Origin: Chiayiivirga flava
GTDB taxonomy: Bacteria; Pseudomonadota; Gammaproteobacteria; Xanthomonadales; Xanthomonadaceae
Length of the DNA stretch: 64,000 nt
NCBI RefSeq assembly: GCF_014202825.1
Contig: NZ_JACHHP010000006.1
Coordinates: 62,001-126,000 of the forward strand
Direction of reading: 5' to 3'
Shown: piece by piece, positions 1-64,000 of the stretch
Position numbering within the stretch: the stretch's first letter is position 1
Layout of the letters: each line of letters opens with the position of its first letter
The notes under the pieces: generated by a model
The model's database searches: none
The model's input: the letters and a program-made list of their open reading frames with translations, nothing else
What the model was told of the DNA's origin: nothing
Program-made: the position numbers and the translations under genes

Positions 1-1037
1 CGATCCGCGTCGGCGCGCTCGACCTGCCGAACCGCGTGATCATGGCGCCGCTCACCCGCTCCCGCGCCGGCACCGAACGCATCCCCAACGACCTGATGCG
101 CGAGTACTACGTGCAGCGCGCGAGCGCCGGGCTCATCCTCACCGAGGCGACCTCGGTCACGCCGATGGGCGTGGGTTACGCCGACACGCCCGGCATCTGG
201 TCGGAGGAACAGGTGCAGGGTTGGTCGCGCATCACCCGCGCGGTGCATGACGCCGGCGGCCGCATCGTGCTGCAGCTCTGGCACGTGGGTCGCATCTCCG
301 ATCCGATCTTCCTGGGCGGCGCACTGCCGGTAGCGCCGAGCGCCATCGCCGCCAAAGGCCACGTCAGCCTCGTGCGCCCGATGCGCGACTACGTCACCCC
401 GCGCGCGCTCACACGCGAGGAACTCCCTGGCATCGTCGAGGCCTACCGCGTCGGCGCGCAGAACGCGTTGCGCGCCGGCTTCGACGGCGTGGAACTGCAC
501 GGCGCGAACGGCTACCTGCTCGACCAGTTTCTGCAGGACATCAGCAACCGGCGCGACGACGACTACGGCGGCAGCATCGAAAATCGCGCGCGCCTGATGC
601 TGGAGGCCACCGACGCCTGCATCGGCGTGTGGGGCGCGGACCGCGTCGGCATGCACCTGGCTCCGCGCTGCGACTCGCACACGATGGGCGATTCGGACCC
701 GGCCGCCACGTTCGGCTACGTCGCGCGCGAGCTCGGCCGGCGCGGCATCGCCTTCATTTGCGCGCGCGAATCGCTCGACGGCGCCACGCGCCTGGGCCCG
801 CAGCTCAAGCAGGCCTTCGGCGGCGTCTACATCGCCAACGAGAAATTCACCCGGCAGACCGCGCAGCAGGTGCTCGACGCCGGCGAAGCGGACGCGGTGG
901 CGTTCGGCAAGGCCTTCATCGCCAATCCAGACCTGCCGAAACGCTTCGCGCTCGACGCGCCGCTCAATCCGTGGGACAGCAGCACGTTCTACACCTCCGG
1001 CGCCGCCGGCTACACCGATTACCCCGCGCTGCCGTGA
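1..1037 (+). CDS. NADH:flavin oxidoreductase, old yellow enzyme family (5' partial)
   Basis: FMN-dependent ene-reductase of the NemA/OYE type, a cytosolic enzyme that reduces activated C=C bonds such as N-ethylmaleimide or enones. The reading frame is open from base 3 ([20 protein letters not shown]), so the start lies upstream of the window; the GTG at 36 is internal. Family signatures are the N-terminal [10 protein letters not shown], the [13 protein letters not shown] active-site segment, the [10 protein letters not shown] motif that follows it, and the C-terminal [16 protein letters not shown] flavin phosphate-binding region. About 10-15 residues are missing from the usual length of about 355. 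It lies 28 bp upstream of ohr on the same strand, which fits an electrophile/peroxide defence pair. The family is certain; the substrate is not determined. Confidence 0.93.
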
Positions 1038-1065
1038 CGGCGCATCACCCAGGAAGGAGCGATCC

Positions 1066-1491
1066 ATGAGCATCGAGAAAGTGCTGTACCGCGCCACCGC
1101 CACCGCCACCGGCGGTCGCGACGGCCGCGCCGTGTCGTCGGACAACGTGCTCGACGTCAAGCTCGTCACGCCGAAGGAACTCGGCGGCCCCGGCGGCGCC
1201 GGCACCAACCCCGAGCAACTGTTTGCTGCGGGCTACTCGGCGTGCTTCATCGGCGCGCTCAAGTTCGTCGCCGGGCGTGACAAGATCGCGCTTCCGGCCG
1301 ACACCTCGATCGAAGGCACCGTGGGCATCGGCCCGATCCCGGCCGGCTTCGGCATCGAAGTGGAACTGCGCGTCTCGATCCCCGGCATGGCCCGCGCCGA
1401 AGCCGAAGCGCTGGTGGCGAAGGCGCACCAGGTGTGTCCGTACTCCAACGCCACGCGCGGCAATATCGACGTGACGTTGACGGTGGTGTAA
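1066..1491 (+). CDS. ohr: Organic hydroperoxide resistance protein (Ohr/OsmC family)
   Basis: Thiol-dependent peroxidase that reduces organic and fatty acid hydroperoxides in the cytosol as a dimer. The 141-residue length is typical. The two redox cysteines are visible in AACFIGAL-type context ([10 protein letters not shown], about residue 62) and in [11 protein letters not shown] (about residue 125), which separates Ohr from generic OsmC. The ATG follows an AAGGAG ribosome site by 6 nt. It is probably co-transcribed with the ene-reductase just upstream. Regulation is usually by OhrR, but no ohrR lies in this window. A 7-bp hairpin without a T-run follows the stop codon (1508-1525). Confidence 0.95.
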
Positions 1492-1656
1492 GTACGCGGG
1501 CCTGCGTCGACGGCACGAGCCGTCGGCGCGGACGCAAGGCAGGCGGCGCGGTGGGAGAAAATGCGCCGTGGCGACAGTGTTCCCGGACACGGCTGCGACG
1601 GACTGGCTGCGTGCGCCGTCGCATCCGTGCACCGCCATTCTTCCGAGGAGCCGCGC

Positions 1657-2403
1657 ATGAGCCAGAGTCACGCGTCCGTTGGCGCCGTCTTGCTGGCGCT
1701 GGGCATGATCGCCGCACCCGCATTCGCCGCCAGCGGCACCGGTCGCGAGCAGGCGCCGGAGAAGCCAGTGAACCTGGAGATCGCACGCGGCAGCGACTTC
1801 ATGCACTACCACCCGGACCTGCGCTTCCGTCGCGACGGCATGCAACAGTTCGAGGCCGGCAACCACTCGCGTGCGTTCGAACTGTTCCAGCGCGCCGCGC
1901 GTTACTCCGACAAGCCGGCGCAGGCGATGGTGGCCGACATGTTCTGGGACGGGCGCGGCGTTGCCGCCGACCGCTGTCTGGCCTATGTCTGGATGGATCT
2001 TGCCGCCGAACGCGGCTATCCGGTCTTTCTCGCGTTCCGCGAACGCTACTGGAGCCAACTCACCGACACCGAGCGTGCGTGCGCCACGGAGCGGGGCGGC
2101 GACATCTACGCCGAATACGGCGATCCGGTTGCAAAGGAACGGCTGGAACACATGCTGCGCAAGCGGCGGATGACGTTTACCGGCAGCCGCGTCGGCTACG
2201 TGTCGCCGTTTCTCCGCGCACGAGTCCCCAGCAATACCGGTTGGGCGCCTGTACCGATCGATCAGGTCTACGACCGCCGCTTCTGGTTCTCGAAGGAGTA
2301 TCACGAATGGCAGGACGAGATCTGGGAGCGCCCGGTGCGCGGCGTCGTTGAGGTGGGTCCCATCGGCGGGGGTGATGGTGCAACCCCTGCCGCGGAACAC
2401 TAA
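1657..2403 (+). CDS. Secreted Sel1-like repeat protein of unknown function
   Basis: A 248-residue protein with a clear signal peptide (residues 1-22, ending AAPAFAAS). The ATG at 1657 was chosen over the longer frame from 1561 because it follows GAGGAG by 6 nt and begins the signal peptide. The mature region contains one to two Sel1/TPR-like helices ([17 protein letters not shown], then [20 protein letters not shown]), a layout known in periplasmic Sel1-repeat proteins that scaffold protein contacts. The C-terminal 90 residues are rich in W, Y and R and match nothing recognised. It stands alone between ohr and the tRNA-Leu unit. Function unknown. Confidence 0.75.
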
Positions 2404-2470
2404 CGACAATCACGACGTCCCACACGCGTCGCGCCGAAGGGCCGAGCCCGTTCCGATTTGCATCACCCAA

Positions 2471-2496
2471 CAAAAAACCGCGCCGTAGCGCGGTTT
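2471..2496 (-). terminator. Rho-independent terminator of tRNA-Leu
   Basis: A perfect 9-bp stem AAACCGCGC / GCGCGGTTT with a four-base loop. On the minus strand it ends in six T residues. It begins 3 nt after the CCA end of the tRNA, so it ends that transcript. On the plus strand it could also weakly stop read-through from the Sel1-like gene. Confidence 0.85.
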
Positions 2497-2498
2497 GT

Positions 2499-2583
<85 letters not shown>

Positions 2584-2615
2584 AGGTGTTCGCCCGGATG
2601 CCGAGCGAGCCGCGC

Positions 2616-2644
2616 AATTTACGGATCGGGGCCGGGATTGTCAA
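2616..2644 (-). promoter_or_regulatory. Sigma-70 promoter of tRNA-Leu
   Basis: On the minus strand a perfect TTGACA -35 (2639-2644) is separated by exactly 17 bp from TAAATT (2616-2621). A GCGCGG stretch follows, the GC-rich discriminator typical of stable-RNA promoters under stringent control. Transcription would start near 2609, about 25 nt before the tRNA. Confidence 0.85.
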
Positions 2645-2698
2645 TCCGTCCCGCGGCGGAGCGCCGGCGGGTGTCGCGTCGCGGTGTACCATCGACGG

Positions 2699-5296
2699 AT
2701 GAAGAAATCCCCACGCAATCGCCGCGGCGCGTCCGCGCAGACCGAAAAATCCCTGCCCCCGTGGATGCCGCAGCCGGTGGCGCCGCTCCCGGCGACCGCG
2801 CGCGGCGCGAAGACCGGGGCGGGAGCGCGCGGCAAACCTGCTGCGGAGGCCGTTGGCAAAGGCGCAGCCAAGGCCGCCGCACGCAAGGCAGCGGCAACGC
2901 CGGCCGCGAGGGGCGGCGGCGGAAAAACGTCCGCGTCCGGGCGCGCGACGCCCGCGTCGGCGCCGGGCAAGGGCAAGCCCCGCGCCTCCGAGCGGCCGCA
3001 GGCGCCGACGCGTACGCGCAAGGGCGGCCCTGCACCGGCCGCACCGACCGACCGCTTCGCCGAGCGCGAGGCCAGCCGCTACGAAAACCCCATCATCAGC
3101 CGCGAAGGCCTGCTCGCGCTGCTGGCCGAAAGCAACGGGCCGATGACGGCCGAGCAGCTTGCCGCGCAACTCGATCTCACCGCGCCGGACCGCTTCGAAG
3201 CGCTCTCGCGCCGCCTCGCGGCGATGCAGCGCGACGGCCAGGTGCTCGCCAACCGCCGCGGCGCCTACGCGGTGGCCGAGCAGCTGGATCTAGTGAAAGG
3301 CACCGTCATCGCCAACCCGGAAGGCTTCGGCTTCCTGCGCACCGACAGCGGCGGCGACGATCTGTTCCTGCCGCCGGCCGAACTGCGCAAAGCCATGCAC
3401 GGCGACCGCGTGCTCGCAAGCGTCACCGGCGTAGACCGTCGCGGTCGGCGCGAAGGCGCCATCGTCGAGGTGCTCGAACGTCGGCTCACGCGCATCATCG
3501 GCCGCTACGGCGAGCGTGGCGCCATCGGGTTCGTCGCGCCGGACGACCGCCGCGTGCTGCACGAGGTGATGATTCCGCCCGACGCGCGCGAGGGCGCACG
3601 CGAAGGCCAGCTGGTAGTCTGCGAAATCCTCGAACCGCCCGCACGCGGCCGCCCGCCGTTCGGCCGTATCCTCACCGTGCTGGGCGACAAACTCACTCCG
3701 TCGCTGGTGGTGGAGGCGGCCATCCACGGCCACGGCATCCCGCACGAATTCCCGCAGGAAACCATCGACGAGGCCACCGCCGTGCCGCTGGAGGTGGACG
3801 CCGCCACCATCGCCGCGCGCGTCGATCTGCGCGCCGTGCCGCTCGTCACCATCGACGGCGAGGACGCCAAGGATTTCGACGATGCGGTGTGGTGCGAGCC
3901 CAATCGCGGCGGCTTCCGCCTGATCGTCGCCATCGCCGACGTGTCGTCGTACGTGCGGCCCGGAACCGCACTCGACGACGAAGCGCAGACACGCGCGACC
4001 TCGGTGTATTTCCCGGGTTTCGTCGTGCCGATGCTGCCCGAGACGCTGTCCAACGGCATCTGCTCGCTCAAACCCGACGTGGTGCGCCTGTGCTTCGTCT
4101 GCGACATGCAGATCGATCGCGACGGCAACGTGACCAAGTCGAAATTCTACGAGGCGGCGATGCGTTCGCACGCACGCCTGACCTACACCCAGGTGTGGAA
4201 AGCGGTCGGCGAAAACGACGCCGAGGCCATCGCGCAGATCGGCGGCCTGCTGCCGCGCATCCAGGCGCTGCACCAGCTTTACCGCGTGCTTGCGAAGGCG
4301 CGTGCGAAACGCGGCGCGATCGAGTTCGAATCGAGCGAGGTGCGGTTCGTGCTCGGCAGCAGCGGCGACGTGGAGCAGGCCGGCATGGTGCTGCGCAACG
4401 ATGCGCACAAGCTGATCGAGGAGTGCATGATCGCCGCCAACGTGGAGGCCGCGAAGTTCCTGCTCGCCTCAGGCATTCCCGCGCCGTACCGCATCCACGA
4501 TCGTCCGCCGGAACAGAAGTACGCGGACCTGCTCGAATTCCTCGGCGAGTTCGGCCTGCGCATGCCGCCGTGGCAGAAGGTGACGCCGGGCGATTTCACC
4601 GCGCTGCTCAAGAAGGTGCGCGAGCGTGCCGACGGCGGGCTGATCGAATCGGTGCTGCTGCGCTCGCAGAGCCTGGCGGTGTACTCGACGGAAAACATCG
4701 GGCATTTCGGCCTCGCGCTGGAAGCCTACGCGCACTTCACCTCGCCGATCCGGCGTTATCCCGACCTGCTCGTGCACCGTGCGATCAAGCACGTGCTCAA
4801 GGGCGGCAAGGCCAGCGACTTCCTCTACGCCGAGCACGACATGGTGGCGCTGGCGCTGCAGTGCTCCGAGCGCGGCCGCCGCGCCGAAGAGGCCGAACGC
4901 GAGGTGGACGAGCGCTATCGCGCGGCGTGGATGGAGCAGCACGTCGGCAGCGAGTTCGACGGCGTGATCAGCGGCGTGACCTCGTTCGGCCTGTTCGTGG
5001 AGCTCGAAACCTCGAAGGTCAATGGCCTCGTGCACGTGACGCAGTTGCCGAACGACTATTACCACTTCGATCCGATCCGCAAGATGCTCAGCGGCGAACG
5101 CACCGGCGTCGCGCACCGGCTGGGCGACCGCGTGCGCATCGTGGTGCTGCGCGCGAGCCTGGAAGACCGGCGCATCGATTTCCGGCTGGTGCCGTTGCGC
5201 GCAGTCGCGGCGGCGGCACCGCAGGCGGACGCGACGCTGGCGACGTCGAGCGCGGACAAGCCGCAGCACCCGAAACGGAAGAAGAAGTCGTGGTGA
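2699..5296 (+). CDS. rnr: Ribonuclease R
   Basis: Processive 3'-5' exoribonuclease that degrades structured RNA and takes part in rRNA quality control and tmRNA-linked decay. The 865 residues start at the ATG at 2699; the upstream in-frame stretch overlaps the tRNA. Order of domains: a basic Ala/Lys/Arg/Pro-rich disordered segment (about 1-115), a winged-helix (about 125-185), OB/cold-shock domains (about 200-340), the RNB catalytic domain with the acidic cluster DGEDAKDFDDAV (386-397), and an S1 domain near 750-825 (FDGVISGVTSFGLFVEL). E. coli RNase R carries its basic tail at the C-terminus; here most of the low-complexity charge is N-terminal. rlmB follows 28 bp downstream, the same rnr-rlmB order as in enterobacteria. 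Confidence 0.96.
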   Translation: MKKSPRNRRGASAQTEKSLPPWMPQPVAPLPATARGAKTGAGARGKPAAEAVGKGAAKAAARKAAATPAARGGGGKTSASGRATPASAPGKGKPRASERPQAPTRTRKGGPAPAAPTDRFAEREASRYENPIISREGLLALLAESNGPMTAEQLAAQLDLTAPDRFEALSRRLAAMQRDGQVLANRRGAYAVAEQLDLVKGTVIANPEGFGFLRTDSGGDDLFLPPAELRKAMHGDRVLASVTGVDRRGRREGAIVEVLERRLTRIIGRYGERGAIGFVAPDDRRVLHEVMIPPDAREGAREGQLVVCEILEPPARGRPPFGRILTVLGDKLTPSLVVEAAIHGHGIPHEFPQETIDEATAVPLEVDAATIAARVDLRAVPLVTIDGEDAKDFDDAVWCEPNRGGFRLIVAIADVSSYVRPGTALDDEAQTRATSVYFPGFVVPMLPETLSNGICSLKPDVVRLCFVCDMQIDRDGNVTKSKFYEAAMRSHARLTYTQVWKAVGENDAEAIAQIGGLLPRIQALHQLYRVLAKARAKRGAIEFESSEVRFVLGSSGDVEQAGMVLRNDAHKLIEECMIAANVEAAKFLLASGIPAPYRIHDRPPEQKYADLLEFLGEFGLRMPPWQKVTPGDFTALLKKVRERADGGLIESVLLRSQSLAVYSTENIGHFGLALEAYAHFTSPIRRYPDLLVHRAIKHVLKGGKASDFLYAEHDMVALALQCSERGRRAEEAEREVDERYRAAWMEQHVGSEFDGVISGVTSFGLFVELETSKVNGLVHVTQLPNDYYHFDPIRKMLSGERTGVAHRLGDRVRIVVLRASLEDRRIDFRLVPLRAVAAAAPQADATLATSSADKPQHPKRKKKSW

Positions 5297-5324
5297 GCGC
5301 GCCGATGCAGCGGAGTGGCGGCTG

Positions 5325-6077
5325 ATGGCACGTCATGGCGGCAGCGAGGACTGGATCGCGGGCATCAATGCGGTCGACGCGGCACTGGCGAACGACATCG
5401 GCAACGTGCGCGAGATCCTCGTCGAGGCGCGCGCACGCAATCCACGCCTCGCCGAACTGACCGGCATCGCGCAGGCGGCCGGCATCGCCGTGCGCAGCGT
5501 CGGCAATGAGGTGCTCGAACGCATCTCCGGCGGCGTGCGGCACCAGGGCATCGTTGCGCACTACGCGGCGGCGAAAAGCTATGACGAAAACGATCTGCAG
5601 GCACTGATCGAGGGCGCGGGCGGCGCACCGCTGCTGCTGGTGCTCGACGGCGTGCAGGACCCGCACAATCTCGGCGCCTGCCTGCGCAGCGCCGCCGCCG
5701 CCGGCGTCACCGCGGTGGTGATTCCGAAGGACAAGGCCGTGGCGGTGAACGCCACCGTGCGCAAGACGTCCGCCGGCGCCGCCGACCGCGTGCCCGTGGT
5801 GCGCGTCACCAATCTCGCGCGTGCACTCAAGGACATGAAGGACGCCGGTGTGTGGTTCGTCGGCCTCGCGGGCGAGGCCACGCAGTCGCTGTACGCGATG
5901 GACCTCAAGGGTCCGATCGGCATCGTCATGGGCGGCGAGGGCGAGGGTCTGCGGCGGCTGACGCGCGAACACTGCGATTGGCTCGCGAAGATTCCGATGG
6001 TGGGCGAGGTGGAAAGCCTCAACGTCTCGGTGGCGACGGGCATCGCGCTGTTCGAGGCGGTGCGGCAGCGGAGTTGA
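5325..6077 (+). CDS. rlmB: 23S rRNA (guanosine(2251)-2'-O)-methyltransferase
   Basis: SpoU/TrmH-family SAM-dependent methyltransferase that modifies G2251 in the ribosomal P-loop. At 250 residues it has the usual length. The N-terminal substrate-binding domain begins WIAGINAVDAAL. The three knotted SPOUT motifs are DGVQDPHNLGACLRSA, GIVMGGEGEGLRR and VESLNVSVATGIALFE. The ATG follows CGGAG by 9 nt. It is co-oriented with rnr and 28 bp away, so the two are likely one transcript for RNA metabolism. The downstream 400 bp holds repeats rather than a gene. Confidence 0.94.
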   Translation: MARHGGSEDWIAGINAVDAALANDIGNVREILVEARARNPRLAELTGIAQAAGIAVRSVGNEVLERISGGVRHQGIVAHYAAAKSYDENDLQALIEGAGGAPLLLVLDGVQDPHNLGACLRSAAAAGVTAVVIPKDKAVAVNATVRKTSAGAADRVPVVRVTNLARALKDMKDAGVWFVGLAGEATQSLYAMDLKGPIGIVMGGEGEGLRRLTREHCDWLAKIPMVGEVESLNVSVATGIALFEAVRQRS

Positions 6078-6179
6078 CGCGATGGCGGGGGCCGCCGGCG
6101 GTGCCGACGCATTCGGTGCGCGACGCCGCTGCAACGAGGCACATTCTTCGGCGCGCCCACGGTCGTCTCCGATGCGCTC

Positions 6180-6222
6180 AAGCCCCTCTCCCCGCGGGAA
6201 AGGGGGTGGGGAGAGGGTCCGG
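6180..6222. repeat. REP-like element, family B (left copy)
   Basis: A palindromic core CCCCTCTCCCCGCGGG followed by a TGGGGAGAGGGTC tail. It resembles the family B copies at 47364-47400 and 47552-47588. It forms a loose inverted pair with the copy at 6381-6455. No gene was found in 6078-6479. Confidence 0.6.
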
Positions 6223-6380
6223 GCGGAGCGGTGCGACGCACAGCGCTTCGACCTGGATCGAAGCGTTGTATCGCCCTTTCAACGCGCCCATCGCGCAGTG
6301 CAAAACATTCAACGACGCGAAAGCAGCGCCACGCAATGCTTCGATCCCGACCCACGAGATGACCAGCGCCAGGCTCCGCC

Positions 6381-6455
6381 CGAACCCTCATCCGGCGCTG
6401 CCGCGCCACCCCGGATCAAGTCCGGGGCAGGCTCTTCTCCCGGTGGGAGAAGGGC
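6381..6455. repeat. REP-like element, family B (right, diverged copy)
   Basis: Opposite orientation to the left copy: it begins GAACCCTCATCCGGCG and ends in the hairpin CTTCTCCCGGTGGGAGAAGG. Between these lies the second hairpin CCCCGGATCAAGTCCGGGG. It ends 24 bp before the acyltransferase start codon, so it may shape the 5' region of that transcript. Confidence 0.55.
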
Positions 6456-6479
6456 AGCAGGCGGCGAGACATTGTCTCC

Positions 6480-7553
6480 ATGAGCCTTACGCACCAGCCC
6501 GGCCTCGACACCCTGCGCGCCGCCGCCACGATCGCGGTGTTGCTTGCCCACGGCGGCTACTTCCTCTTTGCGGCGTTCCCGCACTACGACTTCTACGCCT
6601 TCGCCGGCTGGTTCGGCACCGAACTGTTCTTCGCGCTCGCCGGCTACCTGCTCACCGCACAGCTGCTGCACGCGCCGCCGCGCGACGTGCGCGCCGTCGC
6701 ACGCTGGTGGGTCTGGCGCGCGTGGCGCGTGCTGCCGCTGTTCTGGTGCGCGTTGGCGCTGCATGTCGTCCTCGCGTGGCGTGCCGGCACGTCGCAGGAC
6801 ACGGGCGCGCTCGCGTACGCCGCGCTGGTGCAGAACCTCGCCTGGGTCCATCCGGCCTTTTTCGGCGAAGCGTGGAATCTTCCGGTGCTGCTGCTGTTTT
6901 TCTTCGCCGCGCCCGTGCTCGTGTGGTGCTGTGGCGGCAGCACGGCGCGGGTGCGCGTCGGTCTGTCGATCGGCCTGTGCATCGCCATCGCGCTGCGCTG
7001 GTGGTGGGTGATGCAGTTCGATCCACCGTGGGACGCCGGGGTGCGAAAGATCGTGGTGCCGCGACTCGATGCCTGCCTCTACGGCGCGCTGCTGGCCTGC
7101 GTCGCCCACGCACGCGTCGCGTCGCAACGCTGGCGCCTCGCGGCGTTCGGCGGCTGGGTTGTCGCCGCCGTCGCGGTCACGCAGCTCGCGCGCGACGCGG
7201 ACGACATCGCTCGCGTCGGCCTGTTCGTGCTGTGCGGGATCGCCGGGGCCTGCACGGTGGCAGCGGTGTCATCGAACACCCATACGCCGCGGCCGCTTGC
7301 GGCGCTGGCGCGCTGGAGCTACCCGCTGTACCTGCTCAACATGCCGGTGCTGCTGGTCATGGCGATGCTGGGCCTGGGCCAGACGGCCGATCTCATGCAG
7401 GCGTTGCTGCGATTCGTGCTCTGGCTCGCCGCATCGATCGCGCTCGCCGCGCTCGTGCATCGCGCCGTGGAGCAGCCACTGCTCAGGGCACGTGCACGTC
7501 GTCTTGTGCGGCGGGCCGACGACGCGCACGCCAGCCTTCCGTCCAGTCGCTGA
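6480..7553 (+). CDS. Acyltransferase 3 family membrane protein
   Basis: Integral membrane O-acyltransferase of the OafA/YrhL type, which moves acyl groups onto cell-surface glycans or other exported molecules. The 357 residues begin with the family hallmark GLDTLRAAATIAVLLAHGG, including the catalytic-type His near residue 24. The RxxR-like segment RWWVWRAWRVLP follows near residue 80. About ten hydrophobic helices run to a basic C-terminus (RARARRLVRRADD). No glycan cluster is nearby, so the substrate cannot be named. Its last 71 bp overlap the 3' end of the converging hydroxylase gene. Confidence 0.85.
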   Translation: MSLTHQPGLDTLRAAATIAVLLAHGGYFLFAAFPHYDFYAFAGWFGTELFFALAGYLLTAQLLHAPPRDVRAVARWWVWRAWRVLPLFWCALALHVVLAWRAGTSQDTGALAYAALVQNLAWVHPAFFGEAWNLPVLLLFFFAAPVLVWCCGGSTARVRVGLSIGLCIAIALRWWWVMQFDPPWDAGVRKIVVPRLDACLYGALLACVAHARVASQRWRLAAFGGWVVAAVAVTQLARDADDIARVGLFVLCGIAGACTVAAVSSNTHTPRPLAALARWSYPLYLLNMPVLLVMAMLGLGQTADLMQALLRFVLWLAASIALAALVHRAVEQPLLRARARRLVRRADDAHASLPSSR

Positions 7554-8334
7554 CCGGCGACCACAACGCACGGCCGAAGCCGTTGAGATCCTCGTCTTTG
7601 TGCGTGCCGGTGGCCGGCCATTCGCCCGGTTTCGGCGCTACGTAGGTGCCGAACAGGATGTCCCACAGCGGGAAAAACGCGGCAAAGTTGACGTCGGTGT
7701 GTTCGCGCTGCACCGAGTGGTGCAGCCGATGCAGCTGCGGCCCGGTGAACACGCGCGTCAGCGGCCCGAACGGCACGCGCAGGTTGAGGTGGATCACGTA
7801 GCCCCACAGCAGCAGCAGGCTCCACAACCAGGTGATGTTCGGCGGACGGATGTCGAAGATCATGCCCAGCGGCAGGAACACCAGGAACACCCGGATCGGT
7901 TCTTCGAGAAAGTGATGGCGCTGGCCGCTGGTGATGTTGATCGAGCGATCGGCGTGGTGCAGCTTGTGCAGCGACCAGAACCACGCGAACCGGTGCTGGC
8001 TGCGATGCATCCAGTAGTAGAAGAAATCGAACAGCAGGAAAAACAGCAGGCCCTGCAGCAGTTGCCAGCCGAAGCCGTCCGGCAGGCGGATCGGCAGCCA
8101 ATGGCCGAAGTTCGAGATCCACGGCTGCGTGATGTCCGACAGCGGCGGCACCAGCAAATGGGTCAGGAACACGAACGGGATCGTGTAGCCGATGTTGAAC
8201 AGCGCATCGCGCCACGGCTGCCCCGGCTGTGCCGGGCGCAGGCGTTCCAGCAGCAGACCCACCGCATAGATCAGCGCGACCAGCTTGAGCGTGGTCCAGG
8301 TGTGCGAGAGCGCGTCGGCGAGGAAGGCGGGCAT
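7483..8334 (-). CDS. Sterol desaturase / fatty acid hydroxylase family protein
   Basis: Membrane di-iron enzyme of the fatty acid hydroxylase superfamily. The 283-residue start at 8334 (MPAFLADALSHTW) was chosen because it begins the first membrane helix; the open frame upstream is low-quality sequence. The histidine clusters that bind the two irons are present: HRSQH, HKLHHADRS, GQRHHFLEE and HRLHHS, with four to five membrane helices. The substrate is unknown (lipid, sterol-like or carotenoid). It lies 35 bp downstream of rnt on the same strand and may be co-transcribed with it. Its 3' end overlaps the opposing acyltransferase gene. Confidence 0.88.
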   Translation of the reverse strand: MPAFLADALSHTWTTLKLVALIYAVGLLLERLRPAQPGQPWRDALFNIGYTIPFVFLTHLLVPPLSDITQPWISNFGHWLPIRLPDGFGWQLLQGLLFFLLFDFFYYWMHRSQHRFAWFWSLHKLHHADRSINITSGQRHHFLEEPIRVFLVFLPLGMIFDIRPPNITWLWSLLLLWGYVIHLNLRVPFGPLTRVFTGPQLHRLHHSVQREHTDVNFAAFFPLWDILFGTYVAPKPGEWPATGTHKDEDLNGFGRALWSPVSDWTEGWRARRRPAAQDDVHVP

Positions 8335-8369
8335 CGTGGGTGCGGGACGAGATGGGCCGGCGGCGCGGA

Positions 8370-9029
8370 TCAGAGGGCCAGCGCGCGGTCGACGGCGGCG
8401 GTGTCGAGCGTGCTCAGGTGCCGCCAGCGGTTGACGATGCGGCAAAAGAGTTCGGCGGTGATTTCCGCATCGTACACCGCCGAATGCGCCGAGCCCGAAT
8501 CCCACGCGAGCCCGGCGGCCTGGGTAGCGCGGCTGAGCACGGTCTGGCCGTATGCGAGCCCTGCGAGCGTGGCGGTGTCGAAGCAGCTGAACGGATGGAA
8601 GGGATTGCGCTTGTGCGCCACGCGGCGGGCGGCGGCGTTGAGAAAGCCGAGGTCGAACGCGGCGTTGTGGCCGACGAGGATCGCGCGCTGGCAGCCCTCG
8701 CGCTTCACCGCCTGGCGGATCGGCACAAACACGTGGTCGAGCGCGGCGCGCTCGTCCAGCGCGTTGCGGAACGGGTGGTCGAGAATGATGCCGGTGATCT
8801 CGAGCGCACGCGGTTCCACCACTGCGCCCGGAAACGGGTTCACGTGCGCGGACACGGTCGGGCCGCAGCGCACGCTGCCGTCGTCGTCCATCTCGATCGG
8901 TACCGCGGCGATTTCCAGCAGCGCATGTTTTTCCGCGTCGAAGCCGCCGGTTTCGACGTCGACGACCACGGGCAGATAGCCGCGGAAGCGGTCGGCGAGG
9001 CGGGTCACGGATGGGGCGCGATCACTCAT
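8370..9029 (-). CDS. rnt: Ribonuclease T
   Basis: DEDDh-family 3'-5' exoribonuclease that trims the CCA-proximal ends of tRNA and matures 5S and 23S rRNA, acting as a dimer. The 219-residue length is usual. All catalytic motifs are visible: [10 protein letters not shown] (Exo I, Asp/Glu), [11 protein letters not shown] (Exo II) and [13 protein letters not shown] (Exo III with His and Asp). The start MSDRAPSVT at 9029 matches the family N-terminus; the longer frame runs into htpG. It is divergent from htpG with 130 bp between them. Confidence 0.94.
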
Positions 9030-9092
9030 CGCGCAAGCATAGCGCCTGCCGGCGCGCGGGCTCGTGAACCGTGATGCCGCGGCCGGGAGGCT

Positions 9093-9120
9093 CTTGAATT
9101 CGGCCTGCCAGATCCCATGT
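9093..9120 (+). promoter_or_regulatory. Sigma-32 type heat-shock promoter of htpG
   Basis: CTTGAA at 9093-9098 and CCCATGT at 9114-9120, with 15 bp between. This is close to the known RpoH consensus CTTGAA - N13-17 - CCCATnT. It ends 39 bp before the htpG start codon, the right distance and direction for a heat-inducible promoter. Confidence 0.75.
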
Positions 9121-9159
9121 CCGCGCCACCATTCCAACATCCGCACCGCGAGGGAGCCC

Positions 9160-11037
9160 ATGTCCGCCGCCGCCGAAACCTTCGAATTCCAGTCCGATGT
9201 CCAGCAGGTCCTGCGTCTGGTCATCCATTCGCTGTATTCGAACAAGACCATCTTCCTGCGCGAGCTGATCTCCAACGCGTCCGACGCCTGCGACAAGCTG
9301 CGCTTCGAGGCGCTGAAACAGCCCGACCTCACCGGCGACCAGCAGGAGCTGCGGATCGACCTGTCCTGGGACAAGAACGCCCGCACCCTCACCGTGTCCG
9401 ATACCGGCATCGGCATGACGCGCGCCGAGCTGATCGAGAACTTGGGCACCATCGCCCGCTCCGGCACGCGCGCCTATCTCGATGCGCTCGAAGCCGGGCA
9501 GAAGGCCGACGCGCAGCTCATCGGCCAGTTCGGCGTCGGCTTCTACTCCGCCTTCATCGTGGCCGACCGCGTGGCGGTGACCAGCCGCCGCGCCGGCAGC
9601 GACGAGGCCTGGACGTGGACGTCGGCCGGCGACGGCCGCTACACGCTCGAACCGGCCGAGCAGGCCACACGCGGTACCACGATCGTCCTGCATCTCAAGG
9701 ACGGCGAAGACGAATTCCTCGACGGCTGGACCCTGCGTTCGCAGGTGCGCACGTACTCGGACCACATCGGATTCCCGATCCGCATGCCGGTCGAGAAGGA
9801 CGGTGCGCCGACCGACGAGTTCGAAGTGGTCAACCAGGCGTCCGCGTTGTGGACGCGGCCGAAAAACGAGTTGTCCGACGCCGACTACCAGGCCTTCTAC
9901 AAGCACGTGAGCCACGATTTCGGCGATGCGCTGGCGTGGACGCACAACCGCGTCGAGGGCAACCAGAACTTCACCTCGCTGCTGTTCGTGCCGGCGAAGG
10001 CGCCGTTCGATTTCGGCGGCGAGCGCGATGTACGCAAGGGCCTGAAGCTCTACATCAAGCGCGTCTTCATCATGGACGCGGCCGAGCAGATGCTGCCGAA
10101 CTACCTGCGCTTCGTGCGCGGCGTCATCGATTCGGACGACCTGCCGCTCAATGTGAGCCGCGAACTGCTGCAGAACAGCCGCGGCGTCGAGAAACTCAAG
10201 GCCGCGCTGACCCGCCGCGTGCTCGACCTGCTCGAACGCATCGCGCGCGACGAGCCGGAAAAATACCTCGAATTCTGGAAAGCATTCGGCGCCACGCTCA
10301 AGGAAGGCCTGGCCGAGGACCCGGCGAACAAGGATCGACTCGCAAAGCTTCTTCGCGTCGCCTCCACGCACGCGAACGAGCGCGACACGCTGATCTCACT
10401 CGACGATTACATCGCGCGCATGAAGCCCGGCCAGAGCGCGATCTGGTACCTGACCGCGGACGGCTGGAACGCCGCGCGCAACAGCCCGCAGCTCGAAGCG
10501 CTGCGCGGCCGCGGTATCGAAGTGCTGCTGCTGCACGAGCGCATCGACGAGTGGATGATCGGCTATCTGGACAGCTACGCGGACAAGAAACTCAAGCACG
10601 TCGCAAAGGGCGAGTTCAGCGCGGACGAGCTCGGCGACGCGGGATCGGAGACGGCCACGCGCGAGGCCGCATCGAAGGACGCGCAGCCTGTCGTCGACAA
10701 GCTCAAGGCCGCGCTCGGCGACACGGTGAAGGACGTGCGCGTGTCGCGGCGCCTGACGCAGTCGCCGTCGTGCCTGGTGCTGGAGGAATACGACATGGCG
10801 CTGCACATGCAGCGCCTGCTCAAGGCCGCGGGCCACGAGGTGCCGGCAGCGAAGCCCATCCTCGAGATCAACCCCTCGCATCCGCTGCTGGCGAAGTTCG
10901 ACGGCGAAACGGACGACGCGCGTCGCGGCGATCTTGCCTTCCTGCTGTTCGAACAGGCGCAACTGGCCGAAGGCGCGCAGCTCGACGACCCGGCAGGCTT
11001 CGTGCGCCGCATGAACGCGCTGCTGCTCGGCGGCTGA
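9160..11037 (+). CDS. htpG: Molecular chaperone HtpG (Hsp90)
   Basis: Cytosolic ATP-dependent Hsp90 homodimer that remodels client proteins with DnaK. The 625 residues match the family length. The start [14 protein letters not shown] at 9160 agrees with homologues; the extra upstream residues from 9064 would include the promoter. The GHKL ATP site shows [22 protein letters not shown] and [11 protein letters not shown]; the middle domain has [11 protein letters not shown]. It is preceded by a heat-shock promoter and is monocistronic, since a repeat and a convergent operon follow. Confidence 0.97.
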
Positions 11038-11144
11038 CCCTCGCGGGTCGCAGGTCGCAGGTCGCGCGCTTGTCGATCCCTGCGATCACCTCAAGGCAGG
11101 CCGGCGTCGAACGGTCTTTCGACTGCGGATACCCGCATCAAAGC

Positions 11145-11212
11145 CTCCCTTCTCCCGCGCAGCGGGGGAAGGGTGACGCCGGTTGCCACCGGCGGAACGC
11201 AGGCGGAAGGGG
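11145..11212. repeat. REP-like element, family A
   Basis: A hairpin CTTCTCCCGCGCAGCGGGGG, then AAGGGTGACGCCGG and a GCAGGCGGAAGGGGG tail. This is the same order as the right end of the element at 55780-56100 and the units of the array at 22052-22437. It occupies most of the 210-bp gap between htpG and recQ, which are convergent. It may work as a transcript-end hairpin. Confidence 0.6.
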
Positions 11213-11247
11213 GCAGCGGCGCCACGACTTACCGCGCTCGCAACGCC

Positions 11248-13062
11248 TCATTCCGCCGCGTTCAACGTCTCCAGCACCGCCGCGCCGTAGCGCGCCAGCT
11301 TGGCCGTACCGACGCCGGCAATGCCGGCCAATGCGTCGAGCGTGGCCGGTTCGGCCTGCGCGATCGCGCGCAGCGTCGCGTCGTGGAAGATGACGTAGGC
11401 CGGCACGTTCTGCTCGCGCGCAAGCCGTGCGCGCAGGTCGCGCAGTGCATCGAAGCGCCGCTGCGCGGCGGCATCGAGCGTGTCGACCGCGGCTGCGGCA
11501 CCGCGTCGCGCCCGCGTGCGTTCGCGCTCGCGCTTGCGGTCCGGCTCGTGCCGCAGCTGCACGCGCTGCTCGCCGCGCAGCACCGCGCGGCTTGCGGGCG
11601 TGAGGCGCAGGCCGCCGTAGGCCTCGTTGTCGACCTCCAGCAGGCCCATCGCGGTGATCTGCCGGAACACGCCGCGCCAGGCGTTCTGGTCCAGGTCCGC
11701 GCCGATGCCGAAGGTCGGCAGCACGTGGTGGTTGAACTGGCGGATGCGCGCATCGTCCTTGCCGCGCAGCACGTCGATCAGATACATCACGCCGAAGCGC
11801 TGGCCGGTGCGGTACACGCACGAGAGCGCCTTCTGCGCCGCTTCGGTGCCGTCGAAGGTCTGCGGCGGATCCAGGCAGTTGTCGCAGTTGCCGCAGGGCT
11901 GCGGATAGGTTTCGCCGAAGCTCGCCAGCAGCGTCTGGCGCCGGCAGCGCACCGATTCGCAGTAGCCGAGCAGGGCGTCGAGCTTGCGCCCCTCCAGACG
12001 CTTGCGCTCCTCGCCGGCCTCGCCGTTCTGGATCATCTGCTTGAGCATCACCACGTCGGCCATGCCGTAGCACAGCCAGGCCTCGGCGGGGTCTCCGTCG
12101 CGACCGGCGCGACCGGTTTCCTGGTAGTAGCCTTCGAGCGACTTCGGCAGATCCATGTGCGCGACGAAGCGTACGTCCGGCTTGTCGATGCCCATGCCGA
12201 ACGCGATGGTGGCGGTCATGATCACGCCCTCGTCGCGCAGGAAGCGGCGCTGGTTCGCGGTGCGCGTCGCGCTGTCGAGACCGGCGTGGTACGGCAGCGC
12301 GGTGAAGCCGTGTTCGGCGAGCAGCGCGGCGGTTTCCTCCACCTTGCGCCGCGACAGGCAGTAGACGATGCCCGCATCGCCCTTGCGCGGTTCGAGGAAA
12401 TCGAGCAGCTGCTTGGGTCCGCCGTGCTTGGCCACGATGCGGTAGCGGATGTTGGGCCGATCGAACGAGCTGACGAACTGGCGCGCATCGGAGAGGCCCA
12501 GGCGCTCGACGATCTCGCGCCGCGTCGGCGCATCGGCGGTGGCGGTGAGCGCGATGCGCGGCACCTGCGGCCAGCGTGCGTGCAGCACGTCGAGCTGGCG
12601 GTACTCGGGGCGGAAGTCGTGCCCCCACTGCGACACGCAGTGCGCCTCGTCGATCGCGAACAATGCGATGCGGCTGCGGTCGAGCAGGTCGAGAAAGCGC
12701 GCCGTGAGCAGGCGTTCGGGCGCGACGTAGAGAAGGTCGATGTCGCCCGCGAGCAGATCGCGTTCGACCTGCGCCGATTCGGCAAAGTCCAGCGTCGAGT
12801 TCAGGCACGCGGCGCGCACGCCCGCCTGCCGCAGCGCATCGACCTGGTCCTGCATCAGCGCGATCAGCGGCGACACCACGATGCCCGTGCCCGGCCGCAG
12901 CAGCGACGGGATCTGGTAGCACAGCGATTTGCCGCCGCCGGTGGGCATCAGCACGAGGCAGTCGCCACCGCTCACGAGATGCTCGACGATGGCCTGCTGC
13001 GGACCGCGGAACTGGTCGTAGCCGAAGACGCGCTTCAGCAGATCGTGGGCGGAGTCGGACAT
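11248..13062 (-). CDS. recQ: ATP-dependent DNA helicase RecQ
   Basis: 3'-5' superfamily 2 helicase of the RecF recombination pathway. The 604 residues start at [15 protein letters not shown]. Walker A is [12 protein letters not shown], the DEAH box [18 protein letters not shown], and motif [14 protein letters not shown]. The RQC zinc site cysteines are in [10 protein letters not shown] and [10 protein letters not shown], and an HRDC domain fills the last 80 residues ([15 protein letters not shown]). It is the last gene of a four-gene minus-strand operon, beginning 4 bp after the nth stop, which puts a recombination helicase next to a base-excision repair enzyme. Confidence 0.96.
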
Positions 13063-13066
13063 GCGG

Positions 13067-13741
13067 TTACGACAGGGCAGACGTGGTGGAGGGCACCGGC
13101 GTCTTGTGCGGGTACGTGCACAGGTCGCGCACCACGCAGCGCGGGCAATCGGGCTTGCGGGCCTTGCAGGTGTAGCGGCCATGCAGGATGAGCCAGTGGT
13201 GCGCGTCCTTCAGGAAGTGCGCCGGCACGTTGCGCAACAACCGGTCCTCGACCGCACGCACGTCCTTGCCCGGCGCAAGACCCGTCCGGTTTGCGACGCG
13301 GAAGATGTGCGTGTCGACCGCGATCGTGGGCTCGCCGAACGCGGTGTTGAGCACCACGTTGGCCGTCTTGCGGCCGACGCCGGGCAGCGCCTCGAGCGCG
13401 GCCCGGTCGCGCGGCACCTCGCCGCCGTGCTGCTCGATGAGGATCCGGCAGGTGGCGATCACGTTGCGCGCCTTGGCGTTGAACAGGCCGATGGTCGCGA
13501 TGTGGCGCTTGAGGCCGTCCTCGCCCAGGGCGAGCATCGCCTGCGGCGTGTTGGCGATCGGGTACAGCCGGCGCGTGGCCTTGTTGACGCCCACGTCCGT
13601 GGCCTGCGCCGACAGGATCACGGCGATCAGCAGTTCGAACGGCGTGGTCCAGGCAAGCTCCGTCGTCGGATGCGGATCGAGATCGTGCAGGCGGCGGAAG
13701 AATTCGACGCGTTCCGCCGGCTTCATCAGACGCTGCGGCAT
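13067..13741 (-). CDS. nth: Endonuclease III
   Basis: DNA glycosylase/AP lyase that removes oxidised pyrimidines. The 224-residue protein shows [20 protein letters not shown] near the N-terminus, the helix-hairpin-helix [12 protein letters not shown] with the catalytic Lys, and [11 protein letters not shown] with the catalytic Asp. The four [4Fe-4S] cysteines sit in [11 protein letters not shown] and VRDLC at the C-terminus. An in-frame Met six codons in ([10 protein letters not shown]) matches the E. coli start better, so the true start may be 13726. The ATG used here overlaps the stop of the upstream CxxC gene. Confidence 0.95.
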
Positions 13742-14175
13742 CAGGCACCGTTCCGCGGCGGTGCGCCGCGTGCTGCGCGGGCGCGCGCGAGTGCAGCGTC
13801 CACGGCGACCCGGGATGCGTTCGCGGCGGCATTCGCGGCACGTGCGCGCGCCTGCTCCTCGGCGTCGCGCGCGAGGCGCACGTTGCGTGCGCGGAAACGT
13901 TCGCGCGCCGCGTGCGCACGGGCGCGCGTCGCGTCATGGATCGCAAGCGCGTGCCGCGTTGCGGCGAGCCACTCGACAGCGGGCATGGACCGGAACAGGT
14001 CGGGGTCGCTGCCGCCGCAGCCGCCGCATTGCCACGGACGCAGTGCGCGTGCGCGCTGCGCGTCCGCCAGCGCCAGCGCCAGGTCCAGCGCATCGCGGTC
14101 GACATCCACGAAGCACGGCACCGCCGCCGTGCCGCAGGCGGTGCATTGCGGTGCGAGCCTGTGGGGCATCGTCAT
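13741..14175 (-). CDS. Small CxxC protein with Ala/Arg-rich coiled tail, function unknown
   Basis: A 144-residue protein. Its first 60 residues carry two CxxC pairs (Cys11/14 and Cys50/53) and a free Cys21, which suggests a zinc ribbon. The second half is a long Ala/Arg/Glu helix (ARERFRARNVRLARDAEEQA and on) ending AALARARAARGAPP. Start and stop codons overlap those of both neighbours, so it is translationally coupled between an enoyl-CoA hydratase and nth. Many gammaproteobacteria place an Rnf/Rsx subunit directly before nth, and the Ala-rich tail recalls the tails of some Rnf subunits, but the ferredoxin cysteine motifs are absent. Function unknown; not an assigned RnfB. Confidence 0.7.
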   Translation of the reverse strand: MTMPHRLAPQCTACGTAAVPCFVDVDRDALDLALALADAQRARALRPWQCGGCGGSDPDLFRSMPAVEWLAATRHALAIHDATRARAHAARERFRARNVRLARDAEEQARARAANAAANASRVAVDAALARARAARGAPPRNGA

Positions 14176-14957
14176 CAGCTTCCGCTGAAGACAGGCTTGC
14201 GGCGTTCGAGAAAGGCACGCGTGCCTTCGCGCATGTCCTGCGTGGACGAAACCACGCCGAACGCCATGCTTTCGAAATCCAGACCGGCATCGAGCGGTGT
14301 TTCGCCGCCGACGATGACCGTATCGAGGATCGCGCGCAGCGCATGCGGTGCGGACGCGGCGAGCTGTTCGGCTAGACGCATCGTCTCCGCCTCCAGCGCG
14401 TCGGCCGCCACCACGCGCGTGACCACGCCCAGCGTCTGCGCGCGCGCGGCATCGATCTGCGCGCCGGTCAGGCACAGTTCCAAGGTGGCGCTGCGGCCGG
14501 CCAGGCGCAGCAACCGCTGCGTGCCGCCGAAGCCGGGCAGCAGGCCGAGCGAGATTTCCGGCAGGCCGAAGCGTGCGGTGTCGCCGGCCACGCGCAGGTG
14601 GCAGCACATCGCAAGTTCCAGCCCGCCGCCGAGCGCGAAACCGCCGATCTGCGCGATCACGGGTTTTCCGAGATGTTCGATACGCCACATCATCTGTTGC
14701 CCGAGGCGCGAGAAATCGCGCGCCTGGACCGGGCTGAGTTCGGCCAGTTCGGCAATGTCGGCGCCCGCAACGAAGGCCTTGCTGCCGGCACCGGTCAGCA
14801 CGATCGCGCGCACCGCGTCGTCGGCCGCGGCCTGGGCGAAGGCGACGTCCAGCTCCACCAGCGTTTCGCGGTTCAGCGCGTTGAGCTTGTCGGGGCGGTT
14901 GACGGTGATGCGGCGCACGGCGCCGCGGTCGTCGGTGAGCAGGTTGCGGAACGACAT
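14175..14957 (-). CDS. Enoyl-CoA hydratase/isomerase family protein
   Basis: Crotonase-fold enzyme, probably hydrating trans-2-enoyl-CoA in fatty acid or amino acid catabolism. At 260 residues it is typical. The N-terminus has the usual ITVNRPDKLNALN. The oxyanion hole lies in AFVAGADIAEL and IGGFALGGGLELAM. Both catalytic glutamates are present (GGLELAM and LPEISLGLLPGFGG), as in true hydratases. The C-terminal FLERRKPVFSG closes the fold. It heads the operon that continues to nth and recQ; the metabolic link to DNA repair is not evident. Confidence 0.9.
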   Translation of the reverse strand: MSFRNLLTDDRGAVRRITVNRPDKLNALNRETLVELDVAFAQAAADDAVRAIVLTGAGSKAFVAGADIAELAELSPVQARDFSRLGQQMMWRIEHLGKPVIAQIGGFALGGGLELAMCCHLRVAGDTARFGLPEISLGLLPGFGGTQRLLRLAGRSATLELCLTGAQIDAARAQTLGVVTRVVAADALEAETMRLAEQLAASAPHALRAILDTVIVGGETPLDAGLDFESMAFGVVSSTQDMREGTRAFLERRKPVFSGS

Positions 14958-15141
14958 TCGAGAGCCTCGGGATCCGGACAGACGCAGGCCGCCCAGTGTA
15001 TCGCGCGGGGAACCTCGCGCCCCCGCGGCGGTCGCAGCCCGACACCCGCAGGCGGCTCATTGGCGATTCAGTCGGCGCCCGGGTATCCTTGTCCGCTGTT
15101 TCGCGGCCGCCCTGCGCGCCGTTCACCCCAGGAGATGAAGC

Positions 15142-15825
15142 ATGAAGTTGCGCTTGACGGTCGCGCTGGTCGCGGCCCTGACGATGGGCGCCGCCGTGGC
15201 GCAGGACACCACCTCCGAGAAGGGCAAGCTCAGCTACGCGATGGGCTTCGAGATCGGCCGCGATTTCAACGAGCGCAAGATCGACGTGGACATCAACACC
15301 GTGATCCGCGCGCTGCAGGACGGCTACGCCAAGAAAAACCCCACGGTGCCCGAAGACCAGATGCGTGCGTCGCTCGAAGCGATGCAGAAGAAGATGCTCG
15401 ACCAGGCCAAGGCCGAGTTCGACCGCGTCTCGGCCGAGAACAAGCGCAAGAGCGACGCGTTCCTCGCCGCCAACCGCGGCAAGACCGGGGTGCAGACGCT
15501 GTCCTCGGGCATCCAGTACCGCGTGATCGAGACCGGCACCGGCGCCAAGCCGACGGCCAACTCCGAGGTCAAGCTGCAGTTCCGCGGCTCGCTGTCCACC
15601 GGCCAGGAATTCGCCAGCACCTACCAGGGCAACCAGCCGGTCTCGATGAAGGTGTCCGAGGCGCCGCTGCCGGGACTCAAGCTTGTGCTGCCGATGATGA
15701 CTGCCGGTTCGCGCTGGGAACTGTTCCTGCCGCCCGACCAGGCCTACGGCAACTCGCCGCGCTCGCCGATCGGTCCGCAGCAGGCGGTGGTGTTCGACGT
15801 CACGCTGGTCGAAATCGCCAAGTGA
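15142..15825 (+). CDS. FKBP-type peptidyl-prolyl isomerase, FkpA/Mip-like, exported
   Basis: Periplasmic folding chaperone/PPIase. The 227 residues have a signal peptide (1-20, MGAAVAQD), a helical dimerisation domain (about 25-115) beginning GKLSYAMGFEIGRDF, and an FKBP domain (about 125-225). The ATG follows AGGAG by 6 nt. The FKBP active site is altered: the usual F-D of FDSS reads FAST, and the Trp of IPGW reads Leu (LPGLKLVLPMM), while AYG and IGPQQAVVFDV are kept. Isomerase activity may be low and chaperone activity primary. A strong terminator follows, so the gene is its own unit. Confidence 0.88.
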   Translation: MKLRLTVALVAALTMGAAVAQDTTSEKGKLSYAMGFEIGRDFNERKIDVDINTVIRALQDGYAKKNPTVPEDQMRASLEAMQKKMLDQAKAEFDRVSAENKRKSDAFLAANRGKTGVQTLSSGIQYRVIETGTGAKPTANSEVKLQFRGSLSTGQEFASTYQGNQPVSMKVSEAPLPGLKLVLPMMTAGSRWELFLPPDQAYGNSPRSPIGPQQAVVFDVTLVEIAK

Positions 15826-15878
15826 TGCACGCGGCTGCCGGTGGACGTCGCCTGACGCCATCGCGCCGCCGCTCTCCG

Positions 15879-15915
15879 ACGGCCGGCGACGCTGTGCGCG
15901 CCGGCCGTTCGTTTT
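15879..15915 (+). terminator. Rho-independent terminator after the FKBP gene
   Basis: A perfect 10-bp stem ACGGCCGGCG / CGCCGGCCGT with a ten-base loop, followed by TCGTTTT. It begins 54 bp after the stop codon. Confidence 0.8.
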
Positions 15916-15964
15916 CTGTGTAGGTTTCACGACGCATCGGCGTTGCACACGGATCGGCGACAGG

Positions 15965-16162
15965 ATGGTGTCCTCCCCGTACAAGGTCGTGCTCAGTCCG
16001 TGCATCGGCGTCTGCGAACTCGATGCGCAGGGTCTGTGCGCCGGTTGCCTGCGCACCGGCCACGAGATCGCGGGCTGGTCCACGATGGACGATGCCGAAC
16101 GCCTGCGCCTGATGACGCAGGTGCTGCCGGCGCGCGAGGCCGCGCGGACGCGCACGCAGTGA
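15965..16162 (+). CDS. DUF1289 family protein
   Basis: A 65-residue protein of the DUF1289 family (often annotated as a predicted Fe-S or zinc protein). The family core is SPCIGVCELDAQGLCAGCLR, with four cysteines at about residues 13, 17, 25 and 28, then the conserved EIAGWSTMDDAERL. The start is at 15965, with GGCGACAGG as a weak ribosome site. Its stop codon overlaps a possible GTG start of the NUDIX gene, which suggests coupling. Function unknown in the family. Confidence 0.85.
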   Translation: MVSSPYKVVLSPCIGVCELDAQGLCAGCLRTGHEIAGWSTMDDAERLRLMTQVLPAREAARTRTQ

Positions 16163-16179
16163 CCCTGGCCTGCGCGCCG

Positions 16180-16785
16180 ATGGATGCCGCACGTCTGCAT
16201 CGTGCCCTGTTGCCGCTCGACGCCGTGCCCGGCGGCCCGGCCTGGAACCTCGACGAACTCGACGGCCTGCTCGATCCGGACCGCCCGCTGGCGCAGGCCG
16301 CCGTGCTCGTGGGGCTGGTGGCGCGCCCCGAAGGCACGTCGGTGTTGCTCACGCGCCGCACCGAAACGCTCAACCGGCACGCCGGCCAGGTGAGTTTTCC
16401 CGGCGGGCGCGTCGATGCGGGCGACGCCTCGCCGGTGCACGCGGCCCTGCGCGAGACGTGGGAGGAGGTGGCCATCGGTCCGCATCTGATCGAACCGCTC
16501 GGCTATCTGGACCCGTACCACACCGTCACCGGATTCCGCGTGCTGCCGGTGGTGGCGCGCCTGTCGCCCGATTACCGCGCCGTGCCCAATCCGGACGAGG
16601 TGGCCGACGCGTTCGAGGTGCCGCTGGCGCCGCTGCTCGAACGCCGCTGCGTGGAACGCGTCGCGGCCATCTTCCGCGGACGCGAGCGCCACTACTGGGA
16701 ATACCGTCAGGGCCCGCACCGCATCTGGGGCGCGACCGCTGCAATGCTGGTGAATCTGGGTCGTCGGCTCGGCGCGGAAATCTGA
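16180..16785 (+). CDS. NUDIX hydrolase, CoA pyrophosphatase type
   Basis: Predicted coenzyme A diphosphatase of the NudL group. About 201 residues. The Nudix box reads GGRVDAGDASPVHAALRETW followed by EEV; the REXXEE core is intact. The upstream sequence VSFPGGRVD and the NudL-type LLTRRTETLNRHAGQ are diagnostic. The ATG at 16180 gives the usual N-terminus (MDAARLHRALLPL); an alternative GTG at 16159 overlaps the DUF1289 stop. It sits between DUF1289 and sseA on the same strand, with 72 bp before sseA. Confidence 0.88.
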   Translation: MDAARLHRALLPLDAVPGGPAWNLDELDGLLDPDRPLAQAAVLVGLVARPEGTSVLLTRRTETLNRHAGQVSFPGGRVDAGDASPVHAALRETWEEVAIGPHLIEPLGYLDPYHTVTGFRVLPVVARLSPDYRAVPNPDEVADAFEVPLAPLLERRCVERVAAIFRGRERHYWEYRQGPHRIWGATAAMLVNLGRRLGAEI

Positions 16786-16857
16786 CACAATGCGAAACGT
16801 TCGCGCGCGGATGCATCGAGGCCCGCGCCGCTTCCCGTCCCACACGCGAGACCATTG

Positions 16858-17703
16858 ATGCGCTGGCGTACGCTCGTTTCGGCCGCCGACCTGGCCGACC
16901 AGATCGATGCCCCGGATGTGGCCGTCGTCGACTGCCGGTTCGATCTGCGTGATCCCGCCGCCGGCGAACGCGCCTACGCCGCCGGGCACCTGCCGCGCGC
17001 CGTGTACGCGAGCCTGGATCGCGATCTGGCCGACCTCAGCAAGCAGGGCCGCGGCCGCCACCCGCTGCCGGAGGCCGATGCGTTCTGCGCCGTGCTCGGT
17101 CGCTGGGGCATTTCGCCCGAGCACCGCGTGGTGGCCTACGACGCACGCGACGGCGCCTACGCGGCGCGGCTGTGGTGGATGCTGCGCCTGATGGGGCACG
17201 ACAGCGTCGCGGTGCTCGACGGTGGCTTCGACGCCTGGCTGCGGCACGGTGGCGCTGTGGAACGCCAGATCCCGCGGCCGCGGCCGGCGCAGTACAAGGC
17301 CCGGTTCAATGCCCGCGCGGTGGCCACCACGGCCGTGGTGGCGGCGCGGCTTGCGAGCGGCAACGGCGTGCTGATCGACGCCCGTGCCGCCGAACGCTTC
17401 CGCGGCGATGCCGAGCCGATCGACCGCGTCGCCGGCCATATTCCGGGTGCGCTCAATCGCCCGTACACCGCGAATCTGCACGACGACGGCACGTTCCGTC
17501 CCGCCGACGAACTGGCCGGCGAATTCCGTGCCCTGCTCGACGCGTCGCCCGTCGGCGAGGCCGTGCTGATGTGCGGTTCCGGCGTCACCGCCTGCCACAA
17601 CCTGCTCGCGATGGACCATGCGGGCCTGCGCGGCGCCCGCGTGTATCCCGGTTCGTGGAGCGAATGGATCAGCGATCCGGCGCGCCCGGTGGCGCGCGGC
17701 TGA
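16858..17703 (+). CDS. sseA: 3-mercaptopyruvate sulfurtransferase
   Basis: Tandem-rhodanese enzyme that moves sulfur from 3-mercaptopyruvate to thiol acceptors or cyanide. The 281 residues hold two rhodanese domains (about 5-125 and 150-275). The catalytic loop is CGSGVTAC with Cys239, the CGSG[VT]T type of mercaptopyruvate enzymes rather than the CRKG type of thiosulfate sulfurtransferases. Other marks are VVDCRFDLRDP, YDARDGAYAARLWWMLR and GALNRPYTAN. The ATG at 16858 is preceded in frame by a TTG, a less likely start. Confidence 0.92.
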   Translation: MRWRTLVSAADLADQIDAPDVAVVDCRFDLRDPAAGERAYAAGHLPRAVYASLDRDLADLSKQGRGRHPLPEADAFCAVLGRWGISPEHRVVAYDARDGAYAARLWWMLRLMGHDSVAVLDGGFDAWLRHGGAVERQIPRPRPAQYKARFNARAVATTAVVAARLASGNGVLIDARAAERFRGDAEPIDRVAGHIPGALNRPYTANLHDDGTFRPADELAGEFRALLDASPVGEAVLMCGSGVTACHNLLAMDHAGLRGARVYPGSWSEWISDPARPVARG

Positions 17704-17710
17704 CGCGGGC

Positions 17711-17731
17711 GCCGTCGAGCGCGTCGACGGC
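17711..17731. terminator. Hairpin after sseA (no T-run)
   Basis: Perfect 8-bp stem GCCGTCGA / TCGACGGC with a 5-base GCGCG loop, 7 bp past the sseA stop. It lacks a T-tract, so a role in ending transcription is only possible. Confidence 0.35.
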
Positions 17732-17780
17732 CTGTCATCTTGCGGCGGCACACTTGCGGGCTTTACCGCGGGGGCTGCCG

Positions 17781-19118
17781 ATGTTCCGACCAGTCGTTCT
17801 GCTTGCCAGCCTGCTGGCGTTCGCCGCGCCGGCGTCCGCCGTCGAGCGTCTGCGCGTGCACGGCTCCAACACCATCGGCGAAACGCTCGCGCCGGCGCTG
17901 GCGCAGGCATGGCTCGGCACGCGCGGTTGCGGTGCGGTGACGCGGCAGGACCGCGCGCCGGGCGAGTTCGTGCTGTCCGGCGCCGCGTGCGGCATCGAGA
18001 TCGAGTTCGCCACGCACGGATCGAGCACCGGCCTCAAGGACCTGATGGCCGGCGCGACCGACATCGCGATGGCGTCGCGGCCGGTGTCGCCGGAGGAAGT
18101 GGAACGCGCCGGCGCGCTCGGCCGGCTCGACATGGCGCCGCAGGAAGCGGTGCTCGCGCTCGACGGCGTGGCCGTCATCGTGCATCCGGACAACCCGCTG
18201 CGCCGCGTGCGGGTGGACCAGGTGCGGGCCCTGTTCGACGGCAGCGCCCGCGACTGGTCGGCGTTGGGCGGCAGCGGACCGGTCCGCGTGCACGCGCGCG
18301 ACGAGGCATCCGGCACCTGGGAAACCTTCCGCACCCTGGTGCTCGGCGAACACACGCTGCGCGCCGACGCCACGCGCTACGAGAGCACCGCGGCGCTCGC
18401 GCGTGCGGTGGCGGCGGATCGCAATGCGATCGGCTTCGTCGGCTTTGCCGGCATCGGTCCCGCGCGGGCGCTCGCGATCGCCGACGCGGGCGTGGCGATG
18501 GCGCCGCAGCCGCTGCGCATCGCGGTGGAGGACTACGCGCTCTCGCGCCGGCTGTACCTGTACCGGCCGGCGCAGGCCGGGGCGCTGGCGCGTGCGTTCG
18601 TCGATTTTTCGCTGTCGGCGGCGGGGCAGCGCATCGTGGAGCAGGTCGGCTTCGTCTCGCAGGACATCCGCGCGTTCGGCGATGCGGTGCGCGAGGACGC
18701 GCCGGACGACTACCGCGCGCTGGTGCGCGGCGCGGAGCGCCTGAGCCTCAACTTCCGCTTCAACCGCAACGGCCAGCTGCTCGACAGCAAGACCGAGCGC
18801 GACGTCGCGCGCCTGGCGGAATTCATGCAGCGCGAGGCCAATCGCGACCGGCGCCTGCTGCTGCTGGGCTTTGCCGATCCGGACGAAACCTCGGCCTACC
18901 TGGAACGTGCGTTGAGCAACGACCGCGTGGACTACATCGCCGGCCTGCTCGAACGCCTCGGCCAGCCGGTGCACGTGTTGCGCGGCATGGGCGGCAGCGC
19001 ACCGCTCGCGTCCGACACCGGCGCGCAGGGACGTCTGCGCAATCGCCGCGTGGAGGTGTGGGTGGGTCCGCCGGGCAGCGCGCGCGTGGACGCGGCGCCG
19101 CTCGCGCGCACGCCGTGA
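17781..19118 (+). CDS. Periplasmic phosphate-binding-like protein fused to an OmpA domain
   Basis: A 445-residue exported protein with a signal peptide (1-20, AFAAPASA). Residues about 22-300 form a PstS-like type 2 periplasmic binding domain, shown by LRVHGSNTIGETLAP at the N-terminus, ATDIAMASRPVSPEE, and DEASGTWETFRTLVL. Residues about 320-435 are an OmpA-like peptidoglycan-binding domain (LNFRFNRNGQLLDSKTERDV, then LRNRRVEVWV). The fusion would hold a ligand-binding domain to the cell wall. No pst or other ABC permease genes adjoin it, so its role may be ligand sensing or scavenging rather than transport. Ligand unproven. Confidence 0.85.
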   Translation: MFRPVVLLASLLAFAAPASAVERLRVHGSNTIGETLAPALAQAWLGTRGCGAVTRQDRAPGEFVLSGAACGIEIEFATHGSSTGLKDLMAGATDIAMASRPVSPEEVERAGALGRLDMAPQEAVLALDGVAVIVHPDNPLRRVRVDQVRALFDGSARDWSALGGSGPVRVHARDEASGTWETFRTLVLGEHTLRADATRYESTAALARAVAADRNAIGFVGFAGIGPARALAIADAGVAMAPQPLRIAVEDYALSRRLYLYRPAQAGALARAFVDFSLSAAGQRIVEQVGFVSQDIRAFGDAVREDAPDDYRALVRGAERLSLNFRFNRNGQLLDSKTERDVARLAEFMQREANRDRRLLLLGFADPDETSAYLERALSNDRVDYIAGLLERLGQPVHVLRGMGGSAPLASDTGAQGRLRNRRVEVWVGPPGSARVDAAPLARTP

Positions 19119-19125
19119 CGCGCGG

Positions 19126-19890
19126 CTATCCCTTCGCCTTGAGCCGCGCCACGAGCGCGTGCAGCACGCCCTGGGTCTCTTCGCGGTGCCATTCCTGCAG
19201 GAAGCGCGGAATGTCCATGCGGGCCGGATCGGAAATCACATCGACCAGATCCTGGCGCGCGATGCTGCGCGTATTGTGCAGCGCGTGCGGCGGCAGCCGC
19301 AGCATGTCCTGCAGCCAGGCGAGGGCGCGCACGGTCACGTGTTCCTGATCGGTCAACTCGTCGACCATGCCGATCGCGAGGGCCTGTTCGGATTCGATCA
19401 TCGCGCCGGCCACCATCAGTCGTTCCGCGCGGTAGGTACCCACCAGGCGGCGCAACGCGTACTGGATGCAGTCGGGCACGAATAGGCCCACCTGCACCTC
19501 GTTGAGCCCGATCTTGAACGGCCCGCGCGCCATCACGCGGTAATCGCAGTACAGGCTCATCACCGCGCCGCCGGCCGGGCTGTGGCCGCCGATGGCCGCC
19601 ACCGACAGCAGCGGCGACCGCGCCAGCGCCTCGCACACGCCGAAGAATGCGCGCCATGCGTCTTCGAGTCCCTCGCGATCGAGCGTGAGCAGACGCGGCA
19701 CGTCGAGCCCGGCGCTGAACACGCCGGGCCCGCCGGAGATCACCAGCGCCCGCGCGCCGTCGCCGGGAGCGGCGACGATCGCGTCGCGCAGCGCCGACAG
19801 CAGCTCCGGATTGAGCGCGTTGACCGGCGGCCGCGCCAGCTTCAGTTCCAGGATGCCGCTGTGGTCGATGCGTTCGAGCATGGGGTTCAC
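19126..19890 (-). CDS. Enoyl-CoA isomerase-like crotonase family protein
   Basis: A 254-residue crotonase-fold protein closest in pattern to delta3,delta2-enoyl-CoA isomerase, which moves double bonds during unsaturated fatty acid oxidation. Visible marks are LKLARPPVNALN, FSAGLDVPRLLTLD, IGGHSPAGGAVMSLYCDYRV and GLNEVQVGLFVPD. The hydratase glutamate in the GGGLEL position is replaced (AGGAVM), while the second Glu is kept (LNEV), which is the isomerase pattern. It is convergent with the PBP-OmpA gene (7 bp between stops) and 16 bp downstream of the DUF4139 gene. Confidence 0.82.
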   Translation of the reverse strand: MNPMLERIDHSGILELKLARPPVNALNPELLSALRDAIVAAPGDGARALVISGGPGVFSAGLDVPRLLTLDREGLEDAWRAFFGVCEALARSPLLSVAAIGGHSPAGGAVMSLYCDYRVMARGPFKIGLNEVQVGLFVPDCIQYALRRLVGTYRAERLMVAGAMIESEQALAIGMVDELTDQEHVTVRALAWLQDMLRLPPHALHNTRSIARQDLVDVISDPARMDIPRFLQEWHREETQGVLHALVARLKAKG

Positions 19891-19906
19891 ACGATGGGAG
19901 AAGAAA

Positions 19907-21391
19907 TTACGGCTTCACCGAAGCCGGCCAACGATAACGCACGACGTAACGCACTGTGGCCTTGCCGCCGGCCGGCACCGGCAGCTCGAACGCGACGGTC
20001 TGCGCGTCGCTGCGCGTCGACGGCACCGACGACTCGACGATGTCCCAGTCGCTCCAGCGCGGCAGCGCTTCCAGCACGCGCACGGTGGCGGCCTCGGGTT
20101 TGGCGTTGGTGACGGCGATCTCGATGGTTTCGGTGAGGCTCAGGCGATCTTCCGCCAGACGCAGTTCCTTCTGCGTGCGTTCGGCCTGCAGATCGAACGC
20201 CTGGCCCAGCGCCACGTCCACCTTGCGGCCGGCCGCAGTGTGGTCGAGCGCGGCCTCGCCGAGGAAGGCGTTGCCGCTCGCCCCTGCTTCGTACACGCGC
20301 AGGCGGCCCGCAGGCAGCGGCATGCCCAGACGGCTGGCCTTGTCGTTGTCGAAGGCCAGCATCGCTTGCACCGGCTGGGTTCCGGTGGCACCGAACTGCG
20401 GTTCGATGATCGGCGCGCCCGGCCGGTAGTACTGCATCGGCGAACGCGTTTCGTAGCGGCGGGTGCAGCGCACGTCGCGTGCGCCGTCGAGCAGCGTCGC
20501 ACGCTGCACGCTGCCGTCCGGCAGGTCGACGCGCTCGGGCAGCGTGTAGGCATGGTACTCGCCCGACGCCTGCGGCTCGGGCGCAGGTGCCGCCGCCATC
20601 GCCCGCATTTCCATGCGGTCGTAGGCCATCGTCTTGCCGGCGCGCTGGACATTCGGCTCGCCTGCCACCAGCGTCACGGCCGCATCGTCGAAGCTCGCGC
20701 CGGAGCGGTTGACGATCTGCGCCGCGCCGTCGAAGTCCATGCGGCAATCGCTGCCGGCGCCGCTGACGGTGGCGAGGTATTCGGCGCGCCACGCGAGACC
20801 GCCGGTGGGGTAGTCGAGCGCGAAGGTTTCGCGGCCGGAGCGGTCGCTGGCGATATTCCAGCGCAGCGTGGGCTGCGCGCTCACGCCCTCCGGAAGCTGT
20901 GCGAGCAGGAAACTGGAATAGTTCGACAGCACCCGGATGCCGCCCGACGGATCGGCGATGGTCAGACCGTTGCCGGCAGCGACGAGGGTGCCGGTGTAAG
21001 TCTTTTCGGCCGTGCCGACGGCCTGCACCACGGTGATCTGCTTGCCGATCGAGCGTCGCAGCAGTTCGTCCTGATCGGCCAGCGCGAAATCGAAACGCTG
21101 CGACGCGACGGCCACACCGCTGCCCTGCGGCAGCAACTGCACCGCCGCGCTGTCGATCGAGGCCGGGAAGCCGCTGCGCGTGATTTCGTTGTTGCCACGT
21201 TGAAGGCTTGCGTCGAAGGTGTCCCGCACCAGCGCGAATCCCGGCGCGGGAACGCCGCCGTGGCCCGCGGCGAGGGTCTCGTAGTCGCCCGAGTACAGCG
21301 TGATCGTCGCGCCCCGGGTGTCGGCCTGTGCGGCGGCGGCGTGCGAGGCAAGGGCGATCAGCGTGGCGGAAGCGAGCGGGGCGATGCGCAT
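19907..21391 (-). CDS. DUF4139 domain exported protein
   Basis: A 494-residue protein with a signal peptide (1-20, ALASHAAAAQA). Most of it matches the look of the DUF4139 family: a beta-rich N-terminal region (ITLYSGDYETLA), RWNIASDRSGRETFALDYPTGGLAW in the middle (given in part), and a C-terminal ITETIEIAVTNAK-type segment ending in a plain Lys-Pro. The family has no settled function and is often membrane- or surface-associated. It is divergent from the copper chaperone gene with 49 bp between, and the isomerase gene follows closely downstream. Confidence 0.75.
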   Translation of the reverse strand: MRIAPLASATLIALASHAAAAQADTRGATITLYSGDYETLAAGHGGVPAPGFALVRDTFDASLQRGNNEITRSGFPASIDSAAVQLLPQGSGVAVASQRFDFALADQDELLRRSIGKQITVVQAVGTAEKTYTGTLVAAGNGLTIADPSGGIRVLSNYSSFLLAQLPEGVSAQPTLRWNIASDRSGRETFALDYPTGGLAWRAEYLATVSGAGSDCRMDFDGAAQIVNRSGASFDDAAVTLVAGEPNVQRAGKTMAYDRMEMRAMAAAPAPEPQASGEYHAYTLPERVDLPDGSVQRATLLDGARDVRCTRRYETRSPMQYYRPGAPIIEPQFGATGTQPVQAMLAFDNDKASRLGMPLPAGRLRVYEAGASGNAFLGEAALDHTAAGRKVDVALGQAFDLQAERTQKELRLAEDRLSLTETIEIAVTNAKPEAATVRVLEALPRWSDWDIVESSVPSTRSDAQTVAFELPVPAGGKATVRYVVRYRWPASVKP

Positions 21392-21440
21392 GCGGTGTCT
21401 CCTTGGATATGCAGTGCAAGTGCTGCGTTATGATAGGGCG

Positions 21441-21899
21441 ATGAACGCCTGCCTCCGCCGTCTGGGTCTTTTGCTGCTGCTCGCTGCGTCGGGCTGTGTT
21501 CAGGCGCAGGACGCCGCACCCGCGGCCGATGCGCCGCTGGTGGCGAGCGATGCATGGATCCGCACGCCACCGCCGGGCAGCCCGGTGATGGCCGGCTACG
21601 TCACGCTGCGCAACGACGGCGTGCGCGAAGTGCGTTTCGCGAAACTGCGCTCGGATGCGTTCGGCGCCATCGAAATCCACGAGATGCGCGACAGCGGCGG
21701 CATGATGCGCATGCGCCCGGTGCCCGAACTGGTGATCCAGCCCGGCGACACCGAAACCCTCGCACCCGGCGGGCTGCATCTGATGCTGTTCCGCCCCACG
21801 CGCGAACTCGCCGATGGCACAAAGGTCACGATCGATCTGCTGATCGAAGACGGCGCGCCGATGCCGGTGGAGTTCGAGTTGCGCGCGGACGCGCCGTAG
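21441..21899 (+). CDS. Copper chaperone PCu(A)C family protein
   Basis: Periplasmic Cu(I) carrier that helps build the CuA site of cytochrome c oxidase. The 152 residues begin with a lipoprotein-like signal (LLLLLAASGC, Cys19), so it may be lipid-anchored. The copper ligands are visible as HEMRDSGGMMRM and GLHLMLF, matching the family H(M)X10MX21HXM pattern in outline. The start at 21441 was chosen for the signal peptide. It stands alone, with no Sco or oxidase genes nearby; the region downstream is the 22-kb repeat array. Confidence 0.9.
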   Translation: MNACLRRLGLLLLLAASGCVQAQDAAPAADAPLVASDAWIRTPPPGSPVMAGYVTLRNDGVREVRFAKLRSDAFGAIEIHEMRDSGGMMRMRPVPELVIQPGDTETLAPGGLHLMLFRPTRELADGTKVTIDLLIEDGAPMPVEFELRADAP

Positions 21900-21967
21900 C
21901 GGGCACGGGTCCGGCATCACGTTCGATTGAGGCGACGGCGCGTGCTGTCGTCCGGCGGATCGTGATA

Positions 21968-22015
21968 CCCCCTTCCGGCTGCCGCCACCTTCCCCCGCTT
22001 CGCGGGAGAAGGACT
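21968..22015. repeat. REP-like element, family A, inverted copy
   Basis: CCCCCTTCCGGCTGCCGCC, then ACCTTCCCCCGCTTCGCGGG and AGAAGG. This is the reverse-orientation form of family A. It lies 36 bp before the tandem array and looks like the left end of the same structure, as in the element at 55780-56100. Confidence 0.65.
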
Positions 22016-22051
22016 CCTTCGATGGCGACTCCGGCGAGCGCGCGCCGCGGC

Positions 22052-22437
22052 GACCATGCAACCTTCCACTCTGCGCTCCTCTCCCGCGCAGCGGGGCAGG
22101 ATGTTGGCAGTCAGGAGGGGTCGAGCAGCGACCACGCGACCTTCAATCTGGCGCTCCTCTCCCGCGCAGCGGGGCAGGATGTTGGCAGGCAGGAGGGGGG
22201 CGGATAGCGACCACGCAACCTTCAATCTGGCGCTCCTCTCCCGCGTAGCGGGGCAGGATGCCGGCAGTCAGGAGGGGTCGAGCAGCGACCGCCCAACCTT
22301 CAATCTGGCGCTCCTCTCCCGCGCAGCGGGGGAGGATGCCGGCAGGCAGGAGGGGGGGGCGGGTAGCGACCGCGCAACCTTCCATCTGGCGCTCCTCTCC
22401 CGCGCAGCGGGGGAGGATGCCGGCAGACAGGAGGGGG
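22052..22437. repeat. Tandem array of five REP-derived units (about 78 bp)
   Basis: Units start at 22052, 22130, 22209, 22287 and 22368, with lengths 78, 79, 78, 81 and 70. Each contains GACCnnGCAACCTTCnATCTGG, then the hairpin CTCCTCTCCCGCGCAGCGGG, then GGCAGnCAGGAGGGG. The unit ends alternate between a TCGAGCAGC form (units 1 and 3) and a GGGTAGC-like form (units 2 and 4), which gives a 157-159 bp higher-order period. It fills the gap between the copper chaperone gene and the aminotransferase gene (21900-22553), which otherwise holds no gene. Confidence 0.9.
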
Positions 22438-22553
22438 AATCGCGTCCCGCTCCCCGCGTTCACGACGACCTGCGCGGCGCCCCGCGACGCCTCCGCGGCG
22501 TGGCGAGACCTCGCCGGCTGCCCCCGCGTCAGCCGGCCCGAGGATCGACCCGC

Positions 22554-24050
22554 TTACGCCGCTTCCGCCTGGCGCTTGCGCGGCCCGTTGAGCAGCGCAT
22601 CGCGCACCGACGCGATGACAAGATCGATCTCGTCGCTGCCGATGCCGAAATGCGGGGTGAAGCGCAGCGAATTGACGCCGCCGTGGATCACGCCGATGCC
22701 GCGCTCGCGCAGGTATTCCTCGGTGCTGTCGACGCCGTAGCACTTGAATTCCGGCGACAGCTCGCACGAGAACAGCAGGCCGGTGCCCTGCACCTTGGTG
22801 ATCAGGCCGGGCAGTTCGTTGCGCAGGCGGTTGAGCTTGTCGACGAACTCGCGGCCGCGTACCACGATGTTCTCGCGCACCGCCGGCGTCACCGCCTCCA
22901 GCACGGCGCATGCGACGTCCATCGCGCGCGGGTTGGTGGTCATGGTGTTGCCGTAGACGCCGCTGCGGTAGAGGCCGGCGGCGCGTTCGCCCACCGCGAG
23001 CACCGACAGCGGGTACTGGCCGGCGTTGAGCGCCTTCGAATAGGTTTCCATGTCCGGCGCGGGCAGGGCTTCGAAGCCGGGGTAGTCGAGGATCGACAGC
23101 ACGCCATGCGCGCGCAGGCCGGCCTGGATCGAATCGACGAGGAACAGGCTGCCGTGCGCGGCGGTGAGCTCGCGCGCGGCGGTGTAGAACTCGGGCGTGA
23201 CCGCGCGGCCGGGGTCGCCTTCGCCCATCACCGGCTCCAGGAACATCGCTTCGATGAACCAGCCGTGCTGCTCGGCTTCGGCGAACACCGAACGCAGGTG
23301 TTCGACGCTGTACGGCTCCACCGTCAGCAGCGAATCGTCGCCGCGGTAGCTTGCCAGATGCTGCATGTACGCCTTGCGGCTGGAATCCGAATACCGCGCC
23401 GGACCCTCGGTGCGGCCGTGGAAGGCGCCTTTCACCACCACGCGCTTGATCGTCTTGCCGGCGTGCCGCGCGCCCGCCTCGGTCATCGCGCGAGCGTTGA
23501 TGTCGGCGATGCGGCAGGCCAGCGTGACCGATTCGGAGCCCGAATTGAGGCAGAAGAACCGCGTGTACGGACAGCCGCCGCGAGCGGCGCCGATCTCGCG
23601 CTTGAGCGCACGCGCAAGACGCAGCTGCGAGAACGACGGCGTCATGATGTTGGCCATTACCTGCGGCCGTGCCATCGCCTCCAGCACGCGTGCGGGCGTG
23701 TGGCCGAAGCCGAGCATGCCGTAGCCGCCCGAATCGTGCAGGACCGCGCCCTTGAGCGTGACCACCCACGGACCGCGTGCGGCGAGCGCCACATACGGAT
23801 TCACCGCGTCGTTCGGGTAGAAGTTGACGAAGTCGGCCTGCACCGTCTCGCGCTGCGCGTCTTCGTCGAGCGTCAGCAGCTCGGGGAATTCGCGGCGCAA
23901 GGACTCGAACTGGTCGAGCGCGGCGTCGACCGCTTCCTCGAGCTCCGGATGGCTCGCCGCGAAACGGCGCACGCTGGCGTCGTCGAGGCCGCGCGTGCGG
24001 ATGCTGCCGCCGTGCTGGCGCAGGGTTGCGAGTTTGTCGAGCACAGTCAT
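22554..24050 (-). CDS. Class III PLP-dependent aminotransferase
   Basis: A 498-residue fold-type I aminotransferase of the ornithine/4-aminobutyrate/lysine transaminase group. The PLP Schiff-base lysine is Lys339 in METYSKALNAGQYPL. Other marks are FFCLNSGSESVTLACRIAD (PLP phosphate), VKGAFHGRTEGPARYSD, FLVDSIQAGLRAHG (cofactor Asp) and GVYGNTMTTNPRAM. The N-terminal 75 residues are longer than in common family members. The start at 24050 follows GAGGGG by 5 nt; the open frame above it is untranslated leader. The substrate cannot be settled from the sequence. The leader carries a nested palindrome, which suggests regulation. Confidence 0.85.
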   Translation of the reverse strand: MTVLDKLATLRQHGGSIRTRGLDDASVRRFAASHPELEEAVDAALDQFESLRREFPELLTLDEDAQRETVQADFVNFYPNDAVNPYVALAARGPWVVTLKGAVLHDSGGYGMLGFGHTPARVLEAMARPQVMANIMTPSFSQLRLARALKREIGAARGGCPYTRFFCLNSGSESVTLACRIADINARAMTEAGARHAGKTIKRVVVKGAFHGRTEGPARYSDSSRKAYMQHLASYRGDDSLLTVEPYSVEHLRSVFAEAEQHGWFIEAMFLEPVMGEGDPGRAVTPEFYTAARELTAAHGSLFLVDSIQAGLRAHGVLSILDYPGFEALPAPDMETYSKALNAGQYPLSVLAVGERAAGLYRSGVYGNTMTTNPRAMDVACAVLEAVTPAVRENIVVRGREFVDKLNRLRNELPGLITKVQGTGLLFSCELSPEFKCYGVDSTEEYLRERGIGVIHGGVNSLRFTPHFGIGSDEIDLVIASVRDALLNGPRKRQAEAA

Positions 24051-24081
24051 ATCCCCTCCGATCCTTTCAGGTTTCTTGCGC

Positions 24082-24139
24082 CGGAAACAAATGATGCGCG
24101 GAGGTCCGCGCATCGCTGGTGCAGAATCGATTGTTTCCG
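24082..24139 (-). promoter_or_regulatory. Nested inverted repeats in the aminotransferase leader
   Basis: Outer arms CGGAAACAA (24082-24090) and TTGTTTCCG (24131-24139) are perfect complements. Inside them lies a perfect 10-bp dyad GATGCGCGGA / TCCGCGCATC around GG (24093-24114). The stretch lies 32-89 bp before the aminotransferase start codon and is locally AT-richer than its surroundings. It could be a repressor operator or an RNA structure in the leader. No riboswitch class was recognised. Confidence 0.55.
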
Positions 24140-24303
24140 ATGCAAATTAATGGCTTAGACCCGATTGTAGCATGCAGGACGCGGCCGCAGAACCCCCGGC
24201 CTTGCGCGATGCATGACCATTGTCAGGCCCGGATGCTGATGCAACACACTGCAACGCACGGTGCCGCGCCCGCGACAATGCACCCATCGAATGGAGGTGC
24301 AGC

Positions 24304-25239
24304 ATGTCGAACGGTCGTGTTCCATTCCCGGCGGGCACGTCGCCGCCGCTGGCCGCGTTGCGCGGCGCGGGCAAGCGCTACGGCGCGGTCGCCGCGCTGG
24401 TCGACGTGGATGTCGATGTGCGCGCCGGCGAGGTGCTCGCTGTGCTGGGCGCAAACGGTGCGGGCAAGAGCACGGCGCTTGGGCTGCTGACCGGCCGCAT
24501 CGGTGCGGACAGCGGCCGTGCGGAATTGTTCGGCGGGGATCCGCGCAACGCTGTGGCACGCCGCGGCATCGGCGTGATGCTGCAGGAAACGCGGCTGCCG
24601 GACACCCTGCGCGTGGCCGAACACATCCACCTGTTTTCCAGCTACTACGCCGATCCGCGCCCGGTGGCGCAGACGCTCGAGCTCGCCGGCCTCACCGAGA
24701 TCGCGAAGCGCCCGTACGCGGCGCTGTCCGGCGGCCAGCAGCGCCGCGTGCAGTTCGCGCTCGCCATCTGCGGCCGGCCCGCGCTGCTGTTTGTCGACGA
24801 GCCCACGGTGGGGCTGGACGTGGAGGCGCGTCGCGGGGTCTGGCAGGTGCTGCGCCAGCTGCGCGACGACGGCGCGGGCATCGTGCTGACCACGCACTAC
24901 CTGGAAGAAGCCGACGCGCTGGCCGACCGCGTGGTGTTGCTCGCCGGCGGGCGCGTGCTGGCGCAGGACACGGCGGCCGGCATCAAGTCGCGCGCCGCAA
25001 GCGTGCAGGTGCGGGCGCGCACCACGCTCGACCTCGCGCAGGTGGCCGCGTTCGCCGAGGCCGAGTCGGTGGCGCTGGAAGACGGCGTCACGCGCGTGCA
25101 CTGCCGCCGACCCGAGGCGCTGCTGCGGCGCTGGCTCGCGGCCGACGCGCACCTGGCCGATCTCGACGTGCGCGGCCTCAATCTCGAGGACGCCTTCGTC
25201 TCCCTCACCGCAAGCCATGCGCGAGCAACGCAGCCATGA
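24304..25239 (+). CDS. ABC transporter ATP-binding protein (ABC-2 exporter type)
   Basis: A 311-residue ATPase that would power the permease encoded next to it. Walker A is GANGAGKST, the Q-loop is at MLQETRLPD, the signature is LSGGQQRRVQFAL, Walker B is ALLFVDEPTVGLD, and the H-loop is LTTHYLEEADAL. The C-terminal 90 residues are the usual DUF4162-like extension of drug, antibiotic or lipid exporters. The start at 24304 follows GGAGGTG. Its last codon overlaps the permease start (ATGA). First gene of a five-gene operon. Confidence 0.92.
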   Translation: MSNGRVPFPAGTSPPLAALRGAGKRYGAVAALVDVDVDVRAGEVLAVLGANGAGKSTALGLLTGRIGADSGRAELFGGDPRNAVARRGIGVMLQETRLPDTLRVAEHIHLFSSYYADPRPVAQTLELAGLTEIAKRPYAALSGGQQRRVQFALAICGRPALLFVDEPTVGLDVEARRGVWQVLRQLRDDGAGIVLTTHYLEEADALADRVVLLAGGRVLAQDTAAGIKSRAASVQVRARTTLDLAQVAAFAEAESVALEDGVTRVHCRRPEALLRRWLAADAHLADLDVRGLNLEDAFVSLTASHARATQP

Positions 25240-26015
25240 ACCAGCCCGCTCCATTGTCCATGCGTCGCGGCGCACCGTCGCAGTCGCGCATCTACCTGCT
25301 CGAAGCCGGCTACGAGCTGCTGCGCATGCTGCGCACGCCGATGTTCGCGATTCCTTCGCTCGCGTTCCCGCTGGTGTTCTACGTGCTGTTCGCACTGGTG
25401 CTGCCGGGACAGTGGCGGCAGTACGACAAGGCGATCTTCATGCTGGCCACGTACGGCACGTTCGGCGTCATCGGCCCGGCGCTGTTCGGCTTCGGCGTGG
25501 GGCTCGCGATCGAGCGCCAGCAGGGCTGGCTCGAACTCAAGCGCGTCTCGCCGATGCCGATCGGGGCGTACTTCTTCGCGAAGATCGCGTTAAGTCTGGT
25601 GTTCGCACTGGCGATCCTGCTGCTGTTGTCGGGCGCCGCGGTGCTGTTCGGCGGCGTCGAGCTTCCGCTGCTGCCGTGGCTGAAACTCGTCGGCGTGCTG
25701 CTGCTGGGCACGGCGCCGTTCTGCGCGCTCGGCCTGTGGATCGGCTCGCTGGCGAAGGGCGAAGGCGCGGTGGCCATCGTCAATCTGGTGTATCTGCCGA
25801 TGTCGGTGCTGTCCGGGTTGTGGATTCCCTTGATGGCGTTTCCGGTGCTGCTGCAGAAACTCGCCGTGCTGTGGCCGGCGTGGCATCTGTCGCAACTGGC
25901 GCTGGGCGCGATCGGGCAGGTGCAGGACGTGCGTTACGGCCTGCATGTGGCCGTGCTTGCGGTCACCACGGTGCTGTTTCTTTCGCTGGCCGCGCTGCGG
26001 CTGCGCGCGCGCTGA
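25236..26015 (+). CDS. ABC-2 type transporter permease
   Basis: A 259-residue integral membrane protein with six predicted helices. It begins with a cytosolic segment ELLRMLRTPMFAIPSLAFPL that is typical of ABC-2 permeases, and carries the late-domain SGLWIPLMAFPVLLQ before the last helices. It pairs with the ATPase just upstream (4-bp overlap) as a half-size exporter. Such pairs, when linked to DesK/DesR-like systems as here, are known for exporting membrane-active compounds (for example linearmycin resistance in Bacillus). Substrate unproven. Confidence 0.9.
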   Translation: MNQPAPLSMRRGAPSQSRIYLLEAGYELLRMLRTPMFAIPSLAFPLVFYVLFALVLPGQWRQYDKAIFMLATYGTFGVIGPALFGFGVGLAIERQQGWLELKRVSPMPIGAYFFAKIALSLVFALAILLLLSGAAVLFGGVELPLLPWLKLVGVLLLGTAPFCALGLWIGSLAKGEGAVAIVNLVYLPMSVLSGLWIPLMAFPVLLQKLAVLWPAWHLSQLALGAIGQVQDVRYGLHVAVLAVTTVLFLSLAALRLRAR

Positions 26016-26025
26016 GGAGAAAGCC

Positions 26026-27861
26026 ATGAAGGGTCTCCACTGGGTCGTCGTTGCAAGCGCGGCGCTGCTCGCCGCCCTGCTGTGGGTTGCGTCGCGACCG
26101 CCCGATGCCGCGACCGAAGCGGCGGCCGCCACCACACAAGCGCCGGCGGACGAGTTCGCGATCCGCGACGTGCGCGTGTTCGACGGCGAACGCGTGCTCG
26201 AACGCGCTACGGTGCACGTGCGCGACGGCCGCATCGTGGCGCTGGGCGAGGCGCTGGCGCTGCCCGATGGCATCCAGAGCGTTCCCGGCGCCGGCCGCAC
26301 GCTGCTGCCCGGGTTCATCGATGCCCACGTGCACACCTGGGGCGAAGCGCGACAGGACGCGCTGCGTTTTGGCGTCACCGCGCAGCTCGACATGTTTTCC
26401 GATCCCGCGCAGCTGCCCGCCGCACGACGCGAGCGCGCCACGCTCGATACCACCGACCGCGCCGATCTGTGGTCGGCCGGCATGCTCGCCACGGCCGCCG
26501 GCGGCCACGGCACGCAGTTCGGAATCGCGGTGCCGACGCTGGCCGCGCCCGACGCTGCGGCGGCGTGGGTTGCGGCGCGCAAGGCCGAAGGCTCGGATTA
26601 CATCAAGATCGTGCGCGAGAACATGCACGTGTACGGCGCGACGAACGCACTGCCGACGCTCGATCGCGCCACCGCCGCCGCGCTGATCGACGCCGCGCAC
26701 GCGCAGGGCCTGCGCGCGGTGGTGCACGTCTCGGCGCTGGCCGATGCGCGCGAGGCGATCGAGGACGGCGCCGATGGCCTGGTGCATCTCTTCCACGATG
26801 CGCCGGCCGACGGTGCGTTCGTGACGCTTGCGCGCGAGCGCGGCGTGTTCGTCGTGCCGACGCTGGCCGTCATCGCGGGCTTCTCGGGGCGCGCCACCAC
26901 GCTGCCGGACGATCCGCGCGTGCTGCCGTGGCTCAGCGCCGAACAGCGCGGCACGCTCGCCGCGCGCTTTCCCGCGCCGCCCGAGCCGGCGCATCTGCTG
27001 GCGGCGCTGGAGAGCGTGCAGCGCCTGCACGTGGCCGGCGTGCCGCTGCTGGCCGGCACGGATGCGCCGAATCCGAACACCGCGCACGGTGCCTCGATGC
27101 ACGAGGAGCTGGTGTTGCTGGTCGACGGTGGCCTTGCGCCGCGCGACGCGCTCGCCGCCGCCACCGCGCGCGCGGCCGATGCGTTCGGACTCGACGACCG
27201 CGGCCGCATCGCGCCCGGCAAACGCGCCGACCTCGTGCTGGTGGAAGGCAATCCGACGGCCGACATCACCGCCACACGCGCCATCGCCGCAATCTGGAAA
27301 AACGGCCGTGCGGTGCAACGCAACCGGGCGGTTGCCGTCGCCGACGGCGCAGCGCTCGACGTCCTCGCGCCGGGTCTGGTCAGCGACTTCGACACGGGCG
27401 GTCTCGACGCGCGCATCGGCAGCTGGAGCGCAACCAGCGACCGCATGGCCGGCGGTGCGTCCGACGCCACCGTGGCTGCCTTGCCCGATGGCGCCGCAGG
27501 CGCCGGCGCACTGCGCACACAAGGACGCATCGAGCCCGGCTTCGCCTATCCGTGGGCCGGCGCCTTCCTCGCGGTCGGCGCGGCGCCGATGCAGCCGGTG
27601 GATGCCTCGGCGCTGACCGAACTGGTGTTCCAGGCGCGTGGCGACGGCCGCGCGTACGCCGTGCTGCTGTTCTCCGGGCAACAGCCGCGACCGATTCCCG
27701 CGCGCGTGCAGTTCACGCCCGGCACGGAGTGGCGCGAGGTGCGTGTCGTGTTCGCCGATGTCGCCGACGTGGACCTTGCCACGTTGCGCGGCATCGCGTT
27801 CACCGCACACGATCCGGCCGGCGCCTTCACCCTGGATCTGGATCGCGTGGAACTGCGCTGA
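26026..27861 (+). CDS. Amidohydrolase fused to a CIA30-like domain
   Basis: A 611-residue protein. An N-terminal hydrophobic segment (about 5-22, WVVVASAALLAALLW) is a signal anchor or signal peptide, so the enzyme is likely outside the cytosol. Residues about 45-440 are an imidazolonepropionase-like amidohydrolase: FIDAHVHTW with His101/His103, HVSALADAREAIEDG, LVHLFHDAP and LLAGTDAPNPNTAHG, then GRIAPGKRADLVLVEGNPT. Residues about 455-611 resemble the CIA30 carbohydrate-binding-like fold (FDTGGLDARIGSWSATSD, then RGDGRAYAVLLF). It begins 10 bp after the permease stop, so it is part of the export operon. The substrate is unknown. Confidence 0.8.
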   Translation: MKGLHWVVVASAALLAALLWVASRPPDAATEAAAATTQAPADEFAIRDVRVFDGERVLERATVHVRDGRIVALGEALALPDGIQSVPGAGRTLLPGFIDAHVHTWGEARQDALRFGVTAQLDMFSDPAQLPAARRERATLDTTDRADLWSAGMLATAAGGHGTQFGIAVPTLAAPDAAAAWVAARKAEGSDYIKIVRENMHVYGATNALPTLDRATAAALIDAAHAQGLRAVVHVSALADAREAIEDGADGLVHLFHDAPADGAFVTLARERGVFVVPTLAVIAGFSGRATTLPDDPRVLPWLSAEQRGTLAARFPAPPEPAHLLAALESVQRLHVAGVPLLAGTDAPNPNTAHGASMHEELVLLVDGGLAPRDALAAATARAADAFGLDDRGRIAPGKRADLVLVEGNPTADITATRAIAAIWKNGRAVQRNRAVAVADGAALDVLAPGLVSDFDTGGLDARIGSWSATSDRMAGGASDATVAALPDGAAGAGALRTQGRIEPGFAYPWAGAFLAVGAAPMQPVDASALTELVFQARGDGRAYAVLLFSGQQPRPIPARVQFTPGTEWREVRVVFADVADVDLATLRGIAFTAHDPAGAFTLDLDRVELR

Positions 27862-29090
27862 TGCACCCGTACGCGCCGCGCGGCAGCACGCCCCGCGTTA
27901 CGCTTGGCGCCGACCGCGCGACCCGTCGCGCACCCTGCCGAGCCCGATCCGTGCAACGCCCCCGCAGCGACCTCGTCACCGACGGCATCCACGCACATCC
28001 CGTGGCTGCGCTGGTGTACCTGTTTTTCGTGTTCCTGCCGCTGTTTTTCCAGCCGCGCTGGACGTGGACACCGTTCGCCGCAAGCCTGCTCGCGATCGCG
28101 CTGTTCCTGCCGCTGCACTTCGCGTTTGCGCGCGGGCAGGGACGCGGACGCGCGTTGATGCCGCTGGCGACGGCCGCGATCGGCTACGCGCTGATTCCGT
28201 TCAACTCCGGCGGCAACACCTTCCTGATCTACGCGATGGCGATGGCGGCGCTTGCGTACGCACCGGCACGCGCCATCGCGGTGTCGTCGCTGCTGCTGGT
28301 GCTGATGGGCATCGAATTCTGGTGGGTGATGCCGTCGGCGGCCTTCGCGCTGGGCTCCACCGGCATCGTCGGCGTGATCGGTGCGATGGTGCTGTTCGGC
28401 ACGCTGTTCGACCGCAACCGCGCCCGCCGCGATGCCGAACTGCGCCTGACCCAGGACGAGGTGCGCCGCCTCGCGGCGCTGGCCGAGCGCGAGCGCATCG
28501 GCCGCGACCTGCACGATCTGCTCGGCCACACGCTCTCGGTGGTAGCGCTCAAGAGCGAGCTCGCCGGCAAGCTCGTCGAGCGCGATCCCGCCGCGGCGAA
28601 ACGGCAGATCGGCGACGTGGAGCAGGTGGCGCGGCAGGCGCTCGCACAGGTGCGCGAAGCGGTGGCCGGCATCCGCGCGAGTGGCCTGCAGGCCGAACTC
28701 GCTGCCGCGCGCCTCACCCTGCTCACGGCCGAGGTGTCGCTCGACCAGCAGCTGGCGGCCATCGACCTCGACCCGCCCGGCGAGCACGCGCTCGCATTGG
28801 TATTGCGCGAGGCGGTGACCAACATCCTGCGGCACGCGGGCGCCACGCGCGTGGACGTGGAACTGCGCGACGACGGCAGCCGCGTCACGCTATCGATCGC
28901 CGACGACGGCCGCGGCGGCGCGGACCTGCGCGGACACGGTCTCGCCGGCATGCGCGAGCGCCTGACCGCGCTCGGCGGCGCGCTCGAGATCGACAGCCCC
29001 GCCGGCGGCGGCACGCGCCTGCTCGCGCACGTGCCGCGCCAGCCGTCCGGCGCGTTGCCCGCGCCCGTGCTCGCAGGCGGCGCACGATGA
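27861..29090 (+). CDS. DesK-like sensor histidine kinase
   Basis: A 409-residue membrane kinase. The first 35 residues are an arginine-rich cytosolic segment; four to six helices follow (about 45-180). The HisKA_3 phosphorylation site is RERIGRDLHDLLGHT with His218, and the HATPase N-box is LREAVTNILRHAGA, with G-boxes DDGRGG and GHGLAGMRERL. This is the DesK group, which senses membrane state. Its start overlaps the amidohydrolase stop (TGATG), and its stop overlaps the regulator start, so the three are coupled. Confidence 0.9.
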   Translation: MHPYAPRGSTPRVTLGADRATRRAPCRARSVQRPRSDLVTDGIHAHPVAALVYLFFVFLPLFFQPRWTWTPFAASLLAIALFLPLHFAFARGQGRGRALMPLATAAIGYALIPFNSGGNTFLIYAMAMAALAYAPARAIAVSSLLLVLMGIEFWWVMPSAAFALGSTGIVGVIGAMVLFGTLFDRNRARRDAELRLTQDEVRRLAALAERERIGRDLHDLLGHTLSVVALKSELAGKLVERDPAAAKRQIGDVEQVARQALAQVREAVAGIRASGLQAELAAARLTLLTAEVSLDQQLAAIDLDPPGEHALALVLREAVTNILRHAGATRVDVELRDDGSRVTLSIADDGRGGADLRGHGLAGMRERLTALGGALEIDSPAGGGTRLLAHVPRQPSGALPAPVLAGGAR

Positions 29091-29689
29091 TCCGGCTGGT
29101 GCTGGCCGAAGACCAGGCGATGGTGCGCGGCGCACTGGCGGCACTGCTGCGGCTCGAGCCCGACATCGACGTCGTGGCCGAAGCCGGCGACGGCGACAGC
29201 GCCTGGGACGCGATTGCGACCCACGCGCCGGACCTGCTCGTCACCGACATCGAAATGCCCGGTGCCAGCGGCCTGGATCTTGCGCTGCGCCTGCAGCAAT
29301 CGGGCAGCGCCACGCGCGTGGTGATTCTCACCACCTTTGCGCGCGCCGGTTACCTGCGGCGTGCGCTCGATGCCGGCGTGCGCGGCTACCTGCTCAAGGA
29401 CGCACCGTCCGAGCAGCTGGCGCAGGCGCTGCGGCAGGTGCAGCGCGGCGCGCGCGTGATCGATCCGCAGCTGGCCGTGGCCGCGTGGGGCGACGACGAT
29501 CCGCTCACCGAGCGCGAACGCGCGGTGCTGCGCCTGGCGGGCGAGGGCATGAAGACCGCCGACATCGCGCAGCGCCTGCATCTGTCGCCCGGCACCACGC
29601 GGAACTACCTGTCCGAGGCCATCGGCAAGCTCGGCGCCGCCAACCGGATCGAGGCCTGGCGCACGGCGCGCGCGAAAGGCTGGCTGTAG
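29087..29689 (+). CDS. DesR-like response regulator (NarL family)
   Basis: A 200-residue regulator with a receiver domain (1-120, phospho-acceptor Asp54 in VTDIEMPG; acidic pair AEDQ; Lys in LLKDAP) and a LuxR-type helix-turn-helix (about 135-195, LTERERAVLRLAGEGMKTAD). It overlaps the kinase gene by 4 bp and closes the ABC-amidohydrolase-kinase operon. By analogy with DesKR and LnrJK it probably controls the exporter genes upstream, but no operator was identified. Confidence 0.92.
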   Translation: MIRLVLAEDQAMVRGALAALLRLEPDIDVVAEAGDGDSAWDAIATHAPDLLVTDIEMPGASGLDLALRLQQSGSATRVVILTTFARAGYLRRALDAGVRGYLLKDAPSEQLAQALRQVQRGARVIDPQLAVAAWGDDDPLTERERAVLRLAGEGMKTADIAQRLHLSPGTTRNYLSEAIGKLGAANRIEAWRTARAKGWL

Positions 29690-29705
29690 CGGCGCGATAC
29701 GCCGC
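29689..29705 (+). terminator. Hairpin after the DesR-like gene
   Basis: 6-bp stem GCGGCG / CGCCGC with a five-base loop, starting at the stop codon. No T-run follows, so it is a weak candidate. It marks the boundary between the export operon and fabD. Confidence 0.35.
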
Positions 29706-29767
29706 AGTACAGACGATTCGCGCAGGCCCGCAGTATCATCGCGCCCCCTCCCGCACCGGCGCACCGC

Positions 29768-30715
29768 GTGGCCTCTTCCACTCTCGCATTTGTCTTTCCC
29801 GGCCAGGGCTCGCAGTCGCTCGGCATGCTCGGCGAACTGGCGGCCGCCTTTCCGCAGGTGCGCGCGAGTTTCGACGAGGCCTCGCACGGCGCCGACGTCG
29901 ATCTGTGGGCGCTCGCGAAGGACGGCCCCGAGGAGCGCCTCAACCAGACCGAATTTACCCAGCCCGCGCTGCTTGCGGCCGGCGTCGCGGTCTGGCGCGT
30001 GTGGCAGGCGCAGGGCGGCGCGGAGCCGGCGGCGTTCGCCGGACACAGCCTCGGCGAATACGCCGCACTGGTTGCGGCCGGTGCGCTGTCGCTCGCCGAC
30101 GGCGCGAAACTCGTGCGCGAACGCGGCCGCCTGATGCAGGCCGCGGTGCCCGCGGGCAGCGGCGCGATGGCCGCAGTGCTCGGCGCCGACGACGCTTTGG
30201 TGGCGGAGGTCTGCGCGCAGGTCTCGAACGACACCGTCGTGGTGCCCGCCAATTACAACTCGCCCGGTCAGATCGTGCTCGGCGGTCACGCCGACGCGGT
30301 CGATCGTGCGTTGGCCGAACTCGCCCACCGCGGTGTGCGCAAGGCGGTGAAGCTCGCCGTCAGCGTGCCGTCGCACACGCCGCTGATGCGCGGCGCGGCC
30401 GACCACCTCGCACGGTTCATGGATACGCTCGAATGGCGCCTGCCGGACCGCCCGGTGATCCAGAACGCCGCCGCCATCGAAAACACCACCACCGACACCA
30501 TCCGCGACGACCTCGTGCGCCAGCTCTACCTGCCCGTGCGCTGGACCGAGTGCATCGCCGCGCTGGTCGCCGGCGGTGCGACCCGCATCGGCGAATGCGG
30601 CCCGGGCAAGGTGCTGACCGGCCTCGCCAAGCGCATCGACAAGACCATCGACGCCCGCGCGCTCGGCACCCCCGCCGAACTCGCCGCCGCCCGCCAGGAC
30701 TGGAGCCAGCCATGA
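29768..30715 (+). CDS. fabD: Malonyl-CoA:ACP transacylase
   Basis: Loads malonyl groups onto acyl carrier protein for fatty acid elongation. 315 residues. The start is GTG at 29768, since the protein then begins with the family sequence LAFVFPGQGSQSLGM. The nucleophile is Ser94 in AGHSLGEYAAL, and the His and Arg of the triad are in SVPSHTPLM and GRLMQ contexts. A TATCAT -10-like box lies at 29734-29739. The stop overlaps the fabG start (ATGA). Confidence 0.96.
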   Translation: MASSTLAFVFPGQGSQSLGMLGELAAAFPQVRASFDEASHGADVDLWALAKDGPEERLNQTEFTQPALLAAGVAVWRVWQAQGGAEPAAFAGHSLGEYAALVAAGALSLADGAKLVRERGRLMQAAVPAGSGAMAAVLGADDALVAEVCAQVSNDTVVVPANYNSPGQIVLGGHADAVDRALAELAHRGVRKAVKLAVSVPSHTPLMRGAADHLARFMDTLEWRLPDRPVIQNAAAIENTTTDTIRDDLVRQLYLPVRWTECIAALVAGGATRIGECGPGKVLTGLAKRIDKTIDARALGTPAELAAARQDWSQP

Positions 30716-31461
30716 GCCATTCCCTCCCGCTGCACGGCGAGATCGCGCTCGTCACCGGCGCCAGCCGCGGTATCGGCGCGGCCATCGCCGACGAACTGGC
30801 CGCGCAGGGCGCCACGGTCGTCGGCACCGCCACGAGCGAGGCCGGCGCCGCCGCCATCGGCGAGCGCCTCGCCGCGCACGGCGGCGCGGGTCGCGTGCTC
30901 GACGTGAGCCACGCCGGCGCGATCGAAGCGCTGATCGAATCCATCGCCACGCAGTTCGCGCCGGTCTCGATCCTGGTCAACAACGCCGGCATCACGCGCG
31001 ACAACCTGCTCATGCGCATGAAGGACGAGGACTGGCAGGCGATCATCGACACCAACCTCGGCAGCGTGTTCCGCAGCTGCAAGGCGGTGCTGCGCGGCAT
31101 GATGAAGGCGCGGCGCGGCCGCATCGTCAACATTGCGTCGGTGATCGGCGTCACCGGCAATGCCGGACAGACCAACTATGCGGCGGCCAAGGCCGGGATC
31201 ATTGCCTTCAGCAAGTCGCTGGCAAAGGAAATCGGCAGCCGCGGCATCACCGTCAACGTGGTGGCGCCGGGCTTCATCGACACCGACATGACACGCGCCA
31301 TGCCGGATGCATCGCGCGAGGCGCTGCTCGGGCAGATTGCACTCGGGCGCCTGGGCGAGGCGAGCGACATCGCACGCGCCGTCGCCTTCCTCGCCGGACC
31401 GAACGCCGCCTACATCACCGGCGAAACCCTGCACGTCAACGGCGGCATGTACATGCCGTGA
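30712..31461 (+). CDS. fabG: 3-oxoacyl-[ACP] reductase
   Basis: NADPH-dependent reductase of the short-chain dehydrogenase family in type II fatty acid synthesis. The 249 residues show the cofactor loop TGASRGIG, NNAGITRDNLLMRM, the catalytic Ser in NIASVIG, Tyr156 and Lys160 in TNYAAAKAG, and the family C-terminus ETLHVNGGMYM. It is coupled to fabD by a 4-bp overlap and followed by acpP after 147 bp. Confidence 0.97.
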   Translation: MSHSLPLHGEIALVTGASRGIGAAIADELAAQGATVVGTATSEAGAAAIGERLAAHGGAGRVLDVSHAGAIEALIESIATQFAPVSILVNNAGITRDNLLMRMKDEDWQAIIDTNLGSVFRSCKAVLRGMMKARRGRIVNIASVIGVTGNAGQTNYAAAKAGIIAFSKSLAKEIGSRGITVNVVAPGFIDTDMTRAMPDASREALLGQIALGRLGEASDIARAVAFLAGPNAAYITGETLHVNGGMYMP

Positions 31462-31570
31462 CGCCACTCGCGGCCGGTCCGCCGGCCGCGTAAGCTACGC
31501 CTTTCCGCCCACGCCCGGCCCGCGGCCACCGCGTCCGGTTCCACAGCTGGCCCGCAAAACCGCGACCCAC

Positions 31571-31576
31571 TACAAT
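31571..31576 (+). promoter_or_regulatory. Possible -10 box of acpP
   Basis: TACAAT lies 33 bp before the acpP start codon, followed by a GC-rich discriminator (GCGCGGG). Seventeen bases upstream the -35 is weak (TGGCCC). acpP is often separately promoted in this cluster because its product is needed in excess, which makes the position plausible. Confidence 0.4.
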
Positions 31577-31608
31577 GCGCGGGCTTTTTCCCCGGAGGTT
31601 CTGAACCA

Positions 31609-31848
31609 ATGAGCAGCATCGAAGATCGCGTCAAGAAAATCGTCATCGAACAGCTTGGCGTCAAGGAAGACGAAGTCACCGCGAACGCCTCGTTTGTGGA
31701 CGATTTGGGCGCGGACTCGCTCGACACGGTCGAGCTTGTGATGGCGCTCGAGGAAGAGTTCGAGTGCGAGATCCCGGACGAGGAAGCCGAGAAGATCACC
31801 AGCGTCCAGCAGGCGATCGACTACATCAAGGCGCACGTCAAGGCCTGA
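31609..31848 (+). CDS. acpP: Acyl carrier protein
   Basis: 79-residue acidic carrier of growing acyl chains. The phosphopantetheine site is Ser37 in [16 protein letters not shown]. The ATG follows GGAGG by 12 nt. The codon use is plainer and less GC-rich than its neighbours, which is common for highly expressed acpP. It sits between fabG and fabF in the conserved order. Confidence 0.98.
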
Positions 31849-32030
31849 GCCTGGCGCGCGGGGTCGCGTTGCGGCCCCGTGCATGCCGACGCCGCGCCAC
31901 GGGCACGCGCCGGCGTGTGGCGCAACTGCGGAACGTCCGTCGTCCCGCGCACAGCGGCCGCCGTGCAGGCGCCGCGCCGGCCGCCGCGGCCGCATCCGTT
32001 CCAGTCCGCTGACCGAGGAGAACCCAGCGC

Positions 32031-33269
<1,239 letters not shown>

Positions 33270-33298
33270 CGGTCCGCGGCGACATGGCCGGGCGCGGT

Positions 33299-33314
33299 CG
33301 CGTCGATCGACGCG
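33299..33314. promoter_or_regulatory. 16-bp perfect palindrome before pabB
   Basis: CGCGTCGATCGACGCG is a perfect dyad with no spacer, 27 bp upstream of the pabB start codon in the 72-bp gap after fabF. It could be a protein-binding site or chance in GC-rich DNA. Confidence 0.3.
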
Positions 33315-33341
33315 CCGCGACGCGCGTCGGATGAACCTCGC

Positions 33342-34691
33342 ATGCTGACCACTCCGCTGCCCGACCATCTCGATCTGCTCGCGCTGCACCAGCGCAATCC
33401 GCAGCGGTATCCGTGCCTGCTGCAGAGCGCCGCGCGCGGCAACGCGCGTGCGCGCTACGACGTGCTGCTGGCGTTTCCGCAGGGCGGATTGCGCCTGGAC
33501 GCCGACGGCGTCACGCGTGACCTCTCGGGCGCGTGCATCGACGGCACCTTCCTCGCCGCGCTGGACGCACGCTTCGCACACGAGCGCACGCAGCGAGATG
33601 CCGACGACGGGCTGCCGTTCCACGGCGGCTGGGCGGTATACCTGGGCTACGAACTGGCCGCGCAACTCGAACCGCGGCTGCGGCTGCCGCAGGCGCCCGG
33701 TGCGCTGCCGGTGGCCGTTGCGCTGCGCTGCCCGGTCGCGGTGGTGCGCGACCATGCGCGCGGTTGCGTCACCGTCGTCGCCGAGCCCGACCATGCGGCC
33801 TGCGCCGAACGTGTCCGCGCCGACGTCGATGCCCTCGGCGACACGCTGCCGGTGCGGATCGACATCGACGCCCCGCACGAGGACGCGCCCGAAGCCTTCC
33901 TGCGTGGTGTCGCGGCGATCCACGACTATCTCGTCGCCGGCGACGTGTTCCAGGTCAATCTCTCGCGCGGTTGGCAGGCGCGGGTCGGCGCGGACACCAC
34001 CGCCGCCGCACTGTACGGCGCGCTGCGGACGGCCAATCCCGCACCGTTTGCGGGGCTGTTCGCGTGGGATGACTGGGCCGTGATCAGCTCCTCGCCCGAG
34101 CGCCTGCTGTCGGTGCGAGACCGCGTGATCGAAACGCGGCCCATCGCCGGTACGCGCGCACGCATTGCCGGCGACGCCGACGCCGATCGCATCCGCGAGC
34201 TCGTCGGCCATCCGAAGGAACGCGCCGAGCACATCATGCTGATCGACCTCGAACGCAACGACCTGGGCCGCGTCTGCGCGCCGGGCAGTGTCGTGGTCGA
34301 CGAACTGATGACGGTGGAAAGTTACGCGCACGTGCATCACATCGTCTCGAACGTGCGCGGTGTCCTGCGCGGCGACGTGACGCCGGGGCAGGCCATCGCC
34401 GCGGTGTTTCCCGGCGGCACCATCACCGGTTGCCCGAAGGTGCGCTGCATGGAAATCATCGCCGAACTCGAAGCCACGGGGCGCGGGCCGTACACCGGCG
34501 CCATCGGCTATCTCGACCGCAACGGCGACATGGATCTCAATATCCTGATCCGGACGCTGTGGCTGCAAGACGGCATCGTGCGCTGGCGTGCGGGTGCGGG
34601 CATCGTGGCCGATTCGGACGCCGCCGCGGAACTCGCCGAAACCCGCGCCAAGGCGCGCGGCCTGCTGCGCGCGCTCGGGCTGCGCGACTAG
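33342..34691 (+). CDS. pabB: Aminodeoxychorismate synthase component I
   Basis: Makes 4-amino-4-deoxychorismate from chorismate for folate synthesis, with a PabA-type amidotransferase encoded elsewhere. 449 residues. The anthranilate synthase/PabB chorismate-binding domain fills about 185-445: ETRPIAGTRAR, IMLIDLERNDLGRVC, SYAHVHHIVSNVRG, FPGGTITGCPKVRCMEII and GAIGYLDRNGDMDLNILIRT. The Lys of the PabB PIKGT motif is Ala here (PIAGT), a pattern shared with TrpE and some PabB proteins. The position between fabF and mltG, where pseudomonads have pabC, supports PabB over TrpE. Confidence 0.85.
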   Translation: MLTTPLPDHLDLLALHQRNPQRYPCLLQSAARGNARARYDVLLAFPQGGLRLDADGVTRDLSGACIDGTFLAALDARFAHERTQRDADDGLPFHGGWAVYLGYELAAQLEPRLRLPQAPGALPVAVALRCPVAVVRDHARGCVTVVAEPDHAACAERVRADVDALGDTLPVRIDIDAPHEDAPEAFLRGVAAIHDYLVAGDVFQVNLSRGWQARVGADTTAAALYGALRTANPAPFAGLFAWDDWAVISSSPERLLSVRDRVIETRPIAGTRARIAGDADADRIRELVGHPKERAEHIMLIDLERNDLGRVCAPGSVVVDELMTVESYAHVHHIVSNVRGVLRGDVTPGQAIAAVFPGGTITGCPKVRCMEIIAELEATGRGPYTGAIGYLDRNGDMDLNILIRTLWLQDGIVRWRAGAGIVADSDAAAELAETRAKARGLLRALGLRD

Positions 34692-34775
34692 GCTGCGCGG
34701 GCGCGGGCCAGGCAGCGGTGCCGTGCGGACGCGCACTGACGCTATCCTAGCCGCCGCACCCGGATCGAACATCGC

Positions 34776-35861
34776 ATGGCCAAGCCCGCAAAGAAGAATC
34801 CTGCAAGCGCACCGACGCGCAGACCGTCCGGTCTCTGGCGCGCCGTGCGCTGGCTGTTCGTGCTGTTCCTGCTCGCCGGCGCCGCGGCCGCATGGTTCGT
34901 GCACGAGGACTACCGCCGTTTCGCGCGCACCGAGCTGGGCGTTGGCGCGGATGAGATCGTGTTCGAAGTCAAACGCGGCGACTCCTTCAGCCACGTGCTG
35001 CGACGCCTACGCAGCGTCGGCATCGACGAAGGCCACGATCTCTACTGGAAGGCACTGGCGTGGGAAACCGGCGTGATGACGCGCCTGCGCGTCGGCGAGT
35101 ACGCACTCGGCCACGGGCTCACGCCGGTCGCGCTGCTCGACAAGCTCGAACAGGGGCGTGTGATCCAGCACCGCTTCACGCTCGTGGAAGGCTGGAACTT
35201 CCGGGAACTGCGCCTCGCGCTGGCGGCGGACACCGCGCTGGAACAGACGATCGCGGGCAAGAGCGACGCCGAGGTGATGCAAGCGGTCGGCGCGCCCGCC
35301 GAGCACCCGGAAGGCCGTTTCCTGCCCGAGACCTACAACTACACGCGCGGCACCCGCGATGTCGACCTGCTCAAGCGCGCACGTCTCGCGCTCGATCGCA
35401 CCCTCGATGCCGCCTGGGCGGCACGCGCGCCCGATCTGCCGCTCAAGACGCCGTACGAAGCGCTGATCCTCGCCTCGATCATCGAGAAGGAAACCGGCGT
35501 CGCGGCGGAGCGCCCGCAGATCGGCGGGGTGTTCGTGCGACGCCTGCGCCTGGGCATGAAGCTGCAGACCGATCCCACCGTGATCTACGGCCTGGGCAGC
35601 ACCTTCGACGGCAACCTCACGCGCAAGCACCTCACCGACGACACGCCGCACAACACCTACACGCGCTTCGGCCTGCCGCCGACACCGATCGCGATGCCCG
35701 GTCGCGCCGCGATCGAAGCGGCGCTGAAGCCGGCCGACGGCGACACGCTGTATTTCGTCGCACGCGGCGACGGCAGCCACGTGTTCTCGCGCACGCTCGC
35801 CGAACACAATCGCGCCGTGGCGCAGTACCAGCTGCGACGCCGCGCCGGCACCGCGCCGTGA
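34776..35861 (+). CDS. mltG: Endolytic murein transglycosylase
   Basis: Membrane-anchored lytic enzyme that cuts nascent glycan strands and sets their length. 361 residues: a basic N-terminus, one membrane helix (about 20-42, AVRWLFVLFLLAGAAAAWFV), a LysM-like subdomain (about 60-130), then the YceG catalytic domain with Glu237 in ASIIEKETGV. Other marks are GRFLPETYNY, LQTDPTVIYGLG and NTYTRFGLPPTPI. The stop overlaps the tmk GTG start. Confidence 0.95.
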   Translation: MAKPAKKNPASAPTRRPSGLWRAVRWLFVLFLLAGAAAAWFVHEDYRRFARTELGVGADEIVFEVKRGDSFSHVLRRLRSVGIDEGHDLYWKALAWETGVMTRLRVGEYALGHGLTPVALLDKLEQGRVIQHRFTLVEGWNFRELRLALAADTALEQTIAGKSDAEVMQAVGAPAEHPEGRFLPETYNYTRGTRDVDLLKRARLALDRTLDAAWAARAPDLPLKTPYEALILASIIEKETGVAAERPQIGGVFVRRLRLGMKLQTDPTVIYGLGSTFDGNLTRKHLTDDTPHNTYTRFGLPPTPIAMPGRAAIEAALKPADGDTLYFVARGDGSHVFSRTLAEHNRAVAQYQLRRRAGTAP

Positions 35862-36487
35862 GCGACGGCAAGCTCATCACGCTCGAAGGCGGCGAGGGCG
35901 CCGGCAAGTCGACCGCGATGGCCTGCATCGCGAACCGCCTGTGCGCGCGCGGCATCGAGCTGGTGCAGGTGCGCGAGCCCGGCGGCACCCCTGCGGGCGA
36001 GGCGATCCGCGCGCTGGTGCTCGATCCGGCGCATCGCGGCCTGCACGCACAGGCCGAGCTGCTGCTGATGTTCGCGGCGCGCGCGCAGCTGGTGCACGCG
36101 GTGATCGAACCGGCACTGGCGCGCGGCGCGTGGGTGCTGGGCGACCGCTTCACCGATGCGAGCTTCGCCTACCAGGGCGGCGGCCGCGGGCTCGATGCCG
36201 GCTTCATCGCCGAACTCGAGCGGCGCGTGGTGGCACGCAAGCCGGACCTGACCCTGCTGCTCGACCTGCCTGTCCGTGACGGCCTCGCACGCGCGCGCGG
36301 CCGTGGCGACAGCGATCGCATCGAGACCGAAGCCGAGCAGTTCTTCGAGCGCGTGCGTGCCGCGTACCGGCAGCGCGCGGCGCTCGAGCCCGCGCGCTGG
36401 CGCGTGGTCGACGCCTCGCAACCGCTCGATGGCGTGCTGGGCGATCTTGCGCGCGAACTCGACGCGTTCGTGGACAGCGTCCGATGA
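35858..36487 (+). CDS. tmk: Thymidylate kinase
   Basis: Phosphorylates dTMP to dTDP. The 209 residues start at GTG 35858, overlapping the mltG stop by 4 bp. P-loop LEGGEGAGKST, the DR-box GDRFTDASFAYQGGGRG, and the lid segment ARARGRGDSDRIE with the basic residues of the type II enzyme. The stop overlaps holB (ATGA). A standard member of the mltG-tmk-holB-pilZ run. Confidence 0.95.
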   Translation: MSDGKLITLEGGEGAGKSTAMACIANRLCARGIELVQVREPGGTPAGEAIRALVLDPAHRGLHAQAELLLMFAARAQLVHAVIEPALARGAWVLGDRFTDASFAYQGGGRGLDAGFIAELERRVVARKPDLTLLLDLPVRDGLARARGRGDSDRIETEAEQFFERVRAAYRQRAALEPARWRVVDASQPLDGVLGDLARELDAFVDSVR

Positions 36488-37494
36488 CCGCCGTCGCGCC
36501 GTGGCAGGCGCGCGCCTACGCGCAGGCGATCGCCGCGCTCGACGCCGGGCGCCTGACCCACGCGCTGCTCGTCTGTGGCCCCGAGGGCCTGGGCAAGCGT
36601 GAACTCGCCGCCCGCCTGACCCGGCGGCTGCTGTGCCGCGCGCCGGTCGGCGGCGACGCCTGCGGCCGCTGCAAGAGCTGCGACCTGCTGGCCGCCGGGA
36701 CGCACCCGGACCGTTACGAGGAAACGCTGGAGCCGAACGACAAGGGCGACCTCAAGAGCGAACTCTCGGTCGGGCAGATCCGCCGTCTCGGCGAAAAACT
36801 CAATCTCACGCCGCAGATCGGCGCGGTGCAGGTGGCGCTGCTGCATCCGGCCGAACTGATGAACCGCAGCGCCTTCAACGCGCTGCTCAAGACGCTGGAA
36901 GAACCGCCGCCCAATCGCTATCTCATCCTGGTCAGCGACCAGCCGTACCGGTTGCCCGCGACCATCCGCAGCCGCTGCCAACGCCTGGAGCTCAAATTGC
37001 CGTCGCACGCCGAGGCGCGCGCGTGGCTGCAGGCGAACGCCGGCCGCGTCGCGGCCGTGGACGAGGCGCTTGCCGCCGCGCAGGGCAATCCCGGCCTCGC
37101 CCGCAGCTACCTGGACGGCGATGCGCTGGCCCTGCGCCGCGCCGTCGCCGCCGATCTCGCCGCGCTCGCGGCCGGACGCGAGACCGCGCTTGCGACGGCG
37201 CAGGCGTGGGTCGCCGACCGGACGTCGCTGCGGCTGCGCTTCGCTGCCGGTCTGGTGCGCGATCATCTGGCGTTCCGCCTCGGCGCAGGCGCAGGGCCCG
37301 ATGCGCTCGATTCCGCCGGCATCGCATCCCGCCTCGATCTGCACCGGGGTGCGACGTGGTTCGATCAGGCCAACCGCGCGCAGGCCTGGCTCGGCACGCC
37401 GCTCCGGCAGGACCTGCAGCTGGTCGAGCTGCTGCGCCAGTGGCAGGCCGCGTGCGCTAAGATGCCGGCGAATCGCAGTCTCGCCGGAGGATGA
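36484..37494 (+). CDS. holB: DNA polymerase III subunit delta'
   Basis: Clamp-loader subunit, an AAA+ fold protein that helps open the sliding clamp. 336 residues. The Walker A site is altered to GPEGLGKREL, and a zinc module is present (CRAPVGGDACGRCKSCDLL). Conserved segments LLHPAELMNRSAFNALLKTLE and LVSDQPYRLPATIRSRCQ include the SRC motif. It overlaps both neighbours by 4 bp. Confidence 0.93.
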   Translation: MTAVAPWQARAYAQAIAALDAGRLTHALLVCGPEGLGKRELAARLTRRLLCRAPVGGDACGRCKSCDLLAAGTHPDRYEETLEPNDKGDLKSELSVGQIRRLGEKLNLTPQIGAVQVALLHPAELMNRSAFNALLKTLEEPPPNRYLILVSDQPYRLPATIRSRCQRLELKLPSHAEARAWLQANAGRVAAVDEALAAAQGNPGLARSYLDGDALALRRAVAADLAALAAGRETALATAQAWVADRTSLRLRFAAGLVRDHLAFRLGAGAGPDALDSAGIASRLDLHRGATWFDQANRAQAWLGTPLRQDLQLVELLRQWQAACAKMPANRSLAGG

Positions 37495-37856
37495 CCATGC
37501 TGCCTGGAGCCGGTGCCGCCCGACAGGGCATCCTGTCGCTGGCCATCAAGGACAAGGGATCGCTGTACAACGCCTTCATGCCGTTCGTGAAGGGCGGCGG
37601 CATCTTCGTGCCGACGCCCAAGCGCTACAGTCTCGGCGACGAGGTGTTCATCCTGCTCACGCTGATGGAAGACAAGGAGCGCCTGCCGGTGGCCGGCCGC
37701 GTGGTGTGGATCACGCCGCCAGGAGCGCAGGGCAACCGCACCGCCGGCATCGGGGTGCAGTTCAACGACTCGGCCGAAGGCGAAATGGTCCGCGGCAAGA
37801 TCGAAACGCATCTCGCGGGCCTGACCGGCGGCGACAAACCCACGCACACGATGTGA
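37491..37856 (+). CDS. pilZ: PilZ domain protein, type IV pilus biogenesis type
   Basis: 121-residue PilZ-domain protein. It matches the atypical PilZ needed for type IV pilus formation in pseudomonads and xanthomonads: GILSLAIKDKGSLYNAFMPF at the start, GGGIFVPTPK, and NRTAGIGVQFND near the end. It lacks the RxxxR and D/NxSxxG residues that bind cyclic di-GMP. The first ATG overlaps the holB stop; a second ATG at 37497 lies 6 nt after GGAGG and may be the true start. Confidence 0.9.
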   Translation: MTMLPGAGAARQGILSLAIKDKGSLYNAFMPFVKGGGIFVPTPKRYSLGDEVFILLTLMEDKERLPVAGRVVWITPPGAQGNRTAGIGVQFNDSAEGEMVRGKIETHLAGLTGGDKPTHTM

Positions 37857-37884
37857 GCGCACAGCACGCGTCACGCGAGGCCCG

Positions 37885-38181
37885 ATGTTCCCGTTCCTGA
37901 AATTCGACACGCCGGAGCGGCGCGCGCACGCGCTTTCGCTCGGCCCGCTGAAGTTCATCGTGCTGTACGGCGTGCTGGCGTGGGGCTGCCTCACCGCACT
38001 CGTGTTCAGCGTGTTCGCGCCGCTGCTCGGCTTCGTGCCGGATCCGCGCGAAGGGTTGAGCTACATCGAGAAGGTGCTGTCGGCCGCGCCGCTGGCGTTC
38101 GCGGTGTTTCCCGCGTGCGGGCTGCTCTGGGGCGCGGCGATGTGGTTCGTGATGCGCAAGGTGGAAACGCGGGCACGCTGA
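37885..38181 (+). CDS. Small inner membrane protein, unknown
   Basis: A 98-residue protein with two hydrophobic helices (about 22-48, FIVLYGVLAWGCLTALVFSV, and about 68-90, APLAFAVFPACGLLWGAAMW) and a basic end. It begins 28 bp after pilZ on the same strand and is probably the last gene of the operon. No family recognised. Confidence 0.6.
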   Translation: MFPFLKFDTPERRAHALSLGPLKFIVLYGVLAWGCLTALVFSVFAPLLGFVPDPREGLSYIEKVLSAAPLAFAVFPACGLLWGAAMWFVMRKVETRAR

Positions 38182-38203
38182 GCTCCCCGCCGAGTCGACG
38201 GCG

Positions 38204-39220
38204 TCAATCCGTGTCGGCCGCGGTGTCGAGCGCGTCCAGCAGCGCCGCAACGAACCGCTCCGGCGCCTCCACCTGCGGCGAATGCCCCAGGTCCGCGAAC
38301 TCCACCAGCACCGCCTCCGGAATCGCCTTCGCCGCGCGTTTGCCGAGCGCGGGATAGTCCCCGACCCGTGCCTTCACCTGCGCCGAGGCCAGGTCTTTCC
38401 CGATCGCGGTCCGGTCGCGCTGCCCGATGAACAGCGTCGTCGGCACCGCGATATGGCCGAACTCGTGCACCACCGGCTGGGTGAACACCATGTCCGAGGT
38501 CAGCGCCTGGTTCCACGCCACCTTCGCCTTGCCGTCGCCCGCGTACATGCCCGCGAGCATCCCGACCCAGCGGTCGTAGCCCGGCTTCCACTCGCCGCCG
38601 AAATAGACCTCCTGCTGGTACGCCTTGATCGACGCGAACGTGGTCGTCATCTCGCGCGTGTGCCACGCATCCACGCTGCGCCACGGCACGCCGATCGCCT
38701 TCCAGTCTTCCAGCCCGATGGGGTTGACCAGCAGCAGCTGCGCGGTCGCCTGTGGATACATCAGCGCATAGCGCGCCGCCAGCATCCCGCCCATCGAATG
38801 CCCGACGACGGCCGCACGATCGATTCCGAGCGACGCCAGCAACGCCTGCGTGTTCGCCGCGAGCTGATGCAGCGAAAACTGGTAGTGCGTCGGCTTGCTC
38901 GATTTGCAGAAGCCGATCTGGTCGGGCGCGATCACGCGGTAGCCCGCGTCGCGCAAGGTGCCGATCGTGTGTTCCCACGTCGCCGCGCAATAGTTCTTGC
39001 CGTGCAGCAGCACGACAGTGCGGCCATTCGGCTCCGCCGGTCGCACGTCCATGTACGCCATCGAAAGCGTCTGTCCCTGCGACTCGAACGCATGGCGCCG
39101 AACCGGATACGGATAGTCGAAGCCGTCCAGTTCCGCGCCGTAGCGCGCGATCGTCGCTTCCTGTGCCGAGGCGAACGAACTCGCCGCCATCAGCAGGCTC
39201 CACGCGGCAATCCGCTTCAT
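38204..39220 (-). CDS. Alpha/beta hydrolase, exported
   Basis: A 338-residue hydrolase with a signal peptide (1-19, LLMAASSFASAQ). The oxyanion segment is VVLLHGKNYCAATW, the nucleophile elbow GHSMGGM, the acid FIGQRDRT, and the catalytic His is in FADLGHSPQVEAPER. The fold resembles haloalkane dehalogenase/epoxide hydrolase-like esterases. The start at 39220 is the Met of the signal peptide. It is divergent from the GTWFDP-domain gene and convergent with the pilZ operon. Substrate unknown. Confidence 0.88.
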   Translation of the reverse strand: MKRIAAWSLLMAASSFASAQEATIARYGAELDGFDYPYPVRRHAFESQGQTLSMAYMDVRPAEPNGRTVVLLHGKNYCAATWEHTIGTLRDAGYRVIAPDQIGFCKSSKPTHYQFSLHQLAANTQALLASLGIDRAAVVGHSMGGMLAARYALMYPQATAQLLLVNPIGLEDWKAIGVPWRSVDAWHTREMTTTFASIKAYQQEVYFGGEWKPGYDRWVGMLAGMYAGDGKAKVAWNQALTSDMVFTQPVVHEFGHIAVPTTLFIGQRDRTAIGKDLASAQVKARVGDYPALGKRAAKAIPEAVLVEFADLGHSPQVEAPERFVAALLDALDTAADTD

Positions 39221-39421
39221 CGCATCGCTCCGGAGGAAAGAACCAGTGCGGAACCTACCGGCATCGCGCCGCCACCGCCATACCCGATGGCGCAGTTGAA
39301 TGCGTCCTGACGCACCGCCTGCGGTGTTGCGACGTGGCCCGCGCAAGGTGCGTCCTGGCTGGGCGCCGTGGCGCACGCAACCCAACGACAACGCAACGAC
39401 AACACATGGAGTGGTCCGACG

Positions 39422-40570
39422 ATGACGATGAAAAGATCCTGCATGGCCCTGTTCGCCTGCGGCACGCTTGCCGTGTTCGGAGCCGCCGAACACGCGCGCG
39501 CCGACGTCCCCGCGCTGCAGCCGGTCGCGATCCGCGGCGATTTCAGCGGCACCTGGTTCGATCCGGACCGGCCGGGCCAGGGCGTGGTGCTGGAGGTGTT
39601 CGACGGCGGTCAGGCCACCGTTGCGTGGTACACGTTCGATGCCGACGGCGCGCCGCTGTGGCTCTACGGCGTCGGCACGCTCGATGGTGCAAGCGTGCAC
39701 GTGCAACTGCAGCACGTCAGCGGCGGCGTGTTTCCGCCGGCGCAACAGAGCGGCGATGTCGTCGTCGCCCCGTGGGGCGAGGCCACGCTGCATTTCACCG
39801 GCTGCAACGCCGGCAGCATCGAATGGGCGGCCGTCACCGACGAGGTAGCGCCCGGCGCAATGCCGCTGACCCGTGCCACCGGCATTCACGGCGCGCGCTG
39901 CAACGTGGAGGAAACCTTCGCCGAGCAACGCATCTTTTCGTTCGAGCGCGGCACGCTCGGATTCGAGGCCGTCTTCGCCGACTATCCGCCGGGGCAGGAG
40001 CAGTTCCACGAACTCGACTATGCCTTCGAAACCCTGCCCGCGCCGCTCGCGGCGCGCCGCGGCGTGCGTCTGTCCGGCAACAACCACTCCGACGATCTTG
40101 CCATGCTGGTCAAGGCGCCGATGGGCGGCCTGCTGCCGAATACGGCGTACCGCGTCGAATTCGAAGCCGAGATCGCCAGCAACGTGCCGAGCAACTGCCT
40201 CGGCACGGGCGGCTCGCCCGGCGAATCGGTGTGGATCAAGCTCGGCGCGTCGACGGACGAACCGCTGGCCATCACGCAGGGCGAAGGCGCATCGGCAATG
40301 AAGCGGCTCAACATCGACTACGGCGTTCAGGGGAATTCAGGCGCCGATGCACGCATCGTCGGCACGATGGGCAACGGCTATGACTGCGGCAACGAGACCG
40401 TCCCGTGGACGCTGCGCTCGCTGTCGACGCAAGGTGAAACCATCGTTGCCAGAAGCGACGGCGACGGCGTGCTGTGGCTGATCGCCGGCACGGACTCGGG
40501 CTTCGAGAGTCGCACCGATGTCTACTTCACGGCACTGCGCGTGCGGCTGGAGCCGGCGGCGCCGTTGTGA
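39422..40570 (+). CDS. Secreted protein with a GTWFDP-type domain, unknown
   Basis: A 382-residue protein with a signal peptide (1-25; the ATGs at 39422 and 39428 are both possible). The first domain, about residues 35-150, starts GTWFDPDRPGQGVVLEVF and continues WYTFDADGAPLWLYGVG. This reads like a beta-rich repeat seen in secreted proteins of this order. The second half (about 170-382) has two cysteines, GVRLSGNNHSDDLAMLV and ends LRVRLEPAAPL. No catalytic residues stand out. It precedes a beta-propeller-like gene on the opposite strand. Function unknown. Confidence 0.7.
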   Translation: MTMKRSCMALFACGTLAVFGAAEHARADVPALQPVAIRGDFSGTWFDPDRPGQGVVLEVFDGGQATVAWYTFDADGAPLWLYGVGTLDGASVHVQLQHVSGGVFPPAQQSGDVVVAPWGEATLHFTGCNAGSIEWAAVTDEVAPGAMPLTRATGIHGARCNVEETFAEQRIFSFERGTLGFEAVFADYPPGQEQFHELDYAFETLPAPLAARRGVRLSGNNHSDDLAMLVKAPMGGLLPNTAYRVEFEAEIASNVPSNCLGTGGSPGESVWIKLGASTDEPLAITQGEGASAMKRLNIDYGVQGNSGADARIVGTMGNGYDCGNETVPWTLRSLSTQGETIVARSDGDGVLWLIAGTDSGFESRTDVYFTALRVRLEPAAPL

Positions 40571-40671
40571 CCGGCGCGCGGTCGCGGCCGCGCGTCTCCA
40601 GAGCGCGGCGCGGCGACTGCATCCGCAGATGCCCGCGGTTCGCACCAATGATGGCGCATCTTGTTTCCCGA

Positions 40672-40869
40672 CTACCCCTCGAGGCCGTCCGAGAAGATCG
40701 GCCCCGTGGGCCGATCCTGCGGCGGCTGTTCCTCCGGCTGCCGCTCGACCGCGCCCGAATCGCAGTCGGGCATCGGCGAGCCATCGCTCGAAACCGGGCG
40801 TGGCAGGTCGCGCCGATAGATTCGGAGGGAGTCGCAGACGGACAGCGGCTCGCCGCAGCGACTCGGCGG
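40672..40869 (-). pseudogene. Possible 3' remnant of a secreted-protein gene
   Basis: A minus-strand reading frame of about 66 codons ends MPDCDSGAVERQPEEQPPQD, then RPTGPIFSDGLEG and a stop at 40672. The tail IFSDGLE is a near match to the GDGFE tails of the genes at 40883 and 44152. There is no plausible start or signal peptide, and the frame continues upstream only into a shadow of the next gene. It fills most of the 312-bp gap from 40571 to 40882, which also contains a 9-bp hairpin GATCGGCCC / GGGCCGATC at 40696-40716. Confidence 0.35.
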
Positions 40870-40882
40870 TGACACCTCGCCG

Positions 40883-42241
40883 CTACGGCTCGAAACCGTC
40901 GCCCAGCAAGCGCGCTGCGGCGGCGCTCCCCGGCACGGCAAATCCGACGACGCGGGTGCGGGTGATGCCGTCCGGGTCGGTGCGCTGGTCGAGCATGAGG
41001 AGGCTGCCGTGCGCCGCGATGTCCGGTTGCGTCGATTGAGCGGTGGCGGTGCCGTCGAGCGAAGGAAGGTCGATGGAAAAGCGGTGGCGCTCGGCGAGAT
41101 CGTCCGGCGCGTACACCACCGCCGTTGCATCGTCGTCGGCGCCGGTGATGGGCAGCAGCCAGCCGAAGGACGTCGGCGTCGGGTGGCCGGCGGCCATCGC
41201 GTCGATGGCGATGTCCCGCTGCACCTGGCCGTCTTCGTCGACCAATGCGAGCCGTCGATCGCCGACGAGCAGGAAACGGTCTTCGTGCCCGCGATAAATC
41301 CCGCCACGATCGTAGGCCGCGGGCAGGGTCGGCGTGATGCGGATCGTCGTCGCGTTTCCGTCCAGCATCAAGCGGATCAGCGTGCGCGGCTGCTGGTACT
41401 GGGTGAACCACGGTGTTCCGTCAGAATCGAAAACCAGGGTCGTGAACGGCCCACGCAGGGTGACGATGTGTTCGGCCACATTGTCCGGCGTCACGCGCGA
41501 GAGCACGATGTCGTGGCCGTAGGTGGCTGGCGGCGCCAGCAGCACATCCGCGCGCCCGAGCATGCGTTCCTCGCCGTCTGCAGTCGCGAGCAGGCGTCCG
41601 AACACCACCTGATCGTCGCCGCGCGCGATGTCGCGGCGCGAGACGATGGTGCCGTCCGGATCGAATTCGACACGGCGCAGCACCTGCGCTGCATCCGGCG
41701 GCAACGGTTCCGTCCAGGTCAGCAGCAGGTTCCCGTCGACGATACCGAGTCCGGCGTCCGTGTATCCGGTGAACTCGCGCGGATCGATCGACGCGGTCAA
41801 ATCACCCGATGCGTCGACGTGATGCAAACGCGACCATTGCATGTCGATCACCACGTGCGAACGCGATTCGCGGATCCAGATTCCGCCGCGCCCATCGACT
41901 CCGGCGATCTGCCAATGCTGCGACATCCACGGGTCCGGCGTTTCCAGGCAGCGATCGAACCGCCATCGCAAGCGCCCGCTCGCGGTGAATGCCAGCACGC
42001 CCGGTCCGTTGTGACCGGTGGCGACGAAGCGGTTCCCCAGCCGATCGCCGACGATTGACATCGAATCGAAAAACAACGGATCGGGTGTCGTGGCACCGTC
42101 GCAATCGCGTGCCACGGATTCGATCACCGTTGCGAAGCGCTGGTGCGTCAGCGGCGCCGGGCTTCCGGCGAGTGCGGAGGTCGCAACGCATGCCGCCGCG
42201 AGCATGAAGGAGCGCGCACCAAGTCGACCCCCGTAGCGCAT
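40883..42241 (-). CDS. Secreted beta-propeller-like protein ending in GDGFEP
   Basis: A 452-residue exported protein with a signal peptide (about 1-25, [11 protein letters not shown]). The body has repeated Trp/Asp/Gly strands such as [43 protein letters not shown] and [13 protein letters not shown] at about 45-residue spacing. This suggests a six- to eight-bladed propeller. It ends RLLGDGFEP. No catalytic site is evident. It is the only gene between the GTWFDP gene and sdaA. Function unknown. Confidence 0.65.
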
Positions 42242-42308
42242 GACTCGCCCCTCCCGTGTTGCCCGATCCGAATGCGACGCGAGGGTGGGCCGTACCGTCG
42301 CAGCCGAT

Positions 42309-43691
<1,383 letters not shown>

Positions 43692-43812
43692 CGGTCAGGT
43701 CCGCGGGCGGAGGGCGGGGCGGACGTACGCTCGCGGCATGCGAAGGATTCCGGAGTTCAGGGAGAGCCCGCTATTCTACGCCCTGTCCCTCCGCCCGATG
43801 CCGCAGTGCCGC

Positions 43813-44046
43813 ATGGCCCTCATCCTCTACCAGCGCGACGATTGCCATCTGTGCGACCGGGCCCTCGAAGTGCTGGCGGCCGCACGCGCGCCCGCGTTCG
43901 AGCACGTGTGGATCGACGCCGACCCGACGCTGGAGGCCGCCTACGGCCTGCGCGTGCCGGTGCTGCGCGAGGACCGCACCGGGGCCGAGCTCGACTGGCC
44001 GTTCGACGTGGCCGCGGTGCAGCGTTTTCTCGACGCGTTACGCTGA
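43813..44046 (+). CDS. Glutaredoxin family protein (DUF836-like)
   Basis: A 77-residue thioredoxin-fold protein with the redox site DDCHLCDRA (Cys10 and Cys13) and the cis-Pro YGLRVPVL. Such small glutaredoxins reduce disulfides or act as iron-sulfur carriers. The start at 43813 gives the usual MALILYQRD; a Met five codons upstream (43798) is also possible. It is divergent from sdaA and convergent with the beta-helix gene. Confidence 0.8.
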   Translation: MALILYQRDDCHLCDRALEVLAAARAPAFEHVWIDADPTLEAAYGLRVPVLREDRTGAELDWPFDVAAVQRFLDALR

Positions 44047-44151
44047 GACGTCACGGCAGCACCTCCTTCACCGGTGTTTCGATGGCGAAGCGCGGCGTGC
44101 CGATCCGACACCCGATTCAACCCTGTTGCGGCGAAACGAGCGGGGCGTGCG

Positions 44152-45591
44152 TCATTCGAACCCGTCGCCGAACAGCGCGAGGCTGCCGAATTCGTGCGCG
44201 CCGATGTCCACCTCGGCGCCGACGATGCGCGTGCCGCCGCCCGCGTCCGTCGCGCCGAGTCCGCCGGGCGGAGCGCCGTCGCCCGCGTCGATCGCGACCG
44301 AGCCCGCGGCCGGCGCGTAGTTGCCCGCCGCGGGCGCGGCGAACGCCACCGGCACGTCGATCAGGTTGCTGCCGCGTGCCATCCATTCGGGCGGCAGGCT
44401 CGCCGTGCCGTGGCCGGTGACGATGGTGTTGAACAGCGAGCCCAGCTCGACGACCGGGAACCGATCGTTGCCGCGCATGCCCATGCCGTCGTTGTCGGCA
44501 ATGGTCACGTTGGTGATGTCCAGCGTCGACGCCGGCGTGTTGCCGTAGCTGCCGGCAAACAGGCCGTAGGCGGTGCCGATGCCCTGCGTGATTTCGGTGT
44601 CGCCCAGGTCCAGGCGGTCGCTGTTGCCGGTCGCCAGCAGCACGTGCGCGCGCGTGCCGAGCACGGCCTCGGAGACGTTGCCGCGCACGATGTTGCCGCG
44701 GATCGTGATCGACGCATCGATGCCACCGCCCGCACCGCCGGTGGTGGCGGAGAGCCCCACGCCCTGCGCGTTCACCACGGTCGCGTCCGCCGCCTCGACG
44801 ATGTTGGCGACGATGCGGTTGTGCAGCAGCTGCACCGACGACGCGCTGAACGCATAGAGCCACACGCCGGCGGCGTTGAGTTCGATGAACGGCGTGCTGC
44901 TGCCGGGCAGCATGCGCAGGCGGTTGGCGACGATGCGATTGTGCTCCAGTACGATGCCGGCTTCGTTGTCCGCCGTGGCATAGATGCCGCCGCCGGCCGC
45001 GCTTGCACCGGCCTCCAGGCTGTTGTCGCGAACGTCGCAGTCGCTGACCCGCACGCGGCTCGCACCGTTGGCGAAGATGTCGATGCCGCCTCCGGCGATC
45101 GAGTTTTCGGTGCTGCCGGCGTTGTCGCGCACCACGCAATCGCGCACCGTCAGCAGCCCGGTGCCCGAGGTGCGCAGCGAGAGGCCGCCGCTGTCGGCGA
45201 CGCGCTGACCGCCGAACACCGTGGCGTTGGAAAATTCGATCGCGCCGGACGCGGCGCGCAGCGTGAGCGGCCGCGCGTCGTCGCCGGGCAACACGGTGAA
45301 GGCGGTGGCCTCCGGGTCGGTGTGCTGCGCGTCGAACGCCGCGTTCCAGCCGCCGGAGATGGACAGCGACTTGTCGCCTTCGTAGTCGATGAAGGGTTTG
45401 TCGGTGAAGATGACGGCCTGCAGGCGGATCTCGTGGCTGGCGCCCGCGGTGGCCTCGGCATTCGCGACGGCGAGCGCGAGCGTCGCGAACGCACCGTCGG
45501 GCCCGACGGTGAAAACGTCCGCCTGTGCGGACGTACACAGCGCGAGCGCGAGCAGAACGCTGCCTGACGACGGGATGACGAAACGGCTCAT
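44152..45591 (-). CDS. Secreted right-handed beta-helix protein ending in GDGFE
   Basis: A 479-residue exported protein with a signal peptide (about 1-24, LALALCTSAQA). The body is made of Asn/Val/Gly-rich rungs typical of right-handed parallel beta-helices: IVRGNVSEAV, RDCVVRDNAGS, EHNRIVANRLR, LHNRIVANIV and ITNVTIADNDGMG. It ends AHEFGSLALFGDGFE. No pectate-lyase catalytic residues were recognised. It may be an adhesin or a polysaccharide-binding surface protein. The 13-bp direct repeat and hairpin at 45723-45782 lie just upstream. Confidence 0.75.
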   Translation of the reverse strand: MSRFVIPSSGSVLLALALCTSAQADVFTVGPDGAFATLALAVANAEATAGASHEIRLQAVIFTDKPFIDYEGDKSLSISGGWNAAFDAQHTDPEATAFTVLPGDDARPLTLRAASGAIEFSNATVFGGQRVADSGGLSLRTSGTGLLTVRDCVVRDNAGSTENSIAGGGIDIFANGASRVRVSDCDVRDNSLEAGASAAGGGIYATADNEAGIVLEHNRIVANRLRMLPGSSTPFIELNAAGVWLYAFSASSVQLLHNRIVANIVEAADATVVNAQGVGLSATTGGAGGGIDASITIRGNIVRGNVSEAVLGTRAHVLLATGNSDRLDLGDTEITQGIGTAYGLFAGSYGNTPASTLDITNVTIADNDGMGMRGNDRFPVVELGSLFNTIVTGHGTASLPPEWMARGSNLIDVPVAFAAPAAGNYAPAAGSVAIDAGDGAPPGGLGATDAGGGTRIVGAEVDIGAHEFGSLALFGDGFE

Positions 45592-45722
45592 GGCGCGACA
45601 CTCCGGCGGGTGGTGTGCGTTTAACGGCGCCGGGCGGTGGAATCGGACATTGTCGCGTGTCGCGATTCAGCGTGGCGGGGACACGCCGGTTCCGACGCAT
45701 CGAGCGCTTGCGCACTTGCCTC

Positions 45723-45752
45723 GCCGACGCGGCCATTCATCGCCGCGTCGGC
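45723..45752 (-). terminator. Hairpin downstream of the first GTPase gene
   Basis: Perfect 11-bp stem GCCGACGCGGC / GCCGCGTCGGC with an eight-base loop, 34 bp after the GTPase stop on the minus strand. No T-run follows, so it is a stem-type rather than a classical terminator. Confidence 0.45.
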
Positions 45753-45755
45753 AGG

Positions 45756-45782
45756 CCGCTTTCAACAGCCCGCTTTCAACAG
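45756..45782. repeat. 13-bp direct repeat
   Basis: CCGCTTTCAACAG occurs at 45756-45768 and again at 45770-45782, one base apart. It lies between the hairpin and the stop codon of the GTPase gene. It could be a slip duplication or the scar of a lost element. Confidence 0.6.
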
Positions 45783-45786
45783 GCTG

Positions 45787-47136
45787 CTAGGGCTGGTCGC
45801 GCAACCTGGCGAGGATCTCCGCGCGCGCTTCGCGCAGCACCGAATCGCGGTCGAGATCGGCGACGATGTCCTGCACCACGCGCTTGGGTCCGAGCTCGCC
45901 CCAGCTCTTGCCCTGCGCGAGGTAGCGCTCCGCGGCACGTGCGATGAGCAGGGTGGCATACCACGCCAGTGCACCCTGCGCACCGGCGGTGACGAGGGTC
46001 GAGAGTCCCGCGCTCGCGCCCTTGAGCGCGGACGCCACCAGATGCACGCCCCAGATCGCACCCATCAGCGCGGCGAGCTGCGCGGCGATCGTGGCGATGA
46101 GGCGCCCGGCCTCGCTGCGCGACAGCGGCAGGCCGTAGATGCGCGACAGGTGCATCACGAGCGCCACGTCCAGCGCGGCGGCGGCGAGCAGATCGGCGAC
46201 CGGGATCGGATTGAGCGCAACGGCCACGCCCTTGGCGAGGCAGTAGCTGCGCGTCACGCGCTCGGCGAGTTCGCGGCGCAGCGTGGTGAGCCGCCTGCAG
46301 GCCTCGTCCGACAGCCGGCCCGCGAACACTGCGGCGTTGAGCGCGGCGAGCGTTTTTCCCTCGGCATCGAGGATCGCGAAGATGCGATCCTGCAGCGCGG
46401 CGACATCGATCGGGCGCTCGCGCAGCAGCTCGCGCTCGCTGCCGTCGGGCTGCACCTGCAGCACGCGCTCGGCGCTCGGCAGCGCCATCACCTCGACGAT
46501 GTTTTCCGGCCGCACGCTGCCGCGCGCGTGCTCGACCAGGCGCGCGCGCAGCTCCGCGCGCTGGGTGGCGGTGTAGCGGTCGGCCTTGTTGAGTGCGAGC
46601 ACGATCGGGCGCTGCGTGGCCGACAGCGTCTTCAGCGCGTCGACTTCGACCGACGTCATGTCGCCATCGACCACGAACAGCACCAGATCGCTGCGGCCGG
46701 CAACATCGAAGGCGAGCTTCTCGCGCTGCTCGCCGGAGAGTTCGTTGATGCCGGGCGTGTCGATGAGGTGCACGCCGTCGGCGGCCGCCTCCTGCCAGCG
46801 CAGCAGGTTGGCCTGCGTGGTGGTGCCGTGCAGCACGCCAACGTCGAACGCGCGCTGGCCGAGCAGCGCGTTCAGCAGCGCCGACTTGCCGACGCTGACG
46901 CGACCGAACACGGCCAGATGGATGTGGCCGTGCTCGATCTTGTCGAGCATCGATTCGACCTGTGCGTAGTCGGCCGCAAGCGAGTCGCGCACGGCGGCAG
47001 GGATGGAGGGGTCGTCGAGCAGCGCGCGGAGGCTGCCGGCGGCCTGGTCGAGATGGTTGGTGCCGGTCGCGGTGTGCGCTGCGTCCGTGCCGCGCAGGCG
47101 CGCGGTGAGCTTGCGCCAGCGGTCACGCAGGGACAT
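45787..47136 (-). CDS. Membrane-associated GTPase with DUF697-like region (copy 1)
   Basis: A 449-residue protein. The Era/dynamin-like G domain occupies about 70-230: G1 GRVSVGKSALLN (Gly78, Lys84), G2 Thr in HGTTTQAN, G3 DTPGINE and G4 LNKADRY. The C-terminal 170 residues are hydrophobic and match the DUF697 style (VAVALNPIPVADLLAAAALD, GLPLSRSEAGRLIATI). The start MSLRDRWRKL at 47136 is preferred to an upstream frame. It is a paralogue of the GTPase at 49441. It is separated from the yceI genes by a 500-bp repeat region, so it is probably a separate transcript. Confidence 0.85.
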   Translation of the reverse strand: MSLRDRWRKLTARLRGTDAAHTATGTNHLDQAAGSLRALLDDPSIPAAVRDSLAADYAQVESMLDKIEHGHIHLAVFGRVSVGKSALLNALLGQRAFDVGVLHGTTTQANLLRWQEAAADGVHLIDTPGINELSGEQREKLAFDVAGRSDLVLFVVDGDMTSVEVDALKTLSATQRPIVLALNKADRYTATQRAELRARLVEHARGSVRPENIVEVMALPSAERVLQVQPDGSERELLRERPIDVAALQDRIFAILDAEGKTLAALNAAVFAGRLSDEACRRLTTLRRELAERVTRSYCLAKGVAVALNPIPVADLLAAAALDVALVMHLSRIYGLPLSRSEAGRLIATIAAQLAALMGAIWGVHLVASALKGASAGLSTLVTAGAQGALAWYATLLIARAAERYLAQGKSWGELGPKRVVQDIVADLDRDSVLREARAEILARLRDQP

Positions 47137-47363
47137 GTGGGAGTGCCGTTGCTGTCGGAATTGCCGCGGGGTGGTGCGGCGGGTGAACAGGGTTACGCGG
47201 AACTGCCGCGGGATCACGCGGGATGGTCGGCGTTGTCGAATTCGGTCGACGGTGCAAGCCCGGACCCTCGCAGCAAGCCCTCTCGCCGAGGAAGAGGGGC
47301 TTCAGCATTTCGTGGTCTCGAATGCTTGTCGGATGTCGCGTATCTGTTCCAGTCAATGACGCT

Positions 47364-47400
47364 GCCCCTCTCCCTGCGGGAGAGGGGTTGGGGTGAGGGT
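47364..47400. repeat. REP-like element, family B (left copy of inverted pair)
   Basis: The hairpin CCCCTCTCCCTGCGGGAGAG is followed by GGGTTGGGGTGAGGG. It is the exact reverse complement of the right copy at 47552-47588 apart from a few bases. No gene was found in 47137-47634. Confidence 0.8.
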
Positions 47401-47551
47401 TCGGGATCAACGCAGCGTCCGAGGCTCGCGCGAACCATGCCAAGCGCATGAGGTTGGCGCCGTTGCTGCTGCCGGCGTGGACGGCGTGCGCGCAGAATCG
47501 GTAGCACGTGACGGCCGTCTTGAGCGACGCCCAGAGCCTCGCGTTGCCCGG

Positions 47552-47588
47552 ACCCTCACCCCAACCCCTCTCCCGGCGGGAGAGGGGC
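47552..47588. repeat. REP-like element, family B (right copy of inverted pair)
   Basis: ACCCTCACCCCAACCCC, then the hairpin CTCTCCCGGCGGGAGAG. With the left copy it encloses about 150 bp. Such face-to-face REP pairs are the form mobilised by RAYT transposases in other proteobacteria; no RAYT gene lies in the window. Confidence 0.8.
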
Positions 47589-47634
47589 GATACGCCGGGG
47601 CTGGCTGAAACGCGGACGTCCTGCACGATGTCGA

Positions 47635-48192
47635 CTACTTCGCAGTCAACTGCAGCGTGGTCTTCACCACCACCTCGTGCGTGATCGTGGTGTCGTCGGC
47701 CCAGTCGCCGGTGCCGACGTTGAACTGGGTGCGGTCGAGGATGGTCTCGCCGGCGAGCGTCGCCTTCGTCGCGTCGGCTGTCCAAGTGAACATCAGGGCG
47801 ACCGGCTTGCTGACGCCGTTGAGTTCCAGCGTGCCGTTGGCAGTGAACTTGCCGGGTGCGCTGGCGATGAATTCGGCGGCCTTGAAGCGCGCCTGCGGCT
47901 GCGTTTCGGTGTTGAAGAATTCGGCGGTCTGCAGGGTCTCGTCGCGGTCGGCGTTGCCGCTGTCGGCACTGGTCAGGTCGATGCTCACGTCGAACGACGA
48001 GCCGGCGAGGTCGGCCGGATCGAAGACGATCGTCGCCTCGAATGTCCTGAAGGTGCCGGTGAACGGTTCGCCGTCGGCGCTCGCGGCAAAGGTGAGCGTG
48101 GAGGCGGTCGGGTCGGTGGTCCACGCGGTGGCCGCGAAGGCCGGGAGCGGGGCGCCGAGCAGCAGCACGGCAAGGGCGGTTCGAAGGTTCAT
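47635..48192 (-). CDS. YceI family periplasmic protein (first copy)
   Basis: A 185-residue lipocalin-like polyisoprenoid-binding protein with a signal peptide (1-20, APLPAFAAT). The YceI strand pattern is clear: WTTDPTASTLTFAASADGEP, FDPADLAGSSFDVSIDLTS, ETLQTAEFFNTETQPQARFK and ANGTLELNGVSKPV. The family binds isoprenoid lipids such as quinones. The gene overlaps the b561 gene by 4 bp and is the last of the operon that begins with the GTPase at 50940. Confidence 0.92.
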   Translation of the reverse strand: MNLRTALAVLLLGAPLPAFAATAWTTDPTASTLTFAASADGEPFTGTFRTFEATIVFDPADLAGSSFDVSIDLTSADSGNADRDETLQTAEFFNTETQPQARFKAAEFIASAPGKFTANGTLELNGVSKPVALMFTWTADATKATLAGETILDRTQFNVGTGDWADDTTITHEVVVKTTLQLTAK

Positions 48193-48767
48193 GCGGCAGG
48201 GTCCCGTGGCTTGGGTTCGAAGGAGGCGGGCAGCATCCGCACGAGGGTGCGGTCGCGCACGACGAAGTGGTGATACAGCGCTGCGCCGATGTGCGCGGCC
48301 AGCAGCGCGAGCAGGATCCAGATGCCGGTCTCGTGCATGTCGTGCGCGAGGCCGCGCAGGTCGCGGTCCGGTGCGGCGAGCTTGGGCACGGTGAACAGGC
48401 CGAACCAGGTGAGCGCGCGCAGACCGCTCGCCGAATCGTACAGCCAGCCCGAGATCGGCATCAGGAACGCCATCGCGTAGATCGCCCAGTGGGTGAGCCT
48501 TGCGATCCATTCCTGCCATGTCGGCGTGCCCGGCACCGGGCGCGGCGCACCGGCCCACAGCCGCCAGCCGAGCCGCACGAGCATCAGCGCGAGCACGGTG
48601 AGGCCGGTGGACTTGTGCAGGTCGAACACCCAGAAATACTTCGGGCTTTTTGGCACTTCGTCGAGCAGGAAGCCGAGCACGGCCATGCCGAGGATCAGCA
48701 CGGCGATGGTCCAGTGCAGGGCCTGGCTGACCCAGCCCCAGCGTTGGTCGGTGTTGCGCAGTGTCAT
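48189..48767 (-). CDS. Cytochrome b561 family protein
   Basis: A 192-residue di-haem membrane protein with four helices. Likely haem ligands are the histidines in SQALHWTIAVLI, FDLHKSTGL, RLTHWAIYAM and AAHIGAALYHHF. It moves electrons between quinol and a periplasmic acceptor. E. coli has the same b561-yceI pairing (yceJ-yceI), which suggests cooperation with the lipid-binding YceI proteins. Overlaps on both sides couple it to yceI copies. Confidence 0.93.
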   Translation of the reverse strand: MTLRNTDQRWGWVSQALHWTIAVLILGMAVLGFLLDEVPKSPKYFWVFDLHKSTGLTVLALMLVRLGWRLWAGAPRPVPGTPTWQEWIARLTHWAIYAMAFLMPISGWLYDSASGLRALTWFGLFTVPKLAAPDRDLRGLAHDMHETGIWILLALLAAHIGAALYHHFVVRDRTLVRMLPASFEPKPRDPAA

Positions 48768-49444
48768 GCGGGCTCCGTGGCGGTGTGCGGGGAGGACGTG
48801 GCGGGATTGTCGTCGCTTTCGTCGCGGGTTGCGCGCTTGCGCGATGCCTCGACCTCGATGCGCAACTCGACGGCATCGCCTACCGTGCGCAGGTTGTCGT
48901 CCATGCCGAAGTCCGACCGTTTCAGCGTGGCGGTGGCGGAGAAGCCGGCCGTCGTGCGCAAGGTCAGCGGGTTGCGGCCATGCCGGTTGAGCGTGACGTC
49001 GAGCGACAGCGGCAGCGTGGTGCCGCGCAGGGTGAGGTTGCCGTGCACGCGGGCCGTGGTGTCGCCGGTGGGCTCGACGGCGGTCGAAACGAAGCGCGCC
49101 TGGGCATGGTCGTCGAGATCGAAATAGTCGCGCTTGAACATGCGCTCGCGCCATTTCGCGTCGCCCAGGTCCAGGCTCGCAATGTCGACGGTCACATCCA
49201 CGCGCGCGCTGCGCCAGTCGTCGGGATCGAACCACAGGCTGCCGCTCGGGTGCGAGAAGGTGCCGAGCGATTTCGAGAAGCCCAGATGGTCGATCGCGAA
49301 GACGATGCGCGTGTGCACCGGGTCGAGTTCGTAGTGCTGCGGCTTTGCGAATGCGCCGGCGGCGGCCAGCAGGCAGGGCAGTGCCATCACGCGAAGCCGG
49401 CGGCCGCGGCGTGTGCGATGCTCGGTGCGACGATGGGCAGTCAT
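48764..49444 (-). CDS. YceI family periplasmic protein (second copy)
   Basis: A 226-residue relative of the first yceI product. It has a longer N-terminal leader with an arginine-rich start (MTAHRRTEHRTRRGRRLRV) and a hydrophobic core MALPCLLAAAGAFA; a Met at residue 20 may be the true start. The domain shows HYELDPVHTRIVFAIDHLG, WFDPDDWRSARVDVTVDIAS and RDYFDLDDHAQARFVST. A 25-residue hydrophilic tail (RKRATRDESDDNPATSSPH) is not part of the fold. Its start overlaps the GTPase stop. Confidence 0.9.
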   Translation of the reverse strand: MTAHRRTEHRTRRGRRLRVMALPCLLAAAGAFAKPQHYELDPVHTRIVFAIDHLGFSKSLGTFSHPSGSLWFDPDDWRSARVDVTVDIASLDLGDAKWRERMFKRDYFDLDDHAQARFVSTAVEPTGDTTARVHGNLTLRGTTLPLSLDVTLNRHGRNPLTLRTTAGFSATATLKRSDFGMDDNLRTVGDAVELRIEVEASRKRATRDESDDNPATSSPHTATEPA

Positions 49445-50940
49445 GGGATCTGGTCCGTGGATCGGGTGGGGTTGCGCATGCCGTCGAGCGCGATCTGCGC
49501 GATGGCGAGCAGGCGTTCGCGCGCCGGCTGCGCGAGGGTTTCGCGGAAGGCTTCGAGGGTGGCGTCGCGGTCGAGTGCGTGGGTGTGCGCGAGCGTCGCG
49601 GCCAGCGCGCGGCCGAGGCTGTCGAAGATCAGGCCGTACGCCACCGCGTGCAGCAGGCCGCCGCCGAGCGTGCCGACCCCCGGAAAGGCCTTGAGTCCGT
49701 TGCCGACCACCGCGAGCGTGATCGAGGTGCTGGTGCGTGCGAGGCTGCCCGCGCGCGCAAGCAGATCGTCGACATCCACCTCGCGCGCCTTGAGCTCGTG
49801 CAGCGCGCACAGCTCGCGCGTGAGTGCGGTGGCGAGTGCGCCCTGGATCACGAGGTCGGTGCCGGGCGCGACGGCCGCGAGCGCGCCGAGCACCGCACGC
49901 CGCGTGTACTTATTGACGATGGCGATGCTGCGCTGCTCGCGCAGCGCGCGTTCGCCGTCGGCGAGGTCGGCGTCCACACGCGCCAGCAGCGCCGCCTCGC
50001 GGCCGGGTTCGAGCATGGCCAGGTCGGCGCGTGCGATGCGCTGCAGTTCGCGCTGCAGCAGGTCGATCTGCGCCGCCGCCTCGCGTTGCACGAGCTCGCG
50101 GCGGCCATCGGGCCATTCGCGCGACACCTGCTCCTGGTGGCCGGCGCTCACCGGCACGATGCGCGCGCCGAGCGCGCCGTACCGGTCGCGCAGCGTCTGC
50201 AGCAACGCGGCGCGCTCGTCGTCGCGGTAGCGGTCGGACTTGTTGAGCGCGAGGATCAGCGGACGGCCGTAGTGCGCCAGCGCACGCAGTTCGCCGTCCT
50301 GGCTGCGTGTCAGGTCGCCATCGGCCACGTACACGAGCGCATGCGAACGCGCGGCCTCGGCGCGCGCGAGCGAGGCGTGTTCCATGTCGCCCGCCTCGCC
50401 GATGCCGGGCACGTCGGCCACCACCAGCCCGGCGCCGTCCGGCAGCACACCGCGCTGGCGTTGCACGGCCGTGGTGGTGCCGCCGACCACGCCCACCGCA
50501 CTCGTCGCGTCCGGTGCGAGTGCGCGCAGCAGGCTGCTCTTGCCGCTGGAGATGTCGCCGAAAAGCGCGACGTCGAGCGTGGCGGCCGCGCGGCGGCGAT
50601 CGAGCTCGGCCAGTTCGTCGCGCGCGATGCGCGCAGGCGCCACGTCCGGTTCGAGCCGCGCGATGCGCTGCTCGATGGCGTTGCGGTCCAGCGGCTGCGC
50701 GCGCGGCGCGCGGGCCGCGCGCGGGCGCAGCAGCCGCCACACGCCCCAGCCGGCGCCGAGGCCGAGCGCCGCGAGCAGGGCGAGGAAACCGTAGCGCATC
50801 CACGCAGGCATCGCGTCGAGTCGCTGCCAGATGGCGAGAGCGGCATCGGTGGCCTGCAGCAGCGTCATCAGCAGCATCGCCACGCCCACGACGATCGCAA
50901 GCGCGAGCAGCACACGGAGCGGTTGACTGGGTCGGGCCAT
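49441..50940 (-). CDS. Membrane-anchored GTPase (copy 2)
   Basis: A 499-residue GTPase with two N-terminal membrane helices (about 9-30 and about 50-70, YGFLALLAALGLGAGWGVW). The G domain is about 120-270: G1 GDISSGKSSLLRAL (Gly128), G2 GGTTTAVQR, G3 VPGIGEAG and G4 LNKSDRYRD. The rest is a hydrophobic/helical DUF697-like region (GNGLKAFPGVGTLGGGLLHA). It is the first gene of a minus-strand operon with yceI, b561 and yceI, each overlapping the next by 4 bp. A GTPase in a quinone/electron-transfer operon is unusual. Confidence 0.87.
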   Translation of the reverse strand: MARPSQPLRVLLALAIVVGVAMLLMTLLQATDAALAIWQRLDAMPAWMRYGFLALLAALGLGAGWGVWRLLRPRAARAPRAQPLDRNAIEQRIARLEPDVAPARIARDELAELDRRRAAATLDVALFGDISSGKSSLLRALAPDATSAVGVVGGTTTAVQRQRGVLPDGAGLVVADVPGIGEAGDMEHASLARAEAARSHALVYVADGDLTRSQDGELRALAHYGRPLILALNKSDRYRDDERAALLQTLRDRYGALGARIVPVSAGHQEQVSREWPDGRRELVQREAAAQIDLLQRELQRIARADLAMLEPGREAALLARVDADLADGERALREQRSIAIVNKYTRRAVLGALAAVAPGTDLVIQGALATALTRELCALHELKAREVDVDDLLARAGSLARTSTSITLAVVGNGLKAFPGVGTLGGGLLHAVAYGLIFDSLGRALAATLAHTHALDRDATLEAFRETLAQPARERLLAIAQIALDGMRNPTRSTDQIP

Positions 50941-51108
50941 GAGCCTCGCTGCGGCGGTGGGGCGTATGTGGCCCTAGTCTAGGCAATAACGTGCGGCAGG
51001 GCGCACCGGTGTGCTGCGCCACGCTGCGGGGGATGCGACGATGCGGCGCGCACCGTGCAACGGGGCCGGGCGCGACGCATCGGGACGATTCGGACAGGAG
51101 TGGCAACG

Positions 51109-54100
51109 ATGAGGCAAGGCATCGCCGCGTGGATGGCCGGGCTCGGCCTGCTGCTGTGCGGCGCGGTGCAGGCGCTGCCCGCGCTGCCGCAGGCGCCGCT
51201 GTTCGACGTGGTCGGCACCGAGGACGGCCTGCCGTCGCGCACGGTGAACAAGCTCGCGCAGGACCGCGCCGGCTACCTGTGGGTCGGCACGGCCGATGGT
51301 CTGGCGCGCTACGACGGCGTCGCGTTCCGCCTCTACCAGCACGATCCGGACGACCCCGCGTCGCTGCCGGGCAACGTGGTGGAGACGCTGCACGTGGATG
51401 CGCAGGATCGCGTCTGGATCGGCGTGGAAGGCCACGGCATCAGCCTGCTCGGCGCGGACCGCGGCGGTTTCCGCCATTTCCGCGCCGCCGACGACGCGCG
51501 CTTCGCGCTGGCCGACGTGTGGGCCATTGCCTCGGCGCCGGACGGCACCCTGTGGTTCGGCGGCTACGGCGGCGGGCTCTACCGCTACGTGCCGGACAGC
51601 GATGCGGTGACCATCTTCCGTCACGATGCCGCCGATGCCGCGAGCCTCGCCGCGGATCACGTTCTCGCGCTGGGGTTCGATGCTGCCGGCGTGTTGTGGA
51701 TCGGCACCAGCGCGGGCCTGCAGCGGTTCGAGGACGATGCGTTCGTCACCGTGCCGTCGCCGCAGGCGGGCACCGCGGCGATGGTGCTCAGCCTCGCGAA
51801 CGATGCGGGTGGTGCGCTGTGGATCGGCACGCGCGCCGGGCTCGATCGCTTCGACGGCCAGCGTCGCCTGCCGGTGGCCGCGCCGGCCGGGGCGCAGCTG
51901 CAGGCCGGCGTGACCGCGCTGCTGCGCGACCGGCGCGGCAGCCTGTGGCTGGGCACGCGCAGCGGCGTGAGTCTGGCCGACGCACCCGGCGCCGCGCCGC
52001 GCGCGGTGTGGGGCGCGGGCCAGCCGTTCGGCACGGTGCGGCCGGTGTCGGTGTTCGATGTGCTCGAAGACCACGAGGGCGGTCTGTGGTTCGCCGCACC
52101 CGGCATCGGCCTGCTGCACGTGCCGCCGCGCTGGCGCAATTTTTCCGCGCTGCGCAGGGGCCCGTCTGCGGCCGGTGGCCTCGGTGCCGACCGCATCCGT
52201 GGCGCGAGCGAAGCCGACGATGGCAGCCTGTGGTTTGTCGCGGACGAGGGCCTGCTCGAACGCGTGGACACGGCCGGCCGGGTCGAACGCCATCTGGCCA
52301 CGCCGCAGACCGCGCTGCCCAATCCCGTGCTGCGCTCTGTGCTCGCCGCGGGCGATGCGGTGTGGATCGGTTACCAGGACGGCCTGACGCGGTACGAGCC
52401 CGCCAGCGGCGCGCTGCACCACTGGCCCGCCGACGGCAGCGCCGACGCGCCGCCGGGCGGCACGATCGACCTGATGCAGCGCGCACCGGACGGCACGCTG
52501 TGGCTCGCCATCAACGGCGGCGGCCTGCAGCAGCGCGACAGCGCCGGGCGGGTGCTCGGCACGTGGCTCGCCGGTCCCGACACGGGCGTGCCTGCGCCGG
52601 ACACCGAGGACATCGCGTTCGGCCCCGACGGCGCGACGTGGATCAGCGGCGAGGCCGGCCTGCATCGTTTCGACGCCGGCGAACGGCGCTTCGAGCGTGT
52701 CGCGGGCTCGCCCCAGCAGCGCGTGTTCGGCTTTGCGTTCGCGCCCGACGGCACGGTGTGGACGCAACGCCTCGGTGCGCTGGAACAGTTCGAACTGCGG
52801 CAGGGATTCCTGCACCTGCTGCGGCGTGTGGACGCGAAGGACGGCTTCGCCGCGCTCGAGGTCGGCGGCCTGGTCATCGATCCGGCCGGCAGCCTGTGGA
52901 TGACGAGCGCGCGCGGCCTCTGGCACTACGTGCCGGGCAGCGGAACCCTGCGTCGCTACGGCGTGCGCGACGGGCTGGCCAACCAGGAATTCTCCAGCAA
53001 CCCGCCGCTGCGGCTGCGCGACGGCGGCATCGTCGCGCCGACGATGGAGGGTGTGGTCCTGTTCGAGCCGCGGCGCATCGAGTCCGACACCGCCCCGCCG
53101 CGCCTTTCGATCGAGCGCATCGACGTGCGCCGCGACGGCGCGGTGTTGCCGCTGGATCCCGCCGCGCCCGCCGCGTTGCGCCACGACGACCGCGAACTGC
53201 ACGTGCAGGCGCGGCTGTTTTCCTTCGTCGATCCGCAGGCCAACCGCTACCGCTTCCGCCTGCTCGGCTACGAGCGCGACTGGATCGAGGTCGGTGCCAG
53301 CGGCGAACGCGTGTTCTCGCAGCTGCCCACCGGCGAGTACGTGCTGCAGGTGGAGGGTGCGAATGCGGACGGCGTGTGGTCGGCGTCGCCGCTGCAGGTG
53401 CCGGTGCGCGTGCTGCCGGCGTGGTGGGCCACGGGCTGGGCGTGGTTCGGCTACGTCGCCGCGGCGGCGCTGTTGCTGCTCGCACTGGCGTGGCTCTACC
53501 GTCGCCGCGTCGCTCGTCGCCACGCGGCCGAGCTTGCCGACCAGCAGCGTCGCCTCGCGCTGCAGGCATCGGACGCGAAAACCACCTTCCTCGCCACGAT
53601 GGGGCACGAGATCCGCACCCCGATGACCGGCGTGCTCGGCATGACGGAACTGCTGCTGCGCACACCGCTGGACGCGCGCCAGCGCGACTACGCCGATGCG
53701 ATCCAGCGCTCGGGCGAGCTGATGCTGCGCCTGGTCAACGATGCGCTGGATCTGGCGCGCATCGAGGCCGGCAAGCTCGAACTCGCGCGCGAGCGCGTCG
53801 ATCTGCATCTGCTCGTGCGCGATGTCGCCGATCTGCTGCGCGCGCTGGCCGAGCGCAAATCGCTGGCGCTGCGCGTCGACATCGATGCGGATGCGCCGCG
53901 CTTCGTCGACGGCGATCCGCTGCGCCTGCGCCAGATCCTGCTCAACCTGGGCAACAACGCGATCAAGTTCACCGAACGCGGCGGTGTGGACATCGCGCTG
54001 CGCGCCGCCGACGCGCCCTGCACCGTGGCGCTGGTGGTGCGCGACTCGGGTCCGGGCCTGGACGCCGAACAATGCGCGCGCCTGTTCCGTCGCTTCGAGC

Positions 54101-54678
54101 AGGCCGACGGCGCGGCCACCGCGCAGCGCTACGGCGGCAGCGGCCTGGGCCTTGCGATCTGCCAGGAACTCGCCGCCGCGATGGGGGGGCGCATCGACGT
54201 CACAAGCGCGCCGGGCGAGGGCTGCACCTTCCGCGTGCGCTTGCCGCTCGCGCCGGCGGCAGACGCACCGGCGCCCGCGCCCGCGGCGGGTGCGCCCGCC
54301 GCCGCGCCGGCGCAGCCCGCAGCGGCCCGCACGATCCTACTGGTGGAAGACGACGCCACCGTCGCCGCGGTCGTCCGCGGCCTGCTCGACGCCCTCGGCC
54401 ACACCGTGATCCACGCGTCGCACGGCCTCGCCGCGCTCACCGAGCTCGACCTGCACCCGATCGATCTTGCGTTCCTGGACCTCGATCTGCCGGGCATCGA
54501 CGGTCTCGACCTCGCGCGCCTGCTCCGCGCCCGCGGCCACACCGTTCCGCTGATCGCGCTCACCGCGCGCGCCGACCCGCAGGCCGAGCCGATGGCACAC
54601 GCGGCGGGCATGACGGCGTTCCTGCGCAAGCCGGTCAGCGCGGCGCAGCTCGAGCGCGCGATCGCGTCCTGCACCTGA
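51109..54678 (+). CDS. Hybrid sensor histidine kinase with beta-propeller sensor
   Basis: A 1189-residue hybrid kinase. A signal segment (MRQGIAAWMAGLGLLLCGAV) precedes a periplasmic sensor of repeated propeller blades (about 30-690: GYLWVGTADGLARYDG, GTLWFGGYGGGLYRY, GVLWIGTSAGLQRFE and others) and a Y_Y_Y domain (about 690-765). One membrane helix follows (about 772-795). The histidine is His833 in MGHEIRTPMTGVLGM; the ATPase domain has NLGNNAIKFTERGG and GLGLAICQEL. The receiver (about 1080-1185) has Asp1124 in FLDLDLPGIDGLDL. No DNA-binding domain is attached, so a separate output protein is needed. The ATG at 51109 follows CAGGAG by 9 nt. Ligand unknown, possibly a glycan by analogy. Confidence 0.93.
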   Translation: MRQGIAAWMAGLGLLLCGAVQALPALPQAPLFDVVGTEDGLPSRTVNKLAQDRAGYLWVGTADGLARYDGVAFRLYQHDPDDPASLPGNVVETLHVDAQDRVWIGVEGHGISLLGADRGGFRHFRAADDARFALADVWAIASAPDGTLWFGGYGGGLYRYVPDSDAVTIFRHDAADAASLAADHVLALGFDAAGVLWIGTSAGLQRFEDDAFVTVPSPQAGTAAMVLSLANDAGGALWIGTRAGLDRFDGQRRLPVAAPAGAQLQAGVTALLRDRRGSLWLGTRSGVSLADAPGAAPRAVWGAGQPFGTVRPVSVFDVLEDHEGGLWFAAPGIGLLHVPPRWRNFSALRRGPSAAGGLGADRIRGASEADDGSLWFVADEGLLERVDTAGRVERHLATPQTALPNPVLRSVLAAGDAVWIGYQDGLTRYEPASGALHHWPADGSADAPPGGTIDLMQRAPDGTLWLAINGGGLQQRDSAGRVLGTWLAGPDTGVPAPDTEDIAFGPDGATWISGEAGLHRFDAGERRFERVAGSPQQRVFGFAFAPDGTVWTQRLGALEQFELRQGFLHLLRRVDAKDGFAALEVGGLVIDPAGSLWMTSARGLWHYVPGSGTLRRYGVRDGLANQEFSSNPPLRLRDGGIVAPTMEGVVLFEPRRIESDTAPPRLSIERIDVRRDGAVLPLDPAAPAALRHDDRELHVQARLFSFVDPQANRYRFRLLGYERDWIEVGASGERVFSQLPTGEYVLQVEGANADGVWSASPLQVPVRVLPAWWATGWAWFGYVAAAALLLLALAWLYRRRVARRHAAELADQQRRLALQASDAKTTFLATMGHEIRTPMTGVLGMTELLLRTPLDARQRDYADAIQRSGELMLRLVNDALDLARIEAGKLELARERVDLHLLVRDVADLLRALAERKSLALRVDIDADAPRFVDGDPLRLRQILLNLGNNAIKFTERGGVDIALRAADAPCTVALVVRDSGPGLDAEQCARLFRRFEQADGAATAQRYGGSGLGLAICQELAAAMGGRIDVTSAPGEGCTFRVRLPLAPAADAPAPAPAAGAPAAAPAQPAAARTILLVEDDATVAAVVRGLLDALGHTVIHASHGLAALTELDLHPIDLAFLDLDLPGIDGLDLARLLRARGHTVPLIALTARADPQAEPMAHAAGMTAFLRKPVSAAQLERAIASCT

Positions 54679-54693
54679 GCGGCAGGCGCCCGC

Positions 54694-55650
54694 TCAGTCC
54701 GCACGCACGCCGGCGGACGGCCGTCGCCGCCGTGCCGGCGGTGCCGGGTCCGGTGCGAGCAGCACCGGCGTCAGCGTCTGCAGCACGCGTGCGAGTTTTT
54801 CGAGGAAGTCGCCCATCGCCGAACTCTTGCGCCACACCATCGCGATCTGGCGGCTGGGTTGCGAATCGGAGAAATGCAGCAGATGAATGTCGGTGGAGCG
54901 TGGCACCGGCGGCTGCACCGCCAGCATCGGCAGCAGCGTGATGCCGACGCCGGACGCCACCATCTGGCGCAGGGTTTCGAGGCTGGTGGCGCGGAAGCCG
55001 GACTTTTCGCCGGCACCGGCCATGTGGCACACGTCGAGCGCCTGATCGCGCAGGCAGTGGCCATCCTCGAGCAGCAGCAAGCTTTCGCTGGCAAGTTCGT
55101 CGAGGGCGAGCGCGTCGCGCTTCGCGAAGGGGTGCGAGCGCGGCACGGCCAGCAGGAACGGCTCCTCGAACAGGAACTCGACGTGCAACCGGTCGTCGTG
55201 CAGCGGCAGCGCGAGGATGCCGGCATCGAGCCGGCCTTCGCGCAGCTGGCGCAGGATCTCTTCGGTTTTCTCCTCGACCAGCAGCAGTTCCAGGCGCGGA
55301 AACCGGGCGCGGATCGGTGGCACCACGTGCGGCAGCAGGTAGGGGCCGAGGGTGGGAAAGATGCCCAGGCGCACGCTGCCGGCTTCGGGGTCGGTGCTGC
55401 GGCGCGCGGTTTCCTTCAGTTGCTCGACGTCGGCAAGGATGCGCCGCGCGCGGTCGGCCACGTCGCGGCCGACAGGGGTCAGCATCACGCGGCGCGGGGC
55501 GCGTTCGATCAGGGTCACGCCCAGTTCTTCTTCGAGCTTGCGGATCTGGGTCGACAGCGTGGGCTGGCTGACGAACGTGGCCTCGGCCGCGCGACCGAAG
55601 TGGCGATGGTCGGCCAGCGCGACGAGGTAGCGGAGATCGCGCAGATTCAT
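54694..55650 (-). CDS. oxyR: Hydrogen peroxide-sensing regulator OxyR
   Basis: LysR-family activator of peroxide defence genes. The 318 residues carry a winged helix at the N-terminus (FVSQPTLSTQIRKLEEEL) and the redox pair Cys199 and Cys208 in DGHCLRDQALDVC, at the same residue numbers as in E. coli OxyR. FRATSLETLRQMVASGVGIT is also conserved. The C-terminus has a long basic/proline tail. It is convergent with the hybrid sensor gene and divergent from a repeat element. No katG or ahpC adjoins. Confidence 0.96.
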   Translation of the reverse strand: MNLRDLRYLVALADHRHFGRAAEATFVSQPTLSTQIRKLEEELGVTLIERAPRRVMLTPVGRDVADRARRILADVEQLKETARRSTDPEAGSVRLGIFPTLGPYLLPHVVPPIRARFPRLELLLVEEKTEEILRQLREGRLDAGILALPLHDDRLHVEFLFEEPFLLAVPRSHPFAKRDALALDELASESLLLLEDGHCLRDQALDVCHMAGAGEKSGFRATSLETLRQMVASGVGITLLPMLAVQPPVPRSTDIHLLHFSDSQPSRQIAMVWRKSSAMGDFLEKLARVLQTLTPVLLAPDPAPPARRRRPSAGVRAD

Positions 55651-55779
55651 CGATATCTCCAGTTCGATCGAAAAATCCTATCACGGTGCGCAGCTGCCGT
55701 CCGGGTTGGGGAGGTGGATGGGGGTGCATCTGTTCGTGGTTCGTGCGTGGGCGTTCGTTACGGAGGTTCAGGAAAACAT

Positions 55780-56100
55780 CGCCCCCTTCCGCCTGCCGGC
55801 ACCTTCCCCCGCTCGCGGGAGAAGGGATTTCTCCGTTTTGCGCTGTCGCGACCTGCACGGTGACGGCATCCGAAGGCGTTCATCGAAGCCGCCCTGTCTC
55901 CCACATGCGGGAAAATGACGGCCTCCGAACGCGTACAACGAAGCAGTGCTTCTCCATAAGCGGAGAAAATGACAGCATCCGAAAGGATTCAACGAAGCGG
56001 TCCTTCTCCATGCGGAGAACATGACAGCATCCGAAAGGGTGCAACGAAGCAGTCCTTCTCCCGCATGCGGGGGAAGGTGCCGGCAGGCGGAAGGGGGGCG
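55780..56100. repeat. 321-bp repeat element with terminal inverted repeats
   Basis: The ends are near-perfect 32-bp inverted repeats: CGCCCCCTTCCGCCTGCCGG at the left (55780-55811) and its complement at the right (56068-56100, one extra G). Inside are four direct repeats of 52-56 bp starting at 55861, 55916, 55970 and 56022. Each begins TGACnGCnTCCGAA and contains CAACGAAG (CATCGAAG in the first) and a small hairpin such as CTTCTCCATGCGGAGAA. It occupies most of the 676-bp gap between oxyR and the DUF1800 gene; the rest (56101-56326) shows nothing further. No transposase is encoded. Confidence 0.85.
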
Positions 56101-56326
56101 CCTGCACGCCTCGCGACCACTGCGTCGAACGTCGTTACCTCATGCGCAGCACACTTGCGCGCGAGGCGAAAAATGTCGCGATACTCCGCGGGACAGCGTT
56201 TCCCCCAAGGCAAGCCCGGCGCGTGACATTGCTGTACTGTCCACACCGCGCCGGGGCGCGGACGCCGACCACCGCAGCACGGGGAGCGGTGGCGGACGCG
56301 CAGTGGCCTGAACGACGGAGCGGACG

Positions 56327-58138
56327 ATGCGCGAAACAGTTCGACGATCGGGCGCGTGGCGCCGCGTCTTCGTGGCGTGCGCTGCGTGCCCGTTGGCGGT
56401 CGCAGTCGCCCATGCCGGCCCGTTGCCGGCGATTTTCGCCAGCGGCTTCGAACGCAGCATCGACCGCCCCGACAGCGATGCCGAGGCCGCGCGTTTCCTC
56501 GACCAGGCCACATTCGGCGGCCGTCTCGACGACATCGCGCACCTGCGCGAGGTGGGCTACGACGCGTGGCTCGACGCGCAGTTCGCCGCCGGCATGTCGC
56601 TGCAGGCGCCGTTTCTCGACTACATCGCCACGCTGCCCGCGGGCGAGAACGGCGTCTACCAGGGCCAGCGTCTGGAAGCCTGGCTCATCCACGCCGCGCA
56701 GACGCCGGATCCGAGCAACCCGCTGCTGACGCACGACGACCAGCTGCGTCAGCGCGTCGCGTTCGCGTTGTCGGAGCTGATGGTGGTGTCCGACCGCAAC
56801 GCCGCGCTCACCTTCCAGCCGTGGGCGCTCGCGCACTACAACGACACGCTCGCCACCCATGCCTTCGGCAACTATCGCGAGCTGCTCGAAGCGGTGACCC
56901 TGCACCCGGCGATGGGCCGTTTCCTCAGCATGCTCGGCAACCGCAAATCCGACGCCGCGCTCAACATCCGGCCCGACGAGAACTACGCGCGCGAAGTGCT
57001 GCAGCTGTTCTCGATCGGCCTGCAGCTGCTGCATCCGGACGGCACGCCGGTGTTGGTCGGCGGCCATCCGGTGCCGACCTACGACCAGAACGTCGTGCGC
57101 GGTTTCGCCCACGTCTTCACCGGCTGGAACTTCGCCGGCTGCACCGTCGCCGACTACGGCGACTGCGCGCCCGGCAATCCGGACGAACCGCCGTGGCGGC
57201 AACCGATGCAGCCGGTGGAAGCGTTCCACGACACGAGCGAGGACAAGTTGCTGCTCGACTACACGCCGCAGACACCGGGCGGCCACATCGTGCTGGCCGC
57301 CGGCGGCGACGCGCGCGAGGAACTGGAGTTCGCGCTCGACACCATCTTCCACCATCCCAACGTCGGTCCGTTCGTTGCGAAGCATCTGATCCAGCGCCTG
57401 GTCACGAGCAACCCGTCGCCGGCCTACGTGCAGCGCATCGCCGCCGTATTCGACGACGACGGCAGCGGCGAGCGCGGCGATCTGGGCGCCGTGGTGCGGG
57501 CGCTGCTGCTCGACGACGAAGCCCGCACCGGCCATCTGGACGCGCCCGATACCTTCGGCAAGATGCGCGAGCCGATCCTGAAGATCGTGCGGCTGTGGCG
57601 CGCCACCGATGCGCGCTCGGTCAACGGCCGCGTGTTCCGCTACAGCTTTCCCGACGATTACGGCCAGCTGCCGCTGAGCGCGCCGTCGGTGTTCAATTTC
57701 TTCAAGCCGACGTTCGCGCAGCCGGGCGAGATCCGCGATGCGGGATTGGTGTCGCCGGAGTTCCAGATCGCCACCGACACGCAGCTGGTGTCGGCGCCGA
57801 ATGCGTTGGGGTTTCGCCTGTTCCTGTTCTACGTCGGCAGCCGCTACAGCTATGCGTGGGAGAACGGTGCGCCGGTGCCGAGCGAGATGCTGTCGGACTA
57901 CGCCGCGCTGAAATCGCTGGCGTCCGATCCGGCGGCGCTCGTCGACCGGCTCGATCTGCTGCTGCTGTCGGGCGGCATGTCGGACTACATGCGCGACCTG
58001 CTGATCGCGCGACTCGACGGCACGCCGCCCGACAGCATTCCCGGGCAGGACGGCGGTGCGCCCGACGTATTGTTGTGGCGGGTGCAGCAGGCGCTGTACC
58101 TGATCCTGACGTCGCCCGAATTCGCCATCCAGAAATAG
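56327..58138 (+). CDS. DUF1800 family protein
   Basis: A 603-residue exported protein of the DUF1800 family. A long basic start (MRETVRRSGAWRR) and a hydrophobic core form the signal peptide, ending AVAHA. The mature chain begins GPLPAIFASGFERS, echoing the GDGFE tails seen elsewhere. Family marks are AARFLDQATFGG, QRVAFALSELMVVSD, NYRELLEAVTLHPAMGRFLS, RPDENYAREVLQLFSIGL and FVAKHLIQRLV. The DUF1501 gene follows 18 bp downstream, the standard pairing for these two families. Function unknown in the family, though linked with exported, often Tat-dependent systems. Confidence 0.9.
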   Translation: MRETVRRSGAWRRVFVACAACPLAVAVAHAGPLPAIFASGFERSIDRPDSDAEAARFLDQATFGGRLDDIAHLREVGYDAWLDAQFAAGMSLQAPFLDYIATLPAGENGVYQGQRLEAWLIHAAQTPDPSNPLLTHDDQLRQRVAFALSELMVVSDRNAALTFQPWALAHYNDTLATHAFGNYRELLEAVTLHPAMGRFLSMLGNRKSDAALNIRPDENYAREVLQLFSIGLQLLHPDGTPVLVGGHPVPTYDQNVVRGFAHVFTGWNFAGCTVADYGDCAPGNPDEPPWRQPMQPVEAFHDTSEDKLLLDYTPQTPGGHIVLAAGGDAREELEFALDTIFHHPNVGPFVAKHLIQRLVTSNPSPAYVQRIAAVFDDDGSGERGDLGAVVRALLLDDEARTGHLDAPDTFGKMREPILKIVRLWRATDARSVNGRVFRYSFPDDYGQLPLSAPSVFNFFKPTFAQPGEIRDAGLVSPEFQIATDTQLVSAPNALGFRLFLFYVGSRYSYAWENGAPVPSEMLSDYAALKSLASDPAALVDRLDLLLLSGGMSDYMRDLLIARLDGTPPDSIPGQDGGAPDVLLWRVQQALYLILTSPEFAIQK

Positions 58139-58156
58139 CGCACGGACATCGCCGCC

Positions 58157-59575
58157 ATGCTCCGACACGTGAACCGTCGCACCTTCCTGCGCCGCGCCAT
58201 CCACTCCGCGCTCGGCGGTGCCGGGTTGTATGGCGCGCTCGGCAACCTGCAGCTCGTCGCCGCCGCCACGCGCGTACGGGGCGGTGTCTTTCCGGACTAC
58301 AAGGCGCTGGTCTGCGTCTACCTGTTCGGCGGCAACGACAGCTTCAATACCGTGGTGCCGCACAGCGCACCGCACTACGCGCAGTATGCGGTATCGCGTC
58401 CGGCGCTGGCGCTGTCGTCGGCCCAGGCGGCGATGCTGCCGCTGACGCCGCAGCCTGCGCAGGGTGGCTTGCCGGGCGGGCCGGCGCGCGATCGCGACGG
58501 CGCCATCGTCGGCTGCAGTCTGCATCCGGGCATGGACGGGCTGCGTGCACTGTTCGACAACCGGCATGCGGCCATCGTCGCCAATGTCGGCACGCTGCTC
58601 GGGCCGATCACGCAGGCCGGCTACCAGGGCAATGCGCCGCGCCCGCCGCAACTGTTCTCGCACGAGGACCAGACCAATTTCTGGCAGACCTCGCGTCCGG
58701 ACGACGCCAATGCCGATGGCTGGGGCGGACGCATCGCCGATCTGCTCCACACCGGCAATCCCGGCACGCAGCTGCCGATGACGATCTCGCTCTCGGGGCA
58801 GGCGCTGTTCCAGCGCGGTGCGAGTGTCGACCAGTACGTGATGGGTGCGTACGGCGTGCCGCCGATCGACTATCTCGGCGACTACCAGAACGAACTGGGC
58901 GTGCAGACGTTCCATGCGCTGCACGCGGACGGCACGCAGGCGCACATGTTCGAGCGCGCCTACGCCGGCGCGACGCGGCGCGCGATCGACACCTACCGGA
59001 CGGTCAACGCCGCGCTCGCCGGAGCGCCGGTGCCGGCGGGGTTTCCCGACACGTACCTGGGTGCGCAGCTGCGCCAGGTGGCGCGCCTGATCGGCGTGCG
59101 CGATGCGCTCGGCATGCGTCGCCAGGTGTTCTACGTGAGCCTCGGCGGCTTCGATACGCACGACAGCCAGATCGAGGTGCATCCGGGCCTGCTCGCCGAT
59201 CTCTCGCAATCGCTCGCCGCCTTCCACGCGGCGACCGTCACGCTCGGCGTGGCGCAGCAGGTGACCGCGTTCACCGCGTCGGATTTCGGCCGCACCGTGT
59301 CGACCAACGGCGACGGCACCGATCATGGCTGGGGCGGGCACCATTTCGTCGTCGGCGGCGCGGTGCGCGGCGGACGTTTCTACGGCACGCTGCCGTCGCT
59401 TGCGCAGTCCGGAAATCCGGACGATGCCGGCTACGGGCAGATCATCCCGACGCTCGGCGTCGACCAGTATGCCGCCACGCTGGCGACGTGGTTCGGCGTC
59501 GGCGCGAGCGAACTGGCCGACTTGTTCCCGGCCCTGGGCGAGTACGACAGCAGCGATCTGGGTTTCATGCTCTGA
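58157..59575 (+). CDS. DUF1501 family protein (Tat-exported)
   Basis: A 472-residue protein with a twin-arginine signal (NRRTFLRRAIHSALGGAGLY) ending near residue 36. The sulfatase/phosphatase-like DUF1501 body has VCVYLFGGNDSFNTVVPHS, LHPGMDGLRALFDN, NFWQTSRP, VFYVSLGGFDTHDSQIEVHP and DFGRTVSTNGDGTDHGWGGH. The His/Asp set in the last two resembles the alkaline-phosphatase-fold metal site. It is coupled with the DUF1800 gene. Substrate unknown. Confidence 0.9.
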   Translation: MLRHVNRRTFLRRAIHSALGGAGLYGALGNLQLVAAATRVRGGVFPDYKALVCVYLFGGNDSFNTVVPHSAPHYAQYAVSRPALALSSAQAAMLPLTPQPAQGGLPGGPARDRDGAIVGCSLHPGMDGLRALFDNRHAAIVANVGTLLGPITQAGYQGNAPRPPQLFSHEDQTNFWQTSRPDDANADGWGGRIADLLHTGNPGTQLPMTISLSGQALFQRGASVDQYVMGAYGVPPIDYLGDYQNELGVQTFHALHADGTQAHMFERAYAGATRRAIDTYRTVNAALAGAPVPAGFPDTYLGAQLRQVARLIGVRDALGMRRQVFYVSLGGFDTHDSQIEVHPGLLADLSQSLAAFHAATVTLGVAQQVTAFTASDFGRTVSTNGDGTDHGWGGHHFVVGGAVRGGRFYGTLPSLAQSGNPDDAGYGQIIPTLGVDQYAATLATWFGVGASELADLFPALGEYDSSDLGFML

Positions 59576-59664
59576 GCCGCGAAATCGGCCTGGGCATCGC
59601 GTCGAAGCGTGCTTCGGGTCGCGGCGCGACGGCTATGCTGTTGCGTCGAAACCGGGAGATCGTC

Positions 59665-62358
59665 ATGCGCCGTGCCGCTGCAGTGTTGCTGTCGTTGTGT
59701 CTTGCCATAGCGGTGCACGCTTCGGACGCCGTGTCCGAGGTGCCGCTCGGTCCGCTGCCGCGCAGCGTGGTGCCGGAACGGTATGCGCTGGAACTGCGCC
59801 TGGATGCAGACGCCGAGGATTTTTCCGGCAAGGTCGCGATCGACGTGGCGGTGAACGACGCGGTCGATACGCTCTGGCTGCACGGCCGCAACCTCGAGAT
59901 CGACAGCGCCACGCTGACCACCGCCGACGGCGAGACGCTGCCGCTCAAGGCCAGCGTGGCGCACGCCGAGGCCGGGGTGCTGAAACTCGTCGCGCCCACC
60001 ACACTCGCACCCGGCAAGGCCCGCATCACGCTGACGTACCGTGCGAAGTACGACCTGCAACTGCAGGGCGCGTACCGGGTCAAGGTCGGCGACGACGCGT
60101 ACGTGGTCACCCAGATGGAGCCGCTCGGCGCACGCAATGCCTTTCCCGCGTTCGACGAGCCGGCGTTCAAGACACCGTGGGACGTGAGCCTGGTCGTGCC
60201 CGACGGCCAGACCGCGGTCGCGAACACCGCGCAGATCGGCATCGACAAGGTGCAGGACGGCTGGAAGAAACTGCGCTTTGCCACAACCGAACGCTTGCCG
60301 ACCTACCTGATCGCATTCGCCGTCGGGCCGTGGGACATCGTCGAATGGCAGGACATCCCGCCCAATGCCGTGCGCGCCGAGCCGCTGACGCTGCGCGGCA
60401 TCGCGCCCAAAGGCCGCGGCGCGGAACTGCGCTACGCGCTCGAACACACCGCCGCCCAGGTCGCGGCGCTGGAAGACTTCTTCGCGCTGCCGTATCCGTT
60501 CGACAAGCTCGACATCCTCGCCGCACCCGATTTCAGCTTCGGCGCGATGGAGAACGCCGGGCTCATCGTCTACCGCGAGAGCCTGCTGCTCGGTGTCGAC
60601 ACCGCACCCACGGCGCTTCGCCAGGCGTACTGGGCCACGCACACGCACGAACTTTCGCACCAGTGGTTCGGCAATCTGGTCACGATGCCGTGGTGGGACG
60701 ACCTGTGGCTCAACGAGTCGTTCGCGTCGTGGATGGAGGCGCGCATCCTGCGCGAGCTCAAGCCGGAGTTCCACGTCGAGCGCGAGCTGCTCGAAGGCGG
60801 ACTGCACGCGATGACCGAGGACAGCCTCGCCACCGCGCGCCGCATCCACGAGCCGGTGCACGACTACACCACGGTGCAATCGGCGTTCGACGGCATCACC
60901 TACGCCAAGGGCGCGGCGGTGCTTTCGATGTTCGAGAACTATCTGGGGCCGCAGCGTTTCCGCGATGCGATCCGGCTGCACATGCGCAAGTTCGCGCGCG
61001 GCAGCGCGACGAGCGGCGACCTGATGCGCACGATCGCCGCGCACAGCGACGATGCCTCGCGCGTGCAGCAGGCCTTCGCCAGTTTCACCGACCAGCCAGG
61101 CGTGCCGATGCTGCGCGCGCAGCTGCATTGCAAGGCGGATCGCGCCACGCTGGCGCTCACGCAGACGCGGTATCTGCCGCTCGGGTCCACCGCCAGCGCC
61201 GACGTGCGCTGGGGTCTCCCGGTGTGCGTGCGCTACGCGGCCGGCAGCGGGACGCGTCGCCAGTGCACCTTGCTGACCGAGGCAAGCGGCGACATGGTGC
61301 TCGAGGCAGACGCCTGTCCGGCCTGGGTGCATCCGAATGCGGAGGGTGCGGGCTATTACCGTTTCGCGCTGGCGGCCCAAGACCAGAAGGCGCTCGCGGC
61401 GGCGTTTGCGTCGCTCGATGCCGGCGAACAGCGCGTGTTTGCCGACTCGCTCGCTGCGGCCTGGGGCAGCGGCCTGTTGTCTACCGACGGCTTCCTCGCG
61501 GCGCTGCCGATGCTTTCGAAGGCGCAGGATCGCCTGGTCTCGGTGCCGCGCCAGGGCACGCTGACGTGGATGCGCGACCATCTGCCGGTGGACGACGCGC
61601 AGCGCGACGCGTTCGATCGATGGGTGGTCGCGATCTACCGGCCGCGCCTGGACGCGCTCGGGCTCGACCCCGCGCCGGGCGAAGACGACGAACGCAGCCT
61701 GCTGCGACAGGATCTGATCAACCTGCTGGCGCCGCTGCCGCCGGCGCGGGAACTGCGCGACGCGCTCGCCCGGCGCGGGCGTGCAGTGCTCGGCGTCGAT
61801 GGCGACGGTGCCCTGCGCCCGGACGCCGCGCCCGCCGACCAGCGTGGCATGGCGCTGCAACTCGCGGCCGAACTCGGCGGCGTGCGCGAGTTCGATGCGA
61901 TCGAGCGGCACCTGGCGGCGACCGAGGATGCGCGACTGCGGCGCGAGCTGCTGTATGCGCTCGGCAGTGCGCGTATGCCGGCGCTGGTGGAGCGTGCGCG
62001 TGCGATTGCGCTCGGCGACGGCCTGCGCGCCGGCGAAACGGCGTCGATTCCGCTCACCCAGATGGAGATGCCGGATCTGCGCGACGGCACGCGCACGTGG
62101 ATGCGGACGAATTTCGAGACGCTGTTCGCGAAGATGCCGGCGGTGTGGGCGCCGCATCTGCCCGGCTTCGAGGCCAGTGGCCTGTGCAGCGCCGGCGACG
62201 CGGACGCATTGCACGCGCAGTACGCGACGCGCATGAAGGACGTCGAAGGCGGAGCCTTGGCGTTGGCGCAGGCAGTCGAGGGCATCCGCCTGTGCGCGGC
62301 GCGGCTGGCGCACCACCGCGCGGCCGGATTCGGCGCGGCCCTCAACGCCGATTCCTGA
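59665..62358 (+). CDS. M1 family zinc aminopeptidase, exported
   Basis: An 897-residue aminopeptidase N-like enzyme with a signal peptide (about 1-22, SLCLAIAVHAS). The GAMEN exopeptidase motif is FGAMENAGLIVY, and the zinc site is HELSHQW (His328, Glu329, His332) with Glu351 in LNESFASW. The catalytic Tyr is in YAKGAAVLSMFE. The C-terminal ERAP1-like helical domain fills about 500-890. The ATG at 59665 gives the shorter signal peptide with GGGAG upstream; a start at 59635 adds ten basic residues. Periplasmic peptide degradation is the likely role. Confidence 0.93.
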   Translation: MRRAAAVLLSLCLAIAVHASDAVSEVPLGPLPRSVVPERYALELRLDADAEDFSGKVAIDVAVNDAVDTLWLHGRNLEIDSATLTTADGETLPLKASVAHAEAGVLKLVAPTTLAPGKARITLTYRAKYDLQLQGAYRVKVGDDAYVVTQMEPLGARNAFPAFDEPAFKTPWDVSLVVPDGQTAVANTAQIGIDKVQDGWKKLRFATTERLPTYLIAFAVGPWDIVEWQDIPPNAVRAEPLTLRGIAPKGRGAELRYALEHTAAQVAALEDFFALPYPFDKLDILAAPDFSFGAMENAGLIVYRESLLLGVDTAPTALRQAYWATHTHELSHQWFGNLVTMPWWDDLWLNESFASWMEARILRELKPEFHVERELLEGGLHAMTEDSLATARRIHEPVHDYTTVQSAFDGITYAKGAAVLSMFENYLGPQRFRDAIRLHMRKFARGSATSGDLMRTIAAHSDDASRVQQAFASFTDQPGVPMLRAQLHCKADRATLALTQTRYLPLGSTASADVRWGLPVCVRYAAGSGTRRQCTLLTEASGDMVLEADACPAWVHPNAEGAGYYRFALAAQDQKALAAAFASLDAGEQRVFADSLAAAWGSGLLSTDGFLAALPMLSKAQDRLVSVPRQGTLTWMRDHLPVDDAQRDAFDRWVVAIYRPRLDALGLDPAPGEDDERSLLRQDLINLLAPLPPARELRDALARRGRAVLGVDGDGALRPDAAPADQRGMALQLAAELGGVREFDAIERHLAATEDARLRRELLYALGSARMPALVERARAIALGDGLRAGETASIPLTQMEMPDLRDGTRTWMRTNFETLFAKMPAVWAPHLPGFEASGLCSAGDADALHAQYATRMKDVEGGALALAQAVEGIRLCAARLAHHRAAGFGAALNADS

Positions 62359-62364
62359 GTCCTG

Positions 62365-62394
62365 GCAGCGCGCGCCGGTGCAGCGGCGCGCTGC
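62365..62394. terminator. Shared hairpin between convergent genes
   Basis: Perfect 9-bp stem GCAGCGCGC / GCGCGCTGC with a twelve-base loop, in the 39-bp gap between the aminopeptidase and DUF3108 stops. No T-run on either side. Confidence 0.4.
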
Positions 62395-62397
62395 GTA

Positions 62398-63108
62398 TCA
62401 GCGCTCGATCGACACCAGGCGCATGTCGAAACTGTCGCCGTCGGCTTCGGTCTGCAGCACGCGCACCGGCACGAAGCCCTGCTCGATCCCGAGCCAGCTC
62501 GTCGTCGTGCGGCCACGGCCGTCCTTGCGTTCGCGGTCGACGCGCACCGCGGCCAGGTTGCCACCCGGCGTCGGGACGGATTCGCGCGGGCCGACGACGA
62601 AGTCCTGCGGACCCAGTTCGTCGCGATCGACCACGGTGTACGAAAGCCTGCCGGTTTTGCCGCGCGCCACGTCGCGGCTCAATGCCAGGCTCACCGCCTG
62701 GCGGTCGAGCACGCCGGCCTGCAGGTCGAAGCCGAATTCGCGATCGCGGTCGCGGCTGACGATGCGTTTGTTCGCGTGGTCGAAACGCACGCTGCGCTTG
62801 CGCGTTTTCCACCCCGCGGACTGGGTGTAGGTGTAGTCGAGCGTTTCGATGGCATCGTCGCGCACGTCGACAACCGACCGCTCGCGGATTTCGACGCCGG
62901 CAAGGCTTGCGAGGCCGCGCGTGCCTTCGGTGACGCTGGTCAGCTGCCAGTGGCCGCGGCCGTCGGGTTCGAGCGTGACGGTGCCGGTGCCGAGCGGTTT
63001 TCCGTTGCGCATCACTTCGTAGTGCGCGACGTAGGGCGTGAGCGTCGCGGCGTGCGCGGCCGCACCCGCCGTCGCCGCCGCGAGGGCCAGCAGGCAGCGC
63101 GCGATCAT
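62398..63108 (-). CDS. DUF3108 domain exported protein
   Basis: A 236-residue periplasmic protein with a signal peptide (1-20, LALAAATAGAAAHA). The family pattern is visible: YVAHYEVMRNGKPLGTGTVT, RERSVVDVRDDAIETLDYTY, WKTRKRSVRFDHANKRIVS and DRQAVSLALSRDVA. The DUF3108 fold is lipocalin-like and may bind lipids. It is coupled to purN by a 4-bp overlap, a neighbour relation common in this order though the proteins are functionally unrelated. Confidence 0.88.
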   Translation of the reverse strand: MIARCLLALAAATAGAAAHAATLTPYVAHYEVMRNGKPLGTGTVTLEPDGRGHWQLTSVTEGTRGLASLAGVEIRERSVVDVRDDAIETLDYTYTQSAGWKTRKRSVRFDHANKRIVSRDRDREFGFDLQAGVLDRQAVSLALSRDVARGKTGRLSYTVVDRDELGPQDFVVGPRESVPTPGGNLAAVRVDRERKDGRGRTTTSWLGIEQGFVPVRVLQTEADGDSFDMRLVSIER

Positions 63109-63809
63109 GCCGCCGGCGCCGCGTGCAGGCGATCGTCCGCGCCCAGTTGCAGCGGGGCGGACAGCGGCGAGCGATCCAGGCGCACGTGCCCGCCGTCGCA
63201 GTCGATGCGTCCGTCGGCGATCAGCGCCACGCTGCGCACCAGCAGCGCGTGCTCGCGCGCCAGCACGCGCTGCGAGAGCGCCGCGGCGTCGTCGTCCGGC
63301 AGCACCGGCACGCGCGCCTGCGCGATGACTGGGCCGGCGTCGAGCGCGGGAATGACGAAATGCACGCTCGCACCGTGTTCGGTGGCGCCGTCGGCGAGCG
63401 CGCGGGCGTGGGTGTCGAGGCCGGGATACTGCGGCAGCAGCGAAGGATGGATGTTGATCATGCGTCCGAGATGGCGGCGCACGGCCGCGGAGGAAATCAG
63501 ACGCATGTATCCCGCACAGACGATGAGATGCGGCTGAACGTGGTCGACGGCGGCGAACAGTGCGGCGTCGAAGGCGGCGCGCCGGGCGAAGCCGGCCGGC
63601 GCGAGCGACGTTGCGCGAATGCCCGCGCGGCGCGCACGTTCGAGCACGGGTGCCTCGGCCCGGTCGGAGAACACGCCGACGATGTCGATCGCCAGATCGC
63701 CGGCGTCGCGCGCATCGACGAGCGCCTGCAGGTTGCTGCCGCGGCCGGACGCGAGCACCGCCACGCGCAGCGCGGACGCCGCACGCGGATGCGGACCGCG
63801 CGCGTGCAT
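63105..63809 (-). CDS. purN: Phosphoribosylglycinamide formyltransferase
   Basis: Adds the first formyl group in de novo purine synthesis, using 10-formyl-THF. 234 residues. The phosphate loop is VLASGRGSNLQALVDA, the catalytic Asn/His segment INIHPSLLPQYPGLDTH, and Asp is in FVIPALDAGPVIAQA. A 20-residue C-terminal extension (DDRLHAAPAA) lies beyond the usual end. The start at 63809 overlaps the purM stop, so purM-purN-DUF3108 are coupled. Confidence 0.95.
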   Translation of the reverse strand: MHARGPHPRAASALRVAVLASGRGSNLQALVDARDAGDLAIDIVGVFSDRAEAPVLERARRAGIRATSLAPAGFARRAAFDAALFAAVDHVQPHLIVCAGYMRLISSAAVRRHLGRMINIHPSLLPQYPGLDTHARALADGATEHGASVHFVIPALDAGPVIAQARVPVLPDDDAAALSQRVLAREHALLVRSVALIADGRIDCDGGHVRLDRSPLSAPLQLGADDRLHAAPAA

Positions 63810-64000
63810 CAACCGATGCGCACGCGCTCGCCGCCGGCGTGCGCGACCACCCGGCCGATGCTCCAGTGCGGCAGGCCGTGCGCGAGCAACGCCGCGCCGA
63901 CGGTCGGCGCATCCTCCGGCGACACCACCAGCACGAAGCCGATGCCGCAGTTGAAGGTGCGCCACATCTCGTGCGGCGCCACCGCGCCTTCGCGCTGCAG
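63809..64000 (-). CDS. purM: Phosphoribosylformylglycinamidine cyclo-ligase (C-terminal part)
   Basis: The last 63 residues of PurM (AIR synthetase), the step after PurL in purine synthesis. The frame reads EMWRTFNCGIGFVLVV, the conserved FNCG-x-G segment of the C-terminal ATPase-like domain, then GLPHWSIGRVVAHAGG to the stop. The 5' end lies beyond base 64000. It heads the purM-purN-DUF3108 operon. Confidence 0.93.
   Translation of the reverse strand: MQREGAVAPHEMWRTFNCGIGFVLVVSPEDAPTVGAALLAHGLPHWSIGRVVAHAGGERVRIG

Follow-up and report, generated by a model that had tools for sequence, protein, structure and literature searches.

The four overlapping genes considered here are part of a larger unit that is conserved in many related bacteria. 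In the window, by which we mean the whole 64,000-nucleotide stretch of Chiayiivirga flava DNA that was analysed, a GTPase (GTPase1), a YceI protein (YceIa), a cytochrome b561 (LcoA-like) and a second YceI protein (YceIb) are joined by a second GTPase (GTPase2) and by a divergent hybrid histidine kinase. We tentatively read the locus as an envelope-stress unit, composed of an antioxidant triad (YceIa, b561 and YceIb) and of paired dynamin/mitofusin-like membrane-remodelling GTPases, a reading that falls a little short of even confidence.

GTPase1 occupies 49441-50940 on the minus strand (Pfam MMR_HSR1, 9.4e-12) and is followed on that strand by YceIa at 48764-49444 (Pfam YceI PF04264, 3.7e-40), b561 at 48189-48767 (Pfam Ni_hydr_CYTB/b561 PF01292, 4.2e-33) and YceIb at 47635-48192 (Pfam YceI PF04264, 3.3e-32). 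The preliminary description had reported four minus-strand genes with 4-bp overlaps, and these are exact at all three junctions, where ATGA forms the overlap (49441-49444, 48764-48767 and 48189-48192); the identities of the four genes also hold by Pfam. Its gene set was nevertheless incomplete, as it overlooked the fifth gene, the GTPase1 paralogue GTPase2 (45787-47217, minus strand; PF05128 DUF697 1.1e-28, MMR_HSR1 4.2e-19, Dynamin_N 3.7e-12), and the kinase, identified by Pfam at 51109-54678 on the plus strand and divergent from GTPase1. As listed, the GTPase2 ORF lies 417 bp downstream of YceIb; its start is possibly further in, and relatives start near residue 28. The gap between YceIb and GTPase2 contains an inverted pair of 42-nt repeats (arms 47364-47405 and 47547-47588, without strand, 93% complementary), and it is shut to a 4-bp overlap in the relative genome G036. 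The core palindrome of the repeat occurs at 6183, 47365 and 47565 in the window with at most two mismatches, against 0 expected. A scan for sigma-70 promoters gave 0 against 0.1 in shuffles, and a terminator scan gave 1 against 2.3 in shuffles. OxyR, found by an equivalog match at 54694-55650, was considered as a redox link of the locus and left out of the interpretation, because an OxyR relative at 1e-30 is present in just 3 of 80 loci.

Loci with GTPase1 were found by an alignment-based scan of genome contigs (a single-protein scan gave none), and tallies over 80 loci refer to the best 80 of 319 relatives. All five genes are present in 40 of these 80, and in 39 of them the order is GTPase1-YceI-b561-YceI-GTPase2; the other complete locus (L037) holds the five genes in another order. 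For loci fetched by GTPase1 alone, these counts put the five-gene arrangement beyond chance. In four of the 39 sandwich loci (L050, L057, L062 and L076) one junction exceeds 800 bp. The GTPase is conserved beside yceI-b561 in many Lysobacterales genera, so that the possibility, named in the preliminary description, of an adjacency confined to this strain falls away.

The 4-bp overlaps of the window are not a conserved feature. Among the 40 complete loci, a start giving a 1- or 4-bp overlap is possible at 7 GTPase1-YceIa, 8 YceIa-b561, 19 b561-YceIb and 6 YceIb-GTPase2 junctions, and at the GTPase1-YceIa junction the median distance between the stop and the profile start is 107 bp, all figures being taken from profile envelopes in which gene starts are not proven. 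Most of the complete loci thus have a loose GTPase1-YceIa junction, which speaks against the envelope-stress reading and agrees with co-regulation only, in which the GTPase pair and the triad would do unrelated envelope jobs from one stress-induced operon under the same kinase signal. Such co-regulation would also explain that the pair and the triad are each found alone. However, the sandwich order is retained across long divergence, and we consider this explanation rather unlikely. Genomes in which the locus is split bear on it in both ways. GTPase1 stands alone beside the kinase at 13 loci, and 11 of the 12 searchable genomes carry GTPase2 elsewhere. To keep GTPase1 with the kinase and b561-YceIb with GTPase2 at another place is compatible with co-regulation; but the remote GTPase2 adjoins b561-YceIb in 11 of 11 of these genomes (with YceIa too in 10), which mere co-regulation of the pair does not favour.

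GTPase1 was present in 52 of 370 sampled gammaproteobacterial genomes and was accompanied by GTPase2 in 51 of the 52; in 47 of the 52 the GTPases lie side by side, within 500 bp on one strand and with no triad between them. Among the best 80 loci, the pair occurs without a triad nearby at 17 for which the records do not name Lysobacterales, and a YceIb-type match at 1e-6 is absent from 11 of these 17 genomes and present in 6. Within 198 Lysobacteraceae, 10 have both GTPases and 188 gave no GTPase1 match at 1e-10, in a search that also finds GTPase2 and that scored no more than 7 candidates in each genome. Of the 30 Lysobacteraceae b561 loci with the highest scores, 27 have YceIa-b561 without GTPases (26 of the 27 with YceIb), and the genomes of these 27 loci have no GTPase match. 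A tree of the triad with 81 rows shows two groups that lack the GTPases, and the fewest changes are 2, with both genes affected each time. The two modules have probably merged, and the GTPase pair would later have been lost as a unit in Lysobacteraceae; presence of the pair would then be the ancestral condition on the triad tree.

That each module occurs alone disfavours control of haem or quinone delivery by the GTPase, an idea of the preliminary description in which the GTPase would drive b561 assembly (haem) or quinone loading of YceI at the membrane. Gene order and the 4-bp overlaps in the window are in line with the idea, ubiquinone-8 and other isoprenoids are described as ligands of YceI proteins (PMC9113575), and both GTPases have predicted hydrophobic segments that could reach the inner membrane. 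Against it, besides the GTPase-less triads and the pairs with no triad nearby, searches of Pfam and NCBIfam at 0.01 linked neither GTPase to a family concerned with haem or quinone. We therefore regard such delivery as improbable.

The kinase comprises a signal-peptide-like start, a Reg_prop propeller, Y_Y_Y, one transmembrane segment, HisKA, HATPase_c and a receiver, and its Pfam matches include no DNA-binding domain. Hydrophobic segments span residues 4-27 and 775-798, numbered from an inferred start at 51109 (the ORF opens at 51055, and a codon-based caller picked 51133). It is present in 37 of the 39 sandwich-order loci and may control the operon. GTPase1 adjoins the divergent kinase in 59 of the 80 loci, including the 13 in which GTPase1 is split from the rest. 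This adjacency would suit GTPases with a sensing or switching role in the operon, e.g. gauging membrane condition through their nucleotide state and feeding the kinase. We find such a role very doubtful: in 27 of 27 GTPase-less Lysobacteraceae loci the kinase still lies next to the triad and hence needs no GTPase, and at 18 of the 80 loci the pair is adjacent with no kinase-profile match in the stretch. Around these 18 adjacent pairs, the widest neighbour cluster besides the GTPases covers 6 loci (one member scanned: a GPAT-type acyltransferase), and the next four clusters each cover 4 loci (the members scanned being DUF885, DsbA-like, rhodanese-type and UPF0227/hydrolase-like protein). Mostly the same few loci account for these clusters, which were for that reason not used as a clue to the function of the pair.

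GTPase1 (499 aa; model pLDDT 88.5) and GTPase2 (476 aa) are paralogues, to judge from an hhalign match of E=2.4e-50 over 355 columns with the C-terminal part included. GTPase1 consists of an N-terminal hydrophobic helix or helices, a small G domain (about residues 119-305) and a helical DUF697-like C-terminal part, and has a single strong hydrophobic segment at residues 4-38. GTPase2 combines a G domain with DUF697 (100.5 bits against a cutoff of 27.7). GTPase1 of the window has no DUF697 match at 0.01, and of two orthologues scanned one scored 21.5 bits (L098), under the cutoff, and the other gave none (L108); its tie to DUF697 thus depends on the hhalign match to GTPase2. GTP-binding motifs are intact in both proteins. 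Residues G128, G133-K134, D176, P178-G179, K234 and D236 of GTPase1 (G1/G3/G4) do not vary in 40 sequences, and neither do G105, G110-K111-S112, D153-T154-P155-G156, N210-K211 and D213 of GTPase2 in 34. For Dynamin_N, GTPase2 reaches 47 bits against a cutoff of 27, with a best stretch of 33 residues, and GTPase1 stays below cutoff at 21.7. The best whole-protein NCBIfam match of both is the slr1306 family (NF049994), in which membership was rejected at 89.4 bits for GTPase1 and 154.9 for GTPase2, far under the cutoff of 490. Going by the title of a cited paper, slr1306 is reportedly tied to CO2 concentration.

Among multi-domain matches, the predicted fold of GTPase2 is nearest to mitofusin and bacterial-dynamin folds, and that of GTPase1 less clearly so. 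The GTPase2 model aligned with Fzo1 (Z 20.3, rmsd 5.4, 282 aligned), mitofusin 1 (Z 19.7, rmsd 6.5, 294 aligned) and BDLP (Z 17.1, rmsd 8.9, 285 aligned), over residues about 42-458, and BDLP was also its top Foldseek match (1.2e-7). Whole-length TM-scores against dynamin-type proteins are low (0.25-0.36), and single G-domain proteins tie with mitofusin (YsxC Z 19.9, Era Z 19.2). For GTPase1, two IRG GTPases were the top Foldseek matches, over about 450 columns, and a second structural comparison matched the G domain only (117-322); its fold matches are dominated by this domain.

According to the envelope-stress reading that we favour, the first module would be an LcoA/BcnA/BcnB-type triad accompanied by the divergent sensor kinase. 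Following the model put forward for Burkholderia, b561 would re-reduce the quinone that a periplasmic lipocalin carries, and this lipocalin would quench lipid peroxyl radicals. The second module would consist of the paralogous membrane-associated GTPases acting jointly. They would most likely form a small, heteromeric, dynamin/mitofusin-like machine for tethering, remodelling or repairing inner membrane hurt by the stress that the triad detoxifies. Hence the GTPases may repair the membrane that is protected by the antioxidant proteins. It counts against this reading that the pair is found at loci with no triad nearby, and the triad at loci that lack the pair, so that a mechanistic link between the modules is not required. 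In a bolder version, a mitofusin-like two-component GTPase machine would be built round the anti-lipid-peroxidation system, and one kinase-controlled unit would both quench radicals and remove or reseal oxidised membrane. We think this version unlikely; if true, it would amount to a bacterial pathway of membrane repair that is physically coupled to redox defence.

We found no paper in one library of openly licensed literature that brings YceI, b561 and a GTPase together, and no description there of GTPases at such loci, in keeping with the preliminary description, which had placed the GTPase outside the described yceI-b561 system. In the six papers of that library that mention DUF697, the domain does not appear in title or abstract. 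The locus offers a way into studying an uncharacterised pair of GTPases, present in 51 of the 370 sampled gammaproteobacterial genomes, and the DUF697 domain, and the many Lysobacteraceae that lack both GTPases are ready comparison strains.

Bacterial dynamins are mostly encoded as side-by-side gene pairs (PMC6104087), and pairs such as Cj-DLP1/2, IniA/IniC, DynA and LeoA resemble the window in that two paralogous GTPases are encoded together. For DynA and IniA, responses to membrane damage and to antibiotics are reported (PMC8844932). Of the traits of dynamin pairs, the G1, G3 and G4 motifs are present in both window GTPases, and operon pairing is present in the 47 gammaproteobacterial genomes above, whereas in the window the triad separates the two genes. 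The window GTPases are smaller than the dynamin-like proteins; their G domain is Era-like and their C-terminal part is of DUF697 type.

YcjX-YcjF of E. coli offers another comparison, as a P-loop-type gene is followed, with a 4-bp overlap, by the gene of a DUF697 inner-membrane protein, and psp and tpx genes lie within the same 27-kb stretch. YcjX and YcjF are described as phage-shock-response-associated in some species (PMC8125068), and in PMC5596341 ycjF is found in a strain table only. YcjF shares DUF697 with GTPase2, but has no G domain match; YcjX has DUF463 and no MMR_HSR1 match, whereas both window GTPases have MMR_HSR1 and neither has DUF463. Identity with YcjX/YcjF was rejected on these grounds. 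Profile comparisons of GTPase2 with YcjF, and of GTPase1 with YcjF and YcjX, gave no significant match, and the likeness to YcjF thus depends on the shared Pfam domain.

The closest known counterpart of the triad is the LcoA-BcnA-BcnB system of Burkholderia cenocepacia for lipid-peroxyl detoxification, where a b561 and two YceI lipocalins are likewise encoded in one operon, of three genes (PMC9113575). The b561 of the window has 5OC0, a cytochrome b561, as its sole solved match (E=2.2e-13), and its His 18, 51, 93, 145, 159 and 166 do not vary in 15 sequences. It adjoins, with a 4-bp overlap, the BcnA-type gene YceIb, whose product starts with a signal-peptide-like sequence (hydrophobic segment at residues 3-25) and scores best among 11 solved sequences with 5IXH (BcnA; 72.6 bits, against 44.2 for 5IXG, BcnB). 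A second, BcnB-type lipocalin is supplied in the same operon by YceIa, which scores 75.2 bits with 5IXG and 58.7 with 5IXH, and higher still with 7BWL (83.8) and 1Y0G (78.7). By this homology, the window triad probably acts as the published anti-lipid-peroxidation system does. Gene order differs, being lcoA-bcnA-bcnB in Burkholderia and BcnB-like, b561, BcnA-like in the window, and the window triad is therefore a relative of that system and not the same operon. Because of this likeness, two YceI proteins beside b561 are not new, contrary to the preliminary description, which had set them outside the described system. Unlike LcoA-BcnA-BcnB, the window triad is flanked by two GTPases and accompanied by the divergent kinase, and the word GTPase is absent from the main text of PMC9113575. 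The LcoA/BcnA work addresses how Gram-negative bacteria handle peroxidised membrane lipids, and its authors state that further protein components are still to be identified (PMC9113575). The GTPase pair and the sensor kinase, which travel with the triad in many genera, are direct candidates for these missing components, and it is the GTPases, not the two YceI proteins, that are new relative to LcoA-BcnA-BcnB.

Pfam backs all four genes of the preliminary description, whose coordinates and names were correct: GTPase1 (49441-50940), YceIa (48764-49444), cytochrome b561 (48189-48767) and YceIb (47635-48192) lie on the minus strand, with ATGA as a 4-bp overlap at each junction. The four-gene unit stands, and that account lacked two further genes, a second minus-strand GTPase (GTPase2, 45787-47217, in which Pfam finds both an MMR_HSR1 G domain and DUF697) and a divergent hybrid histidine kinase upstream of GTPase1 (51109-54678, plus strand). 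The kinase comprises a signal-peptide-like start, a Reg_prop propeller, Y_Y_Y, one transmembrane segment, HisKA, HATPase_c and a receiver. YceIb and GTPase2 are 417 bp apart, or more if GTPase2 starts further in, and two 42-nt repeats in inverted orientation lie in this gap. In the relative genome G036, the five genes from GTPase1 to GTPase2 are contiguous with 4-bp overlaps at all four junctions, and therefore the window's gap probably arose when repeats were inserted there. A GC-rich palindromic repeat of the CCCCTCTCCC..GGGAGAGGGG type occurs at 47277-47588 and 6183-6205, as two near-perfect inverted copies and a decayed third between YceIb and GTPase2, and one further copy near 6.2 kb (chance expectation 0).

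The GTPase is kept beside yceI-b561 across many Lysobacterales genera, as a survey suggested earlier now indicates. Scanning named genomes turned up 319 relatives, and the best 80 loci were retained for gene-order counts. Among these best 80 of 319, the order GTPase1-YceIa-b561-YceIb-GTPase2 occurs in 39 loci, 37 with the divergent kinase and 2 in which the kinase is not in the stretch; one locus (L037) has all five genes in a different order with the kinase, 18 have GTPase1 and GTPase2 adjacent, 13 have only GTPase1 and the kinase divergent from it, and 9 are partial or rearranged (e.g. L110, without b561 and YceIb). Four of the 39 ordered loci have one junction longer than 800 bp. Genera with this order include Tahibacter, Rudaea, Dokdonella, Luteibacter, Dyella, Rhodanobacter, Oleiagrimonas, Aquimonas and Chiayiivirga. 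GTPase2 was searched for in 12 genomes of the 13 loci with GTPase1 alone (L036 left out) and lies elsewhere in 11, with a complete YceIa-b561-YceIb-GTPase2 block in nine of those 11, plus G087; genome G113 has b561-YceIb-GTPase2 with YceIa not called, and G207 gave no good GTPase2 match.

Other neighbours are kept to differing extents in the same best 80 of 319. Close relatives of the gene at 42309-43691 (minus strand), presumably of L-serine ammonia-lyase type, lie within the fetched stretch of 30 loci, and therefore synteny reaches past GTPase2. Between these two genes is a beta-helix protein with a choice-of-anchor Q domain (44152-45591, minus strand); no called gene matches it at the corresponding place in G036. 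An OxyR gene (54694-55650, minus strand; NCBIfam equivalog, 336.9 vs cutoff 329) is convergent with the kinase gene, and has relatives in only 3 of the 80 loci. The first gene of a two-gene unit at 56327-59575 (plus strand), which we take to be DUF1800-DUF1501, has 45% identical relatives at L059:3943-5637 and L086:3981-5732. Both loci belong to other Gammaproteobacteria, and in each the relative lies some 3.3 kb away from the GTPase pair; this nearness is possibly chance.

The two GTPases travel together. A GTPase1 profile at 1e-25 matched in 153 of 397 Lysobacterales genomes, at least twice in 150 of the 153. In Lysobacteraceae, GTPase1 is present in 10 of 198 genomes, the window's own counted, each with a second match, which is GTPase2 by neighbourhood in the nine others. 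Counting matches above 240 bits (weaker ones of about 40-55 bits were read as ordinary GTPases and left out), GTPase1 occurs in 52 of 370 gammaproteobacterial genomes, 51 of them with GTPase2 and one in which GTPase2 was not found. The genes are on the same strand within 500 bp in 47 of the 52, about 2.2-2.5 kb apart in two (the window's genome and another of the same order) and on different contigs in two.

Of the 18 loci with the pair adjacent (named set, best 80 of 319), 17 have records that mention no Lysobacterales. Their records name Woeseiaceae, Thiotrichales, Thiothrix, Chromatiaceae, Sedimenticola or no more than Gammaproteobacteria, and the stretches fetched for them do not include the YceIa-b561-YceIb triad. 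At 1e-6, a YceIb-type protein is present in 6 of these 17 genomes, four of them with a b561 next to the YceI match or sharing its frame, away from the GTPases, and none was found in the other 11, all labelled as metagenome assemblies. The eighteenth locus (L066) belongs to a Rhodanobacter assembly in which a different contig carries a b561-YceI-YceI set. Six of the 18 (e.g. L108:14211-16757) carry, about 1.3-4.6 kb downstream of the pair, a member of one protein cluster; the member that was scanned is a glycerol-3-phosphate acyltransferase.

The triad also occurs alone. A b561 profile at 1e-15 matched in 119 of 119 Lysobacteraceae genomes, for a broad family in which some matches are other b561 proteins. 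Among the 30 best-scoring b561 loci of Lysobacteraceae, 3 have the GTPases and 27 have none; all 27 carry the same kind of kinase divergent from YceIa-b561, and 26 carry YceIb. On a midpoint-rooted tree of 81 concatenated triads, from best-scoring loci only, the GTPase label changes at least twice (0 of 500 shuffles as low), and GTPase-less loci make up a crown group of 23 and a further set of 3. The simplest reading is two joint losses of both GTPases, although we infer the direction as well as the age of the modules. Because the triad and the GTPase pair each exist alone, the earlier idea that the GTPase may control haem or quinone delivery is weakened. A serious rival is that pair and triad share regulation and no mechanism.

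GTPase1 and GTPase2 are, by sequence comparison, ancient paralogues (hhalign 2.4e-50 across 355 columns), each with invariant GTP-binding motifs; a strong hydrophobic segment lies at the N-terminus of GTPase1, and GTPase2 has weaker ones at 330-395. Over 282-294 residues, the GTPase2 model (mean pLDDT 85.3) aligns with yeast Fzo1, mitofusin 1 and BDLP, with a Z equalled by single G-domain proteins. For the GTPase1 model (88.5), the top Foldseek hits are immunity-related GTPases, aligned across about 450 columns with low TM, and a second comparison placed Era on top by the G domain alone. Since G-domain proteins share or rival these matches, both are likened to small dynamin/mitofusin-type GTPases and not filed as members; confidence in this likeness is moderate for GTPase2 and low for GTPase1. 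Gene content, conservation, GTPase pairing, joint GTPase absence and motifs are observed directly; on the best supported account, the locus would be an envelope-stress unit associated with a kinase: the triad, by homology, would quench lipid radicals, the GTPases would form a hetero-oligomer that remodels or repairs the membrane, and the kinase would control the unit.

On good comparative grounds, the window locus appears to be real and conserved, and to extend an antioxidant system that is already known. No paper with YceI, b561 and GTPase together was found in the open-licence literature searched, where this GTPase-extended system is undescribed. The window b561 has a solved match in cytochrome b561 5OC0, presumably E. 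coli CybB. Of the two Burkholderia lipocalins, BcnA is nearer to YceIb and BcnB to YceIa. One study gives PDB codes for both, and describes in Burkholderia cenocepacia a three-gene operon of lcoA (b561), bcnA and bcnB (YceI), raised lipid peroxidation in lcoA and bcnA mutants, and a proposal that b561 re-reduces ubiquinone held in the lipocalin (PMC9113575). Bacterial dynamin-like proteins are usually paired in operons (PMC6104087) and gather at sites of membrane damage (PMC8844932). E. coli ycjX-ycjF, described as tied in some species to the phage-shock response (PMC8125068), consists of a P-loop-type gene that overlaps a DUF697 gene by 4 bp, and psp and tpx lie within the same 27-kb stretch; YcjF shares DUF697 with GTPase2.
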